From Planctomycetota bacterium (GTDB lineage Bacteria; Planctomycetota; Planctomycetia; Pirellulales; Pirellulaceae): DNA of 58,928 bases. Position numbers and translations under genes: made by a program. The notes beneath the pieces are model-generated. The model did no database searches, was not told the origin of the DNA, and was given only the letters and a program-made list of their open reading frames with translations. The stretch is taken from positions 1 to 58,928 of the forward strand of contig JACNKX010000138.1 of assembly GCA_014381825.1 (NCBI GenBank). Direction: 5' to 3'. This document shows positions 1-58,928 of this stretch, piece by piece; the stretch's first letter is position 1, and every line of letters begins with the position of its first letter.

Positions 1-1401
1 CTGCGCACTCGTGGAGACTTGTTTCGTGACCCCGGTGTTCAGGACATCAAGAGCTATCGTGATGCCACCCCGGATGCGGCGTTACCGAGAATATTGCTGA
101 TCATTGACGAATTCCAAGAGTTCTTCGTCCAAGACGACAAGGTCTCGCAAGACGCGGCGCTGTTGCTTGATCGGCTCGTTCGCCAAGGACGAGCATTTGG
201 GATTCACGTGCTGCTCGGATCGCAAACGCTGGCCGGTGCCTATTCGTTAGCAAGGAGTACACTCGGCCAAATGGCCGTTCGAATTGCATTGCAGTGCAGC
301 GAAGCCGATTCGCATTTGATCTTGAGCGAGGACAATACGGCCGCGCGGTTATTAAATCGACCGGGTGAAGCGATCTACAACGATGCGAACGGAATGTTTG
401 AGGGAAATCATCCCTTTCAAGTCGTCTGGCTTGGTGCGCAACAGCAAGAGGTGTATCTCCGACAGCTAAAGGAGAACGCAAACGGCAAGGTTCTCCAACT
501 CACTCCGCCGATTGTGTTCGAAGGTAATGCTCCGGCCGACCCGCGTGAAAACGGCGCGCTTCGAGCCGTCCTCACGGGACAGAAACCCACTTCATCCGGC
601 GTGGCAAGAGCTTGGCTTGGCTCTGCGGTTGCGATCAAAGATCCAACTTCGGTCGTGTTTCGCCGACAGAGTGGTAGCAACTTGTTATTAGTGGGCCAGC
701 AGGAAGAAACACTGATGGGGATCATGGGAAACGCCTTGGTCAGCCTTGTCGCAACGACTCGGACGAATGGGGATTCTGATGCATCAAGCTTCTATGTCTT
801 CGACGGTGCTCGACCGGATTCAATAGAAGCCGGATTCTGGCCCCGCGTCGTCGCTGATGTTCCCGTCGGCGCAAAATTGGTCGATACGAAGAATGCAGCT
901 AACTCAATGACTGAGATCGCCGATGAGCTTCAGCGACGGGTGGACAGCGGCGACGAAACGGCACGGCCCATCTTCCTGTTCGTCCACAACCTGTCTCGCT
1001 TCCGCGATCTCCGACGCGCGGAAGATGACTTCAGTTTCTCTAGCGTCGATGACGACAAGCCACAGACGCCGGGGAAACAGTTCGTCGAGATCCTTCGCGA
1101 AGGGCCCGCGGTGGGGATTCACACGCTCGTCTGGTGCGATACATTCAACAATGTCAATCGCTGGTTCGACCGACAGACCTTACGAGACTTGGACCATCGC
1201 GTTCTCTGTCAGATGAGTGCCACCGATTCGAGCAACTTGATGGACTCGGCCGCCGCCAGCCGTCTCGGCACGCATCGCGCTCTGCTCTTCAGCGAAGAAC
1301 AGGGTGAGTTCGAGAAATTCCGGCCCTATGCCCCGCCATCGAGCGAATGGTTAGCCTGGGTCAGTAGGCAACTTCAGGGCGTCAACGCGCCGTTAGGATA
1401 G
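1..1401 (+). CDS. FtsK/SpoIIIE-family ATPase, EccC-like (5' end outside window)
   Basis: The frame is open to the first base, so the gene starts upstream; 466 codons are visible. A Walker B strand (ILLIIDEFQEFF) is followed by a segment typical of FtsK/SpoIIIE ATPases (RQGRAFGIHVLLGSQTL, then the sensor-like region around SEADSHLIL and LLNRPGEAIY). About 230 residues in, a second module begins with a degenerate P-loop (NLLLVGQQEETLMG, no GKS/GKT) and a second Walker-B-like strand (PIFLFVHNL). One active and one degenerate ATPase module in a row resembles the EccC ATPases of type VII secretion more than the DNA translocase FtsK, and no gamma winged-helix domain follows. The substrate cannot be told from here, and no WXG100 gene is visible. 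The next gene lies on the other strand and converges. Confidence 0.8.
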   Translation: MRTRGDLFRDPGVQDIKSYRDATPDAALPRILLIIDEFQEFFVQDDKVSQDAALLLDRLVRQGRAFGIHVLLGSQTLAGAYSLARSTLGQMAVRIALQCSEADSHLILSEDNTAARLLNRPGEAIYNDANGMFEGNHPFQVVWLGAQQQEVYLRQLKENANGKVLQLTPPIVFEGNAPADPRENGALRAVLTGQKPTSSGVARAWLGSAVAIKDPTSVVFRRQSGSNLLLVGQQEETLMGIMGNALVSLVATTRTNGDSDASSFYVFDGARPDSIEAGFWPRVVADVPVGAKLVDTKNAANSMTEIADELQRRVDSGDETARPIFLFVHNLSRFRDLRRAEDDFSFSSVDDDKPQTPGKQFVEILREGPAVGIHTLVWCDTFNNVNRWFDRQTLRDLDHRVLCQMSATDSSNLMDSAAASRLGTHRALLFSEEQGEFEKFRPYAPPSSEWLAWVSRQLQGVNAPLG

Positions 1402-1429
1402 CGGACGCTCCGAGGACGTAAAATACCAT

Positions 1430-2887
1430 CTAGTTTCGTCCGGCGATCACGTCGTGGATCACATTGCCCTCGAGGTTGGTCAGCCTTGCTTGAAGGCCGC
1501 GGTAGTTGATGGCCAGTCGCTCGTGATCCAAGCCGAACAGACGTAACAGGGTGGCTTGAAAATCGTTGACGTGTACCGGCTTGTCGACCGGGGCCCAGCC
1601 GATCTCGTCGGTCGTTCCGTGGACCGTGCCGCCCTTTGCACCGCCTCCGGCCATCCACATGCTGAACGCGTTGGGATGATGGTCGCGACCGTCGTTGCCT
1701 TGGCCGAGTGGCGTGCGGCCAAACTCGCTGCCCCAAACAACGAGTGTGTCTTCGAGCAAGCCTCGCTGTTTCAAATCACGCAGTAACGCGGCGACCGGCT
1801 GGTCCGCCATTCGCGCGTTCCACGCGAGATCGTGCTTGAGATTTCCGTGCTGATCCCACGACGCATGCACGATGTTTACGAAGCGAACGCCTCGCTCGAC
1901 CAGCCGTCGCGCGAGCAAACAGTTTGTCGAGAAGCGATGGTAGGTGTCGCCCGACTGCATGTCGGCTGTCGGACGGGGCGTAGCTCGACCTAAGCCGTAC
2001 GCGTCGAGGGTGGCTTGTGTTTCACCCGACAGATCGGTTAACTCTGGTGCCGCGGATTGCATGCGAAACGCCAACTCATACTGAGCCGTTCGACTGGCGA
2101 TCTCGGCATCGCCCATGGCCTCGCGACGAAGATTGTTCATCTCCGCGATCGTATCAAGCGCACGCCGCTGATTCGTTCGCCGCACGCCGGGCGGATTGGA
2201 CAGATACAGCACGGGGTCGCCCTGGCCTCGAAAAGGAACACCTTGATAGGTCGATGGCAGAAAGCCACTGGCCCAGTTCGACGAGCCGCCACTTGCACCG
2301 CGGCCCGCCGTCAAGACGACGTATCCAGGAAGGTTCTGCGATTCGTTCCCTAGCCCATACAGCAGCCATGAGCCAATGGTCGGTCGCCCCAACTCGGCCT
2401 TGCCACAACTCAGTAATAGTTGTCCAGGGTGATGGTTAAACTGTTCTCCATGCATCGTTCGGATCAGCGCGATGTCGTCGGCACACGATCCGATGTTCGG
2501 AATCAAGTCTGAGAATTCGATTCCCGATTCGCCTCGCCTGTGGAATTCCGCAGGCGATCCCTTTAGAACGGCATCCCCCTTTTTGATGAAGGCAAACTCA
2601 ACATCCTTCAGCATTGATTCGGGCATACTCTGACCGTCACGCCGATTCAACACGGGTTTCGGATCGAATAAGTCCACGTGACTCGGGCCGCCAGCCATGT
2701 AAATGAAGATGCAAGCCTTGGCTCGCGGTTCAAAGTGCGTCGAATGCGTTAGCGTCGGGTTGGCGTTCCCTGCCGACGCCATTTCATCGCTCAGCATCGA
2801 CGACAGCGCAACACCGCCCAGCCCACTTGCCGCCGTCGTCAGGAACTCGCGACGAGTTGCGAGTCTCAGCTGTTCAAGTGGATTCAT
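1430..2887 (-). CDS. DUF1501 family exported protein
   Basis: This 485-residue protein starts MNPLEQLRLATRREFLTTA, a twin-arginine-type leader, so folded export is likely. The core has the DUF1501 hallmarks: IFIYMAGGPSHVDLFDPKP near the start, TMHGEQFNHHPGQLL in the middle and VVWGSEFGRTPLGQGNDGRDH near the end, a sulfatase/alkaline-phosphatase-like metal-site pattern. I chose the ATG at 2887 because GAGG lies at a good distance and the start sits 7 bases after the stop of the upstream cytochrome gene; a longer frame to 2920 would overlap it. The close spacing indicates one operon with the DUF1549/DUF1553 gene, a pairing repeated many times in planctomycete genomes. The biochemical function of the pair is not established. 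Confidence 0.92.
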   Translation of the reverse strand: MNPLEQLRLATRREFLTTAASGLGGVALSSMLSDEMASAGNANPTLTHSTHFEPRAKACIFIYMAGGPSHVDLFDPKPVLNRRDGQSMPESMLKDVEFAFIKKGDAVLKGSPAEFHRRGESGIEFSDLIPNIGSCADDIALIRTMHGEQFNHHPGQLLLSCGKAELGRPTIGSWLLYGLGNESQNLPGYVVLTAGRGASGGSSNWASGFLPSTYQGVPFRGQGDPVLYLSNPPGVRRTNQRRALDTIAEMNNLRREAMGDAEIASRTAQYELAFRMQSAAPELTDLSGETQATLDAYGLGRATPRPTADMQSGDTYHRFSTNCLLARRLVERGVRFVNIVHASWDQHGNLKHDLAWNARMADQPVAALLRDLKQRGLLEDTLVVWGSEFGRTPLGQGNDGRDHHPNAFSMWMAGGGAKGGTVHGTTDEIGWAPVDKPVHVNDFQATLLRLFGLDHERLAINYRGLQARLTNLEGNVIHDVIAGRN

Positions 2888-2894
2888 GCTGGCC

Positions 2895-5363
2895 TCATTC
2901 TCGCGTGACGAATTCGTCAAGATTCATGATCGCACGAGCCACCGCAACCCAGGCGGCGGCGGCAGCGCTCGGAGTGCCGTCGGTTGTGTACTCGCCCACG
3001 ACGAGCGCAGCGTCCTCCGAGTGTTGCGTGTACCAAGTTCGCTCGGATTCGAACAGCTTCATCAACGAGGCCAGTTCGCGTTCGTCAAGTATTCGAGTTA
3101 AGCAACGCGTTCCCGCGAGCGCGATGCGGGCCCGTGGTGTCGTCGACTCGCTGGCCAGTGTTCGTCCCAGAGCTTGCGCACATTCGACGAAGACCGGATC
3201 GTTGAGTGTCGCCAAAGCTTGCAGCGGTGTGTTGGAGCGGTTTCGCTTGGCCTGGCAGAGATTGCTTTCCGGACCATCGAACATCAACAAGCTCGGATAA
3301 GGATTGGTGCGTTTGAAGTGAATGTAAATGCCTCGGCGATATCGCTCGGGTTTTGACGAAACAATCCAACGCGTCTTGTACTTATAACCCAAGTCGCCGA
3401 CGGCTTCTGGAATTCGAGGGTAGACAGTCGGGCCGCCGACGTCGCGATGCAACAGGCCACTCGCGTCCAGAAACAGATCTCGAACGATCTCCGATTCGAC
3501 TCGCAACCGCGACTGTCTGGCGAGCAGTCGGTTTTCGGGGTCAATCGCGATCAGTTCCGGCCTGGAACGAGCGGATTGTTGGTACGTCGCCGACATCAAG
3601 ATTGTCTTAATCACATGTTTGCGATCCCATCCCGACTCGATCAACTCGACGGCCAACCAATCCAAAAGTCTCGGATGGGTTGGGGCGTCACCTTGCGTCC
3701 CAAAGTCGTCGACCGACGCCACCAACCCGGCTCCAAACAGATGCTTCCAAATATGGTTGACCGCAACTCGTGCAGTCAGCGGATTCTTCGGCCTCACGAT
3801 CCAACGAGCCAAGTCCAGGCGGTCGGGCGTTTCGTTGCGAGCTGTTAGCGAACCAAACAGTTCGGGTGTGGCTGGGATGACTTGCTTTCCTGGTTGTTTG
3901 AAGTCGCCCCGCTCCAAGACATGCGTGTTGCGTCGATTCTCGCTCGCTTCTGCGAGCGTCATGATATACGGCTTTGGCAAATGCCGTTGATCGACGGACA
4001 ACTGTCGGATCGCCTTCTTCGTATCGTCAGCTTGTGACTCAAGCGAGGACCAAAACATTTCGGTTGACGCATCGTCGCCAGTTCTAATGCCGACCAACTC
4101 CAATTGCTCGGCGAGCTTGTCCTCTTGGACGCTCTCTTGCCATGCAGCGAACGACTTGAACTCTTGCATCGCGGCGAGCAACTTCTGTCTTGCTTCAAGT
4201 CGCTTCTTCTTGGCGTTGTACGCTTGTTGAGCCTGTTCATAGCGATCTCGCTCTGCCTGCGTACCTTCGATATCGACGTCCTTCTCTTCGACGTTGTTGA
4301 AGAAGGCGTAGAGGCTGTAGTAGTCGTCTTGCGAAAGCGGATCGTACTTGTGCGAGTGGCACTGACAGCACCCGATCGTTAGGCCGAGCAAGGCCGTGCC
4401 GGTCGTGTTCACGCGGTCGACGGTTTCGCGATTGCGATAATCCTCTTTGTTGATCCCCGATTCGTTGTTCTTGATATTCATCCGATGCAAGCCGGTCGCG
4501 AGTTGCTGCCCGCGGGTGGGCTCGGGCAACAAGTCACCCGCCAATTGCTCGATGACGAACTCATCAAACGGCTGATTGCGATTGATTGATTGAATGACCC
4601 AGTCTCGGTATCGCCACGCATTGGGCCGCACATCGTCTCGCTCGTAGCCAAACGTATCCGCGTAGCGTGCCAAGTCTAGCCAATGCCGTCCCCAGCGTTC
4701 GCCAAAATGCTCGGAAGCCAATAGCCGATCTACGACTCCTTCGAACGCGGCTTCTGAGTCGTCGGCTAAGAACGCGTCAAGATCTTCGCTGGTCGGCAAT
4801 AATCCGATCAGGTCGAGATATCCTCGTCGTAGGAGCTTCGCCTTGTCGGCAGGCGGAGACGGCGCGATGTCGTCGCGTTTTAGCCGATCCAAAACGAAGT
4901 GGTCAATCTCGTTGTTTGTCCAAATCGGCGGATTGGCTTCAGGCGTAATCGGACGAGTTGGCGAGACGAACGACCAATGGGTTGCGTATTCGGCACCTTG
5001 TTCGATCCATTCGCGGAGCAGTTCGATTTCACGCGCTGCAAGTGCTTTACCTTCTGGCGGCATTCGCTCCGAGTCGTCATTTGCCGTGATACGGCGCAGC
5101 AATTCGCTTTGCTGCGGCGCTCCCGGGACGATCGCTTGCTTCTCAGATTCTAATTTGCTCGTGGCAAGTATTCGGTTGTGAAATGCGAGGCCCGCTTCAC
5201 GCTCTGCCGGGCCATGGCAAGCAAAGCAACGCTTGGCGAGAATCGGCTGGATGTCTCGCGCAAAATCGACTTCGTTTCCATCTGTGGGATGAATGAATGC
5301 GACGGACAAGACAGCAACGATCATGCAGCAGTTGATTCTCGTGATCATCGCATGCATTGTCAT
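2895..5363 (-). CDS. PSCyt1-DUF1549-DUF1553 cytochrome-containing protein
   Basis: The protein has 822 residues. A signal peptide at residues 1-29 is followed by a planctomycete cytochrome c domain with CFACH at residues 46-50 and MPPEGKAL as a likely axial-Met region. DUF1549 follows (from about residue 145, WTNNEIDHFVLDRL) and includes a second CxxCH (CCQCHSHKYDPLSQDDYY, about residue 337). DUF1553 occupies the C-terminal 300 residues (RLDLARWIVRPKNPLTARVAVN, and NDPVFVECAQALGR near the end). A periplasmic or membrane-facing electron-transfer role is inferred. It is first in a two-gene unit with the DUF1501 gene. Family members are highly paralogous in Pirellulales; a role in breakdown of complex polysaccharides is often suggested but unproven. 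Confidence 0.93.
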   Translation of the reverse strand: MTMHAMITRINCCMIVAVLSVAFIHPTDGNEVDFARDIQPILAKRCFACHGPAEREAGLAFHNRILATSKLESEKQAIVPGAPQQSELLRRITANDDSERMPPEGKALAAREIELLREWIEQGAEYATHWSFVSPTRPITPEANPPIWTNNEIDHFVLDRLKRDDIAPSPPADKAKLLRRGYLDLIGLLPTSEDLDAFLADDSEAAFEGVVDRLLASEHFGERWGRHWLDLARYADTFGYERDDVRPNAWRYRDWVIQSINRNQPFDEFVIEQLAGDLLPEPTRGQQLATGLHRMNIKNNESGINKEDYRNRETVDRVNTTGTALLGLTIGCCQCHSHKYDPLSQDDYYSLYAFFNNVEEKDVDIEGTQAERDRYEQAQQAYNAKKKRLEARQKLLAAMQEFKSFAAWQESVQEDKLAEQLELVGIRTGDDASTEMFWSSLESQADDTKKAIRQLSVDQRHLPKPYIMTLAEASENRRNTHVLERGDFKQPGKQVIPATPELFGSLTARNETPDRLDLARWIVRPKNPLTARVAVNHIWKHLFGAGLVASVDDFGTQGDAPTHPRLLDWLAVELIESGWDRKHVIKTILMSATYQQSARSRPELIAIDPENRLLARQSRLRVESEIVRDLFLDASGLLHRDVGGPTVYPRIPEAVGDLGYKYKTRWIVSSKPERYRRGIYIHFKRTNPYPSLLMFDGPESNLCQAKRNRSNTPLQALATLNDPVFVECAQALGRTLASESTTPRARIALAGTRCLTRILDERELASLMKLFESERTWYTQHSEDAALVVGEYTTDGTPSAAAAAWVAVARAIMNLDEFVTRE

Positions 5364-5747
5364 TCAGTATCGATGGAGTGGCGCGGCTTTTAGTAACACT
5401 CGGGGCGAAACGCGGTTGGCTGTGATCGCGATTGCAAGTTGCTCGATCTTCAACGCGTCTGTTGCTGGCATCAAGACGATTATGCGTGCGAGCACGTCGC
5501 TGGTCAATTTGTGAATCGTGTGATTTGCGGGTTACTGAGGATATAGATCTGACTCCTTGTTATTGAATTCGATGTTGTACTCGCCGCTTGGGAACTCAAC
5601 GAAGCCGAGAATTCCTGTGATCTTGTCGACGATTCGAGTCGTCGAGAACGTGTGCCGCTCATGGCGACTTGTTGGCGCATTGCCATCTGGCGGCGTATGA
5701 TGATCACTTGGCTGAATACGCGCAACGAACCAAAATGGACGAACATC
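5364..5747. other. Divergent intergenic region with a protein-like remnant
   Basis: This 384-base gap separates the minus-strand cytochrome gene from the plus-strand DUF1080 gene, so it should hold both promoters. I saw no convincing -35/-10 pair. On the minus strand, 5532-5660 reads as a protein-like carboxy terminus (ITGILGFVEFPSGEYN, ending in YPQ and a stop) without a credible start; it may be the end of a decayed gene. Confidence 0.5.
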
Positions 5748-6389
5748 ATGAAACGAAAAGTCAGCGGATTGTTTGTTGCGATTAGCGCCTTGATCATTTG
5801 CTCCACGACCGTCGCCGACGATGGCTTTGCGTCGCTGTTTGACGGCAAGTCTTTCGACGGCTGGGAAGGGAACATGAAGGTCTTTCGCATCGAGGACGGT
5901 GCGATCGTCGCGGGCAGTCAGAAAGAGGCGGTTGCGCACAACGACTTTCTTTGCACGAAGAAAGAGTACAGCGACTTTGAATTGCGGCTGAAGGCGAAGC
6001 TTGTTGGCGCGGGCGACAATGCGGGGATTCAGTTTCGTAGTAAACGCATCCCTGACCACCATGAAGTGATTGGCTATCAGTGCGACATGGGGTCGGCTTG
6101 GGGGCGGAAGATTTGGGGAGCTTTGTACGACGAGTCGCGCAGGCGCAAGGTGTTGGCCGAAGACGAACCTGACAAGGTCCAGAAGGTTTACAAAGCTAAC
6201 GATTGGAACGAGTTTGTTATTCGTTGCGAAGGAAGTCACATTCAGATCTGGCTGAACGGACTTCAAACGGTCGACTTCACCGAAAAGGAAGACGTCGCCA
6301 AAACTGGAATCATCGGTTTGCAGATTCACGGCGGCAAGCCCGCGGAGGCTTCTTATAAAGACATTCGAATCAAGGACTTGACGAATTAA
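5748..6389 (+). CDS. DUF1080 (3-keto-disaccharide hydrolase-like) exported protein
   Basis: The 213-residue protein starts MKRKVSGLFVAISALIICS, a Sec signal peptide cleaved near TTVADDG. The rest is one DUF1080 jelly-roll domain: FASLFDGKSFDGWEG at its start, then YSDFELRLKAKL, NAGIQFRSKRI, and the final strands GIIGLQIHGGKPAEASYKDI. The family is lectin-like and is now linked to 3-keto-glycoside hydrolysis; here only the fold is certain. The frame extends upstream to 5652, but that stretch (MPLMATCWRIAIWRRMM) is not protein-like, and the signal peptide fixes the start at 5748. The HAD gene follows 15 bases after the stop, so the two are probably co-transcribed. Confidence 0.9.
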   Translation: MKRKVSGLFVAISALIICSTTVADDGFASLFDGKSFDGWEGNMKVFRIEDGAIVAGSQKEAVAHNDFLCTKKEYSDFELRLKAKLVGAGDNAGIQFRSKRIPDHHEVIGYQCDMGSAWGRKIWGALYDESRRRKVLAEDEPDKVQKVYKANDWNEFVIRCEGSHIQIWLNGLQTVDFTEKEDVAKTGIIGLQIHGGKPAEASYKDIRIKDLTN

Positions 6390-6404
6390 CGGGACATTCA
6401 CGCT

Positions 6405-7025
6405 GTGACGATAACACCAAGCTTTATCTATTTCGATCTCGGAAACGTTATCGTGAACTTTGACCATCGTCGAGCCGCGCGGCAGATGGCCGAAGTGGCG
6501 GGCGCTGCCGAAGAAAGGGTTTGGGATATCGTCTTCGGCAGTGATCTCGAAATGGAGTACGAACGCGGGGCAATCTCGACTTATGCGTTTTACGAAGCAT
6601 TCTGCAGTCGAACTCAGACTTGTCCCAACTACGAAGCGCTGCTCTTAGCTGGCGCTGACATCTTCGATCTAAACCAGAGTGTCGTCCCGCTGATCAACGA
6701 ATTACGTGATCGCGGCCATCGACTTGGCGTTCTTTCCAATACGAACGAAGCACATTGGAACTTCATCGCGGGTGGACGCTTTCCAATCGTTAACGACTCA
6801 TTCGAGCAGTACGCGCTCAGTTATAAGATGCGAGCCGTCAAACCTGATCTCGCCGCCTACCAGATCGCCTCGCAAATTGCCGGCGTTGCTCCCCACGAAA
6901 TCTTCTTCACTGACGATCGCCTCGATAATGTCGTCGCCGCTCAAAACGCGGGCTTTGACGCATGCCAGTTTGTAGACGTCGAGACCTTGCGAGAACTGCT
7001 GATTCTGCGCGGGATGCTGAGTTAG
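6405..7025 (+). CDS. HAD-superfamily phosphatase, YihX-like
   Basis: The protein has 206 residues and a GTG start, with GGGAC upstream. Motif I is YFDLGNVIVNFD with D11 as nucleophile and glycine in place of the usual second Asp, exactly as in the glucose-1-phosphatase YihX. Motif II is LGVLSNTNEAHW, motif III is the Lys of MRAVKPDLAAYQ, and motif IV is EIFFTDDRLDNVVAAQNAG. The cap is the small helical one of subfamily IA (EYERGAISTYAFYEAF). A soluble cytoplasmic sugar-phosphate phosphatase is the best guess; the substrate is inferred from resemblance only. It lies 15 bases behind the DUF1080 gene. Confidence 0.88.
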   Translation: MTITPSFIYFDLGNVIVNFDHRRAARQMAEVAGAAEERVWDIVFGSDLEMEYERGAISTYAFYEAFCSRTQTCPNYEALLLAGADIFDLNQSVVPLINELRDRGHRLGVLSNTNEAHWNFIAGGRFPIVNDSFEQYALSYKMRAVKPDLAAYQIASQIAGVAPHEIFFTDDRLDNVVAAQNAGFDACQFVDVETLRELLILRGMLS

Positions 7026-7085
7026 CACATCATCGCGCAACTTGATGGATTCGCTCGATGCGAATGAATGGAATCGGGGCAGTGG

Positions 7086-10000
7086 CTAGTCGGGCAGTCG
7101 CCAAATACGGATCACGCCATCGTAGCCCGACGAAACAGCGCCTCGCGGGTCCGGCAAATAGGCGACGGCTCGCGCTGTCGAGATTCCACCGCTAGTCTTA
7201 CCGGTCAGGGTTTGAATTACCTTTCCATCCTCAACGTTGATGATCGAGACTTCGTGCATCATGCCTGCACAAAGTAATCTGCGGCTGTCGGGTGAAAAGA
7301 CCAGCTGAGACGTGGTCCGCGAGGAAGAAGGTGATCGCGAAAGCATCTTGCCATTCGCCAGTTCCCAGACCATGACTTGATTGGACGCACATGCGGCGAC
7401 AAGTTGCTCGTTAGGTGATATCGCGACATCAACAGGCGTGCTGCCAAGACCCGCGAATGGTGATGCGATTTTGCCGCTGGCCAGGTTCCATACGTAAATA
7501 TTATTGTCGCCGCTTCCAGCGGCAACGAAGCGACCTGTGCGAGAGATCGTCGCTGAGTAGGGATAAGACGGGCAATTCAATTTGCCAGCAACGGCTCCCG
7601 TCCCCATGTTGTAAACGGAGAGGTTGCCGCTCGAAGACGAGCCGCGAGCACACACGAGGAGCTTATCGTCGGCGGATAAAGCGGCATCGCGAATTGATGA
7701 GGGGATCGTCATCGAGGTCGCAGGTCGACCCGTGCGGACATTCCAGACTTCGGCCGTGGTTCGACTGCCCGCGACCAGAACGAATTGGTCGTCTCTGATG
7801 AGAGCAACTTTATTGACGCGACTGACGCTTGAACGGATCTGGCCTGTTTCCTTGCCGTCGGCCAGGTTCCAGAATCTTACGGTGCCGTCGGAGGAACCGG
7901 ATACCAGCATCGTGCCAGAGCGGCTGACATCCAACGACGTTACTTCCGCCGCGTGGCCTTCGAGCCGCTTCAGTTCTCCGACGGGACCATCCAGCCAGGA
8001 CATTTGTTTGCCAGGGGTCGACGTTTCTTCGACTTTATCCTGTAATCCTTCGAGCTTCTTGGTGGCGACCGTGCGGTCCAAGCCAGCGAGGTTTGGCAGC
8101 GCGGACGTGTACCAATGCTTGGCTCGCAGCAGCGCTCCGTTCTTGTCGGAGTCTGAAGCCGCTTCACCCCACTCGTACCACGCATTCGCAAGCGCCAGCG
8201 CTGCGCTGCCTTGTGGGTTTTGCGTGTCTTGTTTTGCTAACTTGGCAAGCTCTTCCTTGCTCCCTTTGGCGAGGTGCGGCAAGCCCGTATCCCAATCGCC
8301 TTTGACAAAGCAGCGATATCGTCCAAGTTTCCAATTGGCCGATGCATCGTCTGGAGATGTCGCAAGCAACGTTGCGGCTTGTTCGGCCTCGTCCCAGAGC
8401 TTTTTATTAGCTTGGACCTGTTTCCGCTTTTGATTGACGATGCGCAAAATCTCGCGGTCCTTCAATCGAAGATTCGCCCGCGACGCAGCGGCCAATAGCT
8501 TCGTGGCGCTCCCCCAATCCGAGTTGCCGATCGCTTCGTCCGCCAACTCTAGAGACGTGGTTGCGACAGGATGGCGATCGGCGTCCGAATTCGCGCTCGC
8601 GGCCAGCTTGGTCAGCGTGTCGCACTTGAGAACCCACGGATCAACCTCAAAGGTAGATGAAAGCTCGTCGGTCGTTTGCAAAGCCAAGTACAAATCCGCA
8701 GCTTCCAGCATCAGCGCTCGCGATTCAAATAGAAGCGCGAACTTCGCTGCTGGATCTTGCTCTTCCTGTCCGCGTTGGAGCAAGTCTTTGGCGAGCGCGA
8801 TCTTTGCTGGCTTGTCCTTCGCCGCTTCAAAGTCAGTCGCGAAGATGTCTTTCACTTTCTTCGAGCTTGCACTGCGCTTGTCGGTCGCAGGTACGACGAG
8901 TCGACTGGCAGACTGTACGAGCGGAGCGGGCTCCGGAGTCGCTGCCATCTCGATGTTCGAGGGAGAATCGACCCTAACCCATTTTGCACCTCTAATGTTA
9001 CCGTGGCGGTTATTGCCGGAGACGTCTTGGATGTTTGACGAGTTCGCTCCAGAGAAATCAAGGAGTGCGAGCGTCGAACTGTCGGACGCAAACGTCTTGG
9101 GAGGCGAAAAATCGGATTTATAACGTACGTTGGACGATAGCCGAAACGCCTTGATGTCTCCTTGGAATTCGTGCCTGTCGGAAAGGAACGGGGATGCCCC
9201 TAAGAAGAAGTCGCTCGGGCTTGGCGATGCCTCATTGCGGTCGCGGGTCACCGACTGTGTGCGGTGACCATCGGCGAAGACTTGCATCTGCCACTCGGTT
9301 GCGCCCATCGGTGTGTTGCAAACGGCCAGATGATGCCAATCGTCACCGAGCGGTGGAACACCGCCTTCGATGCCAATGATGCGGCCCTCTGGGCCGGCCC
9401 AGCGCAAACCCGTCGATTGCGAAGTGGCATTCGTACGCCGTCCGGCAATTACGAACCAACCGGTTGTCTCAGTGCTCGTTACTTCTGGATGGCGGTTCTT
9501 GTAGGCGCTGGTTCCCATCAAGACATACGCCCTTCTTGGCGTCGGTTGTATGAATCGGAACCACATTTCCGCTGTAAATGCGCTGCCCACTAAGGCTAAA
9601 TCGCGGCTGTTTGCGATCATGATCGAATCGCTGCCGTCACAGCGTATCGCGTGAGTTGCCTTTGCGAACTTGTTCGTGGTTGGCTGCGGCGTGCTGCTCG
9701 ACGGGGGAGGACCTAAATTGATCCATTTCGCGCCGGTGATGGTGCCGTGTCGCAGGTTGCCTGAGACGTCCGCAACGGAGCTAGTGGATTTGCCATCGAA
9801 ATTGAGTAGGGCCAATGTCGTGTCGTCGGACGTAAACACTTGCGGCGGAGAGAAAGGGTCTCGATAGCGCACTTTGGAGGACAGCCGAAATGCCTTAACG
9901 TCGCCAAGGAATGCGTGGCGGTCGGGAATATAAACGGCCTTTCCCAAAAAGAAGTCGGTAACACTGAAGATGGCGTCGTTCAAGTTGCGTTTGTTTGATT

Positions 10001-12128
10001 GCGTTCGCGTCCCATCGAGGAACACTTCGAGTTGATAGTTGCCATCGACCGGAGCGTTGCATACGGCCAAGTGATGCCAGCCAGTTCCAAGGTTTTGCAC
10101 ACTCGCCCCACTTCCACGAATACCGCCCGCGGCGCTCGCGTAGCGAAGAGCGGTCTCTTGCCCGTCCGTCTGCCCCTGCATTCGCCCTGCCGTGACGTGC
10201 CATCCAGACGCCGTGCCGACGTTCGACCCAGCCGGTGGATCACGGTGTGCCGTCGTCCCCATCAGCACATATCCCTCTTCGATCTTGGGCTCCGTGCAAC
10301 GAAACCACATCTCCGCGGTAAATGTACTCTGGCGCGTTGCTAACTCTTTGCTGTTCGTTACGGTGACTAACGCGTTGCCGTCGAAACGCAAGGCATGTGT
10401 AGCGACGGCCGCTGACGCGTTGATCGTCGTTGGCGAAGCCGGCGTCGACGCAATCGCACCCGGACTCGGCGCATCTCCCCTTTGCCAGATCGAAGCGGTT
10501 ATGATTTGCTGTTCGCCAGACTTCGCTGCTGCAGCAACGGCGATGGGACGATAGCCTTTTGAAACCAGATCCTGACATTGAATGCGATGGTCTTCGGCGT
10601 CGTAGCCATGTAGTTCCAACGCATCGGGATCGGGTGAACCGATTAAGAGGCCTCCGTACGTCAGTGCGCCGTTGGCTTGATATCCCAGGCAGACGTCTTG
10701 AGGTGCACCGGGGCGCTGCAGCGAACTCTCGTGTGCTTTACGATCGTCGTCCCAATGATGCCACGGCATCACCTTTTCCGGCGCGTGCCATACAACACTG
10801 TACTCAGCTTTACCGTTGGAGTTGTAACTGACGTGATGCGACAATGGCATCAGGCCTCGCGCTCGCGCCGCAGCTGTTGCCGCCGCGAATCTATCGACAC
10901 GCACTCCGAGCATCAATTCATGCGGTCCGGATCGATGTTGGTTCGCGTCCCAAACGGCCGCGTATTTGGTGCCGTCCGCTTCCCAGCAGGCGACGTCCAA
11001 AGGCCGGAAACCTCGTTGCTCGAAGACTTGGTTAGCTTGGTTCAGGACACTCGAATCGACGCCGATTACCATTCGCCAATCGATCGCGTCGCGAGTCCAA
11101 ACGCAGGCGATTCGCGATTCACCATCGACAAGATATGGACGAATACGGAGTGGCCGATATCCAATGTTACGCAACCGATTCGCGATGGAAAGAAATTCGT
11201 CGTAGGGCATCGTTTGGGTGAAGGCGAACTCGTTGTTGGCGATCCCCCCCGACTGTTCGATGCTTTCTCGCAGAGATGACATGAGAGGGAACCGAATGCG
11301 CCCCTGTAAGACCCGTGTTGGGAATTGAGGGAACGACCGAGTTGAATCGTTCAACGCCGCGACTCGATGCCGGGTGGCCGGAATCGCTGGAGCCCTGTTT
11401 GGACTCGCATTATTTGGTGTTGCTACGGTGCCCGGATTGTTATCGAGCGCCGGCGAAGGTTCAAGCGTGCCGTTAGTTGGAGTGGGTTCCTCCGTTGGGT
11501 CATTGGTAGCAGCCGTGGTGGTCTCGATAGTCGGTGGCGCGGGCGTGGTAATCGGCGGCAGGTTGACAACGGGCGTGTCGCTTTGCAAGAACTTGCGACC
11601 AAACATGACTGCACCACCGGCACCTAAGACTACGGCGATGACAATGACGGCGATCGGAAAACGCTTTGGGTGCCGCGTACTTTTGCGCCGAATCGCCGCG
11701 ACAGATGCCCGGCGCGTCATTGCGGAGTCGGCCGCTGTCGTACGGGGCTCGACGTCAATGACGTGGATCGAATCTGATTCTGAGTTTGGCACTTCAGTTG
11801 GTACCACAGGGTCGATCGACTCGTCGGGTAGAAACGCTGTGATCGCTTCGACGGTCGCTCGGAGTTGTTGGTCGTAGGCGTCCTTTTGTTCGGGAGCGAG
11901 CAGACAGATCTTCGCCGCTGATAACTCGTTTAACAGTTGCTGGGATTCGCGGGAACGCTGGCCGCCTTGGTAAGTTCGTACATGACCCATCTGCCGAAAC
12001 GCGGCGCTTTCGATAACGTCTAGATTCGATTCGAACAGTTCGACGCCAAGCAGCCGGTAGTGATTCGGCGGCTGATCCTTCGGCGGGATCCCCAGCCAGG
12101 CATAGTAAGGATCAAATTCGTCAGACAT
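7086..12128 (-). CDS. Giant mosaic membrane protein: J-like domain, GYRP repeats, two LamG, WD40
   Basis: The protein has 1680 residues. Residues 7-92 form a J-domain-like helical unit (YYAWLGIPPKD, HYRLLGVELFE, then LLNELSAAKICLLAPEQKDA) without the HPD tripeptide. A basic stretch leads to one membrane helix at about 157-177 and a Pro/Thr/Asn-rich linker (180-250). Residues 305-550 hold repeats of the GYRPLRIRPYLVDGESRIACVW type (NIGYRPLRI, QRGFRPLDV, SKGYRPIAV). Two similar LamG (concanavalin-like) domains lie at about 575-805 and 825-1050. Residues 1090-1380 are helical, TPR-like. WD40 repeats fill 1395-1680 (LEGHAAEVTSLDVSRSG, SSDGTVRFWNLADGK). Topology suggests a cytoplasmic N-terminus and an exterior rest. 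Function is unknown; an envelope scaffold is plausible. Confidence 0.9.
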   Translation of the reverse strand: MSDEFDPYYAWLGIPPKDQPPNHYRLLGVELFESNLDVIESAAFRQMGHVRTYQGGQRSRESQQLLNELSAAKICLLAPEQKDAYDQQLRATVEAITAFLPDESIDPVVPTEVPNSESDSIHVIDVEPRTTAADSAMTRRASVAAIRRKSTRHPKRFPIAVIVIAVVLGAGGAVMFGRKFLQSDTPVVNLPPITTPAPPTIETTTAATNDPTEEPTPTNGTLEPSPALDNNPGTVATPNNASPNRAPAIPATRHRVAALNDSTRSFPQFPTRVLQGRIRFPLMSSLRESIEQSGGIANNEFAFTQTMPYDEFLSIANRLRNIGYRPLRIRPYLVDGESRIACVWTRDAIDWRMVIGVDSSVLNQANQVFEQRGFRPLDVACWEADGTKYAAVWDANQHRSGPHELMLGVRVDRFAAATAAARARGLMPLSHHVSYNSNGKAEYSVVWHAPEKVMPWHHWDDDRKAHESSLQRPGAPQDVCLGYQANGALTYGGLLIGSPDPDALELHGYDAEDHRIQCQDLVSKGYRPIAVAAAAKSGEQQIITASIWQRGDAPSPGAIASTPASPTTINASAAVATHALRFDGNALVTVTNSKELATRQSTFTAEMWFRCTEPKIEEGYVLMGTTAHRDPPAGSNVGTASGWHVTAGRMQGQTDGQETALRYASAAGGIRGSGASVQNLGTGWHHLAVCNAPVDGNYQLEVFLDGTRTQSNKRNLNDAIFSVTDFFLGKAVYIPDRHAFLGDVKAFRLSSKVRYRDPFSPPQVFTSDDTTLALLNFDGKSTSSVADVSGNLRHGTITGAKWINLGPPPSSSTPQPTTNKFAKATHAIRCDGSDSIMIANSRDLALVGSAFTAEMWFRFIQPTPRRAYVLMGTSAYKNRHPEVTSTETTGWFVIAGRRTNATSQSTGLRWAGPEGRIIGIEGGVPPLGDDWHHLAVCNTPMGATEWQMQVFADGHRTQSVTRDRNEASPSPSDFFLGASPFLSDRHEFQGDIKAFRLSSNVRYKSDFSPPKTFASDSSTLALLDFSGANSSNIQDVSGNNRHGNIRGAKWVRVDSPSNIEMAATPEPAPLVQSASRLVVPATDKRSASSKKVKDIFATDFEAAKDKPAKIALAKDLLQRGQEEQDPAAKFALLFESRALMLEAADLYLALQTTDELSSTFEVDPWVLKCDTLTKLAASANSDADRHPVATTSLELADEAIGNSDWGSATKLLAAASRANLRLKDREILRIVNQKRKQVQANKKLWDEAEQAATLLATSPDDASANWKLGRYRCFVKGDWDTGLPHLAKGSKEELAKLAKQDTQNPQGSAALALANAWYEWGEAASDSDKNGALLRAKHWYTSALPNLAGLDRTVATKKLEGLQDKVEETSTPGKQMSWLDGPVGELKRLEGHAAEVTSLDVSRSGTMLVSGSSDGTVRFWNLADGKETGQIRSSVSRVNKVALIRDDQFVLVAGSRTTAEVWNVRTGRPATSMTIPSSIRDAALSADDKLLVCARGSSSSGNLSVYNMGTGAVAGKLNCPSYPYSATISRTGRFVAAGSGDNNIYVWNLASGKIASPFAGLGSTPVDVAISPNEQLVAACASNQVMVWELANGKMLSRSPSSSRTTSQLVFSPDSRRLLCAGMMHEVSIINVEDGKVIQTLTGKTSGGISTARAVAYLPDPRGAVSSGYDGVIRIWRLPD

Positions 12129-12468
12129 GACCTACCTCGAACGGGGCGATATGAAGCCTCCAATATATTGGCTCCCAGTCGTCAAGGCTATGCTTCATTG
12201 CCTTGGCAGGCGTTCATTGCTCGCGTGGGCGCGAGTCGGGACTGCAGCAGCCCGATCGATCTCGATCGTTATCTTCATAACTCGCTTGTTGAACAAGAGA
12301 TAGCAGCCGCCGTGACAACGAAAGCGGCGGCGAGAACTTCGTCAGGCGAAGACTTGTCGCTGCTGTATCGCGGGCCTGCGATGTAACTTGCTTCGCGCAA
12401 AAAAACTCCCCCCAGCTGAACCGAACTCAACTGGAGGGAGAGTAATGCTTAAAGTTGCTTGGGTACTA
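12129..12468. other. Intergenic region between sapC-like and mosaic genes
   Basis: These 340 bases lie between two minus-strand genes. Positions 12399-12440 form a strong terminator for the sapC-like gene; the remainder must contain the promoter of the 1680-residue gene. An AATATA-rich patch near 12160 could be part of it, but I cannot assign promoter boxes. No frame here is protein-like. Confidence 0.5.
12399..12440 (-). terminator. Rho-independent terminator of the sapC-like gene
   Basis: Read on the minus strand, a 13-base-pair stem (CTCCCTCCAGTTG paired with CAGCTGGGGGGAG, two G-T pairs) is followed directly by a run of seven T. It starts 29 bases after the sapC-like stop codon. Confidence 0.9.
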
Positions 12469-13206
12469 CTACTCAGCAGCGGCCTCAGCAGGAACGTTTG
12501 CCTTGGCAGTTCGCTCCAAGACGCGACGGAAGTTGTTCATCGAGAGAAGATGAATGTAAGTCAACTCCAACTCGTCGGTCTTGGCAAGTTCAGCCAACTT
12601 GTCACCGGGCAGATTTCGCAGCTTGTCACGATTGATCGCCATGAAGCCACCAAGCGATTTCTTCTCGCCACCGGGCAGCGTGAAGTCAGCCTTCATCGGC
12701 TCGAGCAGCTCCAACTCCTTCAGGTGTTGGCAGTAGGTCTGCGTGCGGACAAAGTGTGCCTGCGACTCTTCGAGGAACTTCAGCATGCGGCTGAGGTACT
12801 CAGTCCGCTCACCTTCTTTGTCGAACAGTCTTTCTCCCTTGTCGTCCTTGTTGCAGCCGTCCCAGTCTTCATCGACGCACAACGTGTAGGTGTTCTCTTG
12901 TTGAGCGAAAACGAAAGGATAGCGACGAACAAACGCGGGAATGTAATCGGCCGTCCACTTGCCGTCGTCGTCAACGTACTGGTTCTTGGTGCCTTCGAGG
13001 CCCAAGATTACGACGGGGGCGACTGCTTCCTCGTTCCCGGCGAACACAATCGTGTACTCACTCGCAGCGGCGGTCATTTCGACAGCCATCAGTGGAACTG
13101 AGTTAACATTCGAGGCAAAGCCAAAGTCGGCCCGCTCGATGCTCAGATCACCATGTCGTTGGGGGGATACGGGTGCAACGTTTTCGTAGAATAGTAGTTG
13201 TGCCAT
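12469..13206 (-). CDS. sapC: SapC family protein
   Basis: The 245-residue protein starts MAQLLFYENVAPVSPQRHGD, the usual beginning of the SapC family, followed by the conserved FGFASNVNSVPLMAVEMTAAASEYTIVF region in pieces, YIPAFVRRYPFVFA and the late MAINRDKLRNLPGDKLAEL helix pair. I chose 13206 because the family begins there; the frame upstream to 13281 is not family-like. SapC was first linked to the Caulobacter S-layer locus, but its members are mostly found in Proteobacteria, often beside TonB receptors or tryptophan halogenases. Here it stands alone with its own terminator. No membrane segment is evident. The role is unknown; acquisition by transfer is possible but codon use gives no signal. 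Confidence 0.9.
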   Translation of the reverse strand: MAQLLFYENVAPVSPQRHGDLSIERADFGFASNVNSVPLMAVEMTAAASEYTIVFAGNEEAVAPVVILGLEGTKNQYVDDDGKWTADYIPAFVRRYPFVFAQQENTYTLCVDEDWDGCNKDDKGERLFDKEGERTEYLSRMLKFLEESQAHFVRTQTYCQHLKELELLEPMKADFTLPGGEKKSLGGFMAINRDKLRNLPGDKLAELAKTDELELTYIHLLSMNNFRRVLERTAKANVPAEAAAE

Positions 13207-13549
13207 GACTCTTTTTGTCCCTACAAATGTGACAGTGAGTGAGAATTCCCCGGTTGAAGCGTGCGAAATTTCACCGCCCACTCCGGTTATACCATTTGTT
13301 TAAGTGTAATGCCGATTTCACTCACGTCACGGATTTTGCAGGAAAAAATAGGAACTCTTGCCGGCGATCAGATAGCCCCGTCCTGGATAACCCGGAAATC
13401 CGTTGCTATTGGCAGCTTGCCACCGACATCGATGCAGAAGAGGAAACTCTGCCCTGAATACTGCCCAACATGGGGGGCAGATTTGCCTCGCGGCAATCCC
13501 CCACAGACAAGAATTCTGCGGCAAGGTTGGTGACGACGCTGGGCGAAAA
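13207..13549. other. Intergenic region upstream of sapC-like gene
   Basis: This 343-base gap separates two minus-strand genes. It contains an imperfect hairpin at 13471-13502 (TGGGGGGCAG... against ...GGCAATCCCCCA) that could weakly terminate the SUMF1-type gene, though no T run follows. The rest presumably carries the sapC-like promoter. I see no gene in it. Confidence 0.45.
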
Positions 13550-14731
13550 CTATTTTGAGTCCTCGAGAGCCTTTCTAGCGGCGGGCAGTTTATCGTCGAC
13601 AATGCCTAGCACACCGCGTCCCTCGTCTAAGCGAATTTCGACGCCGAAGCTGATGTCTTCCGCATCCGGCTCCCAATACTTTGCCATTTCCGTCTTAGGA
13701 AGTTCGTTCAGCGGACGGAGCAGTCGAAAGCCGACACCTCGCGCTGGATCGTCCGTAAACCAATAAGGGCTGAGCGGCAGGTTGGGATCTTGCGCCTTCC
13801 AATCGATGTCGTGCGATGCGAGCTTGGCTGCGGATCGGCATGCTTCTGGATCGTCATCCCACGAGCCACCACGAAGGACGCGCGGAAACTCTTTCGTTGG
13901 CCATGCGATTGCGTTTTGGCCTGTTTGGTGCTTGCCCGCAAGATGCGCGTAACCATCTTCAAAGTATTCGTCCAAGCACCATTCCCACACGTTGCCGTGC
14001 ATGTCGAACAATCCCCAGGGGTTCGGCTTTTTCTGACCGACATCGCGAGGGGCCTCATCGGCATTGTCGTAGAACCAGCCGTACTCTCCGATCTTGCTCG
14101 CATCGTCACCAAAATGATAGGCCGTCGTTGTTCCAGCGCGACACGCGTGTTCCCATTCGGCTTCGCCGGGCAGCCGAAACTGATTGCCTGTAATCGCGCT
14201 CAGCCACTTTGTGTATTGCTTGGCAGCGTACTGAGTCATCGTGACGGCCGGTTGTCGAGGTCGTTCTCCAAGCTCAAACGTAAAGCTCGGGTCGTAGAGT
14301 TCCGTTGGGGCCGTGATGGCATCAACCATGGTCTTGTCGTTCACGAGGCGGATCTTTTGCGATTCGAAGTCTTTGAAGACGGAGTACAAACCCATGAAAT
14401 ATTTGTACTCGCTCCACGTTACTTCGTATCGACCCATCCAGTAGGGTTCGATGCTGACTTCGATTTGAGGTCCTTCGTCATCTCGGCGATCTGCTTCCGA
14501 GACAGGGCTACCGAGCTTAAAGGTCCCTCCCGGAATCGGTTCCATCGAAAACTCGACATCTGTTCCGGGAATTTGTCGCGTGTAGGGGACCATAAACCCG
14601 CGATCTGTCTCGACGAAACGCCCCTTCGTCGGCTTTTCCTTCACAAGGCCAACGGTCTCTCCGGCTTTGGCCGTCGAGACGAGTAACATCGCGGTAATTG
14701 CGACGAGGGCCAGGCGATGTAGCACGGGCAT
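13550..14731 (-). CDS. SUMF1/formylglycine-generating-enzyme-like exported protein
   Basis: The 393-residue protein has a signal peptide (MPVLHRLALVAITAMLLVS, cleaved near AKAGE). The rest is one FGE-sulfatase domain: EPIPGGTFKLGSPVSE, YWMGRYEVTWSEYKYFM, QFRLPGEAEWEHACRAG, PWGLFDMHGNVWEWCLDEY and RVLRGGSWDDDPEACRSA. True formylglycine-generating enzymes carry two catalytic cysteines after this point; here only one Cys is near (DPEACRS), so sulfatase maturation is unlikely. The fold is widely reused in planctomycetes. The start at 14731 is supported by GAAGGA eight bases upstream; the longer frame to 14752 would include that site. The last 30 residues (EIRLDEGRGVLGIV) lie outside the domain. 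Confidence 0.88.
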   Translation of the reverse strand: MPVLHRLALVAITAMLLVSTAKAGETVGLVKEKPTKGRFVETDRGFMVPYTRQIPGTDVEFSMEPIPGGTFKLGSPVSEADRRDDEGPQIEVSIEPYWMGRYEVTWSEYKYFMGLYSVFKDFESQKIRLVNDKTMVDAITAPTELYDPSFTFELGERPRQPAVTMTQYAAKQYTKWLSAITGNQFRLPGEAEWEHACRAGTTTAYHFGDDASKIGEYGWFYDNADEAPRDVGQKKPNPWGLFDMHGNVWEWCLDEYFEDGYAHLAGKHQTGQNAIAWPTKEFPRVLRGGSWDDDPEACRSAAKLASHDIDWKAQDPNLPLSPYWFTDDPARGVGFRLLRPLNELPKTEMAKYWEPDAEDISFGVEIRLDEGRGVLGIVDDKLPAARKALEDSK

Positions 14732-14832
14732 AACGGATTCCTTCGGGAGCAAATCGTAGGTTTTGTTCTAATCTCCTCCCTAGTATACTCGCCCAACGGA
14801 ATCAGGGCACGGGGCGCTAGGCTCGCAAGAAA

Positions 14833-14865
14833 TGAACAACGCGAGCCTATTAATAGCTCGCGTTG
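14833..14865 (-). terminator. Probable terminator of the EF-hand gene
   Basis: A perfect 10-base inverted repeat (CAACGCGAGC at 14837-14846, GCTCGCGTTG at 14856-14865) with a nine-base loop lies 26 bases beyond the EF-hand stop codon. On the minus strand it is followed by TTCATTTCTT, a moderately T-rich tail. Confidence 0.65.
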
Positions 14866-14891
14866 CGCCGAGTCGGCAGTAAGGCGGAAGC

Positions 14892-15695
14892 CTACGATTC
14901 ATTGCGATTCTGAAATTCTTCGCGGGCTTTGGCCTTTTCGTCGTCGTCGAGCTTGCCATCTCCATTGGTGTCGAACTTCTCGAGCAATTCTCTCTTGTCG
15001 ACACGTGGCTTGCGAGGTTCGGCACCCTTCTTTGATGCTGCTCCGCCACCTCGTTGCCCTCGCATCTTCGCTGCCGCTTCGCGAGCTACCGCCCGTTCAG
15101 TGTCATCGAGCTTGCCGTCACCGTTCTTGTCAAATTTCTTCAGCAATTGCTCACGGCTCAACATCGCCTGGCCCGGTTTCGCTTTCCCGTCAGCCGCACC
15201 ATTGCGTTTCATGAATTCCTCGCGTGCCTTCGTCGCGGCTTGGCGCTCTTGATCGTCGAGCTTCCCATTGCCGTCCTTGTCGAATCGTTTGAGTGCTTCC
15301 GCAGGAATACGACTTCCGGTTCCTTCTGGACGTCGTTTTGCACGGTCGGAGGCTCCACCTCGCTTGCTCATGAATTCGCGAATGGCGGCTCGTTCAGCTT
15401 CGCTGAGCTGGCCGTTACCATCTTTATCGAACTGCTTCATTAGCTCAGCTTTGCTCGGGCTACCAGCACTATCGGCGTTGCCACGAATCTTGGCTGCGGC
15501 AGCTCGTGCCTTGGCTTGCTCTTCGCCGTTCAATTTGCCGTCACCGTCCGCGTCGAACTCCTTCAGCAGTCGATCTCTGAGATTGCCTGCACCTGCGTTA
15601 CCTTTACGGGGCCGTCGCCCCTCTTCCTCGGCGCTGGCGAACGATGTGAGGCCGATTGTAACGACAATCGCGATTGCGAGGTGGAATGGTCTCAT
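14892..15695 (-). CDS. Exported protein with five EF-hands
   Basis: The 267-residue protein has a signal peptide (MRPFHLAIAIVVTIGLTSFA, cleaved near SAEEE). Five 12-residue calcium loops are regularly spaced: DADGDGKLNGEE, DKDGNGQLSEAE, DKDGNGKLDDQE, DKNGDGKLDDTE and DTNGDGKLDDDE. Each has the expected Asp at positions 1, 3 or 5 and an acidic residue at 12. The linkers are rich in Lys, Arg, Ala and Glu. A periplasmic or secreted calcium-binding protein is certain as to motif; its partner is unknown. The loops are similar enough to suggest internal duplication. A hairpin terminator follows, so it is probably transcribed alone. Confidence 0.93.
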   Translation of the reverse strand: MRPFHLAIAIVVTIGLTSFASAEEEGRRPRKGNAGAGNLRDRLLKEFDADGDGKLNGEEQAKARAAAAKIRGNADSAGSPSKAELMKQFDKDGNGQLSEAERAAIREFMSKRGGASDRAKRRPEGTGSRIPAEALKRFDKDGNGKLDDQERQAATKAREEFMKRNGAADGKAKPGQAMLSREQLLKKFDKNGDGKLDDTERAVAREAAAKMRGQRGGGAASKKGAEPRKPRVDKRELLEKFDTNGDGKLDDDEKAKAREEFQNRNES

Positions 15696-16080
15696 TCGTA
15701 TAGTCTCCTATTTTCTCGAATCTCGGTGACTCTGATTGGATTGCGTAACTGACCAAACACCAAGTCGCTCGTTAGGTTTCGCTTCTCACGATAAAAATCT
15801 ACGACATAGGCGGCAAAAGGCGGCTCGCCACATGCGATTTTCAACCGCCTCGCAAAAGTTCTAGGTGGCTTGGCCCCTCATTGTGATCCTGATTAAGGCG
15901 TTTCGCCAAGGACTCAAGTCGCTTTCTCGCTCGCTGTTTCATGAAAGAGCCTTCAGCGTTTGCGATCTGGCAGGCTAGAATGGCCACAGTCGTGAGCAGG
16001 AATTCGAGCCATCGGATTTGGGCGCGTCCCTCCCAGTAATTCCTAACTTTGTCCAATGTAACATCGCTCCACTTAATCCA
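15696..16080. other. Divergent region between EF-hand and thioredoxin genes
   Basis: This gap of 385 bases must hold promoters for the EF-hand gene (-) and the thioredoxin gene (+). It also contains a minus-strand frame of 71 codons, listed separately. A six-base stem (AGGCGG 15818-15823, CCGCCT 15845-15850) with a TTTT tail on the minus strand overlaps the end of that frame. Confidence 0.45.
15841..16056 (-). CDS. Possible small membrane protein, 71 residues
   Basis: The frame encodes a short basic N-terminus, one hydrophobic segment (WLEFLLTTVAILACQIANA) that could be a membrane helix or signal anchor, and a charged tail (KQRARKRLESLAKRLNQDH). It fits between the flanking genes without overlap if the thioredoxin begins at 16081, and a small stem with TTTT follows its stop on the minus strand. 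I recognise no family and see no strong ribosome-binding site. It may be a chance frame. Confidence 0.3.
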   Translation of the reverse strand: MDKVRNYWEGRAQIRWLEFLLTTVAILACQIANAEGSFMKQRARKRLESLAKRLNQDHNEGPSHLELLRGG

Positions 16081-16731
16081 ATGAACCTACCTGCCTTCAG
16101 CGACGATCAGCCACTTGACGGAACGACGGAACGTCACGGCTCCTCATCGCCAACTCGTCTTTTAGTGATCTTGATCGTCGGATTCTTCGTCATTCTTTCG
16201 GTTTGGGCGTGGCAGCCAGCCGAGCGATTCCAGCACGGTGATGTCCATCCGGCGGTGGGAGAGGCGATGCAGAGATTCGAGCTCGCGCCGCTAGTTGGCA
16301 ATGAGACGCCGGCAACTTTGGACAGTCTCCATGGTGAAGTTGTGTTGATAAATTTCTGGGGCACTTGGTGTGGGCCTTGCTTGATGGAGTTTCCGCATCT
16401 CGTTGAGATCAACGATCGGCTGAAGGGCGAGAAAGGATTTCGCTTCATTCCGGTCGCTTGCGGGCCCGGCGGTGTCGACATCGACGAACAAGCGCTGCGC
16501 GCTGGGACGGAAGCCTATCTTCAGAAACTCGAGACGAATCTTGACGTCTACAGCGATCCTGGTGCCGGTGCGAGACGTAGTTTAATGAAGGTGGCGAGGC
16601 TTCCTGGGTTCGGCTTTCCCACAACCGTCCTGATTAATCGCGAAGGTACGATTCAAGGTTTGTGGGAAGGTTATCAGCCGGGTGCTGAAGAGGAGATGGA
16701 AGAAGCGATCAAGGAGTTGCTGAAATCGTAA
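16081..16731 (+). CDS. Membrane-anchored thioredoxin-fold protein (TlpA/ResA-like)
   Basis: The 216-residue protein starts at MNLPAFSDDQPLDGT. A membrane anchor lies at about residues 23-42 (LLVILIVGFFVILSVWAW), then a TlpA-like domain: APLVGNETPATLDSLHGEV, VLINFWGTWCGPCLMEFPHL with the redox CGPC, and the cis-proline strand GFPTTVLINREGTIQGLWEG. The topology places the domain outside the cytoplasm, where it probably reduces disulfides, for instance for cytochrome c assembly; this is inferred. The 20-residue extension to 16018 is not family-like. The 3' end overlaps the end of the convergent thiamin gene by 23 bases. Confidence 0.9.
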   Translation: MNLPAFSDDQPLDGTTERHGSSSPTRLLVILIVGFFVILSVWAWQPAERFQHGDVHPAVGEAMQRFELAPLVGNETPATLDSLHGEVVLINFWGTWCGPCLMEFPHLVEINDRLKGEKGFRFIPVACGPGGVDIDEQALRAGTEAYLQKLETNLDVYSDPGAGARRSLMKVARLPGFGFPTTVLINREGTIQGLWEGYQPGAEEEMEEAIKELLKS

Positions 16732-17956
16732 GGGCCGCTGACTGTAACGCCGTTTTAAGCTCATCGACCGCGGCGCGAGGTTCTGTGGCACCTGTGACGT
16801 AACTGCTAACCGCGATTCGGTGGAAGCCGCTATCGATGACTTGCGGCAGCTTATCCAAGCTGATTCCTCCAATTGCAAATGCAGGTAGACTAATCTCGTC
16901 GGCAACTGCTTGTAAGAAGGCGACCCCTGGGAACTGTTCGAACGCCTTCGTCCGTGAGGGAAACGTTGGGCCGCAGCCAATGTAGTCCGCGCCGTCGAGA
17001 ACGGCTTGGCGCGCTTGTTCGATGGAGTGTGTCGAGACGCCTATCAAACGATCTGGTCCTAAGATCGCTCGCGAGTCGTTCACCGAGAGCTCGTCCTGCC
17101 CCACATGCGCGCCATCCGCTCCGACGATCACGGCGATGTCAGGGCGATCATTCACAAGGAACAGTGTGTCGCTGTCGCGTGTGATCGCTCGCAGCATGTG
17201 TCCCCGGGCAACCAACTCGCGATCCGGCAAGCGTTTGTCACGAAGTTGTACTAGATCAACGCCGGCTACCGTCAGTTGCCGCGCCAACCGTTCGAATGCC
17301 TCCGGCGAGCGGCCTCCATCGATCAGCATATAGAGACATTTGTTTTCGAGGCGCCCAAGGCTCGCCACGGTCATGGCGATCGCCTTCCCAATGGTATAGA
17401 CACGATAGCGAAGCTGCTCGACTGTCGGAGCGATGTTGGGCTCGATGGTTTTGCTGTACTCTTCGATGCAACGTAATGCCTGTTCGACTCGCTTCTGGCT
17501 TGCGATGGCGACGCTGCTAGCACTTTCTCGAGTGTACTCGTCGCTCGCTTCGATCTGCGTCCCGACATCTCCGGGCGTGTGACGCGCGGCTGCGAGGTCC
17601 TGCTGAGGTAATTGTGCTAGCACCGCAACTAAGCTGTGGCGGATTTCCTTGTATTGTGTCGCGAGATGCTTGTCATTCAGACAGAAGCGAACGAAGTCCT
17701 CGACGACGCGAAGCCCTTCCAACGAGCGGTTTGTGTTGGCATCTATAATGCGAAGTGCAGAGTTGGCGATTGAGTTGGTTGTCACGGTGACACTATTGTC
17801 TTGGAAGTTTGAACCGTCGGTCCAGAGAGTGTTGTGCGGACTCCCCGGGTTTCCTACGTTGTAACACGCCTGTCGATCTTGCCGAAGGTATCGGACAACG
17901 CGCGTGCATATCGTCCTAACTCCAAACCACGTATTTACTTGCCTTGCTCCGCTCAA
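16709..17956 (-). CDS. thiE: ThiD2-ThiE fusion, thiamin phosphate synthesis
   Basis: Residues about 60-195 form a ThiD2 domain (LRIIDANTNRSLEGLRVVED, then YKEIRHSLVAVL and RVEQALRCIEEYSK). Residues about 205-400 are thiamin-phosphate synthase ThiE: LYMLIDGGRSPEAF, VDLVQLRDKRLPDRELVARG, LFLVNDRPDIAVIVGADGAH with VGQDEL, IGVSTHS, DYIGCGPTFPSRTK and PAFAIGGIS. ThiD2 is known as an HMP-phosphate kinase lacking the HMP kinase activity of ThiD, so the fusion would phosphorylate HMP-P and condense it with thiazole phosphate. The first 55 residues (MSGARQVNTWFGVRTICTRV) look non-coding; a GTG in VTVTTNSIAN may be the true start. I see no TPP riboswitch in the short upstream gap. Confidence 0.9.
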   Translation of the reverse strand: MSGARQVNTWFGVRTICTRVVRYLRQDRQACYNVGNPGSPHNTLWTDGSNFQDNSVTVTTNSIANSALRIIDANTNRSLEGLRVVEDFVRFCLNDKHLATQYKEIRHSLVAVLAQLPQQDLAAARHTPGDVGTQIEASDEYTRESASSVAIASQKRVEQALRCIEEYSKTIEPNIAPTVEQLRYRVYTIGKAIAMTVASLGRLENKCLYMLIDGGRSPEAFERLARQLTVAGVDLVQLRDKRLPDRELVARGHMLRAITRDSDTLFLVNDRPDIAVIVGADGAHVGQDELSVNDSRAILGPDRLIGVSTHSIEQARQAVLDGADYIGCGPTFPSRTKAFEQFPGVAFLQAVADEISLPAFAIGGISLDKLPQVIDSGFHRIAVSSYVTGATEPRAAVDELKTALQSAALTISATP

Positions 17957-18007
17957 AAACGCGGGTTACAATTCCGAGGCGACTTTCGCCGTGTTCGCTA
18001 AGGATTA

Positions 18008-18646
18008 GTGACTCGGAAGGGACGCCGGAGCGAAGGTTGGATGCACAGCTCGCCATATATTATTTGTTTGTGGCCCGGATTGCCGCGTCTTTGGATGCGG
18101 GGAGATTGGGCTGCACTCGCAACTGCGGTTGCTTTTGGCGCGGCGCTCAATCTCGTTTTGGTATCCAGCTTCGTTTGGCCGGAGCTTCTTCCGCCGTCAT
18201 TCAATTTGATTGGATGGTTGGTTGTTGGCACAGTTTGGTTGGCGTCAGCGTTCCAAGCGTACCGATCACTACCTCACCTGCGTGAACCGCCGCGAGTCGA
18301 CGATCGGGGCTTGTTTATCCAAGCTCAAGCCGAATACTTAAGAGGCCACTGGTTCGAGGCGGAGACATTGCTGCGGCAACTGCTTCGACACTGTAGCCGA
18401 GACGTTGACGTACTTTTGATGTTGGCCACTTTGTACCGACGGACTAAACGTTATAACGAAGCCACGAAGCAGTTGGACCGATTAGACCGGCTTGACGAAG
18501 CTCGTAAATGGCGGACAGAGATTGCTCAGGAACGAGACACGTTAAAGCGGCTTGCCGCTTCGACAAATGACACCGGACGAGAAAACGCAGGAACAGACAC
18601 CCGCATGGACGCGCCCACGAAGGCACTCGACAACCCTGTCCACTAG
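18008..18646 (+). CDS. Small TPR-like membrane protein upstream of clpC
   Basis: The protein has 212 residues from a GTG, or 201 from the ATG at 18041, which has GAAGG just upstream and may be the true start. Two hydrophobic segments (LATAVAFGAALNLVLVSSFV and FNLIGWLVVGTVWLASAF) are followed by a soluble helical part with a TPR-like helix pair (QAEYLRGHWFEAETLLRQLL, MLATLYRRTKRYNEATKQLD). The tail is polar. It ends 37 bases before clpC and may share its transcript. Similar short proteins precede clpC in other planctomycetes as far as I recall, but the function is unknown. Confidence 0.75.
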   Translation: MTRKGRRSEGWMHSSPYIICLWPGLPRLWMRGDWAALATAVAFGAALNLVLVSSFVWPELLPPSFNLIGWLVVGTVWLASAFQAYRSLPHLREPPRVDDRGLFIQAQAEYLRGHWFEAETLLRQLLRHCSRDVDVLLMLATLYRRTKRYNEATKQLDRLDRLDEARKWRTEIAQERDTLKRLAASTNDTGRENAGTDTRMDAPTKALDNPVH

Positions 18647-18683
18647 ACATTCAGTGCCCCAAACGTAACGAGAGGACGAATTG

Positions 18684-21257
18684 ATGTACGAAAGATTCAC
18701 CGATCGAGCACGGAAGGTGATGCAGCTTGCGAACCAAGAGGCGCAACGCTTCAATCACGAGTACATTGGCACCGAGCACGTGTTGCTGGGGCTGGTAAAA
18801 GAGGGCAGCGGAGTTGCCGCCAATGTTCTGAAAAACTTAGACGTTGATTTGCGAAAGATTCGACTCGAAGTCGAGAAGCTCGTGCAGAGTGGCCCAGAAA
18901 TGGTCACGATGGGTAAGTTGCCTCAAACGCCGCGAGCCAAGAAAGTCATCGAGTACTCGATGGAAGAAGCTCGCAATTTGAATCACAACTATATAGGTAC
19001 CGAGCATATTTTGCTTGGCCTCTTGCGAGAGCAAGAAGGTGTCGCTGCTCAAGTTTTGATGAACTTGGGATTGAAGCTCGAAGAAGTTCGCGAAGAAGTG
19101 CTGAATCTGTTGGGACACGGTCTCGAAGGTGAAGGCAGTGAGCGCGGAGGTCGCGAAGCCGTCGGTACCGAAGCCGGTGGCAGTTCGTCAAAGAGCGGCA
19201 AGTCGAAAACGCCGGCGCTCGACAGCTTTGGTCGTGATCTAAGTGAGCTTGCGAAGCAGAATAAGCTTGATCCGGTCATCGGTCGCGAACGCGAGATCGA
19301 ACGGGCGATCCAAGTCCTGTGTCGGCGTACGAAGAACAATCCTGTCCTCCTTGGCGAGGCGGGCGTCGGTAAGACAGCGATCGTCGAAGGATTCGCTCAA
19401 CGTGTGATCGAAGGCAACGTGCCCGAGTTGTTGGCCGATAAGCGAATCGTCGTGTTGGACCTCGCCATGATGGTTGCCGGTACGAAGTATCGCGGTCAGT
19501 TTGAGGAACGCATCAAGGCAGTCATGAACGAAGTCCGTCGTGCGAAGAACACGATCTTGTTCATTGACGAATTGCACACGCTCGTCGGTGCCGGTGGCGC
19601 TGAAGGTGCGATTGATGCGGCGAATGTCTTGAAGCCGGCTTTGTCTCGCGGCGAGATTCAATGCATCGGCGCAACGACGCTTGACGAGTATCGCAAGTAC
19701 ATCGAGAAGGACAATGCACTCGCCCGCCGTTTCCAAGAGATCATTGTCGAACCGACAAACAAGGTCGAGACGGTCGAGATCCTGAAAGGGCTGCGAGAGC
19801 GTTACGAAGAGCATCACCGTGTTCAGATCACAGACGATGCCGTTGTTGCTGCCGTCGAGATGTCGGAGCGATACATTACCGCTCGCTGCTTGCCTGACAA
19901 AGCGATCGACGTTATCGACGAAGCTGGCGCTCGTGTTCGATTGCGTGCGATGACTCGTCCACCGGATCTGAAGGAAATCGACGAAGACGTCGAGCGTTTG
20001 AACAAAGAGAAGGAAGAGGCTGTCGCGAATCAAGATTTCGAGAAAGCCGCATCGCTGCGTGATCAAGCTGATAAGCTTCGCAAGAAGAAGGAACAGATCA
20101 CTCGCGAGTGGCGTGAGAAGTCGCGGGAGACCGACGGTGTTGTCGACGAAGAAGTGATTGCCGAAGTCGTCTCGAAGATGACTGGTATTCCGCTGACACG
20201 TTTGTCGACCGAAGACAGCTTGCGTCTGATGGAGATGGAAGGCGATCTTCACAAGCGGGTCATTAGCCAACAAGAGGCGATTACCGCCATCTCGAAGGCG
20301 GTTCGCCGAAGTCGCAGTGGTTTGAAGGATCCGAAGCGTCCAACCGGTTGCTTTGTGTTCGCTGGTCCGACAGGTGTCGGAAAGACGCTGCTCGCGAAAG
20401 CACTGGCTGAGTTTATGTTCGGTGATTCCGAGGCATTGATTCAGATCGACATGAGCGAATATATGGAGAAGCACAACGTCAGCCGCTTGGTTGGCGCCCC
20501 TCCTGGATACGTGGGCTACGAAGAAGGCGGTCAGTTGACGGAAAAGATTCGTCGCCGACCGTATGCGGTTGTGTTGCTCGACGAGATTGAGAAGGCGCAT
20601 CCTGACTGCTTCAATATGTTGTTGCAGGTCATGGAGGAAGGACGTTTGACAGACAGCTTTGGTCGCAACGTCGACTTCCGCAACGTGATCTTGATCATGA
20701 CGACGAATGCTGGAGCCGAAGCGATTAAGAACGAGTCGGCATTCGGCTTCCAGAAGTCTGACGACGATGCGTCCTACGACAGTATGAAATCTCGAGTCAA
20801 CGATCAGATTCAAAAGGTCTTCCGACCGGAGTTCCTGAATCGTTTGGACGATGTCATCATCTTCCGTCACTTGACGAAGGAGGACTTGAAGCATGTCATC
20901 GATTTGGAATTGTCCAAGGTTCGCGAGCGTTTGGAAGAACGTGGCTTGCATCTAGAACTGACCGATGCGGCGAAGGAGTTCCTGATCAAGAAGGGCACGG
21001 ATCTGGACTACGGTGCTCGTCCGTTGCGTCGCGCTATCGAGAACCGAATCGAAGATACGCTCTCGGAGGAATTGCTGCGGGGCACGTTCCAAGGCATGGA
21101 TACGATCGTCATTGATGGAATTCGCAACGACGAGGATAAGGTGATTCGTCTGGACTTCCGTCCTGAGAAGCGACAGCCCGATCCACCGCCGAAGGAGGAA
21201 GAACCGGTCGCAGCAAGCACTGGCGACTCGGAAGCTGCCGAGGAGCAAAGCAGTTAG
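18684..21257 (+). CDS. clpC: ATP-dependent Clp protease ATP-binding subunit ClpC
   Basis: The protein has 857 residues from ATG ([20 protein letters not shown]), preceded by AGAGGA. The Clp N-domain is present as two repeats ([32 protein letters not shown]). AAA module 1 has Walker [14 protein letters not shown] and Walker [20 protein letters not shown]-type motif ([20 protein letters not shown]) sits in the middle domain, marking ClpC rather than ClpA or ClpB. AAA module 2 has [29 protein letters not shown] and the C-terminal D2-small region. It unfolds proteins for ClpP; no clpP gene is in the window. A strong terminator follows. Confidence 0.98.
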
Positions 21258-21282
21258 CTCTCCGCAATTAGGATTGAAATGA

Positions 21283-21322
21283 AACAAGAGCCCGTAAGCA
21301 ATGCTTGCGGGCTCTTTTGTTT
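21283..21322 (+). terminator. Terminator after clpC, probably bidirectional
   Basis: A stem of 11 to 13 base pairs (AGAGCCCGTAAGCA, then TGCTTGCGGGCTCT, one G-T pair) is followed by TTTTGTTT. On the opposite strand the stem is followed by TGTTTCATTTC, so it may also serve the convergent outer-membrane gene ending at 21430. Confidence 0.92.
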
Positions 21323-21429
21323 ACCTAGCGAAGCTGGCGAACCGTGTCGCTGCTTGTCAGCGATCACCGTACTCGGATCACCGTACTCGATCGTTGCCAA
21401 ATCGGACCGACCGAACACCTGTTTTCTGA

Positions 21430-22440
21430 TTAATACCGCAGAATGCAATCAACTGTCAGTCGGTTGTCGAGAATATCACGGCGCTTTGTCAGCGGAGCTT
21501 CCCAGGCAATGCCGACTTCCATCGAGTTGTCATACCGAGGCTTGACTTTGATGCCGAATGCACCCGTCACGATGTCGTTCCCAGCCACTCCGGTCGAACC
21601 GAAGTTGAAGAGATCCAACCCTTCAACACCAGCCAATGCTGCCTGCTGGCCTGATCGCATCCAATGGTACCAGTTGACTTCGCCCAGCACATAGACTCGG
21701 TCAGTAATCTTCCGATCGAGATGATTTGACCAGTACCACACCTGGCTCTCCTCGACAGTATTCGATGGCAAGCGAAACCCTGTGCCACTGATCCAATGCC
21801 AGTCACAGCCGAGTTGCCCAGCGGCACTGGCATAAAGATGGAACTCGCCGTCGCCCGTCCCTTGCAGCGACCGCGTGCTTCCGATTGGTAACTCATAGGA
21901 AAGACCGACGCTGAGCAGTCGCTGGGCTTCGTAGTCCGCGAGTATTGCGTATTTCAAACCGACTGCGACGTCAGCCCAGCCGTCATCGACTAGCGGGTTT
22001 TGTGAAACAATATAGCCGTCCTTATCTGCGACAATCGACAGTCGATCGTTCAAGGCAGCTTGTACTTGCATCGCATATAACTGCACATCGGCACCACCTG
22101 CGGCGATCGGAATCCGCTGCTGAACGAAGATGAGCTTGGCTTCGGTTTGTATCCGCGGATCCTCAAAGAACACGGGATTTGTCATCGGGCTAATGAAGTC
22201 ACTGAAGCAATTGCCGGTTGGCGCGATCAAACCTCCAAGTAGCCCTGTCTTGCAGTCACAGCCGCCTTTGCCGCAGTCCCCCTTACAGCCGTCGTCTGCA
22301 TCGCCGAACGATGTGAGGACCGCCTCGACATCTCCGACCGACTCGGTGAGAAAATGTGAGCCGTCGTCCGCGTAGGCTGAACCGAGGGGAAGTGCGAAGA
22401 GAGCGAGCCAGGCGGCTGTCCAATGTAATCGAATGGTCAT
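21430..22440 (-). CDS. Putative outer-membrane beta-barrel protein
   Basis: The 336-residue protein starts MTIRLHWTAAWLALFALPLG with a signal peptide cleaved near SAYADDG; GAGGA lies ten bases upstream. The mature start has a cysteine cluster (CKGDCGKGGCDCKTG). The rest consists of alternating-polarity strands: TEAKLIFVQQRIPIAAGG, ADVQLYAMQVQAALNDRLSI, WADVAVGLKYAILADYEAQR, LLSVGLSYELPIGST, and the protein ends with DNRLTVDCILRY, an aromatic C-terminus typical of barrels. It resembles the 'transporter'/porin-like families found in planctomycetes (phenol-MetA-degradation type), but I cannot name a substrate. It stands alone between clpC and the haem-protein gene. Confidence 0.75.
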   Translation of the reverse strand: MTIRLHWTAAWLALFALPLGSAYADDGSHFLTESVGDVEAVLTSFGDADDGCKGDCGKGGCDCKTGLLGGLIAPTGNCFSDFISPMTNPVFFEDPRIQTEAKLIFVQQRIPIAAGGADVQLYAMQVQAALNDRLSIVADKDGYIVSQNPLVDDGWADVAVGLKYAILADYEAQRLLSVGLSYELPIGSTRSLQGTGDGEFHLYASAAGQLGCDWHWISGTGFRLPSNTVEESQVWYWSNHLDRKITDRVYVLGEVNWYHWMRSGQQAALAGVEGLDLFNFGSTGVAGNDIVTGAFGIKVKPRYDNSMEVGIAWEAPLTKRRDILDNRLTVDCILRY

Positions 22441-22874
22441 GGTCGTCCTCAATTCATTGAAATCACGAATGCTCGGGGGCGTCTGCGATCGCACACCGTC
22501 GCGCGACATTTGTTTCACGGCTACAGTCAAATCAATCGGCTCGCGGCTCCGAATGCATTAAGCGTGAGTTTGAGTGCCCGCACAGCTTGCCGTGGAAACC
22601 CGTAGGTGGCGGATTTCAGTGTTTCAGCGCGCCCATACGCACAGCAAACTGGGGCCATAAGCGCGGGGCGTCGCGATCTGACACCCCGTATTTAAGCGCA
22701 TACACAAATCCTATATCGGCTGGTACAGCGATTGCCTGATGTCACACGTACTGTTATTGTGGATCTCCACGTCCAGTTATCGTCAGTTATCGCAACAATG
22801 CGAAATAGAGGTAGTGATGGTTGACGACAACTCATTCGCGGGTCTTCCCGCTGAGCCGAAGAAGGAGATGCAGT
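22441..22874. other. Divergent intergenic region, 434 bases
   Basis: This gap separates the outer-membrane gene (-) from the DUF3365 gene (+) and should hold promoters for both. A short inverted repeat (CGGGGCGT 22664-22671, ACACCCCG 22681-22688) lies inside. I see no protein-like frame and no clear sigma factor boxes. Confidence 0.45.
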
Positions 22875-23444
22875 ATGAGTTTCAAACCATGTGTTGCATT
22901 AGGAGCCTTCGCGATTTTATCGGGCATTCTCCTAGTAGCGCGTTTGCATGCGGACTCGCCAACGAAACCCGCTCAAGACGAGCCTGAGAAACCGGCACCT
23001 GAACTCACGGTCAGTGAAGCTAGGCGTCAAGCTAAGCTGTTGCACAATACTTATGAAGCGACGCTTCACACGGTCCATCGCGAGTACTTTCGCGAAGGCG
23101 GTCGCACTCCAATTCCCTCGCGCGTTCTCGAAGACGTGTTCTACTGGGTCGATCAAGAGACACATGGCGAAACTCGCTGGATCGCAGTGAACACTGAAGC
23201 AATGAGCATCGATCACAACCCAGAAAGTGATTTCGAAAAACAGGCCGCTAAAGTACTCGCCACCGGGAAAGAGGATTTCGAGCTGATCGAGGACGGCATG
23301 TATTACCGCGCGGGGGCCGTCACCTTGTTCGCATCGTGCCTGCGGTGCCATGAGACCGTACTGTCTCAGCAACGATCGAAACGGCGAGTCGCCGGCTTGG
23401 TCATCAGCATTCCGGTTAAGGACGCTCCAGTCAACGACGACTGA
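22875..23444 (+). CDS. DUF3365 (Tll0287-like) c-type haem protein
   Basis: The 189-residue protein starts MSFKPCVALGAFAILSGILL; GAAGGAG lies in good position, so the longer frame from 22821 is rejected. A signal peptide ends near LHADS. A Pro-rich linker precedes the domain (LTVSEARRQAKLLHNTYEAT, FYWVDQETHGETRWIAVN, GKEDFELIEDGMYYRAGAV), which ends with the haem motif CLRCH and GLVISIPVKD. This is the arrangement of the Tll0287/DUF3365 family, a PAS-like fold carrying one covalently bound haem. A periplasmic electron carrier or redox sensor is inferred. It lies 164 bases before the sulfite-oxidase-family gene on the same strand, which suggests an electron-transfer partnership. Confidence 0.85.
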   Translation: MSFKPCVALGAFAILSGILLVARLHADSPTKPAQDEPEKPAPELTVSEARRQAKLLHNTYEATLHTVHREYFREGGRTPIPSRVLEDVFYWVDQETHGETRWIAVNTEAMSIDHNPESDFEKQAAKVLATGKEDFELIEDGMYYRAGAVTLFASCLRCHETVLSQQRSKRRVAGLVISIPVKDAPVNDD

Positions 23445-23608
23445 AAGCTCATCACACGCTTTCGTTGCTTGGCGATGCCAAAACCACTCCTCTTGGCAAG
23501 GCAACAATCTCGTAACGGACTTGGTACAATCTTTCCGATTGAAGTCCCAACGAATACGGCGACTCTACGGAGTGATTGAAGCCACGCGATAACAAGGAGT
23601 GATGCAAG

Positions 23609-24874
23609 ATGAAATCCACGATCGCGCAGTTCATGCTGGAGCATAGCGTTCTGACACGCCGTTACTTTCTGGGTTGCGGCGTTGCTGGAATTGCAGCTGC
23701 CAGCTCGTTACCGTTGCTCGCCGAAGAGCGAAAACGCGATCCGAACTTGCAAAAATCGTTGGACGCGTTTGAGACTTGGCTCACAAAACCCGATGACTTT
23801 CGTGACGTCTCGCGGGGGAAACCTACGCCGCATTCTCTGTCCGAGGAAAAGCGAAAGGAAGTCGGACTCACGCGCGACACATGGAAGCTCGAGGTCGTCA
23901 GTGATCCGGAGAACCCAGCGCGGTTAGGCACGTCGCTCACGAGGATGGACAACACAGCACTGGACTTTAAGGGATTATTGGAACTCGGCGAGAAGCACGC
24001 CGTGCGATTCCCCAAAGCTATGACCTGCCTCAATATCGGCTGTCCGTTGGGCAATGGAATTTGGGAAGGAGTTCCGTTACGAACCGTGCTGTGGCTGACC
24101 GAGCCACGCGAGAATCTACGACGCGTCTTCTATCACGGATATCACAACGACGATCCGAAGCAACTGTTTCGTAGTTCGCTTCCAGTCGGAAGAGTGCTCG
24201 AAGATCCATTTGATCTTCCGCCGGTGATCCTTTGTTATAAGCTCAACGGACAGTGGCTGACGCCTGAGCGTGGGGCCCCCGTTCGCCTCGTCTTTCCCGA
24301 GGGCTACGGGTTTAAGAGCATCAAGTGGCTAAAACAACTCACCCTTTCAAACATCTCGCACGCGAACGACACGTACGGAGAGAAGAATAACGATGTCGAC
24401 AGTCCGATGAAGACGTTTTGCGCGACGATCTCAGTTCCTTCGAAGGTGAAAGCCAATGAACCGATCCCGGTGACCGGCTATGCCCAGGCGGGGATCTCTG
24501 GACTGAAGAAGGTCCAGGTGTGGATTCATAAAGATGGAGATGAGCTGCCAGAAAACGATCGCTACTTCTTGCAAGCACCATGGCAAGACGCCAAGATCCT
24601 TCCTCCTCCGAAAGTCTGGGGAGGCGGAATTGCTGACAACCGCATCCCGACGCCCACGATGAATTTTGATTCCGACACAGGGCAGCCGACGACATGGCCC
24701 ATTCGCTGTTCAATGGCTCACTGGGCGGCATTAATTCCAGGACTTGCTCCAGGCGAGTACACGTTCCGAAGCAGAACGATTGATGAGAAGGGTATCGGGC
24801 AACCGCTGCCTCGCCCATTCAGAAAATCGGGACACGCGGCAATTGAGAAACTATCGATCCGAGTCGAAGCGTGA
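23609..24874 (+). CDS. Sulfite-oxidase-family molybdopterin oxidoreductase, Tat-exported
   Basis: The 421-residue protein starts MKSTIAQFMLEHSVLTRRYF; the TRRYFLG motif plus hydrophobic stretch AGIAAASSLPLLA is a twin-arginine leader, and AAGGAG lies upstream. The molybdopterin domain shows CLNIGCPLGNGIWEGVPLRT with C140 or C145 as the likely Mo ligand, VFYHGYHNDDPKQLF, VILCYKLNGQWLTPERGAPV and VFPEGYGFKSIKWLKQL. A C-terminal Ig-like dimerisation domain (GYAQAGISGLKKVQVWIHKDG to FRSRTIDEKG) completes the SUOX/SorA layout. The reaction could be sulfite oxidation or reduction of another oxo-substrate. No cytochrome domain is fused; the neighbouring DUF3365 haem protein is the likely partner. 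Confidence 0.9.
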   Translation: MKSTIAQFMLEHSVLTRRYFLGCGVAGIAAASSLPLLAEERKRDPNLQKSLDAFETWLTKPDDFRDVSRGKPTPHSLSEEKRKEVGLTRDTWKLEVVSDPENPARLGTSLTRMDNTALDFKGLLELGEKHAVRFPKAMTCLNIGCPLGNGIWEGVPLRTVLWLTEPRENLRRVFYHGYHNDDPKQLFRSSLPVGRVLEDPFDLPPVILCYKLNGQWLTPERGAPVRLVFPEGYGFKSIKWLKQLTLSNISHANDTYGEKNNDVDSPMKTFCATISVPSKVKANEPIPVTGYAQAGISGLKKVQVWIHKDGDELPENDRYFLQAPWQDAKILPPPKVWGGGIADNRIPTPTMNFDSDTGQPTTWPIRCSMAHWAALIPGLAPGEYTFRSRTIDEKGIGQPLPRPFRKSGHAAIEKLSIRVEA

Positions 24875-24934
24875 CCGCGACACATCGTTTAATTGAACGT
24901 CGAACCATCTCTATACGAAAGTTGTCTTGTCCGA

Positions 24935-25858
24935 TTACGACCAGACAAAGATGTCATCGCGGTCGCTGCTGTATCCGATGAAAGTTGCCAGGACGATTCT
25001 CGGCAATTCGCCAGCGATGCCTGGCACCTCATGGATCGAACGCGTGTTAAAGAAGTAAAGGTCGCCGGGTTGCAACACGACTTGAACATTGCCGATCGAT
25101 TCGCGTTCTGCATATTCGTGAAACGAGCCCTCTTTCAAGTGTGGATCGACTTCTGGACTCCATTGGCAGCGATGCAACACACACTGCGCGGTTTGATCGC
25201 CAAGTTGAGTGTTCTGAAGCACCAAGACACCCGCGAATTGATGCTCGAAGGAGTGAACCGCGAAGTCCTCGCGTTTCTCACGAAGACGAACGGAATCGAA
25301 ATGCGGAGCGTACGTGTAACCGCCGTAGTGAGCGCGAATGATTGCTGGACCGTACAAGCGACCATCCGGCTCGCGTGCCGTCAGAACGTGCTTGCCTGCA
25401 GCAAGTTGCTGCAGGTTGTGATAGAGGACTCGAATCGGATCGTCATCGGTCGTGAAGAGCTTGGCGAACAACTCGTGCGTCTCGCGACTGTGAGCGAAGA
25501 AATCGTCCGGATCCGAACCGCGATACCCGAGACTGGTACCGATGTCGATACGGCGGCGGCCGGTTGCCGTCTTCGCTTTCCAAGCGAACGTCGCGTCTTT
25601 GTTGCGGCCTTCGCGATAGTAGCCTTCGGGGATCGCGTCTTCGATGAACTGGTCCGGAATGGGCTTTCGCGGATCGTATAGGAGTTGCTCGGCAACGAAG
25701 CGATCAACCAGCTGTTCACAAGTTTGAGTTGAAACTGCACCACGAATCACGAGCGCTGGTACATCGCCCGCTGCGAGAGCTTCCAACGGCTGTGGGTGAT
25801 CCGCCGTTATCGTCGCAACATCTGGCCCGGCTATCGGCCAAGGATTCGTTTCTGTCAC
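24935..25858 (-). CDS. 2-oxoglutarate/Fe(II)-dependent oxygenase family protein
   Basis: The protein has 307 residues from a GTG at 25858, which has GGAG seven bases upstream; a longer frame from a TTG at 25891 lacks a ribosome-binding site. The double-stranded beta-helix core shows the HxD pair in YAPHFDSVR, the distal His in FNTRSIHEVPG, and a 2OG-binding Arg candidate in LPRIVLATFIGY. Upstream, ALVIRGAVSTQTCEQLVDRF is the usual entry helix. It resembles prolyl-hydroxylase-like 2OG-Fe(II) oxygenases acting on proteins or small molecules; the substrate is unknown. It converges on the sulfite-oxidase gene with no shared operon partner. Confidence 0.85.
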   Translation of the reverse strand: MTETNPWPIAGPDVATITADHPQPLEALAAGDVPALVIRGAVSTQTCEQLVDRFVAEQLLYDPRKPIPDQFIEDAIPEGYYREGRNKDATFAWKAKTATGRRRIDIGTSLGYRGSDPDDFFAHSRETHELFAKLFTTDDDPIRVLYHNLQQLAAGKHVLTAREPDGRLYGPAIIRAHYGGYTYAPHFDSVRLREKREDFAVHSFEHQFAGVLVLQNTQLGDQTAQCVLHRCQWSPEVDPHLKEGSFHEYAERESIGNVQVVLQPGDLYFFNTRSIHEVPGIAGELPRIVLATFIGYSSDRDDIFVWS

Positions 25859-26093
25859 TTTGTGCTCCAGGCTAATCGTTTCGCCGATCAAAGGGTGATT
25901 AGGCCCACCAAGCCTTTCAGCGAGATCCCTTTATGCCGTCAGACGGATCTCGCGCCAAGGGATGCGCTGCACCTTATACGATCCAATCCATGCCATACAG
26001 GATTAGTCCGACTTGCGCGCTTCGTCCCTGCCGAAAACAGCCTTTTGAATGTCTGGGGGCACATCGTCGGCGCGCATACGGCTGCGAAACAGA

Positions 26094-26435
26094 TCATGCT
26101 TCGGCGTCAATCGTCGTTCCTGACGACGAGCCGCCACCTGGAGTCGGGGGCACATTTGGATTGGTAGGCGTGGCTGTTCCCTTTCCGGTTGGCAGCGGGA
26201 CACGAGCTTCGAACGTGTGCTGCACGTAGCCGGAAGTATTAGAATCGGATCCCTTTAGATCTATTTCAACGCTGTCAACAGAGGAGCCTTTCGTTCCGTG
26301 CCGCGCGAGTTGTGCCGATGGCTTGTCAAGAGATTTCGAGTTGCGAAGTTCGCCCAATTCGATACCGCGAGATGACCGCGGGCCGGCGGGACGTGTCGAG
26401 GCAACACTAGGCAACGAAGCACGGATCGCGTTCAT
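26094..26435 (-). CDS. Small protein of unknown function, 113 residues
   Basis: The frame starts MNAIRASLPSVASTRPAGPR. A central part looks structured (VDSVEIDLKGSDSNTSGYVQ, HTFEARVPLPTGKG), and the end is Pro/Gly/Ser-rich (NPNVPPTPGGGSSSGT). An AGG lies about ten bases before the ATG and overlaps the stop codon of the preceding small frame, hinting at coupled translation. I recognise no family. It could be a small surface-associated protein or a chance frame. Confidence 0.45.
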   Translation of the reverse strand: MNAIRASLPSVASTRPAGPRSSRGIELGELRNSKSLDKPSAQLARHGTKGSSVDSVEIDLKGSDSNTSGYVQHTFEARVPLPTGKGTATPTNPNVPPTPGGGSSSGTTIDAEA

Positions 26436-26442
26436 GAATTAC

Positions 26443-26691
26443 CTATCGTAGATCGAGGGCGCTAGTCAAAGGGAGTTTCGTATCGAGTGGATCATTCGCC
26501 ATTAAAAGAGATAGCTTAGTGACGGGTCCAAGTCCAACGGTGATTACCTTCGACATGCCGAAAGTATCACATTCTCCCACGCGTTCTGAAGATCTGACGA
26601 TCGTGACGATTACGCTGGGATTCAAGCCGCGTCGCAGGCACCAATGCATGAAGGCGGGAATGTGATTGACCATGTGAGCGGGGCGTCTCAT
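26443..26691 (-). CDS. Possible small protein, 82 residues
   Basis: The frame reads MRRPAHMVNHIPAFMHWCLR and ends with a plausible sheet (MSKVITVGLGPVTKLSLLMA). Its stop lies 7 bases before the start of the next small gene, so the two may be one unit. No clear ribosome-binding site precedes the first ATG. No family is recognised. Confidence 0.35.
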   Translation of the reverse strand: MRRPAHMVNHIPAFMHWCLRRGLNPSVIVTIVRSSERVGECDTFGMSKVITVGLGPVTKLSLLMANDPLDTKLPLTSALDLR

Positions 26692-26796
26692 ACTACGCTA
26701 ATTCGCTCACCGGGATCGGTATCGACGACTTCGCTGTCAGCCAAACGCGTCCACAATCGGCTTTGCGAACGGGAAATCGCAAGTTGATCTACTTCT

Positions 26797-26973
26797 ATGA
26801 GGAAGATCGCCGGCGAGGCTTACAACCTGTCTCGAAGTGCGGGTGAACAGGTGGAGTTGCGGCTAACGAACTCAGATCTGAAAAACGACCTCGAACGTCG
26901 CCTGCATTCCTACTTAGATCGAGTGAACGCAAGACGCCCGAGACGAGACGCTGTTAAAGCAAATAGAAACTGA
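26797..26973 (+). CDS. Possible 58-residue protein
   Basis: An ATG frame reads MRKIAGEAYNLSRSAGEQVE, then LRLTNSDLKNDLERRLHSYL and a basic tail. It is strongly helical and charged and uses codons like the neighbouring genes. It ends 3 bases before the stop of the convergent DUF1552 gene. No ribosome-binding site is visible and the family is unknown, so it is only a candidate. Confidence 0.22.
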   Translation: MRKIAGEAYNLSRSAGEQVELRLTNSDLKNDLERRLHSYLDRVNARRPRRDAVKANRN

Positions 26974-26976
26974 TTT

Positions 26977-28269
26977 CTAAATTCCCACTAGTTGTTCCGT
27001 GGCGTTGCCGAACTGAGGCAGCGCGACGCCCATGCGATCCATGATGCTCAAGCAGAGCGAGGACATCTTGCGCTCCTTGGCGGTCTCGTATTCCAAGGTG
27101 CGGCCGGTTTGAAGCGTGCCGGACAGGCTGCCGGATACGATCATGGGGACTTTAGGAGCGCTGTGTGCCGTCCACTGTTCGTTAGCCAGCATGATGCACG
27201 AGTTGTCCAGGACCGTACCATCGCCTTCTTGCATCGAATCCAGCTTTCGCACTAGGTACGCATACTGTTCCACCCAGAAGCGAGTGATCGATGCGTACTC
27301 TTTGTTCTGCCAGCCATGCGAGTAGTTGTGGTGGTCCACGTTCAAGCCTAAGAACGGATAGACCTGACCGGAGAGATTGTTCGTCAACAGCAAGGTCGCG
27401 ATACGAGTCCGATCCGTCTGGAACGCCAACGCGACGATGTCACACATCAAGCGTGAATGCTCGTCGATTTGATTCGGCAGGCCATCGGCAGGTCGTTTGC
27501 CACCGATCGCGTCATCTTCAGCGGATTCTTCGTCGGGTCGCTCCTGCATTTTCGCCAGTCGTTGCTCAACTTCACGGACGGAAGTTGCGTACTCGTCAAT
27601 TTTCGACTTGTCTGAGAAAGAAACTCGGCGCGACACATCGTTCAACTGCTCGAGTACATGATCGAGAACGCTCAGGTGTGTTCGGCTGCTCTTCGTCTCA
27701 AACAAACTGTCGAATGCCAGAGACGGGTATAGCTCCGACGGTACGGGGGAAACCGGCGAGCTCCACGAGACATGCGATGCATACATCATCGAATAGCTGG
27801 ATTCATGAAATCCGCTGACGGGACGCTCGCACGCTAACACGAGGCTCGGCAATACGGTATCGTCGCCCAGACGCTGGGCGAGAACTTGGTCCATGCTCGT
27901 CGCGGCTTGAATCTTCCGTCCGCCTTGCGGCTGAATGCCAGTCAGAATTCCGGCGGCGCCCTTCGCATGACCACCGACAACGTTATCGGGATGCCGCAGC
28001 CCGTGAATGAAGTTCACTTTCCCTTTCACAGACTCGAGCGATGCGAAGGCGGGGCCCAACTCCAACTCCGTACCACTGCCCTTGGTCCACCACTCGGGCG
28101 GATGGATGCCGTCGCCGAAAAAGAGGAATGCAAATCGCTTCGGTGCGAGTTGGCCATTTTCAGCACCGACAAGCTTGCCCGACTCTAGCCATGGCAACGC
28201 GACACTTGCTCCAATGCCGCCAAGAACAACGCGTCTTGAAATCCGACGCGATTTGTTATCCGAATTCAT
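26977..28269 (-). CDS. DUF1552 family exported protein
   Basis: The 430-residue protein starts MNSDNKSRRISRRVVLGGIG with a twin-arginine leader reaching ASVALPWLES. The DUF1552 core follows: KRFAFLFFGDGIHPPEWWTK, NFIHGLRHPDNVVGGHAKGA, TSMDQVLAQRLGDDT, DEHSRLMCDIVALAFQTDRT and TVLDNSCIMLANEQWTAHSA. This family is related in layout to DUF1501. It lies 45 bases downstream of the DUF1592-type cytochrome gene and is probably co-transcribed with it, as is usual in planctomycetes. The function is unknown; export of a folded, perhaps cofactor- or metal-bearing protein is inferred. Confidence 0.93.
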   Translation of the reverse strand: MNSDNKSRRISRRVVLGGIGASVALPWLESGKLVGAENGQLAPKRFAFLFFGDGIHPPEWWTKGSGTELELGPAFASLESVKGKVNFIHGLRHPDNVVGGHAKGAAGILTGIQPQGGRKIQAATSMDQVLAQRLGDDTVLPSLVLACERPVSGFHESSYSMMYASHVSWSSPVSPVPSELYPSLAFDSLFETKSSRTHLSVLDHVLEQLNDVSRRVSFSDKSKIDEYATSVREVEQRLAKMQERPDEESAEDDAIGGKRPADGLPNQIDEHSRLMCDIVALAFQTDRTRIATLLLTNNLSGQVYPFLGLNVDHHNYSHGWQNKEYASITRFWVEQYAYLVRKLDSMQEGDGTVLDNSCIMLANEQWTAHSAPKVPMIVSGSLSGTLQTGRTLEYETAKERKMSSLCLSIMDRMGVALPQFGNATEQLVGI

Positions 28270-28314
28270 GTCTGAGGCTCTCTCGGAGGACTTGTCTTGA
28301 TGGTTCTATCGTCA

Positions 28315-31300
28315 CTATCGTCGGTCGGCTGCCACAAAGTCTCGCCCACGTTGCTTACGAAACTGAGGACTTCGAACGGCGACCTCAAAAAGTACAGAGA
28401 ATCGATAACCGTTGTTCTTCAATTCTGTTTCCATTTCAGTCAGCAACGGCTGATCTGATAGTTGTACCGATCGGCCCAAGGCATAACCGAGGAATTTACG
28501 ACACATCGTCTGGATGAAATCCGTTCGTCGATACTCGTCAATATAGTCGATCAGCCCAGGAATTCCTTTACCAAACTCGCCACTCGGCAACTTCGCGACA
28601 TTGTCGATCTGCCTCCCGGCACTGTCCTGTGTTCGCAGTCGACCAATCGGATCAAAACCCTCCATCGCCAGTCCCAGGCTATCGAAATGCGTGTGACATA
28701 GAGCACACTGTGCATCTGAGACATGATCGGCCAACAGCTCTCGTATCGTTCGCGTCGCTCCCTTTTCCGTGGCGGGCAGTTCCGGGACATCGGCCGGTGG
28801 TGGAGGGAAATGCTGCCCCAGTAGGTGATGCACGCTCCAGAACCCTCGCTTCACAGGGCTGGTTCGTTCACCAGCAGAGTTCTTTGTCAGGATCACAGCC
28901 ATCCCGAACAAGCCGCCTCTGCCGGCTTCCTTCAACTTTGTCACTGAGTGCCACGTCTGGTCAGGATTCGTTTTGACGCCCTGTTGATACTGAAGTTCGA
29001 GTTCGCCTCCGTAATGCTTCGCTAGAGCGCCATTGACGAATGTCATGTCGCTGTTCAAGAGATCTGTGATCGGCTTGTCCATCTGAATGAGGTGACTTGC
29101 AAGTCGCGTTGGCTCTTCGAACATCGCCTCACGCAGTTCGTCGTTGTAACTCGGAAACGCAGCGGCATTAATGGGATCTTTCGACAAGTAGTCTCGATAG
29201 CGCAGCCACTGGCCAAAGAACTCCTGTGCGAATGCGTCGATCTTTGGATTCTTCAACATGCGTTTCGTCTGTACGATCATCTCACCCTCATCTTGCAGCT
29301 TTCCGTCCGCCACTGCGGTCAGCAACTCTTCATCCGGCGGGGAAGACCAGAGGAAATAACTTAACCGGCTCGCCAAATCACGATCACTCAAAGGATAGAC
29401 ATCGTTTCCAGCAGGTACTTCGTTGTACCGATAACAAAACTCCGGTGACATCAAGACGGCGGTCAGCACACCGCGAAGTGCATCTTCGACGGTTTGGCCC
29501 TCTTCTCGCAGCTTACCGTAAAGTAAATGGAGTGAATCTCGCTCATGCGAATGCAATGAACGACGATACGCTCGCCGAGCCAGCCGTTCAAGGTCTGTCA
29601 AAGCTCGCTGCTCGGCAAGCTTCGTTGAATCCTCTTGCAGCGTGAGGCCATAACGAATCTGCTCGAAGAACCCGTGGATCATTTCGTATTTCTGGTCAGG
29701 CGATTCGGCCTCAAGCGTATCGTCGACTCGTTTGATTCCCATCTTGTCGAGGTACAATCGTTCGAACTTGTTTAGCAAACTGCTTTCGACTAACTGCGGA
29801 TCTTCGGGCCGGAGGAAATCAAATCGCTTGTCGTGCAACACTTCTCTTTCTGATCGCTCAAACCACACGAATCCTCGAAGCAAGGTTTCAGCACTTTGTG
29901 TGACGAAATTTAGCTCCTGCCAAAGTTGGTCGAGCTTCGCATTTTCCGCGTCGTTCAGAACTTTCTCCACGAGCGGACGGTCGTCGCGAAAGAATCCTTC
30001 CACTAAATGGAACCCAGCGGCCAGCCCGCGACCTTCGTCAACGTAAAAGAACCGATTGGGAAACGTATTGCAGAACACGTCTGCCGAGGCGGACAATTCC
30101 TGCGTGGTCTGGGAATCTCCGTAGATCAAGTGTTCGACATCTTTTGTGAACTTATCCGCAGCGGGTTCACGAATTGAGGTTCGCACGAAAACGCTGCCGT
30201 TCTTGCTGTGGTTTGGATCCAACTGGCAAAGCATCAGCAAGTTCTTGCCAGATTGCTCGCGTTGCATCTCAACCGTAATAGGAATCTCGATAATTGCGGG
30301 AGCTTTTACGACGAACCACTCTGGATCGATCTCATCACCCAGCGGATGTTTGCCGAATCCAAGTGTCTCGACGAGATCAGGATTCGACTGCTCCAGAACG
30401 CTTCGTAGTGATTGAACTTTGTGGTGCTCCTTTTCGTCTGCTTCATTCCTCGGTAGGTGGTTGGCCAAGCTGAACAGAGGGCGTTTGAGAATGACGTAGT
30501 TATTGGCTTCGGAAAATGCGTTATCAACCCGAACGAAGGCGGAGAACTTTTGGGCAGGGTCGTTTGTTGGCGGCGCGGAGACTCTCGCAACATTCAGCAA
30601 CGTTTCATGGTTCAACCCAGTGCGTTCAAACTTATCGCGAGCTGCTGCTGTCTTCGCTCGAAAGTCCAAATGACTGATGGGCCAGTTACCGGCACTGGCC
30701 TGAATCAGCCGTTGCGGCCGTGAGGACAGAACCGTTCGTCCAAACTCAACGAAGTCACGAAGGTCGAGCAGTTCAGATGGACGATGCGAAGCGTCGCGAG
30801 GTGCGGGTACGGCCTCCCACACCTGCCCAAGCTCCGCCAGAAACCCTGAATGCGACAATGATTCGGCTAAGGTCTTCCAAACGATCGCAAGGTACTTTGC
30901 ACTGAGCCCTCGAGTCTCCGCCCACCGCTCGATGTTCATGCTCTGCTGGTCGTGATCGCGATACCGATAACGCCAAGCAGCTTCCAAATACTGAAAGGTA
31001 TCGACGGCGTGATCGCTATAGAAATCGATGATCGCTTGTTCGGTTAGCTTCTTCCGCTCGTTATAGGACGTGACGGGAAACGGCGCGAACGAAATGCCAT
31101 CTGGCTTCAGGACCAAATGATCGGCAACGAGTTGTGCAGCAGAAAGATACTTCTTGAGGAGATTAGGCGACATCCCGAGGGCCTCGCCCGTATTGTCGAA
31201 GCCTTCGCCTCCGGCTGGATCAGCCGGAAAATCCTTCGTCGGCCGAATATCAACGCCCGTCAGCTCACGAATCGATAGATCGTACTCGGTATTGGACAAC

Positions 31301-31686
31301 CGCCGCGGCAGAATAACTCCAGGATCGCCCGCGTGCTTTTCAGCCTCGGCGAGTAGTATCGCTTCGATCGTTGAAACAACTGCATTGCGTTCATCGATCG
31401 TAGGCTGCTTCGCATCTTCCGGTGGCATCTTTCCGTTACGAATGAAGTCGATGATGTTGTTCCACCGGCGAAAGCTGCCGCTGACGTCGCCACCGTTAGA
31501 AAAACGAGTAAGGTCCAGTTCGCCTTTCGTTTTTTTACTGTTGTGGCACTGAACACAGTACTTTTGAACATGCGGCAGAATACCTTCTTTGTAAGCGTCG
31601 GCAGACTCGACCTCTACCGGCAACAATCCAACGGCTAAAGGGACTAGCCATAGCACGCATAGGTGTGCCAGTCGATCACGCTTCAT
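28315..31686 (-). CDS. DUF1587/1592/1588/1585 cytochrome-containing protein
   Basis: The protein has 1123 residues. A signal peptide (residues 1-29) precedes a cytochrome domain with CVQCH at residues 44-48 and KMPPEDAKQP as the likely Met-ligand loop. DUF1587 comes next (LPRRLSNTEYDLSIRELTGV). After about 450 residues of poorly conserved sequence come DUF1595 (LARRAYRRSLHSHERDSL), DUF1592 (SDRDLASRLSYFLWSSPPDE), DUF1588 (LTKNSAGERTSPVKRGFWSV, with CALCHTHFDSLGLAMEGFD as a second CxxCH) and DUF1585 (ALGRSVQLSDQPLL). The long middle section is larger than in many relatives. It forms an exported redox pair with the downstream DUF1552 protein. Confidence 0.93.
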   Translation of the reverse strand: MKRDRLAHLCVLWLVPLAVGLLPVEVESADAYKEGILPHVQKYCVQCHNSKKTKGELDLTRFSNGGDVSGSFRRWNNIIDFIRNGKMPPEDAKQPTIDERNAVVSTIEAILLAEAEKHAGDPGVILPRRLSNTEYDLSIRELTGVDIRPTKDFPADPAGGEGFDNTGEALGMSPNLLKKYLSAAQLVADHLVLKPDGISFAPFPVTSYNERKKLTEQAIIDFYSDHAVDTFQYLEAAWRYRYRDHDQQSMNIERWAETRGLSAKYLAIVWKTLAESLSHSGFLAELGQVWEAVPAPRDASHRPSELLDLRDFVEFGRTVLSSRPQRLIQASAGNWPISHLDFRAKTAAARDKFERTGLNHETLLNVARVSAPPTNDPAQKFSAFVRVDNAFSEANNYVILKRPLFSLANHLPRNEADEKEHHKVQSLRSVLEQSNPDLVETLGFGKHPLGDEIDPEWFVVKAPAIIEIPITVEMQREQSGKNLLMLCQLDPNHSKNGSVFVRTSIREPAADKFTKDVEHLIYGDSQTTQELSASADVFCNTFPNRFFYVDEGRGLAAGFHLVEGFFRDDRPLVEKVLNDAENAKLDQLWQELNFVTQSAETLLRGFVWFERSEREVLHDKRFDFLRPEDPQLVESSLLNKFERLYLDKMGIKRVDDTLEAESPDQKYEMIHGFFEQIRYGLTLQEDSTKLAEQRALTDLERLARRAYRRSLHSHERDSLHLLYGKLREEGQTVEDALRGVLTAVLMSPEFCYRYNEVPAGNDVYPLSDRDLASRLSYFLWSSPPDEELLTAVADGKLQDEGEMIVQTKRMLKNPKIDAFAQEFFGQWLRYRDYLSKDPINAAAFPSYNDELREAMFEEPTRLASHLIQMDKPITDLLNSDMTFVNGALAKHYGGELELQYQQGVKTNPDQTWHSVTKLKEAGRGGLFGMAVILTKNSAGERTSPVKRGFWSVHHLLGQHFPPPPADVPELPATEKGATRTIRELLADHVSDAQCALCHTHFDSLGLAMEGFDPIGRLRTQDSAGRQIDNVAKLPSGEFGKGIPGLIDYIDEYRRTDFIQTMCRKFLGYALGRSVQLSDQPLLTEMETELKNNGYRFSVLFEVAVRSPQFRKQRGRDFVAADRR

Positions 31687-31824
31687 TGAAGTGTATTCCG
31701 GATTGTGAACGGGGACGCCGACGATTTGAAGACGCGGCTCATATTATAGATGAAGTGATGGATCTACAATTGTCGCGAAGCTGAGATTGCCGAATGAGCA
31801 ATCTAGAAAGAAGGATCTCTTGGC

Positions 31825-33225
31825 TCATGTCAAGATTGGCCAGATTGGACGACCTTGGCTAATGGAAAGCGGGCGGCCTAGTTGATCGATCATTTGCGTT
31901 TCAGGTTCATAGCCCAGGCAATGAAAAATCGTGGCCGCAATGTCTCGAGGAGCGACTTGGCCGTCGAGCGGAAACGCAGCGTGTTTGTCGCTTTGCCCGT
32001 GAACGACGCCGCCCTGGATACCGGCACCGGCTAACGCAACAGAAAAGCAGTGACCCCAATGATCGCGGCCGGCGTTCTTGTTGAACTTCGGTGTATGCCC
32101 GAATTCTCCGACCCAAGCGACAAGCGTGTCGTCGAGCATGCCTCGTTGTTCAAGATCCTCGATCAATGCACTGTAGGATTGATCCATTCTTGGCATCAAC
32201 CAACCCTTCAGCGACTCGTTGTGTTTCTTATGCGTGTCCCAGCTGCCGTTGTTCTCTTTCTCCTCGATCTGCTGCCAGTTCACTTGGACGAGCGATACGC
32301 CGGCCTCGACCAAACGCCGCGACAGCAACACCGATTGTCCGAACTTGTTACGTCCGTAACGGTCGCGTGTCGCGGCGTTTTCTCTGCTAAGATCGAACGC
32401 CTGTCTCGCCTTGCCACCTGCCAACAGATCGATCGCCTGTTGCGAGTGATCGCCGAACGACTGTACTTGGCGTTGTTGATCGAGCTGCCGCGCCGTGTCG
32501 TCTAGCTGCTTTAGGAGGCCGCGTCGGTCGGAAAAACGAAGCGGCGAGAGGCCTTCCGGAAAGTCGAGACCCGGCAGATGAAAGCTCGCTTCCGACGGAT
32601 CACAATTCAACAACCACGGATCGAACTTGCGGCCAAGGAACCCGGCATCCTGACCGGGCCAGAGGATCTCGCCGACGTTTGCAATATAACGAGGCAAGGT
32701 GATCGATGCCGGTAAACCTCCTCGGTCTCCGCGCAGAGTGCGGATGATCGCGCCCAAAGACGGCCACAGATTCGGTGCCTTCGATGTTGCGTTCTCTCTG
32801 CTCAAAGGAACGTGCGGGACTCCGGTAAGCATCTGGTAGCCGCTGGACGAGTGTGAGTTGTCGTTCGAGACAACCGCGCGGAGGACCGCCATGTGATCGG
32901 TCAAGCGTGCGGTCAGCGGCATTAACTCGCCGACCTTCAGACCGGGAGTCGCCGAATCGATAACTCCGCACTCGCCGCGAACTTCCTGAGGCGCGTCTGG
33001 TTTCGGATCCCACGACTCATGTTGAGGTGGGCCGCCGCTAAGCCAAAACAAGATGACCGACTTGGCTTTCCCACGTCGTGCCGTTTCGTCTTGCGAAGCT
33101 GTCGCTTGAGACTTGAGCAGTTGCGCCAACGACAATCCGAACGCGCTAACGCCGCCGATCCGCATCGCCTCGCGGCGCGAAACGGAATCACACAATTTGT
33201 AGGCACGGTCGTGGATCGACAGCAT
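31825..33225 (-). CDS. DUF1501 family exported protein (second copy)
   Basis: The 466-residue protein has a leader with SRREAMRIGGVSAFGLSLAQ; GGAGA lies upstream of the ATG. The DUF1501 core shows VILFWLSGGPPQHESWDPKP, LRAVVSNDNSHSSSGYQMLT, VSLVQVNWQQIEEKENNGSW, VAWVGEFGHTPKFNKNAGRD and HCFSVALAGAGIQGGVVHGQ. It has the same fold as the protein at 1430-2887 but belongs to another subgroup. It lies 138 bases before the DUF1592-type gene and may be the first gene of that unit. No DUF1553 partner is adjacent. Confidence 0.9.
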   Translation of the reverse strand: MLSIHDRAYKLCDSVSRREAMRIGGVSAFGLSLAQLLKSQATASQDETARRGKAKSVILFWLSGGPPQHESWDPKPDAPQEVRGECGVIDSATPGLKVGELMPLTARLTDHMAVLRAVVSNDNSHSSSGYQMLTGVPHVPLSRENATSKAPNLWPSLGAIIRTLRGDRGGLPASITLPRYIANVGEILWPGQDAGFLGRKFDPWLLNCDPSEASFHLPGLDFPEGLSPLRFSDRRGLLKQLDDTARQLDQQRQVQSFGDHSQQAIDLLAGGKARQAFDLSRENAATRDRYGRNKFGQSVLLSRRLVEAGVSLVQVNWQQIEEKENNGSWDTHKKHNESLKGWLMPRMDQSYSALIEDLEQRGMLDDTLVAWVGEFGHTPKFNKNAGRDHWGHCFSVALAGAGIQGGVVHGQSDKHAAFPLDGQVAPRDIAATIFHCLGYEPETQMIDQLGRPLSISQGRPIWPILT

Positions 33226-33348
33226 GGCTTATCTCCGTCCACAGATGGTACTTCCCAGCGAAAACTGTTGTCAATGTTGAGTGAGCGGCGGATGAAGTAT
33301 TCCCTATCGCCAAACTCGCCTGGAGTTCGCGTATTCGCTCTGCTCCCC

Positions 33349-33372
33349 CTGAAGTCTTGGCGACTTCAGCTA
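33349..33372. repeat. Short palindrome, family A
   Basis: CTGAAGTC and GACTTCAG form a perfect eight-base inverted repeat around TTGGC, followed by CTACAA. The same arms, followed by CTAACAA, occur at 56543-56562. The copy here lies between the DUF1501 gene and the HTH gene. Confidence 0.65.
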
Positions 33373-33446
33373 CAATCGGTATGTTTTCACTTACGACTCG
33401 CCTCATTTCTTCCCCCACTCCCTCACTAGCCGGTTCGCGTGAAACG

Positions 33447-33695
33447 ATGAAGACAGTTGATTGCTTATTGGAGGACGCCGATTGGGCGGTCGAAGATTTG
33501 GCAGAGCGAGCCGATCTCACGACGGAGCGGACCGAGGCAATTGCTTTAGGCCGTTGGACACCAAGCCCCGTAGAGCGAAAGAAAATAGCGGAGGCGTTCG
33601 GCATTTCGGGCGAAGAAGTCAGCTGGGGCCATACGATGGACCCGCGAAACGTCCGCTACCGCCGATTCGGGTTCAAAGACATCAAGGACGAGTGA
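33447..33695 (+). CDS. Small helix-turn-helix protein
   Basis: The 82-residue protein starts MKTVDCLLEDADWAVEDLAE. Two helices and a turn (LAERADLTTERTEAIALGRW, then SPVERKKIAEAFGISGEEV) follow the Cro/C1 (XRE) pattern of four helices, and the end (WGHTMDPRNVRYRRFGFKDI) is one I associate with a conserved planctomycete protein. The upstream extension to 33357 is not protein-like and contains the palindrome-flanking sequence. It may bind DNA, but one HTH unit with no effector domain also fits a small adaptor. It is divergent from the DUF1501 gene and converges on the Gfo/Idh/MocA gene. Confidence 0.75.
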   Translation: MKTVDCLLEDADWAVEDLAERADLTTERTEAIALGRWTPSPVERKKIAEAFGISGEEVSWGHTMDPRNVRYRRFGFKDIKDE

Positions 33696-33729
33696 ACCTA
33701 ACGCTGGCTCTGAGTTAACGTGGTGCAGG

Positions 33730-35073
33730 TCAACTCAGCCCTTTGACCCGCCAGGCTTCGCGATACGATTTGCGAACGAACGTGTTCGCTGCGTCGACGT
33801 TGGTAACGGAAAGACTTTCTGAATCCCACTCGATCTTCTGAGCCGGGAAACGAATCGCGATCGTTCCTAGAAGTACGGTCTCGGTCAATGGTCCCGCGTA
33901 GTCGAAGTGCGACGTCGTCTTGTCCATGCCCTTGCAAGCGTTCGTCCATTGCATGTAATGGTCACTTCCATCGACCGCGTCGATATCGAAGTCAGCGTAC
34001 TGATTTGTCGGCAGCAACTGAGGCGAACCGCCGTGTTTGCATAACAAAACGCCCTTCTCGCCGACGAGCAAGCAACCGTTATCCGGCAACGACTCGCCGG
34101 TCGGCAACGGTGCAAGCGACTCGTCGGGCTTCTTGCCACCGTCATACCACGTCATTTGAAAGGACTCGCCGACCGTTTGCTCTGTTCCGGGGAACTCGTA
34201 ACTGATGATGCCCCAGTTGGGAAATGTTTCGCCATTCGGAGCGGGACCATCGGACCAGACTTTCGTCGGCGCTCCGAGTTCACAACTCCATACCACAGGG
34301 TCGATGATGTGACATCCCATGTCGCCAAGTGCGCCAACTCCGAAGTCCAGCCAACCACGCCAATTGAAAGGATGATACAATCCGCGGTCGCGTTTGCTTC
34401 CTTCCATGGGGCCAACAAAGGGGCGCTCGCCTGCAACGCCAAGCCAAAGATTCCAATGTAGGTAACTCGGCACAGCATCAGCCCGCGAAGGGCGTTCAAT
34501 TCCTTGCGGCCAAATGGGACGATTGGACCACGCGTGGGCTTCCTTTACCTTGCCAATTGTTCCAGCTTGAATCAGCTTCGCGACGGTGCGATAGGCGGAG
34601 CTGCTGTGTCCCTGGTTTCCCATCTGGCTCACGACGCCATACTGCTTCGCCAGCAGCCGCATTTGTCGCGCTTCATGAATCGTGTGAGCAAGTGGCTTTT
34701 GAACATAGACGTGTTTGCCAAGCTGCATTGCCGAGGTAGCGATGGGCGCGTGCATGTGGTCGGGCGTCGAAACCGTCACCGCATCGATGTCTTTCTGCTC
34801 CAGCAACCTGCGCCAGTCGTTATAAACTTTTGCGCCCGGATAGGTTTTCTCCGCCTCGCCCAAAGTGCGATCATCCACGTCACAGATCGCGACCACATTC
34901 TGACCAGGTGACGTACTCGCAATGTCACCTCGGCCTTTGCCACCGACTCCGACCGCCGCAATATTCAATCGATCGTTGGCACCGAATACCGACGAGGAAA
35001 CAAAGGTTGGCAGTACGATGCCAGCGGCTGCGGACTGCTTGATGAATGTCCGCCGGTTGCTGCGTTTCGTCAT
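33730..35073 (-). CDS. Gfo/Idh/MocA family oxidoreductase, Tat-exported
   Basis: The 447-residue protein starts MTKRSNRRTFIKQSAAAGIV, a twin-arginine leader; AGGA lies upstream, so the frame extension to 35112 is rejected. The Rossmann half has NIAAVGVGGKGRGDIAST, VAICDVDDRTLGEAEKTYPG, IDAVTVSTPDHMHAPIATSA and the conserved Lys of HVYVQKPLAHTIHEARQM. The C-terminal half (SYEFPGTEQTVGESFQMTWY) is the usual beta-sheet dimer domain of the planctomycete subgroup. It binds a nicotinamide cofactor and probably acts on a sugar or inositol derivative outside the cytoplasm. No neighbour gives the substrate. Confidence 0.95.
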   Translation of the reverse strand: MTKRSNRRTFIKQSAAAGIVLPTFVSSSVFGANDRLNIAAVGVGGKGRGDIASTSPGQNVVAICDVDDRTLGEAEKTYPGAKVYNDWRRLLEQKDIDAVTVSTPDHMHAPIATSAMQLGKHVYVQKPLAHTIHEARQMRLLAKQYGVVSQMGNQGHSSSAYRTVAKLIQAGTIGKVKEAHAWSNRPIWPQGIERPSRADAVPSYLHWNLWLGVAGERPFVGPMEGSKRDRGLYHPFNWRGWLDFGVGALGDMGCHIIDPVVWSCELGAPTKVWSDGPAPNGETFPNWGIISYEFPGTEQTVGESFQMTWYDGGKKPDESLAPLPTGESLPDNGCLLVGEKGVLLCKHGGSPQLLPTNQYADFDIDAVDGSDHYMQWTNACKGMDKTTSHFDYAGPLTETVLLGTIAIRFPAQKIEWDSESLSVTNVDAANTFVRKSYREAWRVKGLS

Positions 35074-35168
35074 GGTGGAGTTCCTGGACGCGGCCATTAA
35101 CTGAGGGTTCACATTTCAATGCGAACATAGTAACCGATCGCGTGCGAACATCCCAGCAAAGTCGGCCG

Positions 35169-35573
35169 TTAGGGCTTTAAAACCTCGAAACCGGCCGCTT
35201 CGTCGAGCTTGGCAACGAACTTAGCTCCAATGTCGTAGAACATACCGACGGACCGGCAGCGAAGGACTTCGACCACGACGTTCATCGTTCCTCCGCCGAG
35301 CGTCACAAGTCGCAGCCAAAGGTGCTTATCTCGCACAGCGCGAGTGTGCATGATGCCGATCCCGCCTGCGGAAATGTCGCGGCTGATTGCGGTAAACGGT
35401 TCCCCTAGAGGCTCGAAATCGTCGTTGACCGGTTGCACCCAGACTTCGACGGTCAGTTTATACCGGGGAAACCGACGCTCTTCGAGGTGATCGCGGAGCG
35501 TTTCGTCGGCGAGTCGGTGAACGAAGTTTACTAACTCAGTTGGCGGAGAATGCAGCCTGTCGCCATCGTCCAT
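35169..35573 (-). CDS. PilZ domain protein
   Basis: The 134-residue protein has a PilZ domain from about residue 30 to the end: RRFPRYKLTVEVWV carries the RxxxR motif for cyclic-di-GMP, and SRDISAGGIGIMHTRAV carries the D-x-S-x-x-G motif. The C-terminal strands (LRLVTLGGGTMNVVVEVLR, FYDIGAKFV) complete the barrel. Both binding motifs are intact, so c-di-GMP binding is likely. It is a single-domain cytoplasmic receptor or adaptor; no motility or cellulose genes are nearby. It lies 95 bases upstream of the Gfo/Idh/MocA gene on the same strand. Confidence 0.88.
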   Translation of the reverse strand: MDDGDRLHSPPTELVNFVHRLADETLRDHLEERRFPRYKLTVEVWVQPVNDDFEPLGEPFTAISRDISAGGIGIMHTRAVRDKHLWLRLVTLGGGTMNVVVEVLRCRSVGMFYDIGAKFVAKLDEAAGFEVLKP

Positions 35574-35768
35574 GGTTCTGCCCCCGGGACGGTTGGAGTG
35601 TGAGATTCTGATTTATTCTGTTCGCCGTAGTCTAGTGTTGGGGCGAGTTGCCTGCAATGCGAAGTCGAATCAACGGCTCCAATTTGCGATGCGGCAATTA
35701 CAATGGGACGTGTGGGATGCCGCAGACTGTTCCCTTGGAGACGCTTCTTCTGGTAACGGAGACGAGCC

Positions 35769-37385
35769 TTGCAATACCTCAAACGATCTACCCTCGCTGC
35801 CACTGTGTTACTAGCCAGTTGTTTGCAAGCTCCCAGCTTACGGGCCGGCACGACATCTGTGGAACTCATGGGCGAACTCCAACCTCTAGCCGTCTGGCGG
35901 CTTGATGACGAGCCGAGGCGAGTCATTGTTGACGAGACCGAAAAGTTTCTTGGGCGATCACAAGGCGGTGCGACTTTCGCGGGGCGAGGAGCAATTCCAA
36001 GTGAGAGTAACGGGGCAATGGAGTTTGACGGGGCTAGCGGTTGTATTGTCGTTCCGCATCGCGAGGCCTTCGTTGTCGACCAAGGAACGATTGCTTGCTG
36101 GTTTCGTGCCGACGATGTCCAACGCACCCAGGGCATACTCTCCAAAGACGCTTCTGGATTCGGCGACGGAGGCCACGTGACCGTTTCGATTGGGCAAAGA
36201 AAGCTCACAGTCCGATTACAGAGCACGACGGAAAGCTACGAAATTCGGTCGCCGGTCCGTAAGGGACAATGGACTCACATCGCTTTCACTTTCGGTAGCG
36301 AGGGAATGCAGTTGTTTGTCGATGGCAAACTTTCAAACTCCAATGCTTACGAAGGTGGATTAGGAGAGAGTAGCGGAGGCGTGGGGAATCATGAACCGGT
36401 TGTTTTCGCAGCGTCGACGATGACGAGTGCGGCGGCGAGCGAACTGCCGCTGGCTAACTACTTCAAAGGAGAGTTGGACGAAATTTCGATCTTCACGCGA
36501 CAGCTATCGCCCGTTGAGATCGTTAAACTGGTGGACATCGCGAAGCCTCAATATACGAGCCTTGTCCGTGCGTACGTGGCCAATCATCCAATGGCGTGGT
36601 GGCGATTGGATGAAGCGGAAGGTGAATCACTTGCCATCGATCAGGTTGGGCAGCAGCACGGCAACTACAACGTCGTCGGCTCCTCGTATTTCGACGGTGA
36701 TGATTTCGTCGATATCGGAGCGCTCGATCTTGACGAATCGTTTACAATCCTCGCCCAGATCAAACCGTCGAACTTCGCCGTCGCGAACGCTAGGATCGTT
36801 GCCAAGGAGAATGGATTGGGCGAAGAAGATCAATTCTGGTCCCTAAGTACAAAAATTCGCGACGATCAGACACGGCTCCGCTTTCGATTGAGAACGAAGG
36901 ATGGCACGAGGGAAGCCGTGGCGAGCGACCGAGGCATCAATGTCAATCAACTGATGTGCATTGCGGCTGTCTACGATGGCCGGAGGATGCGTCTGTATCA
37001 GGACGGTGAACTCGTCAGCGAAGTCGCTCATCGTGGTCACCCAATGACGAACGCTCATTGTCATGTCTGGATTGGCGACAGTCCTTCTGGAGCGGGTAAG
37101 CGACCGTTCAATGGAATGATCAAAGATGTCGCCATTCTAAAACATGCAATCTCTTCCGATCAGATCAAAGCGATTGTTCAAGCTTCGTGCGAACCGATGA
37201 AGCCGTCGGCTGAAGTCGTTGAATCACTCCCGCCCCCGCCAGTCAAAGTCGATCCTGGTCCATTTGTGCATCGTTGCCCGTTGTGTGACCTACGGTACCG
37301 GGAAATCCCAATTTACCGAGTTTCGCTTCCCGGAATGTATTCGCTTCCAGTATGCGATACACCTACCGCGCCGACCATTCATTAG
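35769..37385 (+). CDS. Exported protein with two LamG domains
   Basis: The 538-residue protein uses a TTG start (MQYLKRSTLAATVLLASCLQ) with GGAGA upstream; a signal peptide ends near LRAGT. The cysteine in LLASC could also be a lipobox. LamG domain 1 lies at about 40-260 (NGAMEFDGASGCIVVPHREA, GTIACWFRADDVQ, FVDGKLSN) and domain 2 at about 275-465 (MAWWRLDEAEGESLAIDQVG, FTILAQIKPSNF, LYQDGELV). The tail is Pro-rich and then contains CPLCDLRYR. These concanavalin-like domains bind glycans or proteins at the surface. It converges on dnaE with a 35-base gap. Confidence 0.88.
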   Translation: MQYLKRSTLAATVLLASCLQAPSLRAGTTSVELMGELQPLAVWRLDDEPRRVIVDETEKFLGRSQGGATFAGRGAIPSESNGAMEFDGASGCIVVPHREAFVVDQGTIACWFRADDVQRTQGILSKDASGFGDGGHVTVSIGQRKLTVRLQSTTESYEIRSPVRKGQWTHIAFTFGSEGMQLFVDGKLSNSNAYEGGLGESSGGVGNHEPVVFAASTMTSAAASELPLANYFKGELDEISIFTRQLSPVEIVKLVDIAKPQYTSLVRAYVANHPMAWWRLDEAEGESLAIDQVGQQHGNYNVVGSSYFDGDDFVDIGALDLDESFTILAQIKPSNFAVANARIVAKENGLGEEDQFWSLSTKIRDDQTRLRFRLRTKDGTREAVASDRGINVNQLMCIAAVYDGRRMRLYQDGELVSEVAHRGHPMTNAHCHVWIGDSPSGAGKRPFNGMIKDVAILKHAISSDQIKAIVQASCEPMKPSAEVVESLPPPPVKVDPGPFVHRCPLCDLRYREIPIYRVSLPGMYSLPVCDTPTAPTIH

Positions 37386-37420
37386 AAGCATTTACTGGGC
37401 AGTATCCGATCGCGTCAGAC

Positions 37421-40400
37421 TTATGCTGGTTGCATCGATCCGCGACGCTGACGCTTGTTGCTTGGTGGGGCCATGGTTGGCTTGGCCGTGATCAATCCGA
37501 AATAGCCGGGGCCGAGAAGGTCGTCGATCCGCTGTCGCAACTCACTATTGACTTCGACTCGCACTTTGTTGGAACGCATATACACACGCGTTCCGTCTTG
37601 AAGCGAGAGAACTAGCTGCAATTCGCAACCGCCGGGATAGCCGCGAACAATCTCGTGTACGGAATTCAACTTTTCTGTCCCGTGAATCGCTTCGTCGACT
37701 CGAACGATGATCCCGGATGTATAACGCGAACCAAGTTGATCGAGTGGGATCAGTTCGTTCACGATTAGATTGGCTTCGTCGCCACCGCCGCGTCGATCAA
37801 TCGTGCCTCGCACGACGACGATTGCATCGGCTTGAACCTTCTCGCCGGAAGTAGCGAAGTCATCTGGCCAAAGGATACAACGGATTGCGCCGGCCATATC
37901 TTCGAGATCGAAATTGGCGTACTTGGTTGGCTTGTCTGGTTTCGCGTTTTTGACGTGGGCCATTTTTATCGCAGACAGCATGCCACCCATCATCACTTCT
38001 GTTTTGTGCGGTAAACCAATCAATTCGCCGGTTGTGTGTGTACAGTAGGTAGCCAGCGTCTTCTCGTATTCAGCCAGTGGATGACTCGTCAGGTAGTAGC
38101 CGAGAACTTCTTTCTCCATCAGCAAGCGTTCGCGCTCTTCGTACTCCGTGACATTCGGCAAGTCGATGGATGGTTCTGCGTCTTGCTCCTCTTCGATCGC
38201 ACCGAACAGACTCTTCTGCCCGCTGCGGCGATCTGCCAAAGCAGATGCACCCGATTGAACGGCTCGCTCCACTACATCGACTAGCTGCCGTCGCTTGGCT
38301 CCTAGCGAGTCGAAGGCTCCAGCTTTGATCAGCGTCTCGATGGCAGCCTTGTTGCACGACGATGGATCGACCCGTTCACAGAAGTCGAAGATGCTCTTGA
38401 ACGATCCGCCCTCATTGCGCGCGGCAACAATCGATTCGGCAGCTGACCCTCCACAGCTTTTGATGGCAGACATTCCAAAGAAGATCTTGCCGTCGCCAAC
38501 CGCAAAATCAACATCCGATGTGTTGACGTCGGGTGCTACGACGTCGATTTCCATTCGCTGGCAATCTTCCATGTGCTCGACGAGCGCGTCCTTTCGCTTG
38601 AAGTTCCGCCCCGGAATATCGCCGGACAATAGCGCTGCCATGAACTCAACCGGATAATGTGCCTTGAGGTAGGCCGTCTGGTACGCGATCAATGCGTAAG
38701 CCGTCGAGTGGCTCTTATTAAAGCCGTAGCCCGCGAACTTGATGATCAGTTCCCATATTTCGTTGGCGTCCTTCGAGTTCATGCCGTTCTCGACCGCACC
38801 TTCGATAAACTTCTCATAGTTCTTCTGAATCAGCGATTCTTTCTTCTTGCTGATCGCTTTAATGACGGTGTACGCGGCGGCGAGTGGAATTCCACCCAAC
38901 CGATTCAGAATCCGCATCACCTGCTCTTGATAGACCATCACTCCATTGGTCTCTTCCAGAATCTCCTCCAGCACCGCGTGCTTGTATTCAGGTTCCTTAC
39001 GTCCATGTTTCACATCGATATACTCATCGACCATGCCGCCTTCGAGCGGGCCAGGGCGATAGAGCGCGTTCGTTGCGACGATGTCGAGAAAGTGGTCGGG
39101 CTTCATGCGCTGAAGTAAATCGCGGATGCCACCACTTTCCAGTTGGAAGATGCCTTTCGTTTCACCGCGTCGCAACAAGGCAAACGCTTTTTTGTCGTCG
39201 ATTGGGAACTTGTGCGGATCGACGCGACTGCCCGTCGACTGTTCGATTAAGTCGACTGCCTTCGACAAAATCGTCAAGTTGCGCAGACCCAGGAAGTCCA
39301 TCTTCAAAAGGCCAGCGTCTTCGACGTCATTCATCGACCATTGCGTGATGATATCCGTTTTGCCTGAGACGCGACCCAACGGTACGTATTCCGTCAGCGG
39401 CTTGTCGGCAATCACAACGGCCGCTGCGTGCGTCCCGACGTTTCGGGCTAGTCCCTCGATCTTAATGGCAAGGTCGAGTAACTCGCGAATCTCGCCATCG
39501 TTCTCGTAAGTCCTACGAAGCTCGTCGCTCTTTTCGAGTGCCTTGTTCAGTGAGATGCCAAGTTCTTCCGGCACCATTCCCGTAACTTCATTGACGCGCC
39601 CCAGCGGTATTCCAAGCGCGCGACCCACGTCTTTGATTGCTGCTCGCGCGGCCAGCGTGCCGAACGTGCCAATTTGTGCGACGTTCGCTTCGCCGTACTT
39701 TTCCTTGACGTATCGAATCACATCGCCGCGGCGTTCTTTGCAGAAGTCGATGTCGATATCGGGAGCTTCGAGTCGACTTTCGTCCAAGAATCGCTCAAAT
39801 AGCAAGTCGTATTTAATGGGGCAAACGTGGCTGAGGTACAAGGCGTAACAAACCAAAGCGCCAACGCCGCTGCCGCGAGCTGTTGTTGGGATGCCTTCTT
39901 CGCGTGAATATCGAACGAAGTCCCAAACAATGAGAAAATAATTTGGAAAACCAAGCTTGTTGATGACACCCAACTCGCGATCCAGCCGATCCATTACGAC
40001 CTGAGCTAACTCGCCATCAATGAGCATCTCGGAATTATCAGCATATCGTTCCTTCAACCCGATGAGACAAAGTTTGCGAAGATAATCCTCCGCAGTCGTC
40101 TCGGCGGGGAATGTGTAGGTTGGAAAGTGACGCTTCCCGAGTTCAAGGTCGATGTCGACGGTATCGGCAATCTCTTGAGTTCGCGCAACCGCGTCCTCGA
40201 ATCCAGGAAACGCCTCGTACATTTCGTTTGGATGTTTCAGATAGTAGTCGTTGCCGTCCATCTTCATCCGCGCGGCGTCGGTGCGAAACTTGCCTGTGTT
40301 GATACAGAGCAAGACGTCTTGAGCTTCCGCATCGTCTTTATCGACGTAGTGAGCGTCGCTTGTGGTAACCAGCGGCAAGCCGACTCGCTTGGCGACGTCC

Positions 40401-40993
40401 ACCGCCCCTTCCAGGGCGAGTCGTTGGATCTCGAGCCCGTTGTTCATGATCTCGATAAAGTATCGATCGCCGAACACACCATGAAACCACTGGGCAACTT
40501 CAATGGCGTCTTTGATCTCATCGTCACCGCCGGTCCCACGAAGGATCATGCGATTGAACTCGCTCGAAACACAACCGCTCAAGCAAATGATGCCTTCGCT
40601 GTGGTCGGCGAGGATCTCCTTGTCGATTCGCGGCTTGAAGTAGAAGCCTTCGAGCGACGCTGCGGACGCAAGTTTGACAAGGTTTTTAAATCCTGTGCGA
40701 TTTTGTGCCAGCAGTGTGAGGTGATAGCTGGCCTCTTTCATACTGCCGGCGCTTTTTTTGAAGCGACTTTCGGGCGCAATATAGGCTTCGTAACCGATGA
40801 TCGGATTAATATCGGCGGCTTTCGCTTTGCGATAGAATTGCAAAGCACCGTGCAAGTTTCCGTGATCGGTCAACGCCAGTGCATTCATGCCATGCTCTTT
40901 GGCTCGCCCGACTAGCTTGTCGATCGGGCTGGCACCATCAAGCAAGCTGTAATGGCTGTGACAGTGAAGGTGAACGAAATTGCGATCGCTCAT
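37421..40993 (-). CDS. dnaE: DNA polymerase III subunit alpha
   Basis: The protein has 1190 residues from ATG (MSDRNFVHLHCHSHYSLLDG). The PHP domain comes first (HLHCHSHYSLLDGAS, NALALTDHGNLHGALQFY). The polymerase core has YFLIVWDFVRYSREEGIPTT, GSGVGALVCYAL, APDIDIDFCKERRGDVIRYV with the catalytic acidic residues, and FQLESGGIRDLLQRMKPDHF. Helix-hairpin-helix and OB-fold regions follow (FNKSHSTAYALIAYQTAYLK, GAIRCILWPDDFA). This is the DnaE1-type replicative polymerase. The frame continues upstream to 41098 but is not family-like there. It ends 35 bases from the LamG gene. Confidence 0.98.
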   Translation of the reverse strand: MSDRNFVHLHCHSHYSLLDGASPIDKLVGRAKEHGMNALALTDHGNLHGALQFYRKAKAADINPIIGYEAYIAPESRFKKSAGSMKEASYHLTLLAQNRTGFKNLVKLASAASLEGFYFKPRIDKEILADHSEGIICLSGCVSSEFNRMILRGTGGDDEIKDAIEVAQWFHGVFGDRYFIEIMNNGLEIQRLALEGAVDVAKRVGLPLVTTSDAHYVDKDDAEAQDVLLCINTGKFRTDAARMKMDGNDYYLKHPNEMYEAFPGFEDAVARTQEIADTVDIDLELGKRHFPTYTFPAETTAEDYLRKLCLIGLKERYADNSEMLIDGELAQVVMDRLDRELGVINKLGFPNYFLIVWDFVRYSREEGIPTTARGSGVGALVCYALYLSHVCPIKYDLLFERFLDESRLEAPDIDIDFCKERRGDVIRYVKEKYGEANVAQIGTFGTLAARAAIKDVGRALGIPLGRVNEVTGMVPEELGISLNKALEKSDELRRTYENDGEIRELLDLAIKIEGLARNVGTHAAAVVIADKPLTEYVPLGRVSGKTDIITQWSMNDVEDAGLLKMDFLGLRNLTILSKAVDLIEQSTGSRVDPHKFPIDDKKAFALLRRGETKGIFQLESGGIRDLLQRMKPDHFLDIVATNALYRPGPLEGGMVDEYIDVKHGRKEPEYKHAVLEEILEETNGVMVYQEQVMRILNRLGGIPLAAAYTVIKAISKKKESLIQKNYEKFIEGAVENGMNSKDANEIWELIIKFAGYGFNKSHSTAYALIAYQTAYLKAHYPVEFMAALLSGDIPGRNFKRKDALVEHMEDCQRMEIDVVAPDVNTSDVDFAVGDGKIFFGMSAIKSCGGSAAESIVAARNEGGSFKSIFDFCERVDPSSCNKAAIETLIKAGAFDSLGAKRRQLVDVVERAVQSGASALADRRSGQKSLFGAIEEEQDAEPSIDLPNVTEYEERERLLMEKEVLGYYLTSHPLAEYEKTLATYCTHTTGELIGLPHKTEVMMGGMLSAIKMAHVKNAKPDKPTKYANFDLEDMAGAIRCILWPDDFATSGEKVQADAIVVVRGTIDRRGGGDEANLIVNELIPLDQLGSRYTSGIIVRVDEAIHGTEKLNSVHEIVRGYPGGCELQLVLSLQDGTRVYMRSNKVRVEVNSELRQRIDDLLGPGYFGLITAKPTMAPPSNKRQRRGSMQPA

Positions 40994-41197
40994 GGGTACG
41001 ATCCATCGTAAGAAGAGGAGACATCCGGTGATCAGTTCCGAACGGCTGATTTTAGAGCGATCCCTGTCTGACAACCACCCGGCGTAACTGGGAGGCAATA
41101 GTCGCGGAAGCGTCCGTTTTGTACGAAAGAGATGTCTCGCGAAACGCCTTCGCCGAATTGCGAGTTCACTGGAACACCCTCGTAGTTCAGCCTAAAT

Positions 41198-41473
41198 TCA
41201 CCGGTTACAAGCGGCTTCGTGCCATTCTGCCGCCTTGCGCGACCGCTCTTTTTGGCTCGCCATCTTATTACGGCAGCGTTGCCGATGGGCGTAAACCAGC
41301 CGAACAAGGACGTCGCTTTCGGTAACATGCGTGGTTTCCGACCGGGCGGGATCAGCCTCGGCTGACGTGACCAGCTCTAGCATTTGGTCGTAGTTTAGTT
41401 GGGCGATATCGCGCGAAGTAAGACAAGCGATCTGGTTATCCGTCCACATGCGGCAGGATCCGACACTGGTCAT
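41198..41473 (-). CDS. Small protein of unknown function downstream of glgC
   Basis: The 91-residue frame starts MTSVGSCRMWTDNQIACLTS and has AAAGGA at a good distance from the ATG. The body is helical (SRDIAQLNYDQMLELVTSAE, VLVRLVYAHRQRCRNK) with a basic tail. It starts 51 bases after the glgC stop on the same strand and may share that transcript. I recognise no characterised family. The ribosome-binding site and the amphipathic pattern argue that it is real. Confidence 0.6.
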   Translation of the reverse strand: MTSVGSCRMWTDNQIACLTSRDIAQLNYDQMLELVTSAEADPARSETTHVTESDVLVRLVYAHRQRCRNKMASQKERSRKAAEWHEAACNR

Positions 41474-41524
41474 GACTGATTCCTTTCGTCTCCGCCTTGA
41501 TGAGATGAGTGAATAGAGTGTGGC

Positions 41525-42850
41525 TTAATCGACAAAGGATTTAGCTCCCGCCTTCGTCGTGTCGCGTTGGGATAGACGATCATCGTCGCAGGGAGCCGTT
41601 GCGATGGCAGTAGTTTGCGCGGAGCCCCGCTCTTGGAAGACGTAGCCTTTGGGTATGACGACGACGCCGCTATCGGAAACCGTGAACCTTTCCGAATCGG
41701 CAACCGCGTTGAATCCGATTCGCTCGCCCGAGGGAACCTGAACGCCCTTATCGACAATGCAACGACGCAGATAGGCTCCAGGGCCAACGCTGACACCATC
41801 AAAAAGTATTGATTCTTCGACGACGGCATCATCATCGACACGAACATCGTGCGACAGGATTGAGTTCCAAACCGAACCACCGCTAACGATGCTTCCAGAA
41901 GCGATCAGCGAGTTGATCAATTCGGTCTCGTTGCCAAAACGTCCGCGAACGGTGCGAGCTGGGGGAGATTGCGAATTGGCACTGCGAATTGGCCAGGCGG
42001 GCTGATAGAGGTTGATGGGCGGTACCGGATCGAGTAGGTCCATATTGGCTCGATAGTACGAATCGATCGAGCCGACGTCACGCCAGTAACCATCCGCTGT
42101 TACTCGTCCGGAACTTTCGCCGAATCGATAAGCGTATACCGATTGCGTTTCGATGAGTTTCGGAAGGATATCTTTGCCGAAATCGTGTGACGAGTTTGGA
42201 TCTTCGTGATCTTCTTGAAGAGCGTGAACCAGCAACTCGCTTGAAAAGACATAGACTCCCATGGACACAATCGCTCGGTCGGGCCGCTCTGGGAGCGTCT
42301 GCGGTTCGGAGGGTTTCTCCTCGAAGCTGACGATGCGTCGCTCCTCATCAACGCCCATGACTCCAAAACTACTTGCTTCTTGCACCGAGACCTCCATGCA
42401 CGCGATCGTCACTGCTGCAAGAGAGTCGGCATGGAACCGGAGCATCGCGGCATAGTCCATCCGATAGATGTGGTCGCCAGATAGAATCACTACGTTTTCG
42501 GCACCACTTCGTTCGAGCAGATATAGGTTTTGATAAATCGCGTTCGCCGTTCCCGAGTACCACGATTCGTCCGTCCGCATCTGCGGAGGTACTGGCGTGA
42601 TATACTCGCCGAGCGAAGGATTGAAGATCGACCATCCATCGCGAAGGTGTTTCATCAATGAATGCGATTTGTATTGTGGCAAGACGAGAACTCGACGCAG
42701 TCCGGAATGCAAACAGTTCGTGAGAGCGAAGTCGATAATGCGATACTGTCCGCCGAACGGTACCGCGGGCTTGGCACGATCTGCGGTGAGAGGATTTAGT
42801 CGCGAGCCGACTCCGCCTGCTAAGACAAATGTGATGGTTCGATCTAGCAT
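41525..42850 (-). CDS. glgC: Glucose-1-phosphate adenylyltransferase
   Basis: The protein has 441 residues from ATG (MLDRTITFVLAGGVGSRLNP), with AAGGAA upstream. The nucleotidyltransferase signature (LAGGVGSRLNPLTADRAKPA, VPFGGQYRIIDFALTNCLHS) and the ADP-glucose pyrophosphorylase motifs (ENVVILSGDHIYRMDYAAML, FEEKP, SMGVYVFSSELLV, YWRDVGSIDSYYRANMDLL) are all present. A C-terminal left-handed beta-helix follows (GSVWNSILSHDVRVDDDAVV, GVVVIPKGYVF). It makes ADP-glucose for glycogen. No other glg gene is in the window. The narK-type gene lies upstream on the same strand, 109 bases away. Confidence 0.96.
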   Translation of the reverse strand: MLDRTITFVLAGGVGSRLNPLTADRAKPAVPFGGQYRIIDFALTNCLHSGLRRVLVLPQYKSHSLMKHLRDGWSIFNPSLGEYITPVPPQMRTDESWYSGTANAIYQNLYLLERSGAENVVILSGDHIYRMDYAAMLRFHADSLAAVTIACMEVSVQEASSFGVMGVDEERRIVSFEEKPSEPQTLPERPDRAIVSMGVYVFSSELLVHALQEDHEDPNSSHDFGKDILPKLIETQSVYAYRFGESSGRVTADGYWRDVGSIDSYYRANMDLLDPVPPINLYQPAWPIRSANSQSPPARTVRGRFGNETELINSLIASGSIVSGGSVWNSILSHDVRVDDDAVVEESILFDGVSVGPGAYLRRCIVDKGVQVPSGERIGFNAVADSERFTVSDSGVVVIPKGYVFQERGSAQTTAIATAPCDDDRLSQRDTTKAGAKSFVD

Positions 42851-42959
42851 CACGCGTTCCTTGAATTGACCGAGGATGAAAATACCGTGCCACCAAGCCG
42901 GACCTCCTCCGGCCTCTCCGTCCATCAGAGACGACCTGGCGGACACGGTCTCGGTGGAG

Positions 42960-44327
42960 TTACGTCAAAACGGGTTCTAGCTCTTGTTCCTGATTTCGAA
43001 CTGCTTTCTTTTGTCTCAGAGCGACTTGGTAGGCCTTATTTGCAGCCGTCTCTGCTTCTGGCGAGAAGCGGACCAGCAACGCCGTAAACGAACAACCAAC
43101 GACGACAGCGCCGAGAATGAGCAGCGCGGTTGGCCAATCGACGGCACTCTTGAAAAGGAATCCTGCTGCGACCGCGCCAGCGTTTCCACCAGCTCCGACA
43201 ACGCCAGCGACCGCGCCGAGTGCCTTCTTGTTGATAAAAGGAACGACCGAGAAAGTTGCTCCTTCTGACATTTGGACGAACAGGCTGAAGAGAATTAGCG
43301 TCGGGATGGCCAGAGCCAGGACTGTCATCTGCGAGAACAGCATTAACGCGAGTCCTTCGCAGAACAACGCGGTAAACAACCAGAAGACTCGGCCCTTCAG
43401 CCCCCACTTGCCTCCGAACTTGTCGCCGAAGAGACCGCCAAGAGTTCGTGCGAAGATGTTCATCAAACCGAACAGAGCGGCAGCGGTCCCGGCAGCGGCA
43501 AGCCCAAGCCCGAAGTAATCGGCGAAATACAAAGCCGCAATGTTATTGATCGTTAGCTCAATGCCAAAGCACGCTCCGTAAATTACGAACAACGCCCAGA
43601 CGCGATGATCCTTACATGCTTCGAGGAACGCCCCGCTGACTTGCTTGCCTTCAGGCATCAAACCTTTCGCACGTAAGTCCTTGAAGTTTCCATCCGGCGC
43701 GTCTTGTGTCAGGAAGTAGTAGGCGACTCCGGTCAGGAAACAGATGATGCCAGCCGCAAACATCGAGGCTCGCCAACCGATAGCTTCGGTAAATCCAAGT
43801 GCTACGACGAATAAGGCAAAGACAGCTGGCATCACAACTTGGGTGACACCACCGCCAAGATTGCCCCAACCCGCCGACGTTGCGTTCGCCGTCCCGACAA
43901 CGTTGGGCGCGAACATCACGGAGGTATGATATTGAGTGATGACGAACGATGCCCCGATGGCACCGATCATCAAGCGGAAGATCAGGAAGGTTGTAAAGTC
44001 ATGTGCAAATCCGATTCCCATCACTGGCAACGAGCCGAGCATTAACAGCCAGGTATAGGCAAGTCGCGGCCCAACCCGATCACAGAACCAACCGATGAAC
44101 AGACGCGCTATCACGGTAATCGCGACGGATGAGATTATGCACCATCCGATTTGGTCTTTCGTCAAAGACAGTTCGTCACGCACGACGGTCATCAAGGGTG
44201 CGATACCGAACCAAGCAAAAAAGCACAGAAAGAAGGAAAACCAAGCCATGTGGAAGGCGCGGATCTGCGGCATTCCTAGCTTGAAAATGTTTCCCCAGAG
44301 CGATGTGGCTTTGTTCTGTAGTTCCAT
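42960..44327 (-). CDS. narK: NarK-type nitrate/nitrite transporter
   Basis: The 455-residue MFS protein has about 12 hydrophobic helices. The first loop carries the MFS motif (WFCDRVGPRLAYTWLL), and the nitrate signature of the NNP family appears twice in related form: SAGWGNLGGGVTQVVMPAVF and AGVVGAGGNAGAVAAGFLF. The substrate-binding arginine region (FLIFRLMIGAIGASFVIT) is intact. A long basic tail ends at residue 455. It faces away from the nitrate reductase operon across a 653-base divergent region, as expected for an uptake system co-regulated with it. Nitrate is the likely main substrate, as the operon lacks another uptake protein. Confidence 0.95.
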   Translation of the reverse strand: MELQNKATSLWGNIFKLGMPQIRAFHMAWFSFFLCFFAWFGIAPLMTVVRDELSLTKDQIGWCIISSVAITVIARLFIGWFCDRVGPRLAYTWLLMLGSLPVMGIGFAHDFTTFLIFRLMIGAIGASFVITQYHTSVMFAPNVVGTANATSAGWGNLGGGVTQVVMPAVFALFVVALGFTEAIGWRASMFAAGIICFLTGVAYYFLTQDAPDGNFKDLRAKGLMPEGKQVSGAFLEACKDHRVWALFVIYGACFGIELTINNIAALYFADYFGLGLAAAGTAAALFGLMNIFARTLGGLFGDKFGGKWGLKGRVFWLFTALFCEGLALMLFSQMTVLALAIPTLILFSLFVQMSEGATFSVVPFINKKALGAVAGVVGAGGNAGAVAAGFLFKSAVDWPTALLILGAVVVGCSFTALLVRFSPEAETAANKAYQVALRQKKAVRNQEQELEPVLT

Positions 44328-44566
44328 CTCAGTAGTTTCCTCTCACTAGCTCACGGTGTTACGGGATCAACACGGCGACGAGTCGCTAGACCCATTTTGT
44401 GCGCTGTGCATGACAACGATACTTTGAGCCGCCTAAGGAATAACCAAAGTTCCAGTGGTTCGGAGAGGAGAACTGCCGGTTGGTTTGCAAGCCGCGACCT
44501 TGGTCCTGGCTATCCCGCTCAATCATTAAAAAACTCGCCACGAAAAACGTGCGGAACAAAGGCATA

Positions 44567-44583
44567 CGCAAAGGACATGCCGG
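44567..44583 (-). promoter_or_regulatory. Weak sigma-54-like promoter facing the NarK gene
   Basis: On the minus strand the sequence CGGCATGTCCTTTGCG matches the consensus TGGCACGNNNNTTGCW with the essential GG and GC correctly spaced and two other mismatches in the -24 part. It would give a 5' leader of about 230 bases for the transporter gene, longer than usual, so the assignment is tentative. Confidence 0.35.
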
Positions 44584-44899
44584 AATTTGAGCTTGTACGT
44601 TCGAGCAATGATCATCTACGAGCGAGAAAGGACCGTAGCTAACGGCAAGTGCAAAAAACTCTTGTGATTCGGTTTCCACATAACGAATTTCACATACGTA
44701 GAGGCGATTGCAACGAGGTGACCTGATTGCCTGGAGCCTGCGCGTTGGTTGCTCATTCCTTACGCAAGAGGTTGACTTGGTTAACGAAGACCTGGGAAGC
44801 GCGAGCAAACGGTCCTCGCATGATTTGCAAGCAGTATGTTGACGATACCGTTGGAGTGTGCCCGACCGCGAGGTCTTGAGTGCGAGCCAACCGAGACTC

Positions 44900-44914
44900 T
44901 GGCACGCTGATTGC
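44900..44914 (+). promoter_or_regulatory. Sigma-54 (RpoN) promoter of the nitrate reduction operon
   Basis: TGGCACG, four bases, then TTGC is an exact match to the -24/-12 consensus. Transcription would start near 44926, about 55 bases before the first codon at 44981. This implies an enhancer-binding activator such as NtrC and control by nitrogen status, which fits the genes downstream. Confidence 0.85.
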
Positions 44915-44980
44915 GAGAGGGGATGGTGATCGCTCGGCGAATGCTCTCCTCTCCCACCGCCAGCGAGACGCACATGGCTC

Positions 44981-46741
44981 GTGTGCGCTTTCATTTCGTC
45001 AATCGTCGCGCAACTTGCTGCGCTCCCGCCTTCGATGCTTGCAATCGACCCTACTCCTTCGAACTCCTTCCTGCTCGACATGCTGCTGGAGAATCAGCAG
45101 AAAACGACCGCAGTTGAGAAGTTTGCGCAATTACATGACCGACTCGAGTTGCCGCTGCAAGTAAGGCATTATCGCGACCTGCTACCGACGTCACGGCCGG
45201 CGACCGATGAGCAATATGCTTTCGAGGTCGATTTGGATGGGTGTTCGGGCTGCAAGGCTTGCGTCACCGCTTGCCACAACTTGAATGGGCTCGAAGACGG
45301 CGAAGTGTGGCGTAGCGTTGGCTTGCTTCACGGTGGAACAACGGACCTGCCCGTCATTCAGCATGTGACGACGGCCTGTCATCACTGTGTCGAACCGGCC
45401 TGTCTACAAGGCTGTCCAGTGAAGGCTTACGAAAAAGATCCGATCACCGGAATCGTCAAGCATCTCGACGATCAGTGCATCGGCTGTCAGTACTGCATGT
45501 TGAAGTGTCCATACGACGTGCCGAAATACAGCAAGTCGAAAGGCATTGTCCGCAAGTGCGACATGTGTAGCGATCGCCTCGCCGCCGACGAGGCACCCGC
45601 CTGTGTTCAGTCTTGCCCAAACCAAGCGATTCGCATCCGCATCGTCAGTCAGCAACAGGTGATCGAAGAAAGTGAAAGCAATGTCTTTCTACCTGGTGTG
45701 CCTGAACCCGAATACACGCTTCCGACGACAATTTACAAGAGCGAACGCGTACTTCCGAGGAACGTGCTGCCCGCTGACTATTACAGTTCACGACCCGCTC
45801 ATGCACACATGCCGTTGATCGTCATGTTAGTGCTGACACAAATGTCGGTCGGTGCCTTCGTTGTCGAGCAGTTGCTCCAGTCGGAGCTAATTACTTTGGC
45901 TGGGGTCGCGACGACCGAGCATCTTCGCCCAGTGCAGCTGGTCGCGGCCTTGCTGCTGGGCTTCCTCGGATTGTTCGCGGCAATCTTCCATCTGGGAAGA
46001 CCGATGCTCGCGCATCGCGCCATCATCGGTTTGGCGACGTCTTGGCTCAGTCGCGAGATTCTGGCGTTTACGCTGTTTGCGGGCTTCGCGACAGCCTACG
46101 TCGTGGTCGCCTGTGCAAGTTACTTCGGTTGGAATTCAGGGCCGACTGTCGAGGCAACGCTTGGTGCGTTAGCTGGTGCTGCAGGACTGCTTGCGGTGGT
46201 GTGTTCAATGATGATCTACATCGATACTCGCCGAGTGTTCTGGGGTCCGCTGTTCACGGTGCCGAAGTTCTTCGGAACATGCTTGGTGTTAGGCGTTCCG
46301 ATCGCCTTGCTAATCTCTCTTGCCGCCGCTGCATGTTCCGCTGATCTAACGGTCGAACAGATCATCTCAAGCTACGGCTGGCAATTGTGTCGCGCGCTGA
46401 TCGTGATTGCGTGCGCAAAACTGATCTTCGAAGCAATGATCTTCGGTTCGTTGCGCCGTCCACGCCACACCTCATTGAAGCGAACGGCGCTCCTGCTGAA
46501 AGGCGAGCTAAGCATGGTCATGACCGCTCGCTTTGTAGTCGGAATGCTCGGCGGCATTCTGCTCCCGCTCATTCTGCTTAGCGAACGACAGTTGGCACCT
46601 GACGGTGGGTTCCAGCCGCTGTTTATTGGGATTATCGCGTTGCTAATGACCGGCCTTTGTCTCGCGGGCGAGTTTATCGAACGTTACTTGTTCTTCACGG
46701 CTGTCGTCGCACCCAAGATGCCAGGCACGCAAGCGACCTAA
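44981..46741 (+). CDS. DmsB-DmsC-like fusion: four-cluster ferredoxin with membrane anchor
   Basis: The protein has 586 residues. Residues about 80-225 are a DmsB/PhsB-like ferredoxin with four cysteine groups for [4Fe-4S] clusters: [11 protein letters not shown] (88-98), [13 protein letters not shown] (133-145), [11 protein letters not shown] (166-176) and CDMCSDRL with CVQSC (193-212). After a linker, about eight membrane helices (275-580) resemble the DmsC quinol anchor ([50 protein letters not shown]). No Tat or Sec signal precedes it, so the clusters should face the cytoplasm. It lies 14 bases before the nitrate reductase gene and is the likely electron donor, from quinol or another carrier. 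The start (GTG at 44981) is uncertain; residue M19 is an alternative. Confidence 0.92.
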
Positions 46742-46755
46742 TAGAAACCCACTCG

Positions 46756-48987
46756 ATGAATTCGATCGTTTCCAAAATACTTCCGCAATTCCACGAACGG
46801 AGCGGCCCACTCACCAGTGACCTGCTGCTCGCGCCCGGTGAGTTCGGTCTCGGCAAAGTGCCGCTGAAGCGAAAGCCAGATGCGACAACTTCGATGGTGT
46901 GTGGTTATTGTTCAACTGGCTGTGGATTGAACATTCACTTGAAGGACGGAGAAGCCATCAACCTTACGCCGAGTACAGACTATCCGGTGAATCTAGGCAT
47001 GGCTTGCCCGAAGGGATGGGAGGCCCTGACGGTCCTTAAGTCATCGCATCGGGCAACAACACCTCTGCTTCGAAACTCGAAGGGTAAATTGGTCGCTGTC
47101 GATTGGAACCAGGCGATGCAGGAGTTTTGCGGTCGCTTCAAAGCGATTCAGGCGGAGCACGGAAACGAGTCCGTCGCCTTCCTTAGTACAGGTCAAATCG
47201 CAACCGAGGAGATGGTGTTGCTTGGCAGCCTTGCGAAGTTTGGCATGGGCTTGCTGCACGGTGATGGCAACACGCGGCAATGCATGGCAACCTCGGCGGT
47301 TGCCTATAAACAGTCCTTCGGCTTCGACGCTCCGCCCTATTGCTACGCTGATTTTGAAGAGTCGGACGTGATTGTGCTGATCGGATCGAACCTGTGTCTG
47401 GCTCATCCAATCATGTGGCAACGTATTTGCCGCAATCCTCACAATCCAGAGATCATCGTCGTCGATCCGCGTCGCACTGAAACGGCAATGTGTGCGACGC
47501 AGCACTTGGCGATCAATCCGAAAGCCGATCTCGAACTGCTCTACGGCATCGCCAATATCCTGATCCAACGCGGATGGATCGATGATGAATATGTCGAGCA
47601 GCACACGGCTGGCTTTGATGAATTCAAAGCATTCGTCGAATCTTACACGCCAGAACGTGTCGCTCACTTGACTGGTCTTTCAATCGCTGATTTGCAACAG
47701 TTCGCCAGTGCGATTCATGCAGGGAAGCGTGTGTCGTTCTGGTGGACGATGGGAGTGAATCAAAGCTATCAGGGAGTTCGCACGGCACAGGCGATTATCA
47801 ACCTGGCGTTAATGACGGGAAACATCGGTCGACCGGGCACGGGCGCTAACTCGATCACGGGCCAGTGCAATGCGATGGGATCTCGTTTGTTTAGCAACAC
47901 GACAAATCTGCTGGGAGGTCGCGACTTTCAAAACGGCGAGCACCGCCAAGCAGTCGCCGAAACGTTAAACCTTGATGCGGAGCGGATTCCCGATAAGAAC
48001 AGTCTTGCGTACCCTGACATTATCGAAGGCATCCTGCGCGGCAAGATCAAGGGCTTGTGGGTCGTCTGCACAAATCCAGCCCACTCGTGGATCAACCAGA
48101 ACACCTGTCATGACATTCTCGATCGCCTCGACTTCCTTGTCGTGCAAGACATGTACGCAAACACCGAGACGGCTCAGATTGCAGATCTTGTGTTGCCGGC
48201 AGCCGGGTGGGGTGAAAAGGAAGGAACGTTCATCAACTCCGAAAGACGTGTCGGGATCATTAAGAAAGTCTCGCGGGCACCGGGGCAGGCGCTCGCGGAC
48301 TTTGCTATTTTCAAACTCATTGCTCAGTACTGGGGCTGCGGCGAGATGTTTGAAAGCTGGAACGAACCGGAAGACGTCTTTCAAGCCATGAAGCGACTGT
48401 CACGTGATCAGCCTTGTGATATCACAGCCATTCGCGACTATCGGATGCTTGACGAATGTGGCGGGATTCAATGGCCGTTTGTCGAAGAGGGCAGCGATCA
48501 GAAATTCGAAGCGACCGTACAAGAACGACGCCTTTTTGAAGACGGTCACTTCTATCACGAAGACGGTCGTGCAAGGTTTCTGTTCGAAGAGCCTCGTGAA
48601 CTGCCAGAGAAGCCGAACGTCAAGTTTCCGTATCTGCTGCTTACCGGGCGCGGCACGGCATCTCAGTGGCACACGCAAACACGGACCAGCAACTCGCCGA
48701 CACTGAGGTCGCTCTATCCAAAGGATATCTACGTCGAGATCAATGCCGAGGACGCAAGCCGCGAGAAGATTGAACCGAATCAGTGGGTGACGGTGGAGTC
48801 CCAGCGAGGCCGAGTGCGCGCTAAAGCGTTTGTCACGCGAACGGTTCGCCCGGGCCAAGTCTTTATCCCAATGCACTACCACAGTGTGAACAAACTAACT
48901 CACGCGCACTTCGATCCCTACTCGAAACAACCTTCTTACAAAGATTGTGCTGTGCGGATCAGACATCCCGAACCGTGGGATGACTGA
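46756..48987 (+). CDS. nasA: Assimilatory nitrate reductase catalytic subunit
   Basis: The protein has 743 residues from ATG ([20 protein letters not shown]). Four cysteines for a [4Fe-4S] cluster lie at positions 49, 52, 56 and 84 ([22 protein letters not shown]). The Mo ligand is C176 in [18 protein letters not shown]. Other bis-MGD signatures are [51 protein letters not shown] and [20 protein letters not shown]. No twin-arginine leader is present, so it is cytoplasmic. The short form without a fused [2Fe-2S] or flavodoxin tail matches NarB/NasA types that need a separate electron donor. Gene order and the 14-base gap point to the DmsBC-like fusion as that donor. Confidence 0.95.
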
Positions 48988-49044
48988 TGCTCATTGGCAA
49001 CCGCTCGTTTAACGCAACAAGACTGCCTCCGGGAGAGCAGAATA

Positions 49045-52000
49045 ATGATTACTAAGAATACCGAAACGATCGTTGTCGTCGGGAACGGAATGGTCGGCCA
49101 TCGCTTCTGCGAGAAGTTGGTCGAGTTCGATGTCACAAAGCAATATCGCGTCGTCACTTTCTGTGAAGAGCCGCGCGCCGCCTACGATCGCGTTGGGCTG
49201 ACGTCGTTCTTCGCACATCGCGATGCCGAACAACTCATGCTGGCGAATCTCGAATGGTATCGCCGCAACGGTGTGGAACTGCATATCGGTGACCGCGCGA
49301 ATACGATCGATCGTAAGAATCAACGAGTCGTCTCCGATAAGGGCCACGAGATTGAATACGACCACGTTGTGTTTGCAACCGGATCGTATCCCTTTGTGCC
49401 GCCTATCGATGGGATCAAACTACGTGGTGTGTTCGTCTATCGAACGATCGAAGATCTACGTCGAATCATTGCTTATGGGCAACATATCAAGAAAGCGGCG
49501 GTGATCGGTGGCGGATTGCTCGGTCTCGAAGCCGCGAAGGCTGCCTACGATCTGGGTCTCGAGACGAATGTGATCGAATTCAACGACCGATTGATGCCGC
49601 GGCAGATTGACGACGCTGGCTCGCTCTTACTCGTCAAATCAATCGAAGATCTCGGGGTACAAGTCCACCTCAACAAAGCAACGAAGGAGATTCAAGGCGA
49701 TGGTTGCGTGGAACGCATCGTATTCAGTGATGGCGAAGTACTCGACGTTGACATGATCATCGTTTCCACCGGAATCAGACCGCGCGACGAACTGGCGCGA
49801 GACTGCAAAGTCGATGTCGGTGAGCGAGGCGGGATCTTGGTCAATGATCATCTGCAAACTTCCGATCCCCAGATTTATGCGATCGGCGAATGCGCGTTGC
49901 ACGCCGGAATGGTCTACGGATTGGTTGCGCCAGGTTATGAGATGGCGGAGGTTGTGGCGAAGAACTTCTGCGGCGAGGAGCGTTCCTTCCGAGGTACCGA
50001 CCTGTCGACGAAACTGAAGTTGATGGGAGTCGACGTCGCGAGCTTCGGTAACAACGACGCCGGTCCAGATATTGCGAAGCCGCTCGTCTATGAAGATCCG
50101 TTTGGAGGCGTCTACAAAAAACTGTTGTTCAATCACGAAGGCACGAAGTTGTTGGGTGGAGTACTCGTTGGCGATGCCTCGGACTTTGGAACGTTGTCGA
50201 TGTTGGCGAAGAGTCCCGATCCGCTGCCGTATCCACCGGGTGAGTTGATATTGGGAAGCGGTGGCGGAGCTGCGATCGGCGGAATCGACAGTTTCTCGGA
50301 CGAGGCACAAGTCTGTTCGTGCAACAACGTCACGAAGGGAGAGATCTGTGCGGCGATTCGCAAAGGAGATCTCTCGACCCTCGGCGAAGTAAAGGGCTGC
50401 ACGAAGGCGGGCACTGGCTGCGGAGGCTGCTTGCCTCTCGTGACCGATCTGTTGAACGAAGAGCTTTCTGCTGCCGGGAAGAGCGTCAACAAGAGTCTCT
50501 GCGAACACTTCTCGTTTACTCGACAGGAGCTGTACGAGATAGTTCGCGTCAAACAGATAAAGACCTTCAACGAATTGCTCCACAGCCATGGCTCGGGGAA
50601 TGGCTGCGAGATTTGCAAGCCGGCAGTTACTTCGATTCTGGCCGGATTATGGAATGAGCAAATCACCGAGCAGGATCAGCACACGCTCCAAGACACGAAC
50701 GATCGCTTCCTAGCCAACATTCAAAGAGGGGGCCTCTATTCAGTCGTGCCGCGAGTCCCTGGTGGAGAGATCACGCCCGACAAGCTGATGGTACTTGGCC
50801 AAGTTGCCAAGAAGTACGGCCTATACACCAAGATCACGGGAGGCCAACGCATTGATCTCTTCGGTGCCCAGGTCCAGCAGTTGCCTGACATTTGGGAAGA
50901 GTTGGTCGACGCTGGCTTCGAGAGCGGACACGCGTATGGAAAGTCATTGCGAACGGTGAAGAGCTGCGTCGGAACAACCTGGTGCCGATATGGCGTACAA
51001 GATTCAGTCGGGTTTGCCATTCGACTGGAAGAGCGTTACCGAGGCATTCGCGCTCCGCACAAGATCAAGATGGCGGTGTCGGGCTGTGTTCGTGAATGCG
51101 CCGAGGCACAGTGCAAAGACGTTGGCCTCGTCGCGACGGAGACAGGCTACAACCTCTATGTCTGCGGCAACGGCGGTGCAAAACCCCGCCATGCCGAGTT
51201 ACTGGCAGCAGACCTCGATGAGGAAACGGCCGTTCGCTACATCGATCGTTTCGTGACCTACTACATCCGAACAGCGGACAAGTTGAATCGTACCGCAGTT
51301 TGGGTCGAGAAGATGGAAGGCGGCATCGAGCACCTGAAGGACGTTGTCATCAACGACAGTCTTGGCATTTGCCAAGAGCTAGAAGAGCAGATGCAATATC
51401 TCGTTGATACGTACAAGTGTGAATGGAAGGAAGTTGTCAACGATCCAGAGAAGCGAAAGCGGTTCCGGCAATTCGTCAACACCGACGAAGCAGAACCAGG
51501 CATTGAAATCATCGGCCAACGCGAGCAGCACCGCCCCGCCGACTGGCCCAAAGACTTTGTGCCAATTTCGTCTCTAACCCGCGCAAGCAGTCTCTCCCCT
51601 TCTCCCCCTGTCAACGAAAACAGTCGAAAGCCCGCCCCCAACACGAAATGGATCAAAGTAGGAACCGCCTCCGATTTCCCCAAGGACGGAGGCGCAACGA
51701 TTAAGTATGGGGAAGTGCAGATCGCCGTCTATAACTTCACGAGTCGAGGTGAGTGGTATGCGTGTCAGAATATGTGCCCCCACAAGAATGCGTTTGTGCT
51801 CTCTCGTGGAATCATTGGTAACGCGGGTGAATCGCCAAAAGTTTCCTGCCCACTCCACAAGAAGCCTTTCTCATTGCAAACCGGCGAGTCGTTGTCGGGT
51901 GAAGAGTTCTCGCTCAAGGTCTTTCCAGCGAAGTTAGAAGGCGAAGACGTCTATGTTCTGCTTCCACCGCAATCGCAACTCGACGCGCTGCTATCGACCG

Positions 52001-52065
52001 ATCTCCATTGTGTCCGCGATTGCCGCGATACGAAGGCCACCGAAACCGAGTGTGCCGTTGTGTGA
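49045..52065 (+). CDS. nirB: NirB-NirD fusion, NAD(P)H-dependent assimilatory nitrite reductase
   Basis: The protein has 1006 residues from ATG (MITKNTETIVVVGNGMVGHR), with GGGAGA upstream. Two nucleotide-binding folds (VVVGNGMVGHRFC for FAD, AAVIGGGLLGLEAAKAAYDL for NAD(P)H) are followed by a BFD-like [2Fe-2S] domain (CSCNNVTKGEIC, KAGTGCGGCLP). The sirohaem/[4Fe-4S] core has SCVGTTWCRYGVQDS and MAVSGCVRECAEAQCKDVGL. After a Ser/Pro-rich linker (about residues 840-865) a Rieske NirD domain closes the chain (CQNMCPHKNA, VSCPLHKKPFSL). It reduces nitrite to ammonium in the cytoplasm. NirB and NirD are separate proteins in most bacteria. The gene starts 57 bases after nasA. Confidence 0.95.
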   Translation: MITKNTETIVVVGNGMVGHRFCEKLVEFDVTKQYRVVTFCEEPRAAYDRVGLTSFFAHRDAEQLMLANLEWYRRNGVELHIGDRANTIDRKNQRVVSDKGHEIEYDHVVFATGSYPFVPPIDGIKLRGVFVYRTIEDLRRIIAYGQHIKKAAVIGGGLLGLEAAKAAYDLGLETNVIEFNDRLMPRQIDDAGSLLLVKSIEDLGVQVHLNKATKEIQGDGCVERIVFSDGEVLDVDMIIVSTGIRPRDELARDCKVDVGERGGILVNDHLQTSDPQIYAIGECALHAGMVYGLVAPGYEMAEVVAKNFCGEERSFRGTDLSTKLKLMGVDVASFGNNDAGPDIAKPLVYEDPFGGVYKKLLFNHEGTKLLGGVLVGDASDFGTLSMLAKSPDPLPYPPGELILGSGGGAAIGGIDSFSDEAQVCSCNNVTKGEICAAIRKGDLSTLGEVKGCTKAGTGCGGCLPLVTDLLNEELSAAGKSVNKSLCEHFSFTRQELYEIVRVKQIKTFNELLHSHGSGNGCEICKPAVTSILAGLWNEQITEQDQHTLQDTNDRFLANIQRGGLYSVVPRVPGGEITPDKLMVLGQVAKKYGLYTKITGGQRIDLFGAQVQQLPDIWEELVDAGFESGHAYGKSLRTVKSCVGTTWCRYGVQDSVGFAIRLEERYRGIRAPHKIKMAVSGCVRECAEAQCKDVGLVATETGYNLYVCGNGGAKPRHAELLAADLDEETAVRYIDRFVTYYIRTADKLNRTAVWVEKMEGGIEHLKDVVINDSLGICQELEEQMQYLVDTYKCEWKEVVNDPEKRKRFRQFVNTDEAEPGIEIIGQREQHRPADWPKDFVPISSLTRASSLSPSPPVNENSRKPAPNTKWIKVGTASDFPKDGGATIKYGEVQIAVYNFTSRGEWYACQNMCPHKNAFVLSRGIIGNAGESPKVSCPLHKKPFSLQTGESLSGEEFSLKVFPAKLEGEDVYVLLPPQSQLDALLSTDLHCVRDCRDTKATETECAVV

Positions 52066-52319
52066 CGTTTGCCACAGGCATTCGGCATCTCGTAACACAG
52101 CAAGATCGTAGCGTGCGGCGCTAGCTGCACCAGGAAGCTGGAGCCCGGATTGCAGGTGTGGCTCGCGGACTCGCCAACACCCTACGCCGATGTAAGTCAC
52201 CAGCACGAATGGTTAATTGGCAAACTCTAACATTGACCCATGACCAGGTTTAACTAAAATGCTGCGTCCCTGTCCCTTTTCGCATTGACCATAACTTCTT
52301 ACTGAGCTTGGCTTTCTGA

Positions 52320-53927
52320 ATGTCTGACGACTCTCCAACGTTAACCCCTGACGACGACTCACTCGTTTCAGATGGCGTTTCCGGCGACGATCGCTTGGAA
52401 GCCGCCCGCCGGGAGAAACTCCGCAAGATCGCCGAGTTGGGGCATGATCCGTGGGGGAGTCGCTTCGACGATCGAGACCTGATCGGAGAAATTCGGTCTC
52501 GCGTCGGCGAGGTGAAGTTGGTTCTGGAAGACGGGACGGAAGTCGAGCTGCCAGATCCCGAAGCCGAAGAAGACTTCAATTTTCGTCAGTGGCTAGCAGA
52601 TCAAGGGAAAGGCCAGATAACCGGTCCGAAGGTTCGCGCCGCTGGGCGCATCATGCTCCAACGAGACGCAGGAAAGCTGCGGTTCGTCAACATTCAAGAT
52701 TGGACCGGAACGATCCAGTTGTTCATCGGCAAGAAGCAAGTTGGTGAGGAGAATTGGGAGTTGTCCGGTTGCTTCGACCTGGGCGATCTTGTCGGCGTCG
52801 ACGGTGAATTGCGTCGCACGAAGACCGGGGAAGTCACCATCTTTGTCGAAGACTTGCATTTTCATAGCAAGTCAATCGCAGCGCCGCCGGAGAAGCATCA
52901 CGGCATTACGGACGTCGAGCTGCGACAGCGGATGCGTTATCTCGACCTTGCCTATACCGATGGCGTTCGTGATCGATTCCTGCGGCGGACCAAGATTGTT
53001 CATTCAGTCCGACAGACTTTGAACAGCGAAGGCTTCTGTGAGATCGAAGGCCCGACATTGCACTCCATCGCCGGAGGTGCTGCCGCTCGTCCTTTCACAA
53101 CACATCACAATGCGCTCGACTTAGATCTGTACATGCGGATCGCGTTGGAGCTGCATCTCAAGCGGTTGCTTGTCGGTGGAATGGAACGCGTCTACGAGAT
53201 GGGGCGAGTCTACCGCAACGAAGGAATTAGTCCGCGACACAATCCCGAATTCACGATGATCGAGGTTTATCAAGCCTACGGTGACTACCGCAGCATGATG
53301 GACTTGACCGAGAAAATGATCGTCGAAGCGATCGATGCGATTGGCGGCGGATACCAGTTGCCTTGGGGTGAAGAGACAATTGGTTTCACCCCTCCGTTCG
53401 CGCGAAGAACCTATGACGAATTGTTCGCCGAACAGACAGGTGTCGATCCGCTCGATGAAACGGCGGTTGCTTCGTTGGCAAGTTCGCTAGGCTATGATCC
53501 CGCCGGGAAACATGCCGATGTCGTGAAGAACTTCGTCTTTGAAGAGAAAGTTGAAGACAGTTTGAAGGGGCCGATCTTTGTGATCGATTATCCGGCGAGC
53601 ATCTGCCCGCTGACGAAACGAAAGCGAAGTAACCCCGAGGTCGCGGAGCGATTTGAATTGTTCATCGAAGGTATGGAGATCGCCAATGCCTACACCGAGC
53701 TAAACGATCCCGACCTCCAAGAAGAGCTGTTCAAGACCCAGCTTGCCGGGCTTTCGGAAGAAGACTCGATGGCCAAGATGGACCATGATTTCATTCGAGC
53801 CTTGCGACACGGGATGCCTCCCGCTGGCGGACTCGGCGTTGGCATCGACCGACTCGTGATGCTGCTCACCAATTCACAGACGATCAGGGACGTGATTCTG
53901 TTTCCGCTGCTTCGACCAGAGGGATAA
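52320..53927 (+). CDS. lysS: Lysyl-tRNA synthetase, class II
   Basis: The 535-residue protein has an OB-fold anticodon-binding domain (VRAAGRIMLQRDAGKLRFVN, IQDWTGTIQLFIGK) and a class II catalytic domain: motif 2 in VYEMGRVYRNEGISPRHNPE followed by FTMIEVYQAYGDY, and motif 3 in GGLGVGIDRLVMLLTNSQTI. An acidic stretch of about 35 residues (LEDGTEVELPDPEAEEDFNF) is inserted before the OB fold, which is common in planctomycete sequences and may be a lineage insertion. It is followed by a palindromic repeat before the ABC transporter genes. Confidence 0.97.
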   Translation: MSDDSPTLTPDDDSLVSDGVSGDDRLEAARREKLRKIAELGHDPWGSRFDDRDLIGEIRSRVGEVKLVLEDGTEVELPDPEAEEDFNFRQWLADQGKGQITGPKVRAAGRIMLQRDAGKLRFVNIQDWTGTIQLFIGKKQVGEENWELSGCFDLGDLVGVDGELRRTKTGEVTIFVEDLHFHSKSIAAPPEKHHGITDVELRQRMRYLDLAYTDGVRDRFLRRTKIVHSVRQTLNSEGFCEIEGPTLHSIAGGAAARPFTTHHNALDLDLYMRIALELHLKRLLVGGMERVYEMGRVYRNEGISPRHNPEFTMIEVYQAYGDYRSMMDLTEKMIVEAIDAIGGGYQLPWGEETIGFTPPFARRTYDELFAEQTGVDPLDETAVASLASSLGYDPAGKHADVVKNFVFEEKVEDSLKGPIFVIDYPASICPLTKRKRSNPEVAERFELFIEGMEIANAYTELNDPDLQEELFKTQLAGLSEEDSMAKMDHDFIRALRHGMPPAGGLGVGIDRLVMLLTNSQTIRDVILFPLLRPEG

Positions 53928-53936
53928 GGTCACCGC

Positions 53937-54039
53937 CACGCTCCGTCGTGACGAGCTTGTTCGAGATGCTAAAAGCCTTTTCTGGACATCGTTTGAAACG
54001 AAATGTTGGATTTAATTGGGCTCATCACGACGGAGCGTG
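53937..54039. repeat. Long inverted repeat, family B
   Basis: The arm CACGCTCCGTCGTGACGAGC (53937-53956) pairs with its inverse at 54020-54039 with one mismatch, around a 63-base spacer. Similarity continues outward with gaps to AAGGT on both sides. It lies between lysS and the ABC permease and could fold as one large hairpin in the transcript. Confidence 0.75.
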
Positions 54040-54067
54040 ATGGCTACCTTAAGCCAAAGGATTGGCA

Positions 54068-55624
54068 ATGTACAAACTACTTCTCTCCTGGCGGTATCTT
54101 CGATCTCGCTATATCGCCCTCGCGTCGATCATTAGCGTTACGCTCGGCGTTGCAACGCTGATCGTTGTTAACAGCGTAATGGCCGGCTTTACGCAAGAGA
54201 TGCATCAGCGGCTGCACGGAATCCTCTCGGATATTGTCCTCGAGAGTCACAACCTAGATGGGTTTGCCGATCCACAGTGGCACATGGAACAGATCCGCAA
54301 GATCTGTGGTGACGACATCGCAGGGATGACTCCCGTGATTCATGTGCCTGCGCTAATGCGAATTCCATTTCGTGGAGACTTTCACACGCGACAGATCAAC
54401 TTGATCGGAGTCGACAAGACGACGTATACGGAGGTGAGCGATTTCTCTCAGTATCTATTGCATCCTGGTAACCAAGAGAAACTAAGTTTTCTGTTGCGGG
54501 AGAAAGGTTATGCGCCGGGGCGCAACGACTTTCCGCCGTCAGGCTGGGTGTATCGACGAGTCCAAGCCGAGTACGAGAAGGAGTTGGCGAGGCAACAACG
54601 CGAGATGGCAGATGTCGAAAGCTCGGGCGACCTACCGGCCTCGAATATCGCGCCTCCGCCTGATCCTTACGCTCCCAGTATTCCGTCCGATTCCTACGGT
54701 GGTGAAAGTAACCCGATTACGAGCGGAGATGTCTTCGATCCAGCGACGGAACAGAACACCGGGATCATCCTCGGGATTGCGACTTGCAGTATTCGCGGGC
54801 GTGATGCCGATGGCGAGGTGCGTGACTTCTACCTTTGCGGGCCAGGCGACGACGTCCAGGTCTACTTTCCGAATGCAGGCAGCTCGCCGAAGCCCGTTAG
54901 CACTTCATTGACGGTAGTCGATTTGTACGAAAGTAAAATGAGCGAATACGACGCTACATTTGCGTTCATGCCAATTGAGAAACTGCAATCGTTGCGAGGG
55001 ATGTTCGATCCATTAACGGATACGAGATATGTGACTTCGATCCATATGAAGCTGAAACCCGGTGCTGACTTAAATGGCGTCCGCGACAAGTTACGAGCGG
55101 CATTCCCGTCGGATCAGTATCCCTATCGAATCGAAACGTGGCGTGATCTTCAGGGGCCGCTCCTAGCCGCCGTTCATATGGAGACGACGATCCTGAACAT
55201 CTTGCTGTTTCTGATCATCGCGGTGGCAGGATTCGGAATTCTGGCGACGTTCTTTATGATCGTCGTCGAAAAGACTCGCGACATCGGGATTCTGAAAGCG
55301 CTCGGCGCACCGAGTCAGGGTGTGATGAGCATATTCCTGAGCTATGGTGTGTCACTCGGTGCGGTTGGTTCAGGCGTTGGGCTCGTCCTCGGACTTTTGT
55401 TTGTGATCTATATCAATAAGATCGCTCACGGACTCGAGTTGATAACAGGTCGCGAAGTCTTCGATCCGACGGTCTACTACTTTCAAGAGATCCCTACAAG
55501 TATTCAGCCCACGATGGTTGTGGGCGTCATGATTGGCGCGGTGCTGATTGCGGTGCTTGCTAGTGTGTTACCTGCGTTGCGCGCGGCGCGGCTGCATCCC
55601 GTTGCTGCTTTGCGGTATGAGTAA
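54068..55624 (+). CDS. ABC transporter permease, LolC/LolE-like (FtsX family)
   Basis: The 518-residue protein starts at the ATG at 54068 (MYKLLLSWRYLRSRYIALAS) with AAAGGA upstream. One N-terminal membrane helix (IISVTLGVATLIVVNSVMAG) is followed by a large periplasmic domain and three C-terminal helices (ILNILLFLIIAVAGFGILAT, LGAVGSGVGLVLGLLFVIYI, VVGVMIGAVLIAVLASVLPA), the MacB/LolCE layout. The periplasmic part contains a Pro/Ser-rich insertion (ASNIAPPPDPYAPSIPSDSY, about residues 195-235) absent from LolC. It probably moves lipoproteins or another amphiphile out of the inner membrane, with the ATPase encoded next. Confidence 0.92.
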   Translation: MYKLLLSWRYLRSRYIALASIISVTLGVATLIVVNSVMAGFTQEMHQRLHGILSDIVLESHNLDGFADPQWHMEQIRKICGDDIAGMTPVIHVPALMRIPFRGDFHTRQINLIGVDKTTYTEVSDFSQYLLHPGNQEKLSFLLREKGYAPGRNDFPPSGWVYRRVQAEYEKELARQQREMADVESSGDLPASNIAPPPDPYAPSIPSDSYGGESNPITSGDVFDPATEQNTGIILGIATCSIRGRDADGEVRDFYLCGPGDDVQVYFPNAGSSPKPVSTSLTVVDLYESKMSEYDATFAFMPIEKLQSLRGMFDPLTDTRYVTSIHMKLKPGADLNGVRDKLRAAFPSDQYPYRIETWRDLQGPLLAAVHMETTILNILLFLIIAVAGFGILATFFMIVVEKTRDIGILKALGAPSQGVMSIFLSYGVSLGAVGSGVGLVLGLLFVIYINKIAHGLELITGREVFDPTVYYFQEIPTSIQPTMVVGVMIGAVLIAVLASVLPALRAARLHPVAALRYE

Positions 55625-55667
55625 GCGAGTTCTGCGAAATTAAGAACATCTGTATGGAGACGATGTT

Positions 55668-56474
55668 ATGGACAGCTTTTACGGGCTCGCGCCACGCACT
55701 TCTACGAGGAAGCAATCTGCCGCGGGACCTCACGTCACCTTTCCTGGCGATGCTTCCGAGTCGACCGCTTCGACAAAGCAACAAGTTTTGCTCTCGGCAC
55801 ACGGGGTCGAGAAGAGTTACCGTAAAGGGAAGCACGTGGTCCCTGTGCTTCTGGGCGTCGACTTCGAGATCGCCGCAGGGGAATTCGTCTCCATTGTAGG
55901 GCAAAGCGGTTCAGGCAAGAGCACTCTCTTGCACCTGCTGGGAACGCTCGATGCGCCGGACCAAGGAGAGATTCACTTCGAAGGTCGTCGCATCGATAAT
56001 TTGCCGACATCGTCGCGGGATTTGCTGCGCAATCAATACTTTGGCATGATCTTTCAGTTCTATCATCTCTTGCCCGAGTTGAGCGCGCTAGAGAATGTGC
56101 TGATTCCCAGTATGATTGCGGACGGGGCGTTTCGTTATTGGCGCAACCGTCGGCAGTATCGCGAGCGAGCGGAACACTTGCTCGAGTTGGTTGGGCTTTC
56201 GCACCGGCTGAAACACAAGCCGCGAGAGTTATCCGGCGGCGAGATGCAACGAGCTGCGATCGCCAGAGCGCTGATTGCTGAGCCAGAGGTATTGCTGGCC
56301 GATGAGCCGACAGGCAACCTCGACAGCAAGACCGGCGAAGAAATCATGGAAATTCTGCGAACCTTGAACGCAGATCAGAACCTCACTATAGTCATGGTGA
56401 CGCACGACGCGGCGATTGCTTCGCAGGCGGATCGTATTGTTCGGTTGGCGGAGGGTCGCGTCCAGGCAGCTTGA
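55668..56474 (+). CDS. ABC transporter ATP-binding protein, LolD-like
   Basis: The 268-residue protein has a 38-residue polar N-terminal extension, then a LolD/MacB-type ATPase: Walker A GQSGSGKST (79-87), Q-loop MIFQFYHLLPELSALENVLI, signature LSGGEMQRAAIARAL, Walker B VLLADEPTGNLDSKTGEE and the H-loop IVMVTHDAAIA. GGAGA lies upstream. It starts 43 bases after the permease gene, with which it should form the exporter. The three-base-pair-rich extension (RKQSAAGPHVTFPGDASEST) is unusual for LolD. Confidence 0.95.
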   Translation: MDSFYGLAPRTSTRKQSAAGPHVTFPGDASESTASTKQQVLLSAHGVEKSYRKGKHVVPVLLGVDFEIAAGEFVSIVGQSGSGKSTLLHLLGTLDAPDQGEIHFEGRRIDNLPTSSRDLLRNQYFGMIFQFYHLLPELSALENVLIPSMIADGAFRYWRNRRQYRERAEHLLELVGLSHRLKHKPRELSGGEMQRAAIARALIAEPEVLLADEPTGNLDSKTGEEIMEILRTLNADQNLTIVMVTHDAAIASQADRIVRLAEGRVQAA

Positions 56475-56509
56475 GCTATTCCGCCTGCGGCTGAATCTTT
56501 CATGTGGCC

Positions 56510-56562
56510 GAAGTCGTGAGACTTTGATCCTTACCGCTCCATCTGAAGTCTCACGACTTCAG
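56510..56562. repeat. Inverted repeat, family A
   Basis: GAAGTCGTGAGACTT (56510-56524) pairs perfectly with AAGTCTCACGACTTC (56546-56560), a 15-base stem around 21 bases. Within the right arm CTGAAGTC and GACTTCAG form a smaller hairpin whose arms match those at 33349-33369. It lies between the ABC ATPase gene and ilvE. Confidence 0.8.
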
Positions 56563-56587
56563 CTAACAATACACCCAGGCACCGACA

Positions 56588-57445
56588 ATGTCTCTCAAGA
56601 TCTACATCAGCGGCACGCTCTACGACAAAGAAGATGCCAAGATTAGTGTTTACGATCACGGCCTGCTGTACGGAGACGGCGTCTTCGAGGGGATGCGGAG
56701 CTATGGCGGAAAGGTATTTCGCCACGGAGAGCATCTTGAACGCTTGTACAACTCGGCGAAGGCGATTTGGTTGCAGATACCGATCGCGAAGGCAGAGTTA
56801 GAAACCGCGGTCAACGACACGCTCGTCGCTAACGGCATCGAAGACGGCTACATCCGCCTGATAGTAACGCGCGGTGCCGGCTCGCTTGGACTCGACCCCA
56901 ACCGCACGAGCGATCCCCAAGTGATCATCATTACGGACCATATTTCGCTTTACCCGACGGAGTACTACGAGAATGGCTTGGAGATCGTTTCGGTTAGCAC
57001 AATCCGCAATCACCCCGACGCGCTTAGCCCTCGTGTCAAGTCGCTAAACTACCTGAACAACATCCTTGCCAAAATCGAAGGCTTACAAGCTGGCTGTGTT
57101 GAAGCGTTGATGTTGAATCATAAGGGCGAAATTGCTGAGTGTACTGGTGATAACATCTTCCTTGTGTCTCATGGCGAGGTGCTAACGCCACCCATCGACG
57201 CAGGTATCCTAGAAGGAATTACGCGCGACGCGGTCATCGAATTGGCAAAAAGCAGCGGACTCGCTGTCCGCGAGATACCGCTCACAAAGCACGACGTCTA
57301 TATTGCGGACGAGTGTTTTCTGACCGGAAGCGCCGCCGAAGTCATTCCGGTTGTGAAAGTTGACAGTCGAGTGATTGGCAATGGAAGACCGGGCACGATC
57401 ACTCGAGACCTAATCGCCAAATTTCACGAGCTGACCAGAAGCTAG
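56588..57445 (+). CDS. ilvE: Branched-chain amino acid aminotransferase
   Basis: The 285-residue class IV PLP aminotransferase starts MSLKIYISGTLYDKEDAKIS. It has YDHGLLYGDGVFEGMRSYGG, the PLP lysine K151 in SPRVKSLNYLNNILAK, the DNIFLVSHGEVLTPP strand and the phosphate-binding ILEGITRDAVIELAK plus FLTGSAAEVIPV. The match to IlvE is better than to D-amino acid transaminase or aminodeoxychorismate lyase, because of GTL, EGMRSY and CTGDNIF, although these are closely related. It catalyses the last step of valine, leucine and isoleucine synthesis. It ends 21 bases from the convergent glycine-rich gene. Confidence 0.93.
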   Translation: MSLKIYISGTLYDKEDAKISVYDHGLLYGDGVFEGMRSYGGKVFRHGEHLERLYNSAKAIWLQIPIAKAELETAVNDTLVANGIEDGYIRLIVTRGAGSLGLDPNRTSDPQVIIITDHISLYPTEYYENGLEIVSVSTIRNHPDALSPRVKSLNYLNNILAKIEGLQAGCVEALMLNHKGEIAECTGDNIFLVSHGEVLTPPIDAGILEGITRDAVIELAKSSGLAVREIPLTKHDVYIADECFLTGSAAEVIPVVKVDSRVIGNGRPGTITRDLIAKFHELTRS

Positions 57446-57466
57446 TCGAGGAATCTCGCGGTGATG

Positions 57467-58927
57467 TTAACTTTCGGGCAGCCACTGGCGAAGGACTTTC
57501 TTCTTGTCCTCTTCCTCGCCTGTGGCTAGCAACCGACCGAATTCTACGCCGAGTATCTGCTCGTACGCTGCAAACAAGGCACTTTCCTCCAGCATCCCCT
57601 TAGTGTGATACATCCGTGCCTCGGCCAAGATCGGAAGCGGATTGTCGTGCTTCACTGCAGCGAGGGCAGCAACTCGCTTCGCCGCGACTTGAGCGTTCAG
57701 TCCAGCTGGTAGGTCAGTCATTTTGAAGTTGGTATCGATAGCTTTAAAGAGACCGGCAAGACCTCTATCAACGCCGTCTTCTTTACCTTCGGTGCGAGCA
57801 ATCTGGATCGCGATGTTATTGAACTTCTTTGTCGTATGAAGTTTCTTTTGGGTTTTTGCGTCGACTAGGGAGAGCGTCGACTCGTTCGTGATCAGTCCGT
57901 TTTTCTTGTTCTTACTAAGTTTCATATTGATGATCACCATCGCATCGATCCCGTCTTCGCGGGCTCGCTCAACCAGCTCTTTCTGAGTCCCGATTCCTAG
58001 CATCGAAAGACCAGGCACGATTTGTGTCACCTCCGTGGCGTCGGACTTTGCACTGCCTCCAGGGGCACGACCGCCAACATTTCCACCGCTACCACCAGGA
58101 CCTCCAATTCCACCGTCCGCACCATAGCTTTCCCCCTCGTCGCCCCCGTATGTGGGCCCTCCACCGCCGCCTGTATTCTGTCGATTGCCCCCACTCCCAC
58201 TTTCCGCTGCATTCTTGAGCACCTGGCCGAAATCTCCCGACATGACGGATTCGGTATAGGCAGCTAACAGCTTGTCACCAAGTTCGCCAGCACCTTTTGA
58301 GAGTAGCGATCCCTGGCTGCCGCCTCCGCCACCACCTCCGCCGACATCTTCGCCGCCTCCGCCTACATAACCTTCGTCACCACCACCGCCACCTCGACCG
58401 CCGCCGCGAGTTGGGAGCTTCTGTTCGGAGCCAACGGGCTTGGGGTCGTTACCAATGTTAGGCGGTGCCGTTACAACAAACCCAACTCCCCAGCGAACGG
58501 CAAGCATTGGTTGTCTTAACCCGCCAACCCAGCGAATCGTCGGCAGAATGCTCTCGGCTCCAGCGTCTGTCGTCAGCGCGTGAGCATATAAATATCGCAC
58601 CGCGTCGCGCTCGCGACCTTGTCGAAATGCAAGTTGCGCCTTTCCTTCGAAGGTATCGGGAACTTTTTCGGCCACCGCACCGCCACCAGAACCAGATCCA
58701 GGACCACCTGGATATCCGCCGCCCGGATAATCTGCGCCGCCGTCCGGAGATTCCGAATTCTCGCCGGGAGGAGACGCGCCGCCCGGGTACGCTCCCGGAC
58801 CACCTGGGTACGCTCCCGGACCACCTGGGTTCGCTCCCGGACCACCTGGGTACGCTCCCGCGCCACCTGGGTACGCTCCCGGACCACCTGGGTTCGCTCC
58901 CGGACCACCTGGGTTCGCTCCCGGACC
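57467..58927 (-). CDS. Glycine-rich protein with tandem repeats (5' end outside window)
   Basis: The frame is open to the window edge, giving 486 residues. The visible N-terminal part has seven repeats of PGGPGA(N/Y) coded by 21-base units, then PGGASPPGENSESPDGG. A helical segment follows (VPDTFEGKAQLAFRQGRERD, AVRYLYAHALTTDAG), then a long Gly-rich region (RGGGRGGGGGDEG, EDVGGGGGGGG), and a conserved end domain (VTQIVPGLSMLGIGTQKELV, ERAREDGIDAMVIINMKLSK, NESTLSLVDAKTQKKLHTT). A GTG at 58675 is an internal codon, not the start. It may be a surface or assembly protein; I recognise no characterised family. Confidence 0.8.
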   Translation of the reverse strand, partial: GPGANPGGPGANPGGPGAYPGGAGAYPGGPGANPGGPGAYPGGPGAYPGGASPPGENSESPDGGADYPGGGYPGGPGSGSGGGAVAEKVPDTFEGKAQLAFRQGRERDAVRYLYAHALTTDAGAESILPTIRWVGGLRQPMLAVRWGVGFVVTAPPNIGNDPKPVGSEQKLPTRGGGRGGGGGDEGYVGGGGEDVGGGGGGGGSQGSLLSKGAGELGDKLLAAYTESVMSGDFGQVLKNAAESGSGGNRQNTGGGGGPTYGGDEGESYGADGGIGGPGGSGGNVGGRAPGGSAKSDATEVTQIVPGLSMLGIGTQKELVERAREDGIDAMVIINMKLSKNKKNGLITNESTLSLVDAKTQKKLHTTKKFNNIAIQIARTEGKEDGVDRGLAGLFKAIDTNFKMTDLPAGLNAQVAAKRVAALAAVKHDNPLPILAEARMYHTKGMLEESALFAAYEQILGVEFGRLLATGEEEDKKKVLRQWLPES

Positions 58928-58928
58928 A
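58782..58928. repeat. Seven 21-base tandem repeats inside a glycine-rich gene
   Basis: The unit, read on the minus strand, is GGTGGTCCGGGAGCGAACCCA or its variants (AAC/TAC and CCG/GCG alternate). Seven units fill 147 bases exactly, and the array continues beyond the window edge. They encode the PGGPGAN and PGGPGAY repeats. Confidence 0.9.

Follow-up and report, generated by a model that had tools for sequence, protein, structure and literature searches.

INTRODUCTION

Known assimilatory nitrate reductases rely on soluble donors such as ferredoxin and flavodoxin, and modules that oxidise quinol usually belong to respiration. Among the latter, NarGHI faces the cytoplasm and carries four clusters in its beta subunit, with a haem b anchor and a quinol site near the outer face, PsrABC faces outward on an anchor of the NrfD family, and in DmsABC the molybdenum ligand of DmsA is a serine. 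The donor of NasA-type reductases is unsettled in some bacteria, and a quinol donor would be a further option. For NasC without NasB, the accessible part of one paper names only NADH, flavodoxin and ferredoxin as candidates (PMC4378227). We found no description of a DmsBC-linked assimilatory nitrate reductase in the accessible parts of the open literature; subscription journals lay outside this scope, and prior notice there is possible.

Here we analyse a stretch of planctomycete DNA of 58,928 nucleotides (the window), in which a first-pass annotation had noticed a single-chain DmsB-DmsC protein encoded 14 bases ahead of a NasA-type reductase and had proposed quinol-linked nitrate assimilation on the cytoplasmic side of the membrane. 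Our comparisons support that interpretation in part. The fusion is likely an inverted, cytoplasm-facing DmsBC quinol dehydrogenase that feeds NasA for nitrate assimilation. Judged from the loci of six named phyla, it probably stands for a widespread assimilatory class, an electroneutral, cytoplasm-side quinol:nitrate reductase working through an inverted single-chain DmsBC.

RESULTS

Layout of the locus

The relevant features of the window are as follows.

42960–44327, minus strand: NarK-like nitrate/nitrite transporter, divergent from the fusion, NasA and NirB-NirD genes
45035–46741, plus strand: DmsB-DmsC fusion, proposed quinol dehydrogenase for NasA; 568 aa from ATG 45035, 553 aa from ATG 45080
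45215–45649, plus strand: four-cluster ferredoxin half of the fusion; 16 Cys, residues 55–179 (numbering from ATG 45080)
45809–46699, plus strand: DmsC-type anchor half with eight helices; loops on the Fe-S side strongly positive
45989–45991, plus strand: codon of His304 (motif HLGRP), where helix 2 ends on the Fe-S side; in the alignment its counterpart in E. coli DmsC is the histidine of the HLG motif
46756–48987, plus strand: NasA-type molybdenum nitrate reductase, predicted cytoplasmic; 743 aa from ATG 46756, no flavin or [2Fe-2S] domain
47281–47283, plus strand: codon of NasA Cys176, which aligns with the cysteine of the NapA Cys-Met motif
49045–52065, plus strand: NirB-NirD fusion, by profile matches an NADH-dependent assimilatory nitrite reductase

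The frame of the fusion is open from 44981 to 46741 on the plus strand, 44981 being no more than the first in-frame GTG. Several relatives start, by eye, some 13–18 residues ahead of a conserved LLxEQQ motif, and for this reason we favour ATG 45035, with ATG 45080 also possible. The TTG start listed for NasA at 46657 would overlap the fusion; ATG 46756 was taken, which leaves 14 bases after the fusion stop codon (46739–46741). Open reading frames and Pfam matches thus confirm the arrangement first noticed.

The nitrite reductase scores well above the cut-offs for both of its parts (NirB TIGR02374, 1077 bits against 578.35; NirD TIGR02378, 107.4 bits against 74.65). The transporter lies just below that for the NarK type (TIGR00886, 294.3 bits against 311.7) and passes that of Pfam MFS_1. 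With NirB-NirD following NasA and the NarK-like gene divergent, the nitrate assimilation context claimed at first pass holds. From NarK to the end of NirB-NirD the open reading frames of the window include no additional candidate donor gene, and an Rfam search of window positions 44250–45120 gave no match at E up to 0.5. The window belongs to a genome of 9.69 Mb with its nearest named relatives among Planctomycetota. Elsewhere in this genome lies a NarG-like gene (contig C163, PF00384), a 720-aa piece with 913 bits to TIGR01580 against a cut-off of 1084. A respiratory nitrate reductase may therefore exist alongside NasA, and the organism's use of nitrate need not depend on NasA alone.

The fusion joins a four-cluster ferredoxin to a DmsC-type anchor

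Pfam finds Fer4_11 (1e-20) followed by DmsC (PF04976; 4.1e-17, 62.9 bits against a gathering cut-off of 22.3) on one open reading frame, which bears out the single-chain description. The NCBIfam model DMSO_dmsB (TIGR02951) gives 129.4 bits, short of its equivalog cut-off of 214.1. An AF2 model of the fusion, built from 52 sequences (mean pLDDT 85, pTM 0.86), consists of the ferredoxin half and then eight long helices. In Foldseek searches the ferredoxin half found FdnH (1kqf_B) at rank 1 and PsrB (2vpw_B) with a TM by target of 0.76 (E 7e-8). For the anchor half the search found PsrC (2vpw_C; TM by target 0.71, E 0.015) and, at 0.46–0.48, NrfD-type subunits of alternative complex III. By its title, 2vpw is a structure of polysulfide reductase with menaquinone bound.

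His304 and the full set of 16 cluster cysteines show no variation in the 91 sequences compared (87 of the main group and four divergent ones), and the equivalent of His304 is kept in the four controls as well; in E. coli DmsC this residue is part of the menaquinol site. Trp322 and Arg325, in the motif SWLSRE, are likewise invariant in all 91 proteins, which are predicted to face inward, and the three outward-facing controls have Ala, Gly or Pro and Asn at these positions.

The reductase is of the NasA type

The only families matched by the reductase in Pfam are the Fe4S4, molybdopterin and dinucleotide-binding ones, in agreement with the earlier statement that it lacks a flavin or [2Fe-2S] domain of its own. 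It has the marks of a cytoplasmic NasA-type enzyme, namely a Cys-Met pair, an N-terminal 4Fe-4S motif, no signal and a nitrite reductase as neighbour. Cys176-Met is present in 89 of 89 NasA sequences, and in the alignment NapA has the same pair, FdhF has Sec-His at this position and the stretch in DmsA differs; the serine ligand expected of a DmsABC-type enzyme is thus replaced by Cys-Met throughout. The equivalog cut-offs of the NCBIfam NasA/NasC models were not reached (NF041323, 465.5 against 1000; NF047855, 441.5 against 1100), nor was the NapA cut-off, and the name NasA for 46756–48987 rests on motif and gene context. The best-scoring NCBIfam model was that for formate dehydrogenase alpha (TIGR01591), with 517.3 bits, below its cut-off of 666.25; we rejected this assignment, as Cys-Met in place of Sec-His and the neighbouring genes fit a nitrate reductase.

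The ferredoxin half is predicted to face the cytoplasm

Orientation was gauged by counting lysines and arginines in the loops of the anchor, under the positive-inside rule, which is statistical in nature. The fusions carry on average 13.6 such residues (10–19) on the Fe-S side versus 3.1 (0–6) on the other, and all 87 nonredundant sequences are predicted to face inward; the four divergent planctomycete fusions give 12–15 versus 0–4. Three controls, the anchors of exported enzymes, have 3 on the Fe-S side versus 6 (E. coli DmsC), 7 (E. coli YnfH) and 6 (Plesiomonas DmsC), a mild opposite lean. An earlier count, with the loops delimited differently, yielded 15.3 versus 3.9 for the fusions (101 of 101 inward) and 4 versus 5 for E. 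coli DmsC; since the latter is near even, the case for the orientation rests on the bias of the fusions themselves and not on the controls. The charges suggest a cytoplasmic ferredoxin half, with the anchor inverted relative to that of E. coli. An outward ferredoxin half, which would have contradicted the first-pass proposal, is predicted for none of the 87.

A twin-arginine search of the N-terminal extensions of 80 fusions and 80 NasA proteins yielded two matches (loci L160 and L165), both, by eye, upstream of plausible starts. Among the control systems the twin-arginine motif of DmsA is present and a Tat chaperone gene was found. The locus is thus predicted to lack both the Tat signal and the outward Fe-S subunit of the exported DmsABC type, and the first-pass claims of a missing Tat signal and of a cytoplasmic location stand on these data. 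A periplasm-facing fusion that works for an exported enzyme, as in DmsABC, has the homology to DmsB and DmsC in its favour, but we consider this reading highly improbable and rejected it, given the opposite loop charges and the lack of a credible twin-arginine motif in the plausible N-termini.

Fusion and NasA are linked across phyla

A scan of genome contigs yielded at least 572 confirmed relatives of the fusion, and the best 80 of these were examined as named loci. Within these 80 most come from Planctomycetota and most are, by record title, MAGs; the other titles name Acidobacteriota, Myxococcota (including isolates of Sorangium cellulosum), Verrucomicrobiota (Spartobacteria), Lentisphaerales and Poribacteria. 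A NasA match lies 3' of the fusion on the same strand in all 80, with a broken frame in one (L140). A wider set, in which some contigs are counted twice, has NasA following in 109 of 111 loci; the two misses are a contig with 246 nt left after the fusion (L052) and the locus of genome G311 (L172), and in one further locus (L167) NasA is present, yet 1226 nt after the fusion. Because order and strand are the same in loci of six phyla, as named by titles, the pairing is beyond chance.

Across 60 genomes, the organism's own included, the fusion finds a match of some kind in at least 54; in 25 it is full or near-full-length among the matches listed, and the rest are of the ferredoxin type only. 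Those 25 genomes also have a NasA of at least 59% identity, and G036 has NasA and fusion on separate contigs. An even sample of 392 planctomycete genomes, again including the organism's own (fusion at E up to 1e-60, reductase at E up to 1e-130), contained the fusion in 44, the reductase in 47 and both in 43. Of these 43 genomes, 41 have the reductase starting less than 400 nt away on the same strand (largest gap 232); G359 carries the two genes on separate contigs, and in G191 a gap of 1284 nt lies between them. G311 has a distant fusion only, and in four genomes (G217, G274, G278, G373) the sole match is a distant NasA of 37–39% identity. These samples support the earlier view that the genes belong together; the pair also occurs outside that phylum.

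Samples of other phyla gave a fusion match in 13 of 282 genomes of Myxococcota, 42 of 337 of Verrucomicrobiota and 25 of 347 of Acidobacteriota, and the fetched loci had NasA 3' of the fusion in 12 of 12, 37 of 41 and 17 of 24 cases, respectively. Two of the 37 verrucomicrobial loci have NasA 2082 and 2530 nt off, with intervening genes. The remaining four (G984, G1040, G911, G1060) show no NasA within 11–18 kb downstream, and their fusion adjoins a NirA-like gene with 47–50% identity to that of locus L051. The seven acidobacterial misses have a partial match to the fusion profile and, upstream in the same orientation, a weaker molybdoenzyme match (131–189 bits); their appearance is DmsABC-like, and some may also be fused. 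Together with G311 (also locus L230), whose distant fusion stands in another context with no NasA near, these loci answer in part the question whether the fusion occurs without nasA: it does so in the four verrucomicrobial loci, within the 11–18 kb downstream, and distant DmsB-DmsC proteins occur in other contexts in G311 and the seven acidobacterial loci. The G311 fusion has 12 versus 2 lysines and arginines in its loops and is predicted inward, so that inward orientation alone is no proof of a NasA partner. A tblastn search of plasmids with the fusion gave no match covering 80% of the query. In Methylacidiphilum fumariolicum SolV, a strain able to use nitrate as its nitrogen source, a nitrate ABC protein is numbered Mfum_140012 and the nitrate reductase Mfum_140014 (PMC3404531); should the intervening number, Mfum_140013, prove to be the fusion, the pair would be present in an organism already tested for growth.

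Candidate donor genes near the pair

The 81 loci formed by the window and the 80 named ones (the best 80 of at least 572) comprise 52 with NirB, 20 with NirA and nine with neither in the examined stretch. A CysJ-like match occurs within the locus in six of the 20 NirA loci and in none of the 52 NirB loci, window included, as far as the examined stretch goes, the CysJ-like type being the one screened across all 81. A flavodoxin gene stands beside NirA in some operons and, by eye, ABC-transporter genes in some loci. Where NirA is accompanied by a flavodoxin or a CysJ-like flavoprotein, that protein could itself reduce NasA, which counts against the fusion as donor there.

DISCUSSION

Proposed mechanism and alternatives

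In our model, quinol or menaquinol would be oxidised by the eight-helix half at a site beside His304 on the cytoplasmic face, and the electrons would travel along the fusion's four [4Fe-4S] clusters, enter NasA at its N-terminal [4Fe-4S] cluster and reach the molybdenum site, the place of nitrate reduction to nitrite. Ammonium would then be formed by NirB-NirD with NAD(P)H, or by NirA, which in some operons would have its own flavoprotein. Support for a putative quinol:nitrate oxidoreductase activity comes from the conserved histidine and the fold. In the structural model helix 1 starts at the Fe-S face, and helix 2 would therefore end, with His304, at that face as well. If this is the cytoplasmic face, as predicted, release and uptake of protons would both occur there, and the step would be electroneutral, in contrast to that of NarGHI. 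We infer that the two proteins form a complex, that it oxidises quinol electroneutrally and that its role is assimilatory. The first-pass suggestion of a coupling between nitrogen uptake and membrane energy is thus retained only in altered form: the step itself would conserve nothing, and a gain could come only through upstream dehydrogenases, for instance by routing NADH via complex I before quinol.

A respiratory or redox-balancing role, in which quinol is drained to nitrate as a means of electron disposal and the ammonium made by NirB-NirD is a by-product, appears unlikely. It would accord with the mostly respiratory use of quinol-linked modules, and NirB takes part in dissimilatory ammonification too, but the predicted cytoplasmic-side quinol site would yield no proton gradient, and the organism has a separate NarG-like gene. 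The gene neighbourhood, moreover, consists of NarK and NirB-NirD, or else of NirA, to which some loci add ABC-transporter genes, and the pair is found in Sorangium cellulosum, an aerobe, for which we found no documentation of growth on nitrate in the open literature.

It is very unlikely, in our judgement, that a ferredoxin, flavodoxin or CysJ-like flavoprotein reduces NasA and that the fusion has another role. This is how known assimilatory reductases work, and both the CysJ-like and flavodoxin genes adjoining NirA in some operons and the four loci with a fusion and no NasA nearby speak for it; against it, 52 of 81 loci, window included, have NirB with no CysJ-like match in the examined stretch, the reductase nearly always lies directly 3' of the fusion, and the ferredoxin half retains 16 of 16 ligands. 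With no CysJ-like match in the examined stretches of the NirB-type loci, the fusion is left as the most probable electron donor to NasA in operons arranged as in the window.

If the fusion does feed NasA from quinol, nitrogen assimilation would be tied to the respiratory chain, any substrate that reduces quinone could pay for nitrate reduction, and NasA would compete with oxygen for quinol. The fusions and the outward-facing anchors would also make a natural pair for topology studies, in which the same fold occurs in both orientations and Trp322 and Arg325 mark the inward form.

Origin and comparison with known systems

In a tree of 47 reductases, those linked to the fusion form a main group and a divergent planctomycete group. 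Between the two, on a long branch, falls a NasA from a Cetobacterium plasmid, whose neighbours, instead of the fusion, are an FAD oxidoreductase and a 4Fe-4S protein. The tree requires equally many changes whether the linkage arose twice or arose once and was later exchanged in Cetobacterium. Other relatives of NasA have an adjacent rubredoxin gene (Hymenobacter) or a fused sulfite-reductase flavoprotein (Acetobacter). Exchange of donors around NasA seems common, with the fusion as its membrane version. Reductases linked to NADH through NasB/NasC, linked to ferredoxin or fused to CysJ are also NasA-type enzymes beside NirB-NirD or NirA and a transporter; their donor is soluble, whereas here it would be a membrane quinol module.

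NarGHI likewise faces the cytoplasm and reduces nitrate with quinol through four beta-subunit clusters, but differs in its haem b anchor, in a quinol site near the outer face and in the NarG type of its catalytic subunit. PsrABC resembles both halves of the fusion in fold, with PsrB and PsrC as separate chains. Closest in composition are E. coli DmsABC and YnfFGH, which share with the fusion and NasA a Mo-bisPGD subunit, a four-cluster ferredoxin, an eight-helix DmsC anchor and the histidine of the HLG motif. Here, by contrast, DmsB and DmsC are one chain, the anchor is predicted to be inverted, there is no credible Tat signal, Cys-Met occupies the molybdenum position and the context is nitrate assimilation. 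The fusion and NasA would thus be a mirror image of E. coli DmsABC, with the parts shared and the membrane side predicted to be opposite.

Variants of the nitrate reductase locus

The fusion of a DmsB-type ferredoxin to a DmsC-type membrane anchor also occurs at loci where NasA, the cytoplasmic nitrate reductase, was not found beside it:

L289, L292, L296 and L297 (genomes G984, G1040, G911 and G1060; longer stretches L331-L334): verrucomicrobial fusion loci
L230:2191-5448: DmsB-DmsC fusion of genome G311

At all four verrucomicrobial loci a NirA-like gene adjoins the fusion and NasA was not found in the 11-18 kb examined downstream; either NasA is encoded in some other part of these genomes, perhaps, or the fusion might work with a different protein. 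The 12.4-kb contig bearing the G311 fusion likewise holds no NasA match. The ferredoxin half of this fusion shares 44% identity with DmsB of E. coli, and the fusion's loop K+R counts (12 on the Fe-S side vs 2) predict an inward-facing orientation.

Further arrangements, in the window and at other loci:

Window 49045-52065: a single chain joining NirB to NirD, the Rieske subunit
L051:1847-5423: NirA-like nitrite reductase in an operon without NirB, as at similar loci
L218:6980-11697: Cetobacterium plasmid locus
L222:3483-6956 and L223:4783-8246: molybdoenzyme operon of a different kind
L226:4769-6550: ferredoxin and NrfD-type anchor on one chain (593 aa)

At L051 the next gene encodes a CysJ-like flavoprotein that also bears a PF04060 Fe-S domain. 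The plasmid pairs NasA (45%) with a 4Fe-4S protein, an FAD oxidoreductase and a TDT family transporter (names from annotation), apparently a donor exchange.

L222 and L223 possibly encode a second membrane-linked nitrate-type reductase, in which the NasA-like subunit (32-33%) has Cys-Met and the four-cluster ferredoxin is a separate protein. In L222, a small Rieske protein (Pfam) is encoded 3' of these genes, as is an ORF resembling, by eye only, a TDT transporter.

The L226 fusion is of the same kind as DmsB-DmsC but draws its anchor from another family, the NrfD type; after it comes an ORF of 954 aa that matches NasA weakly.
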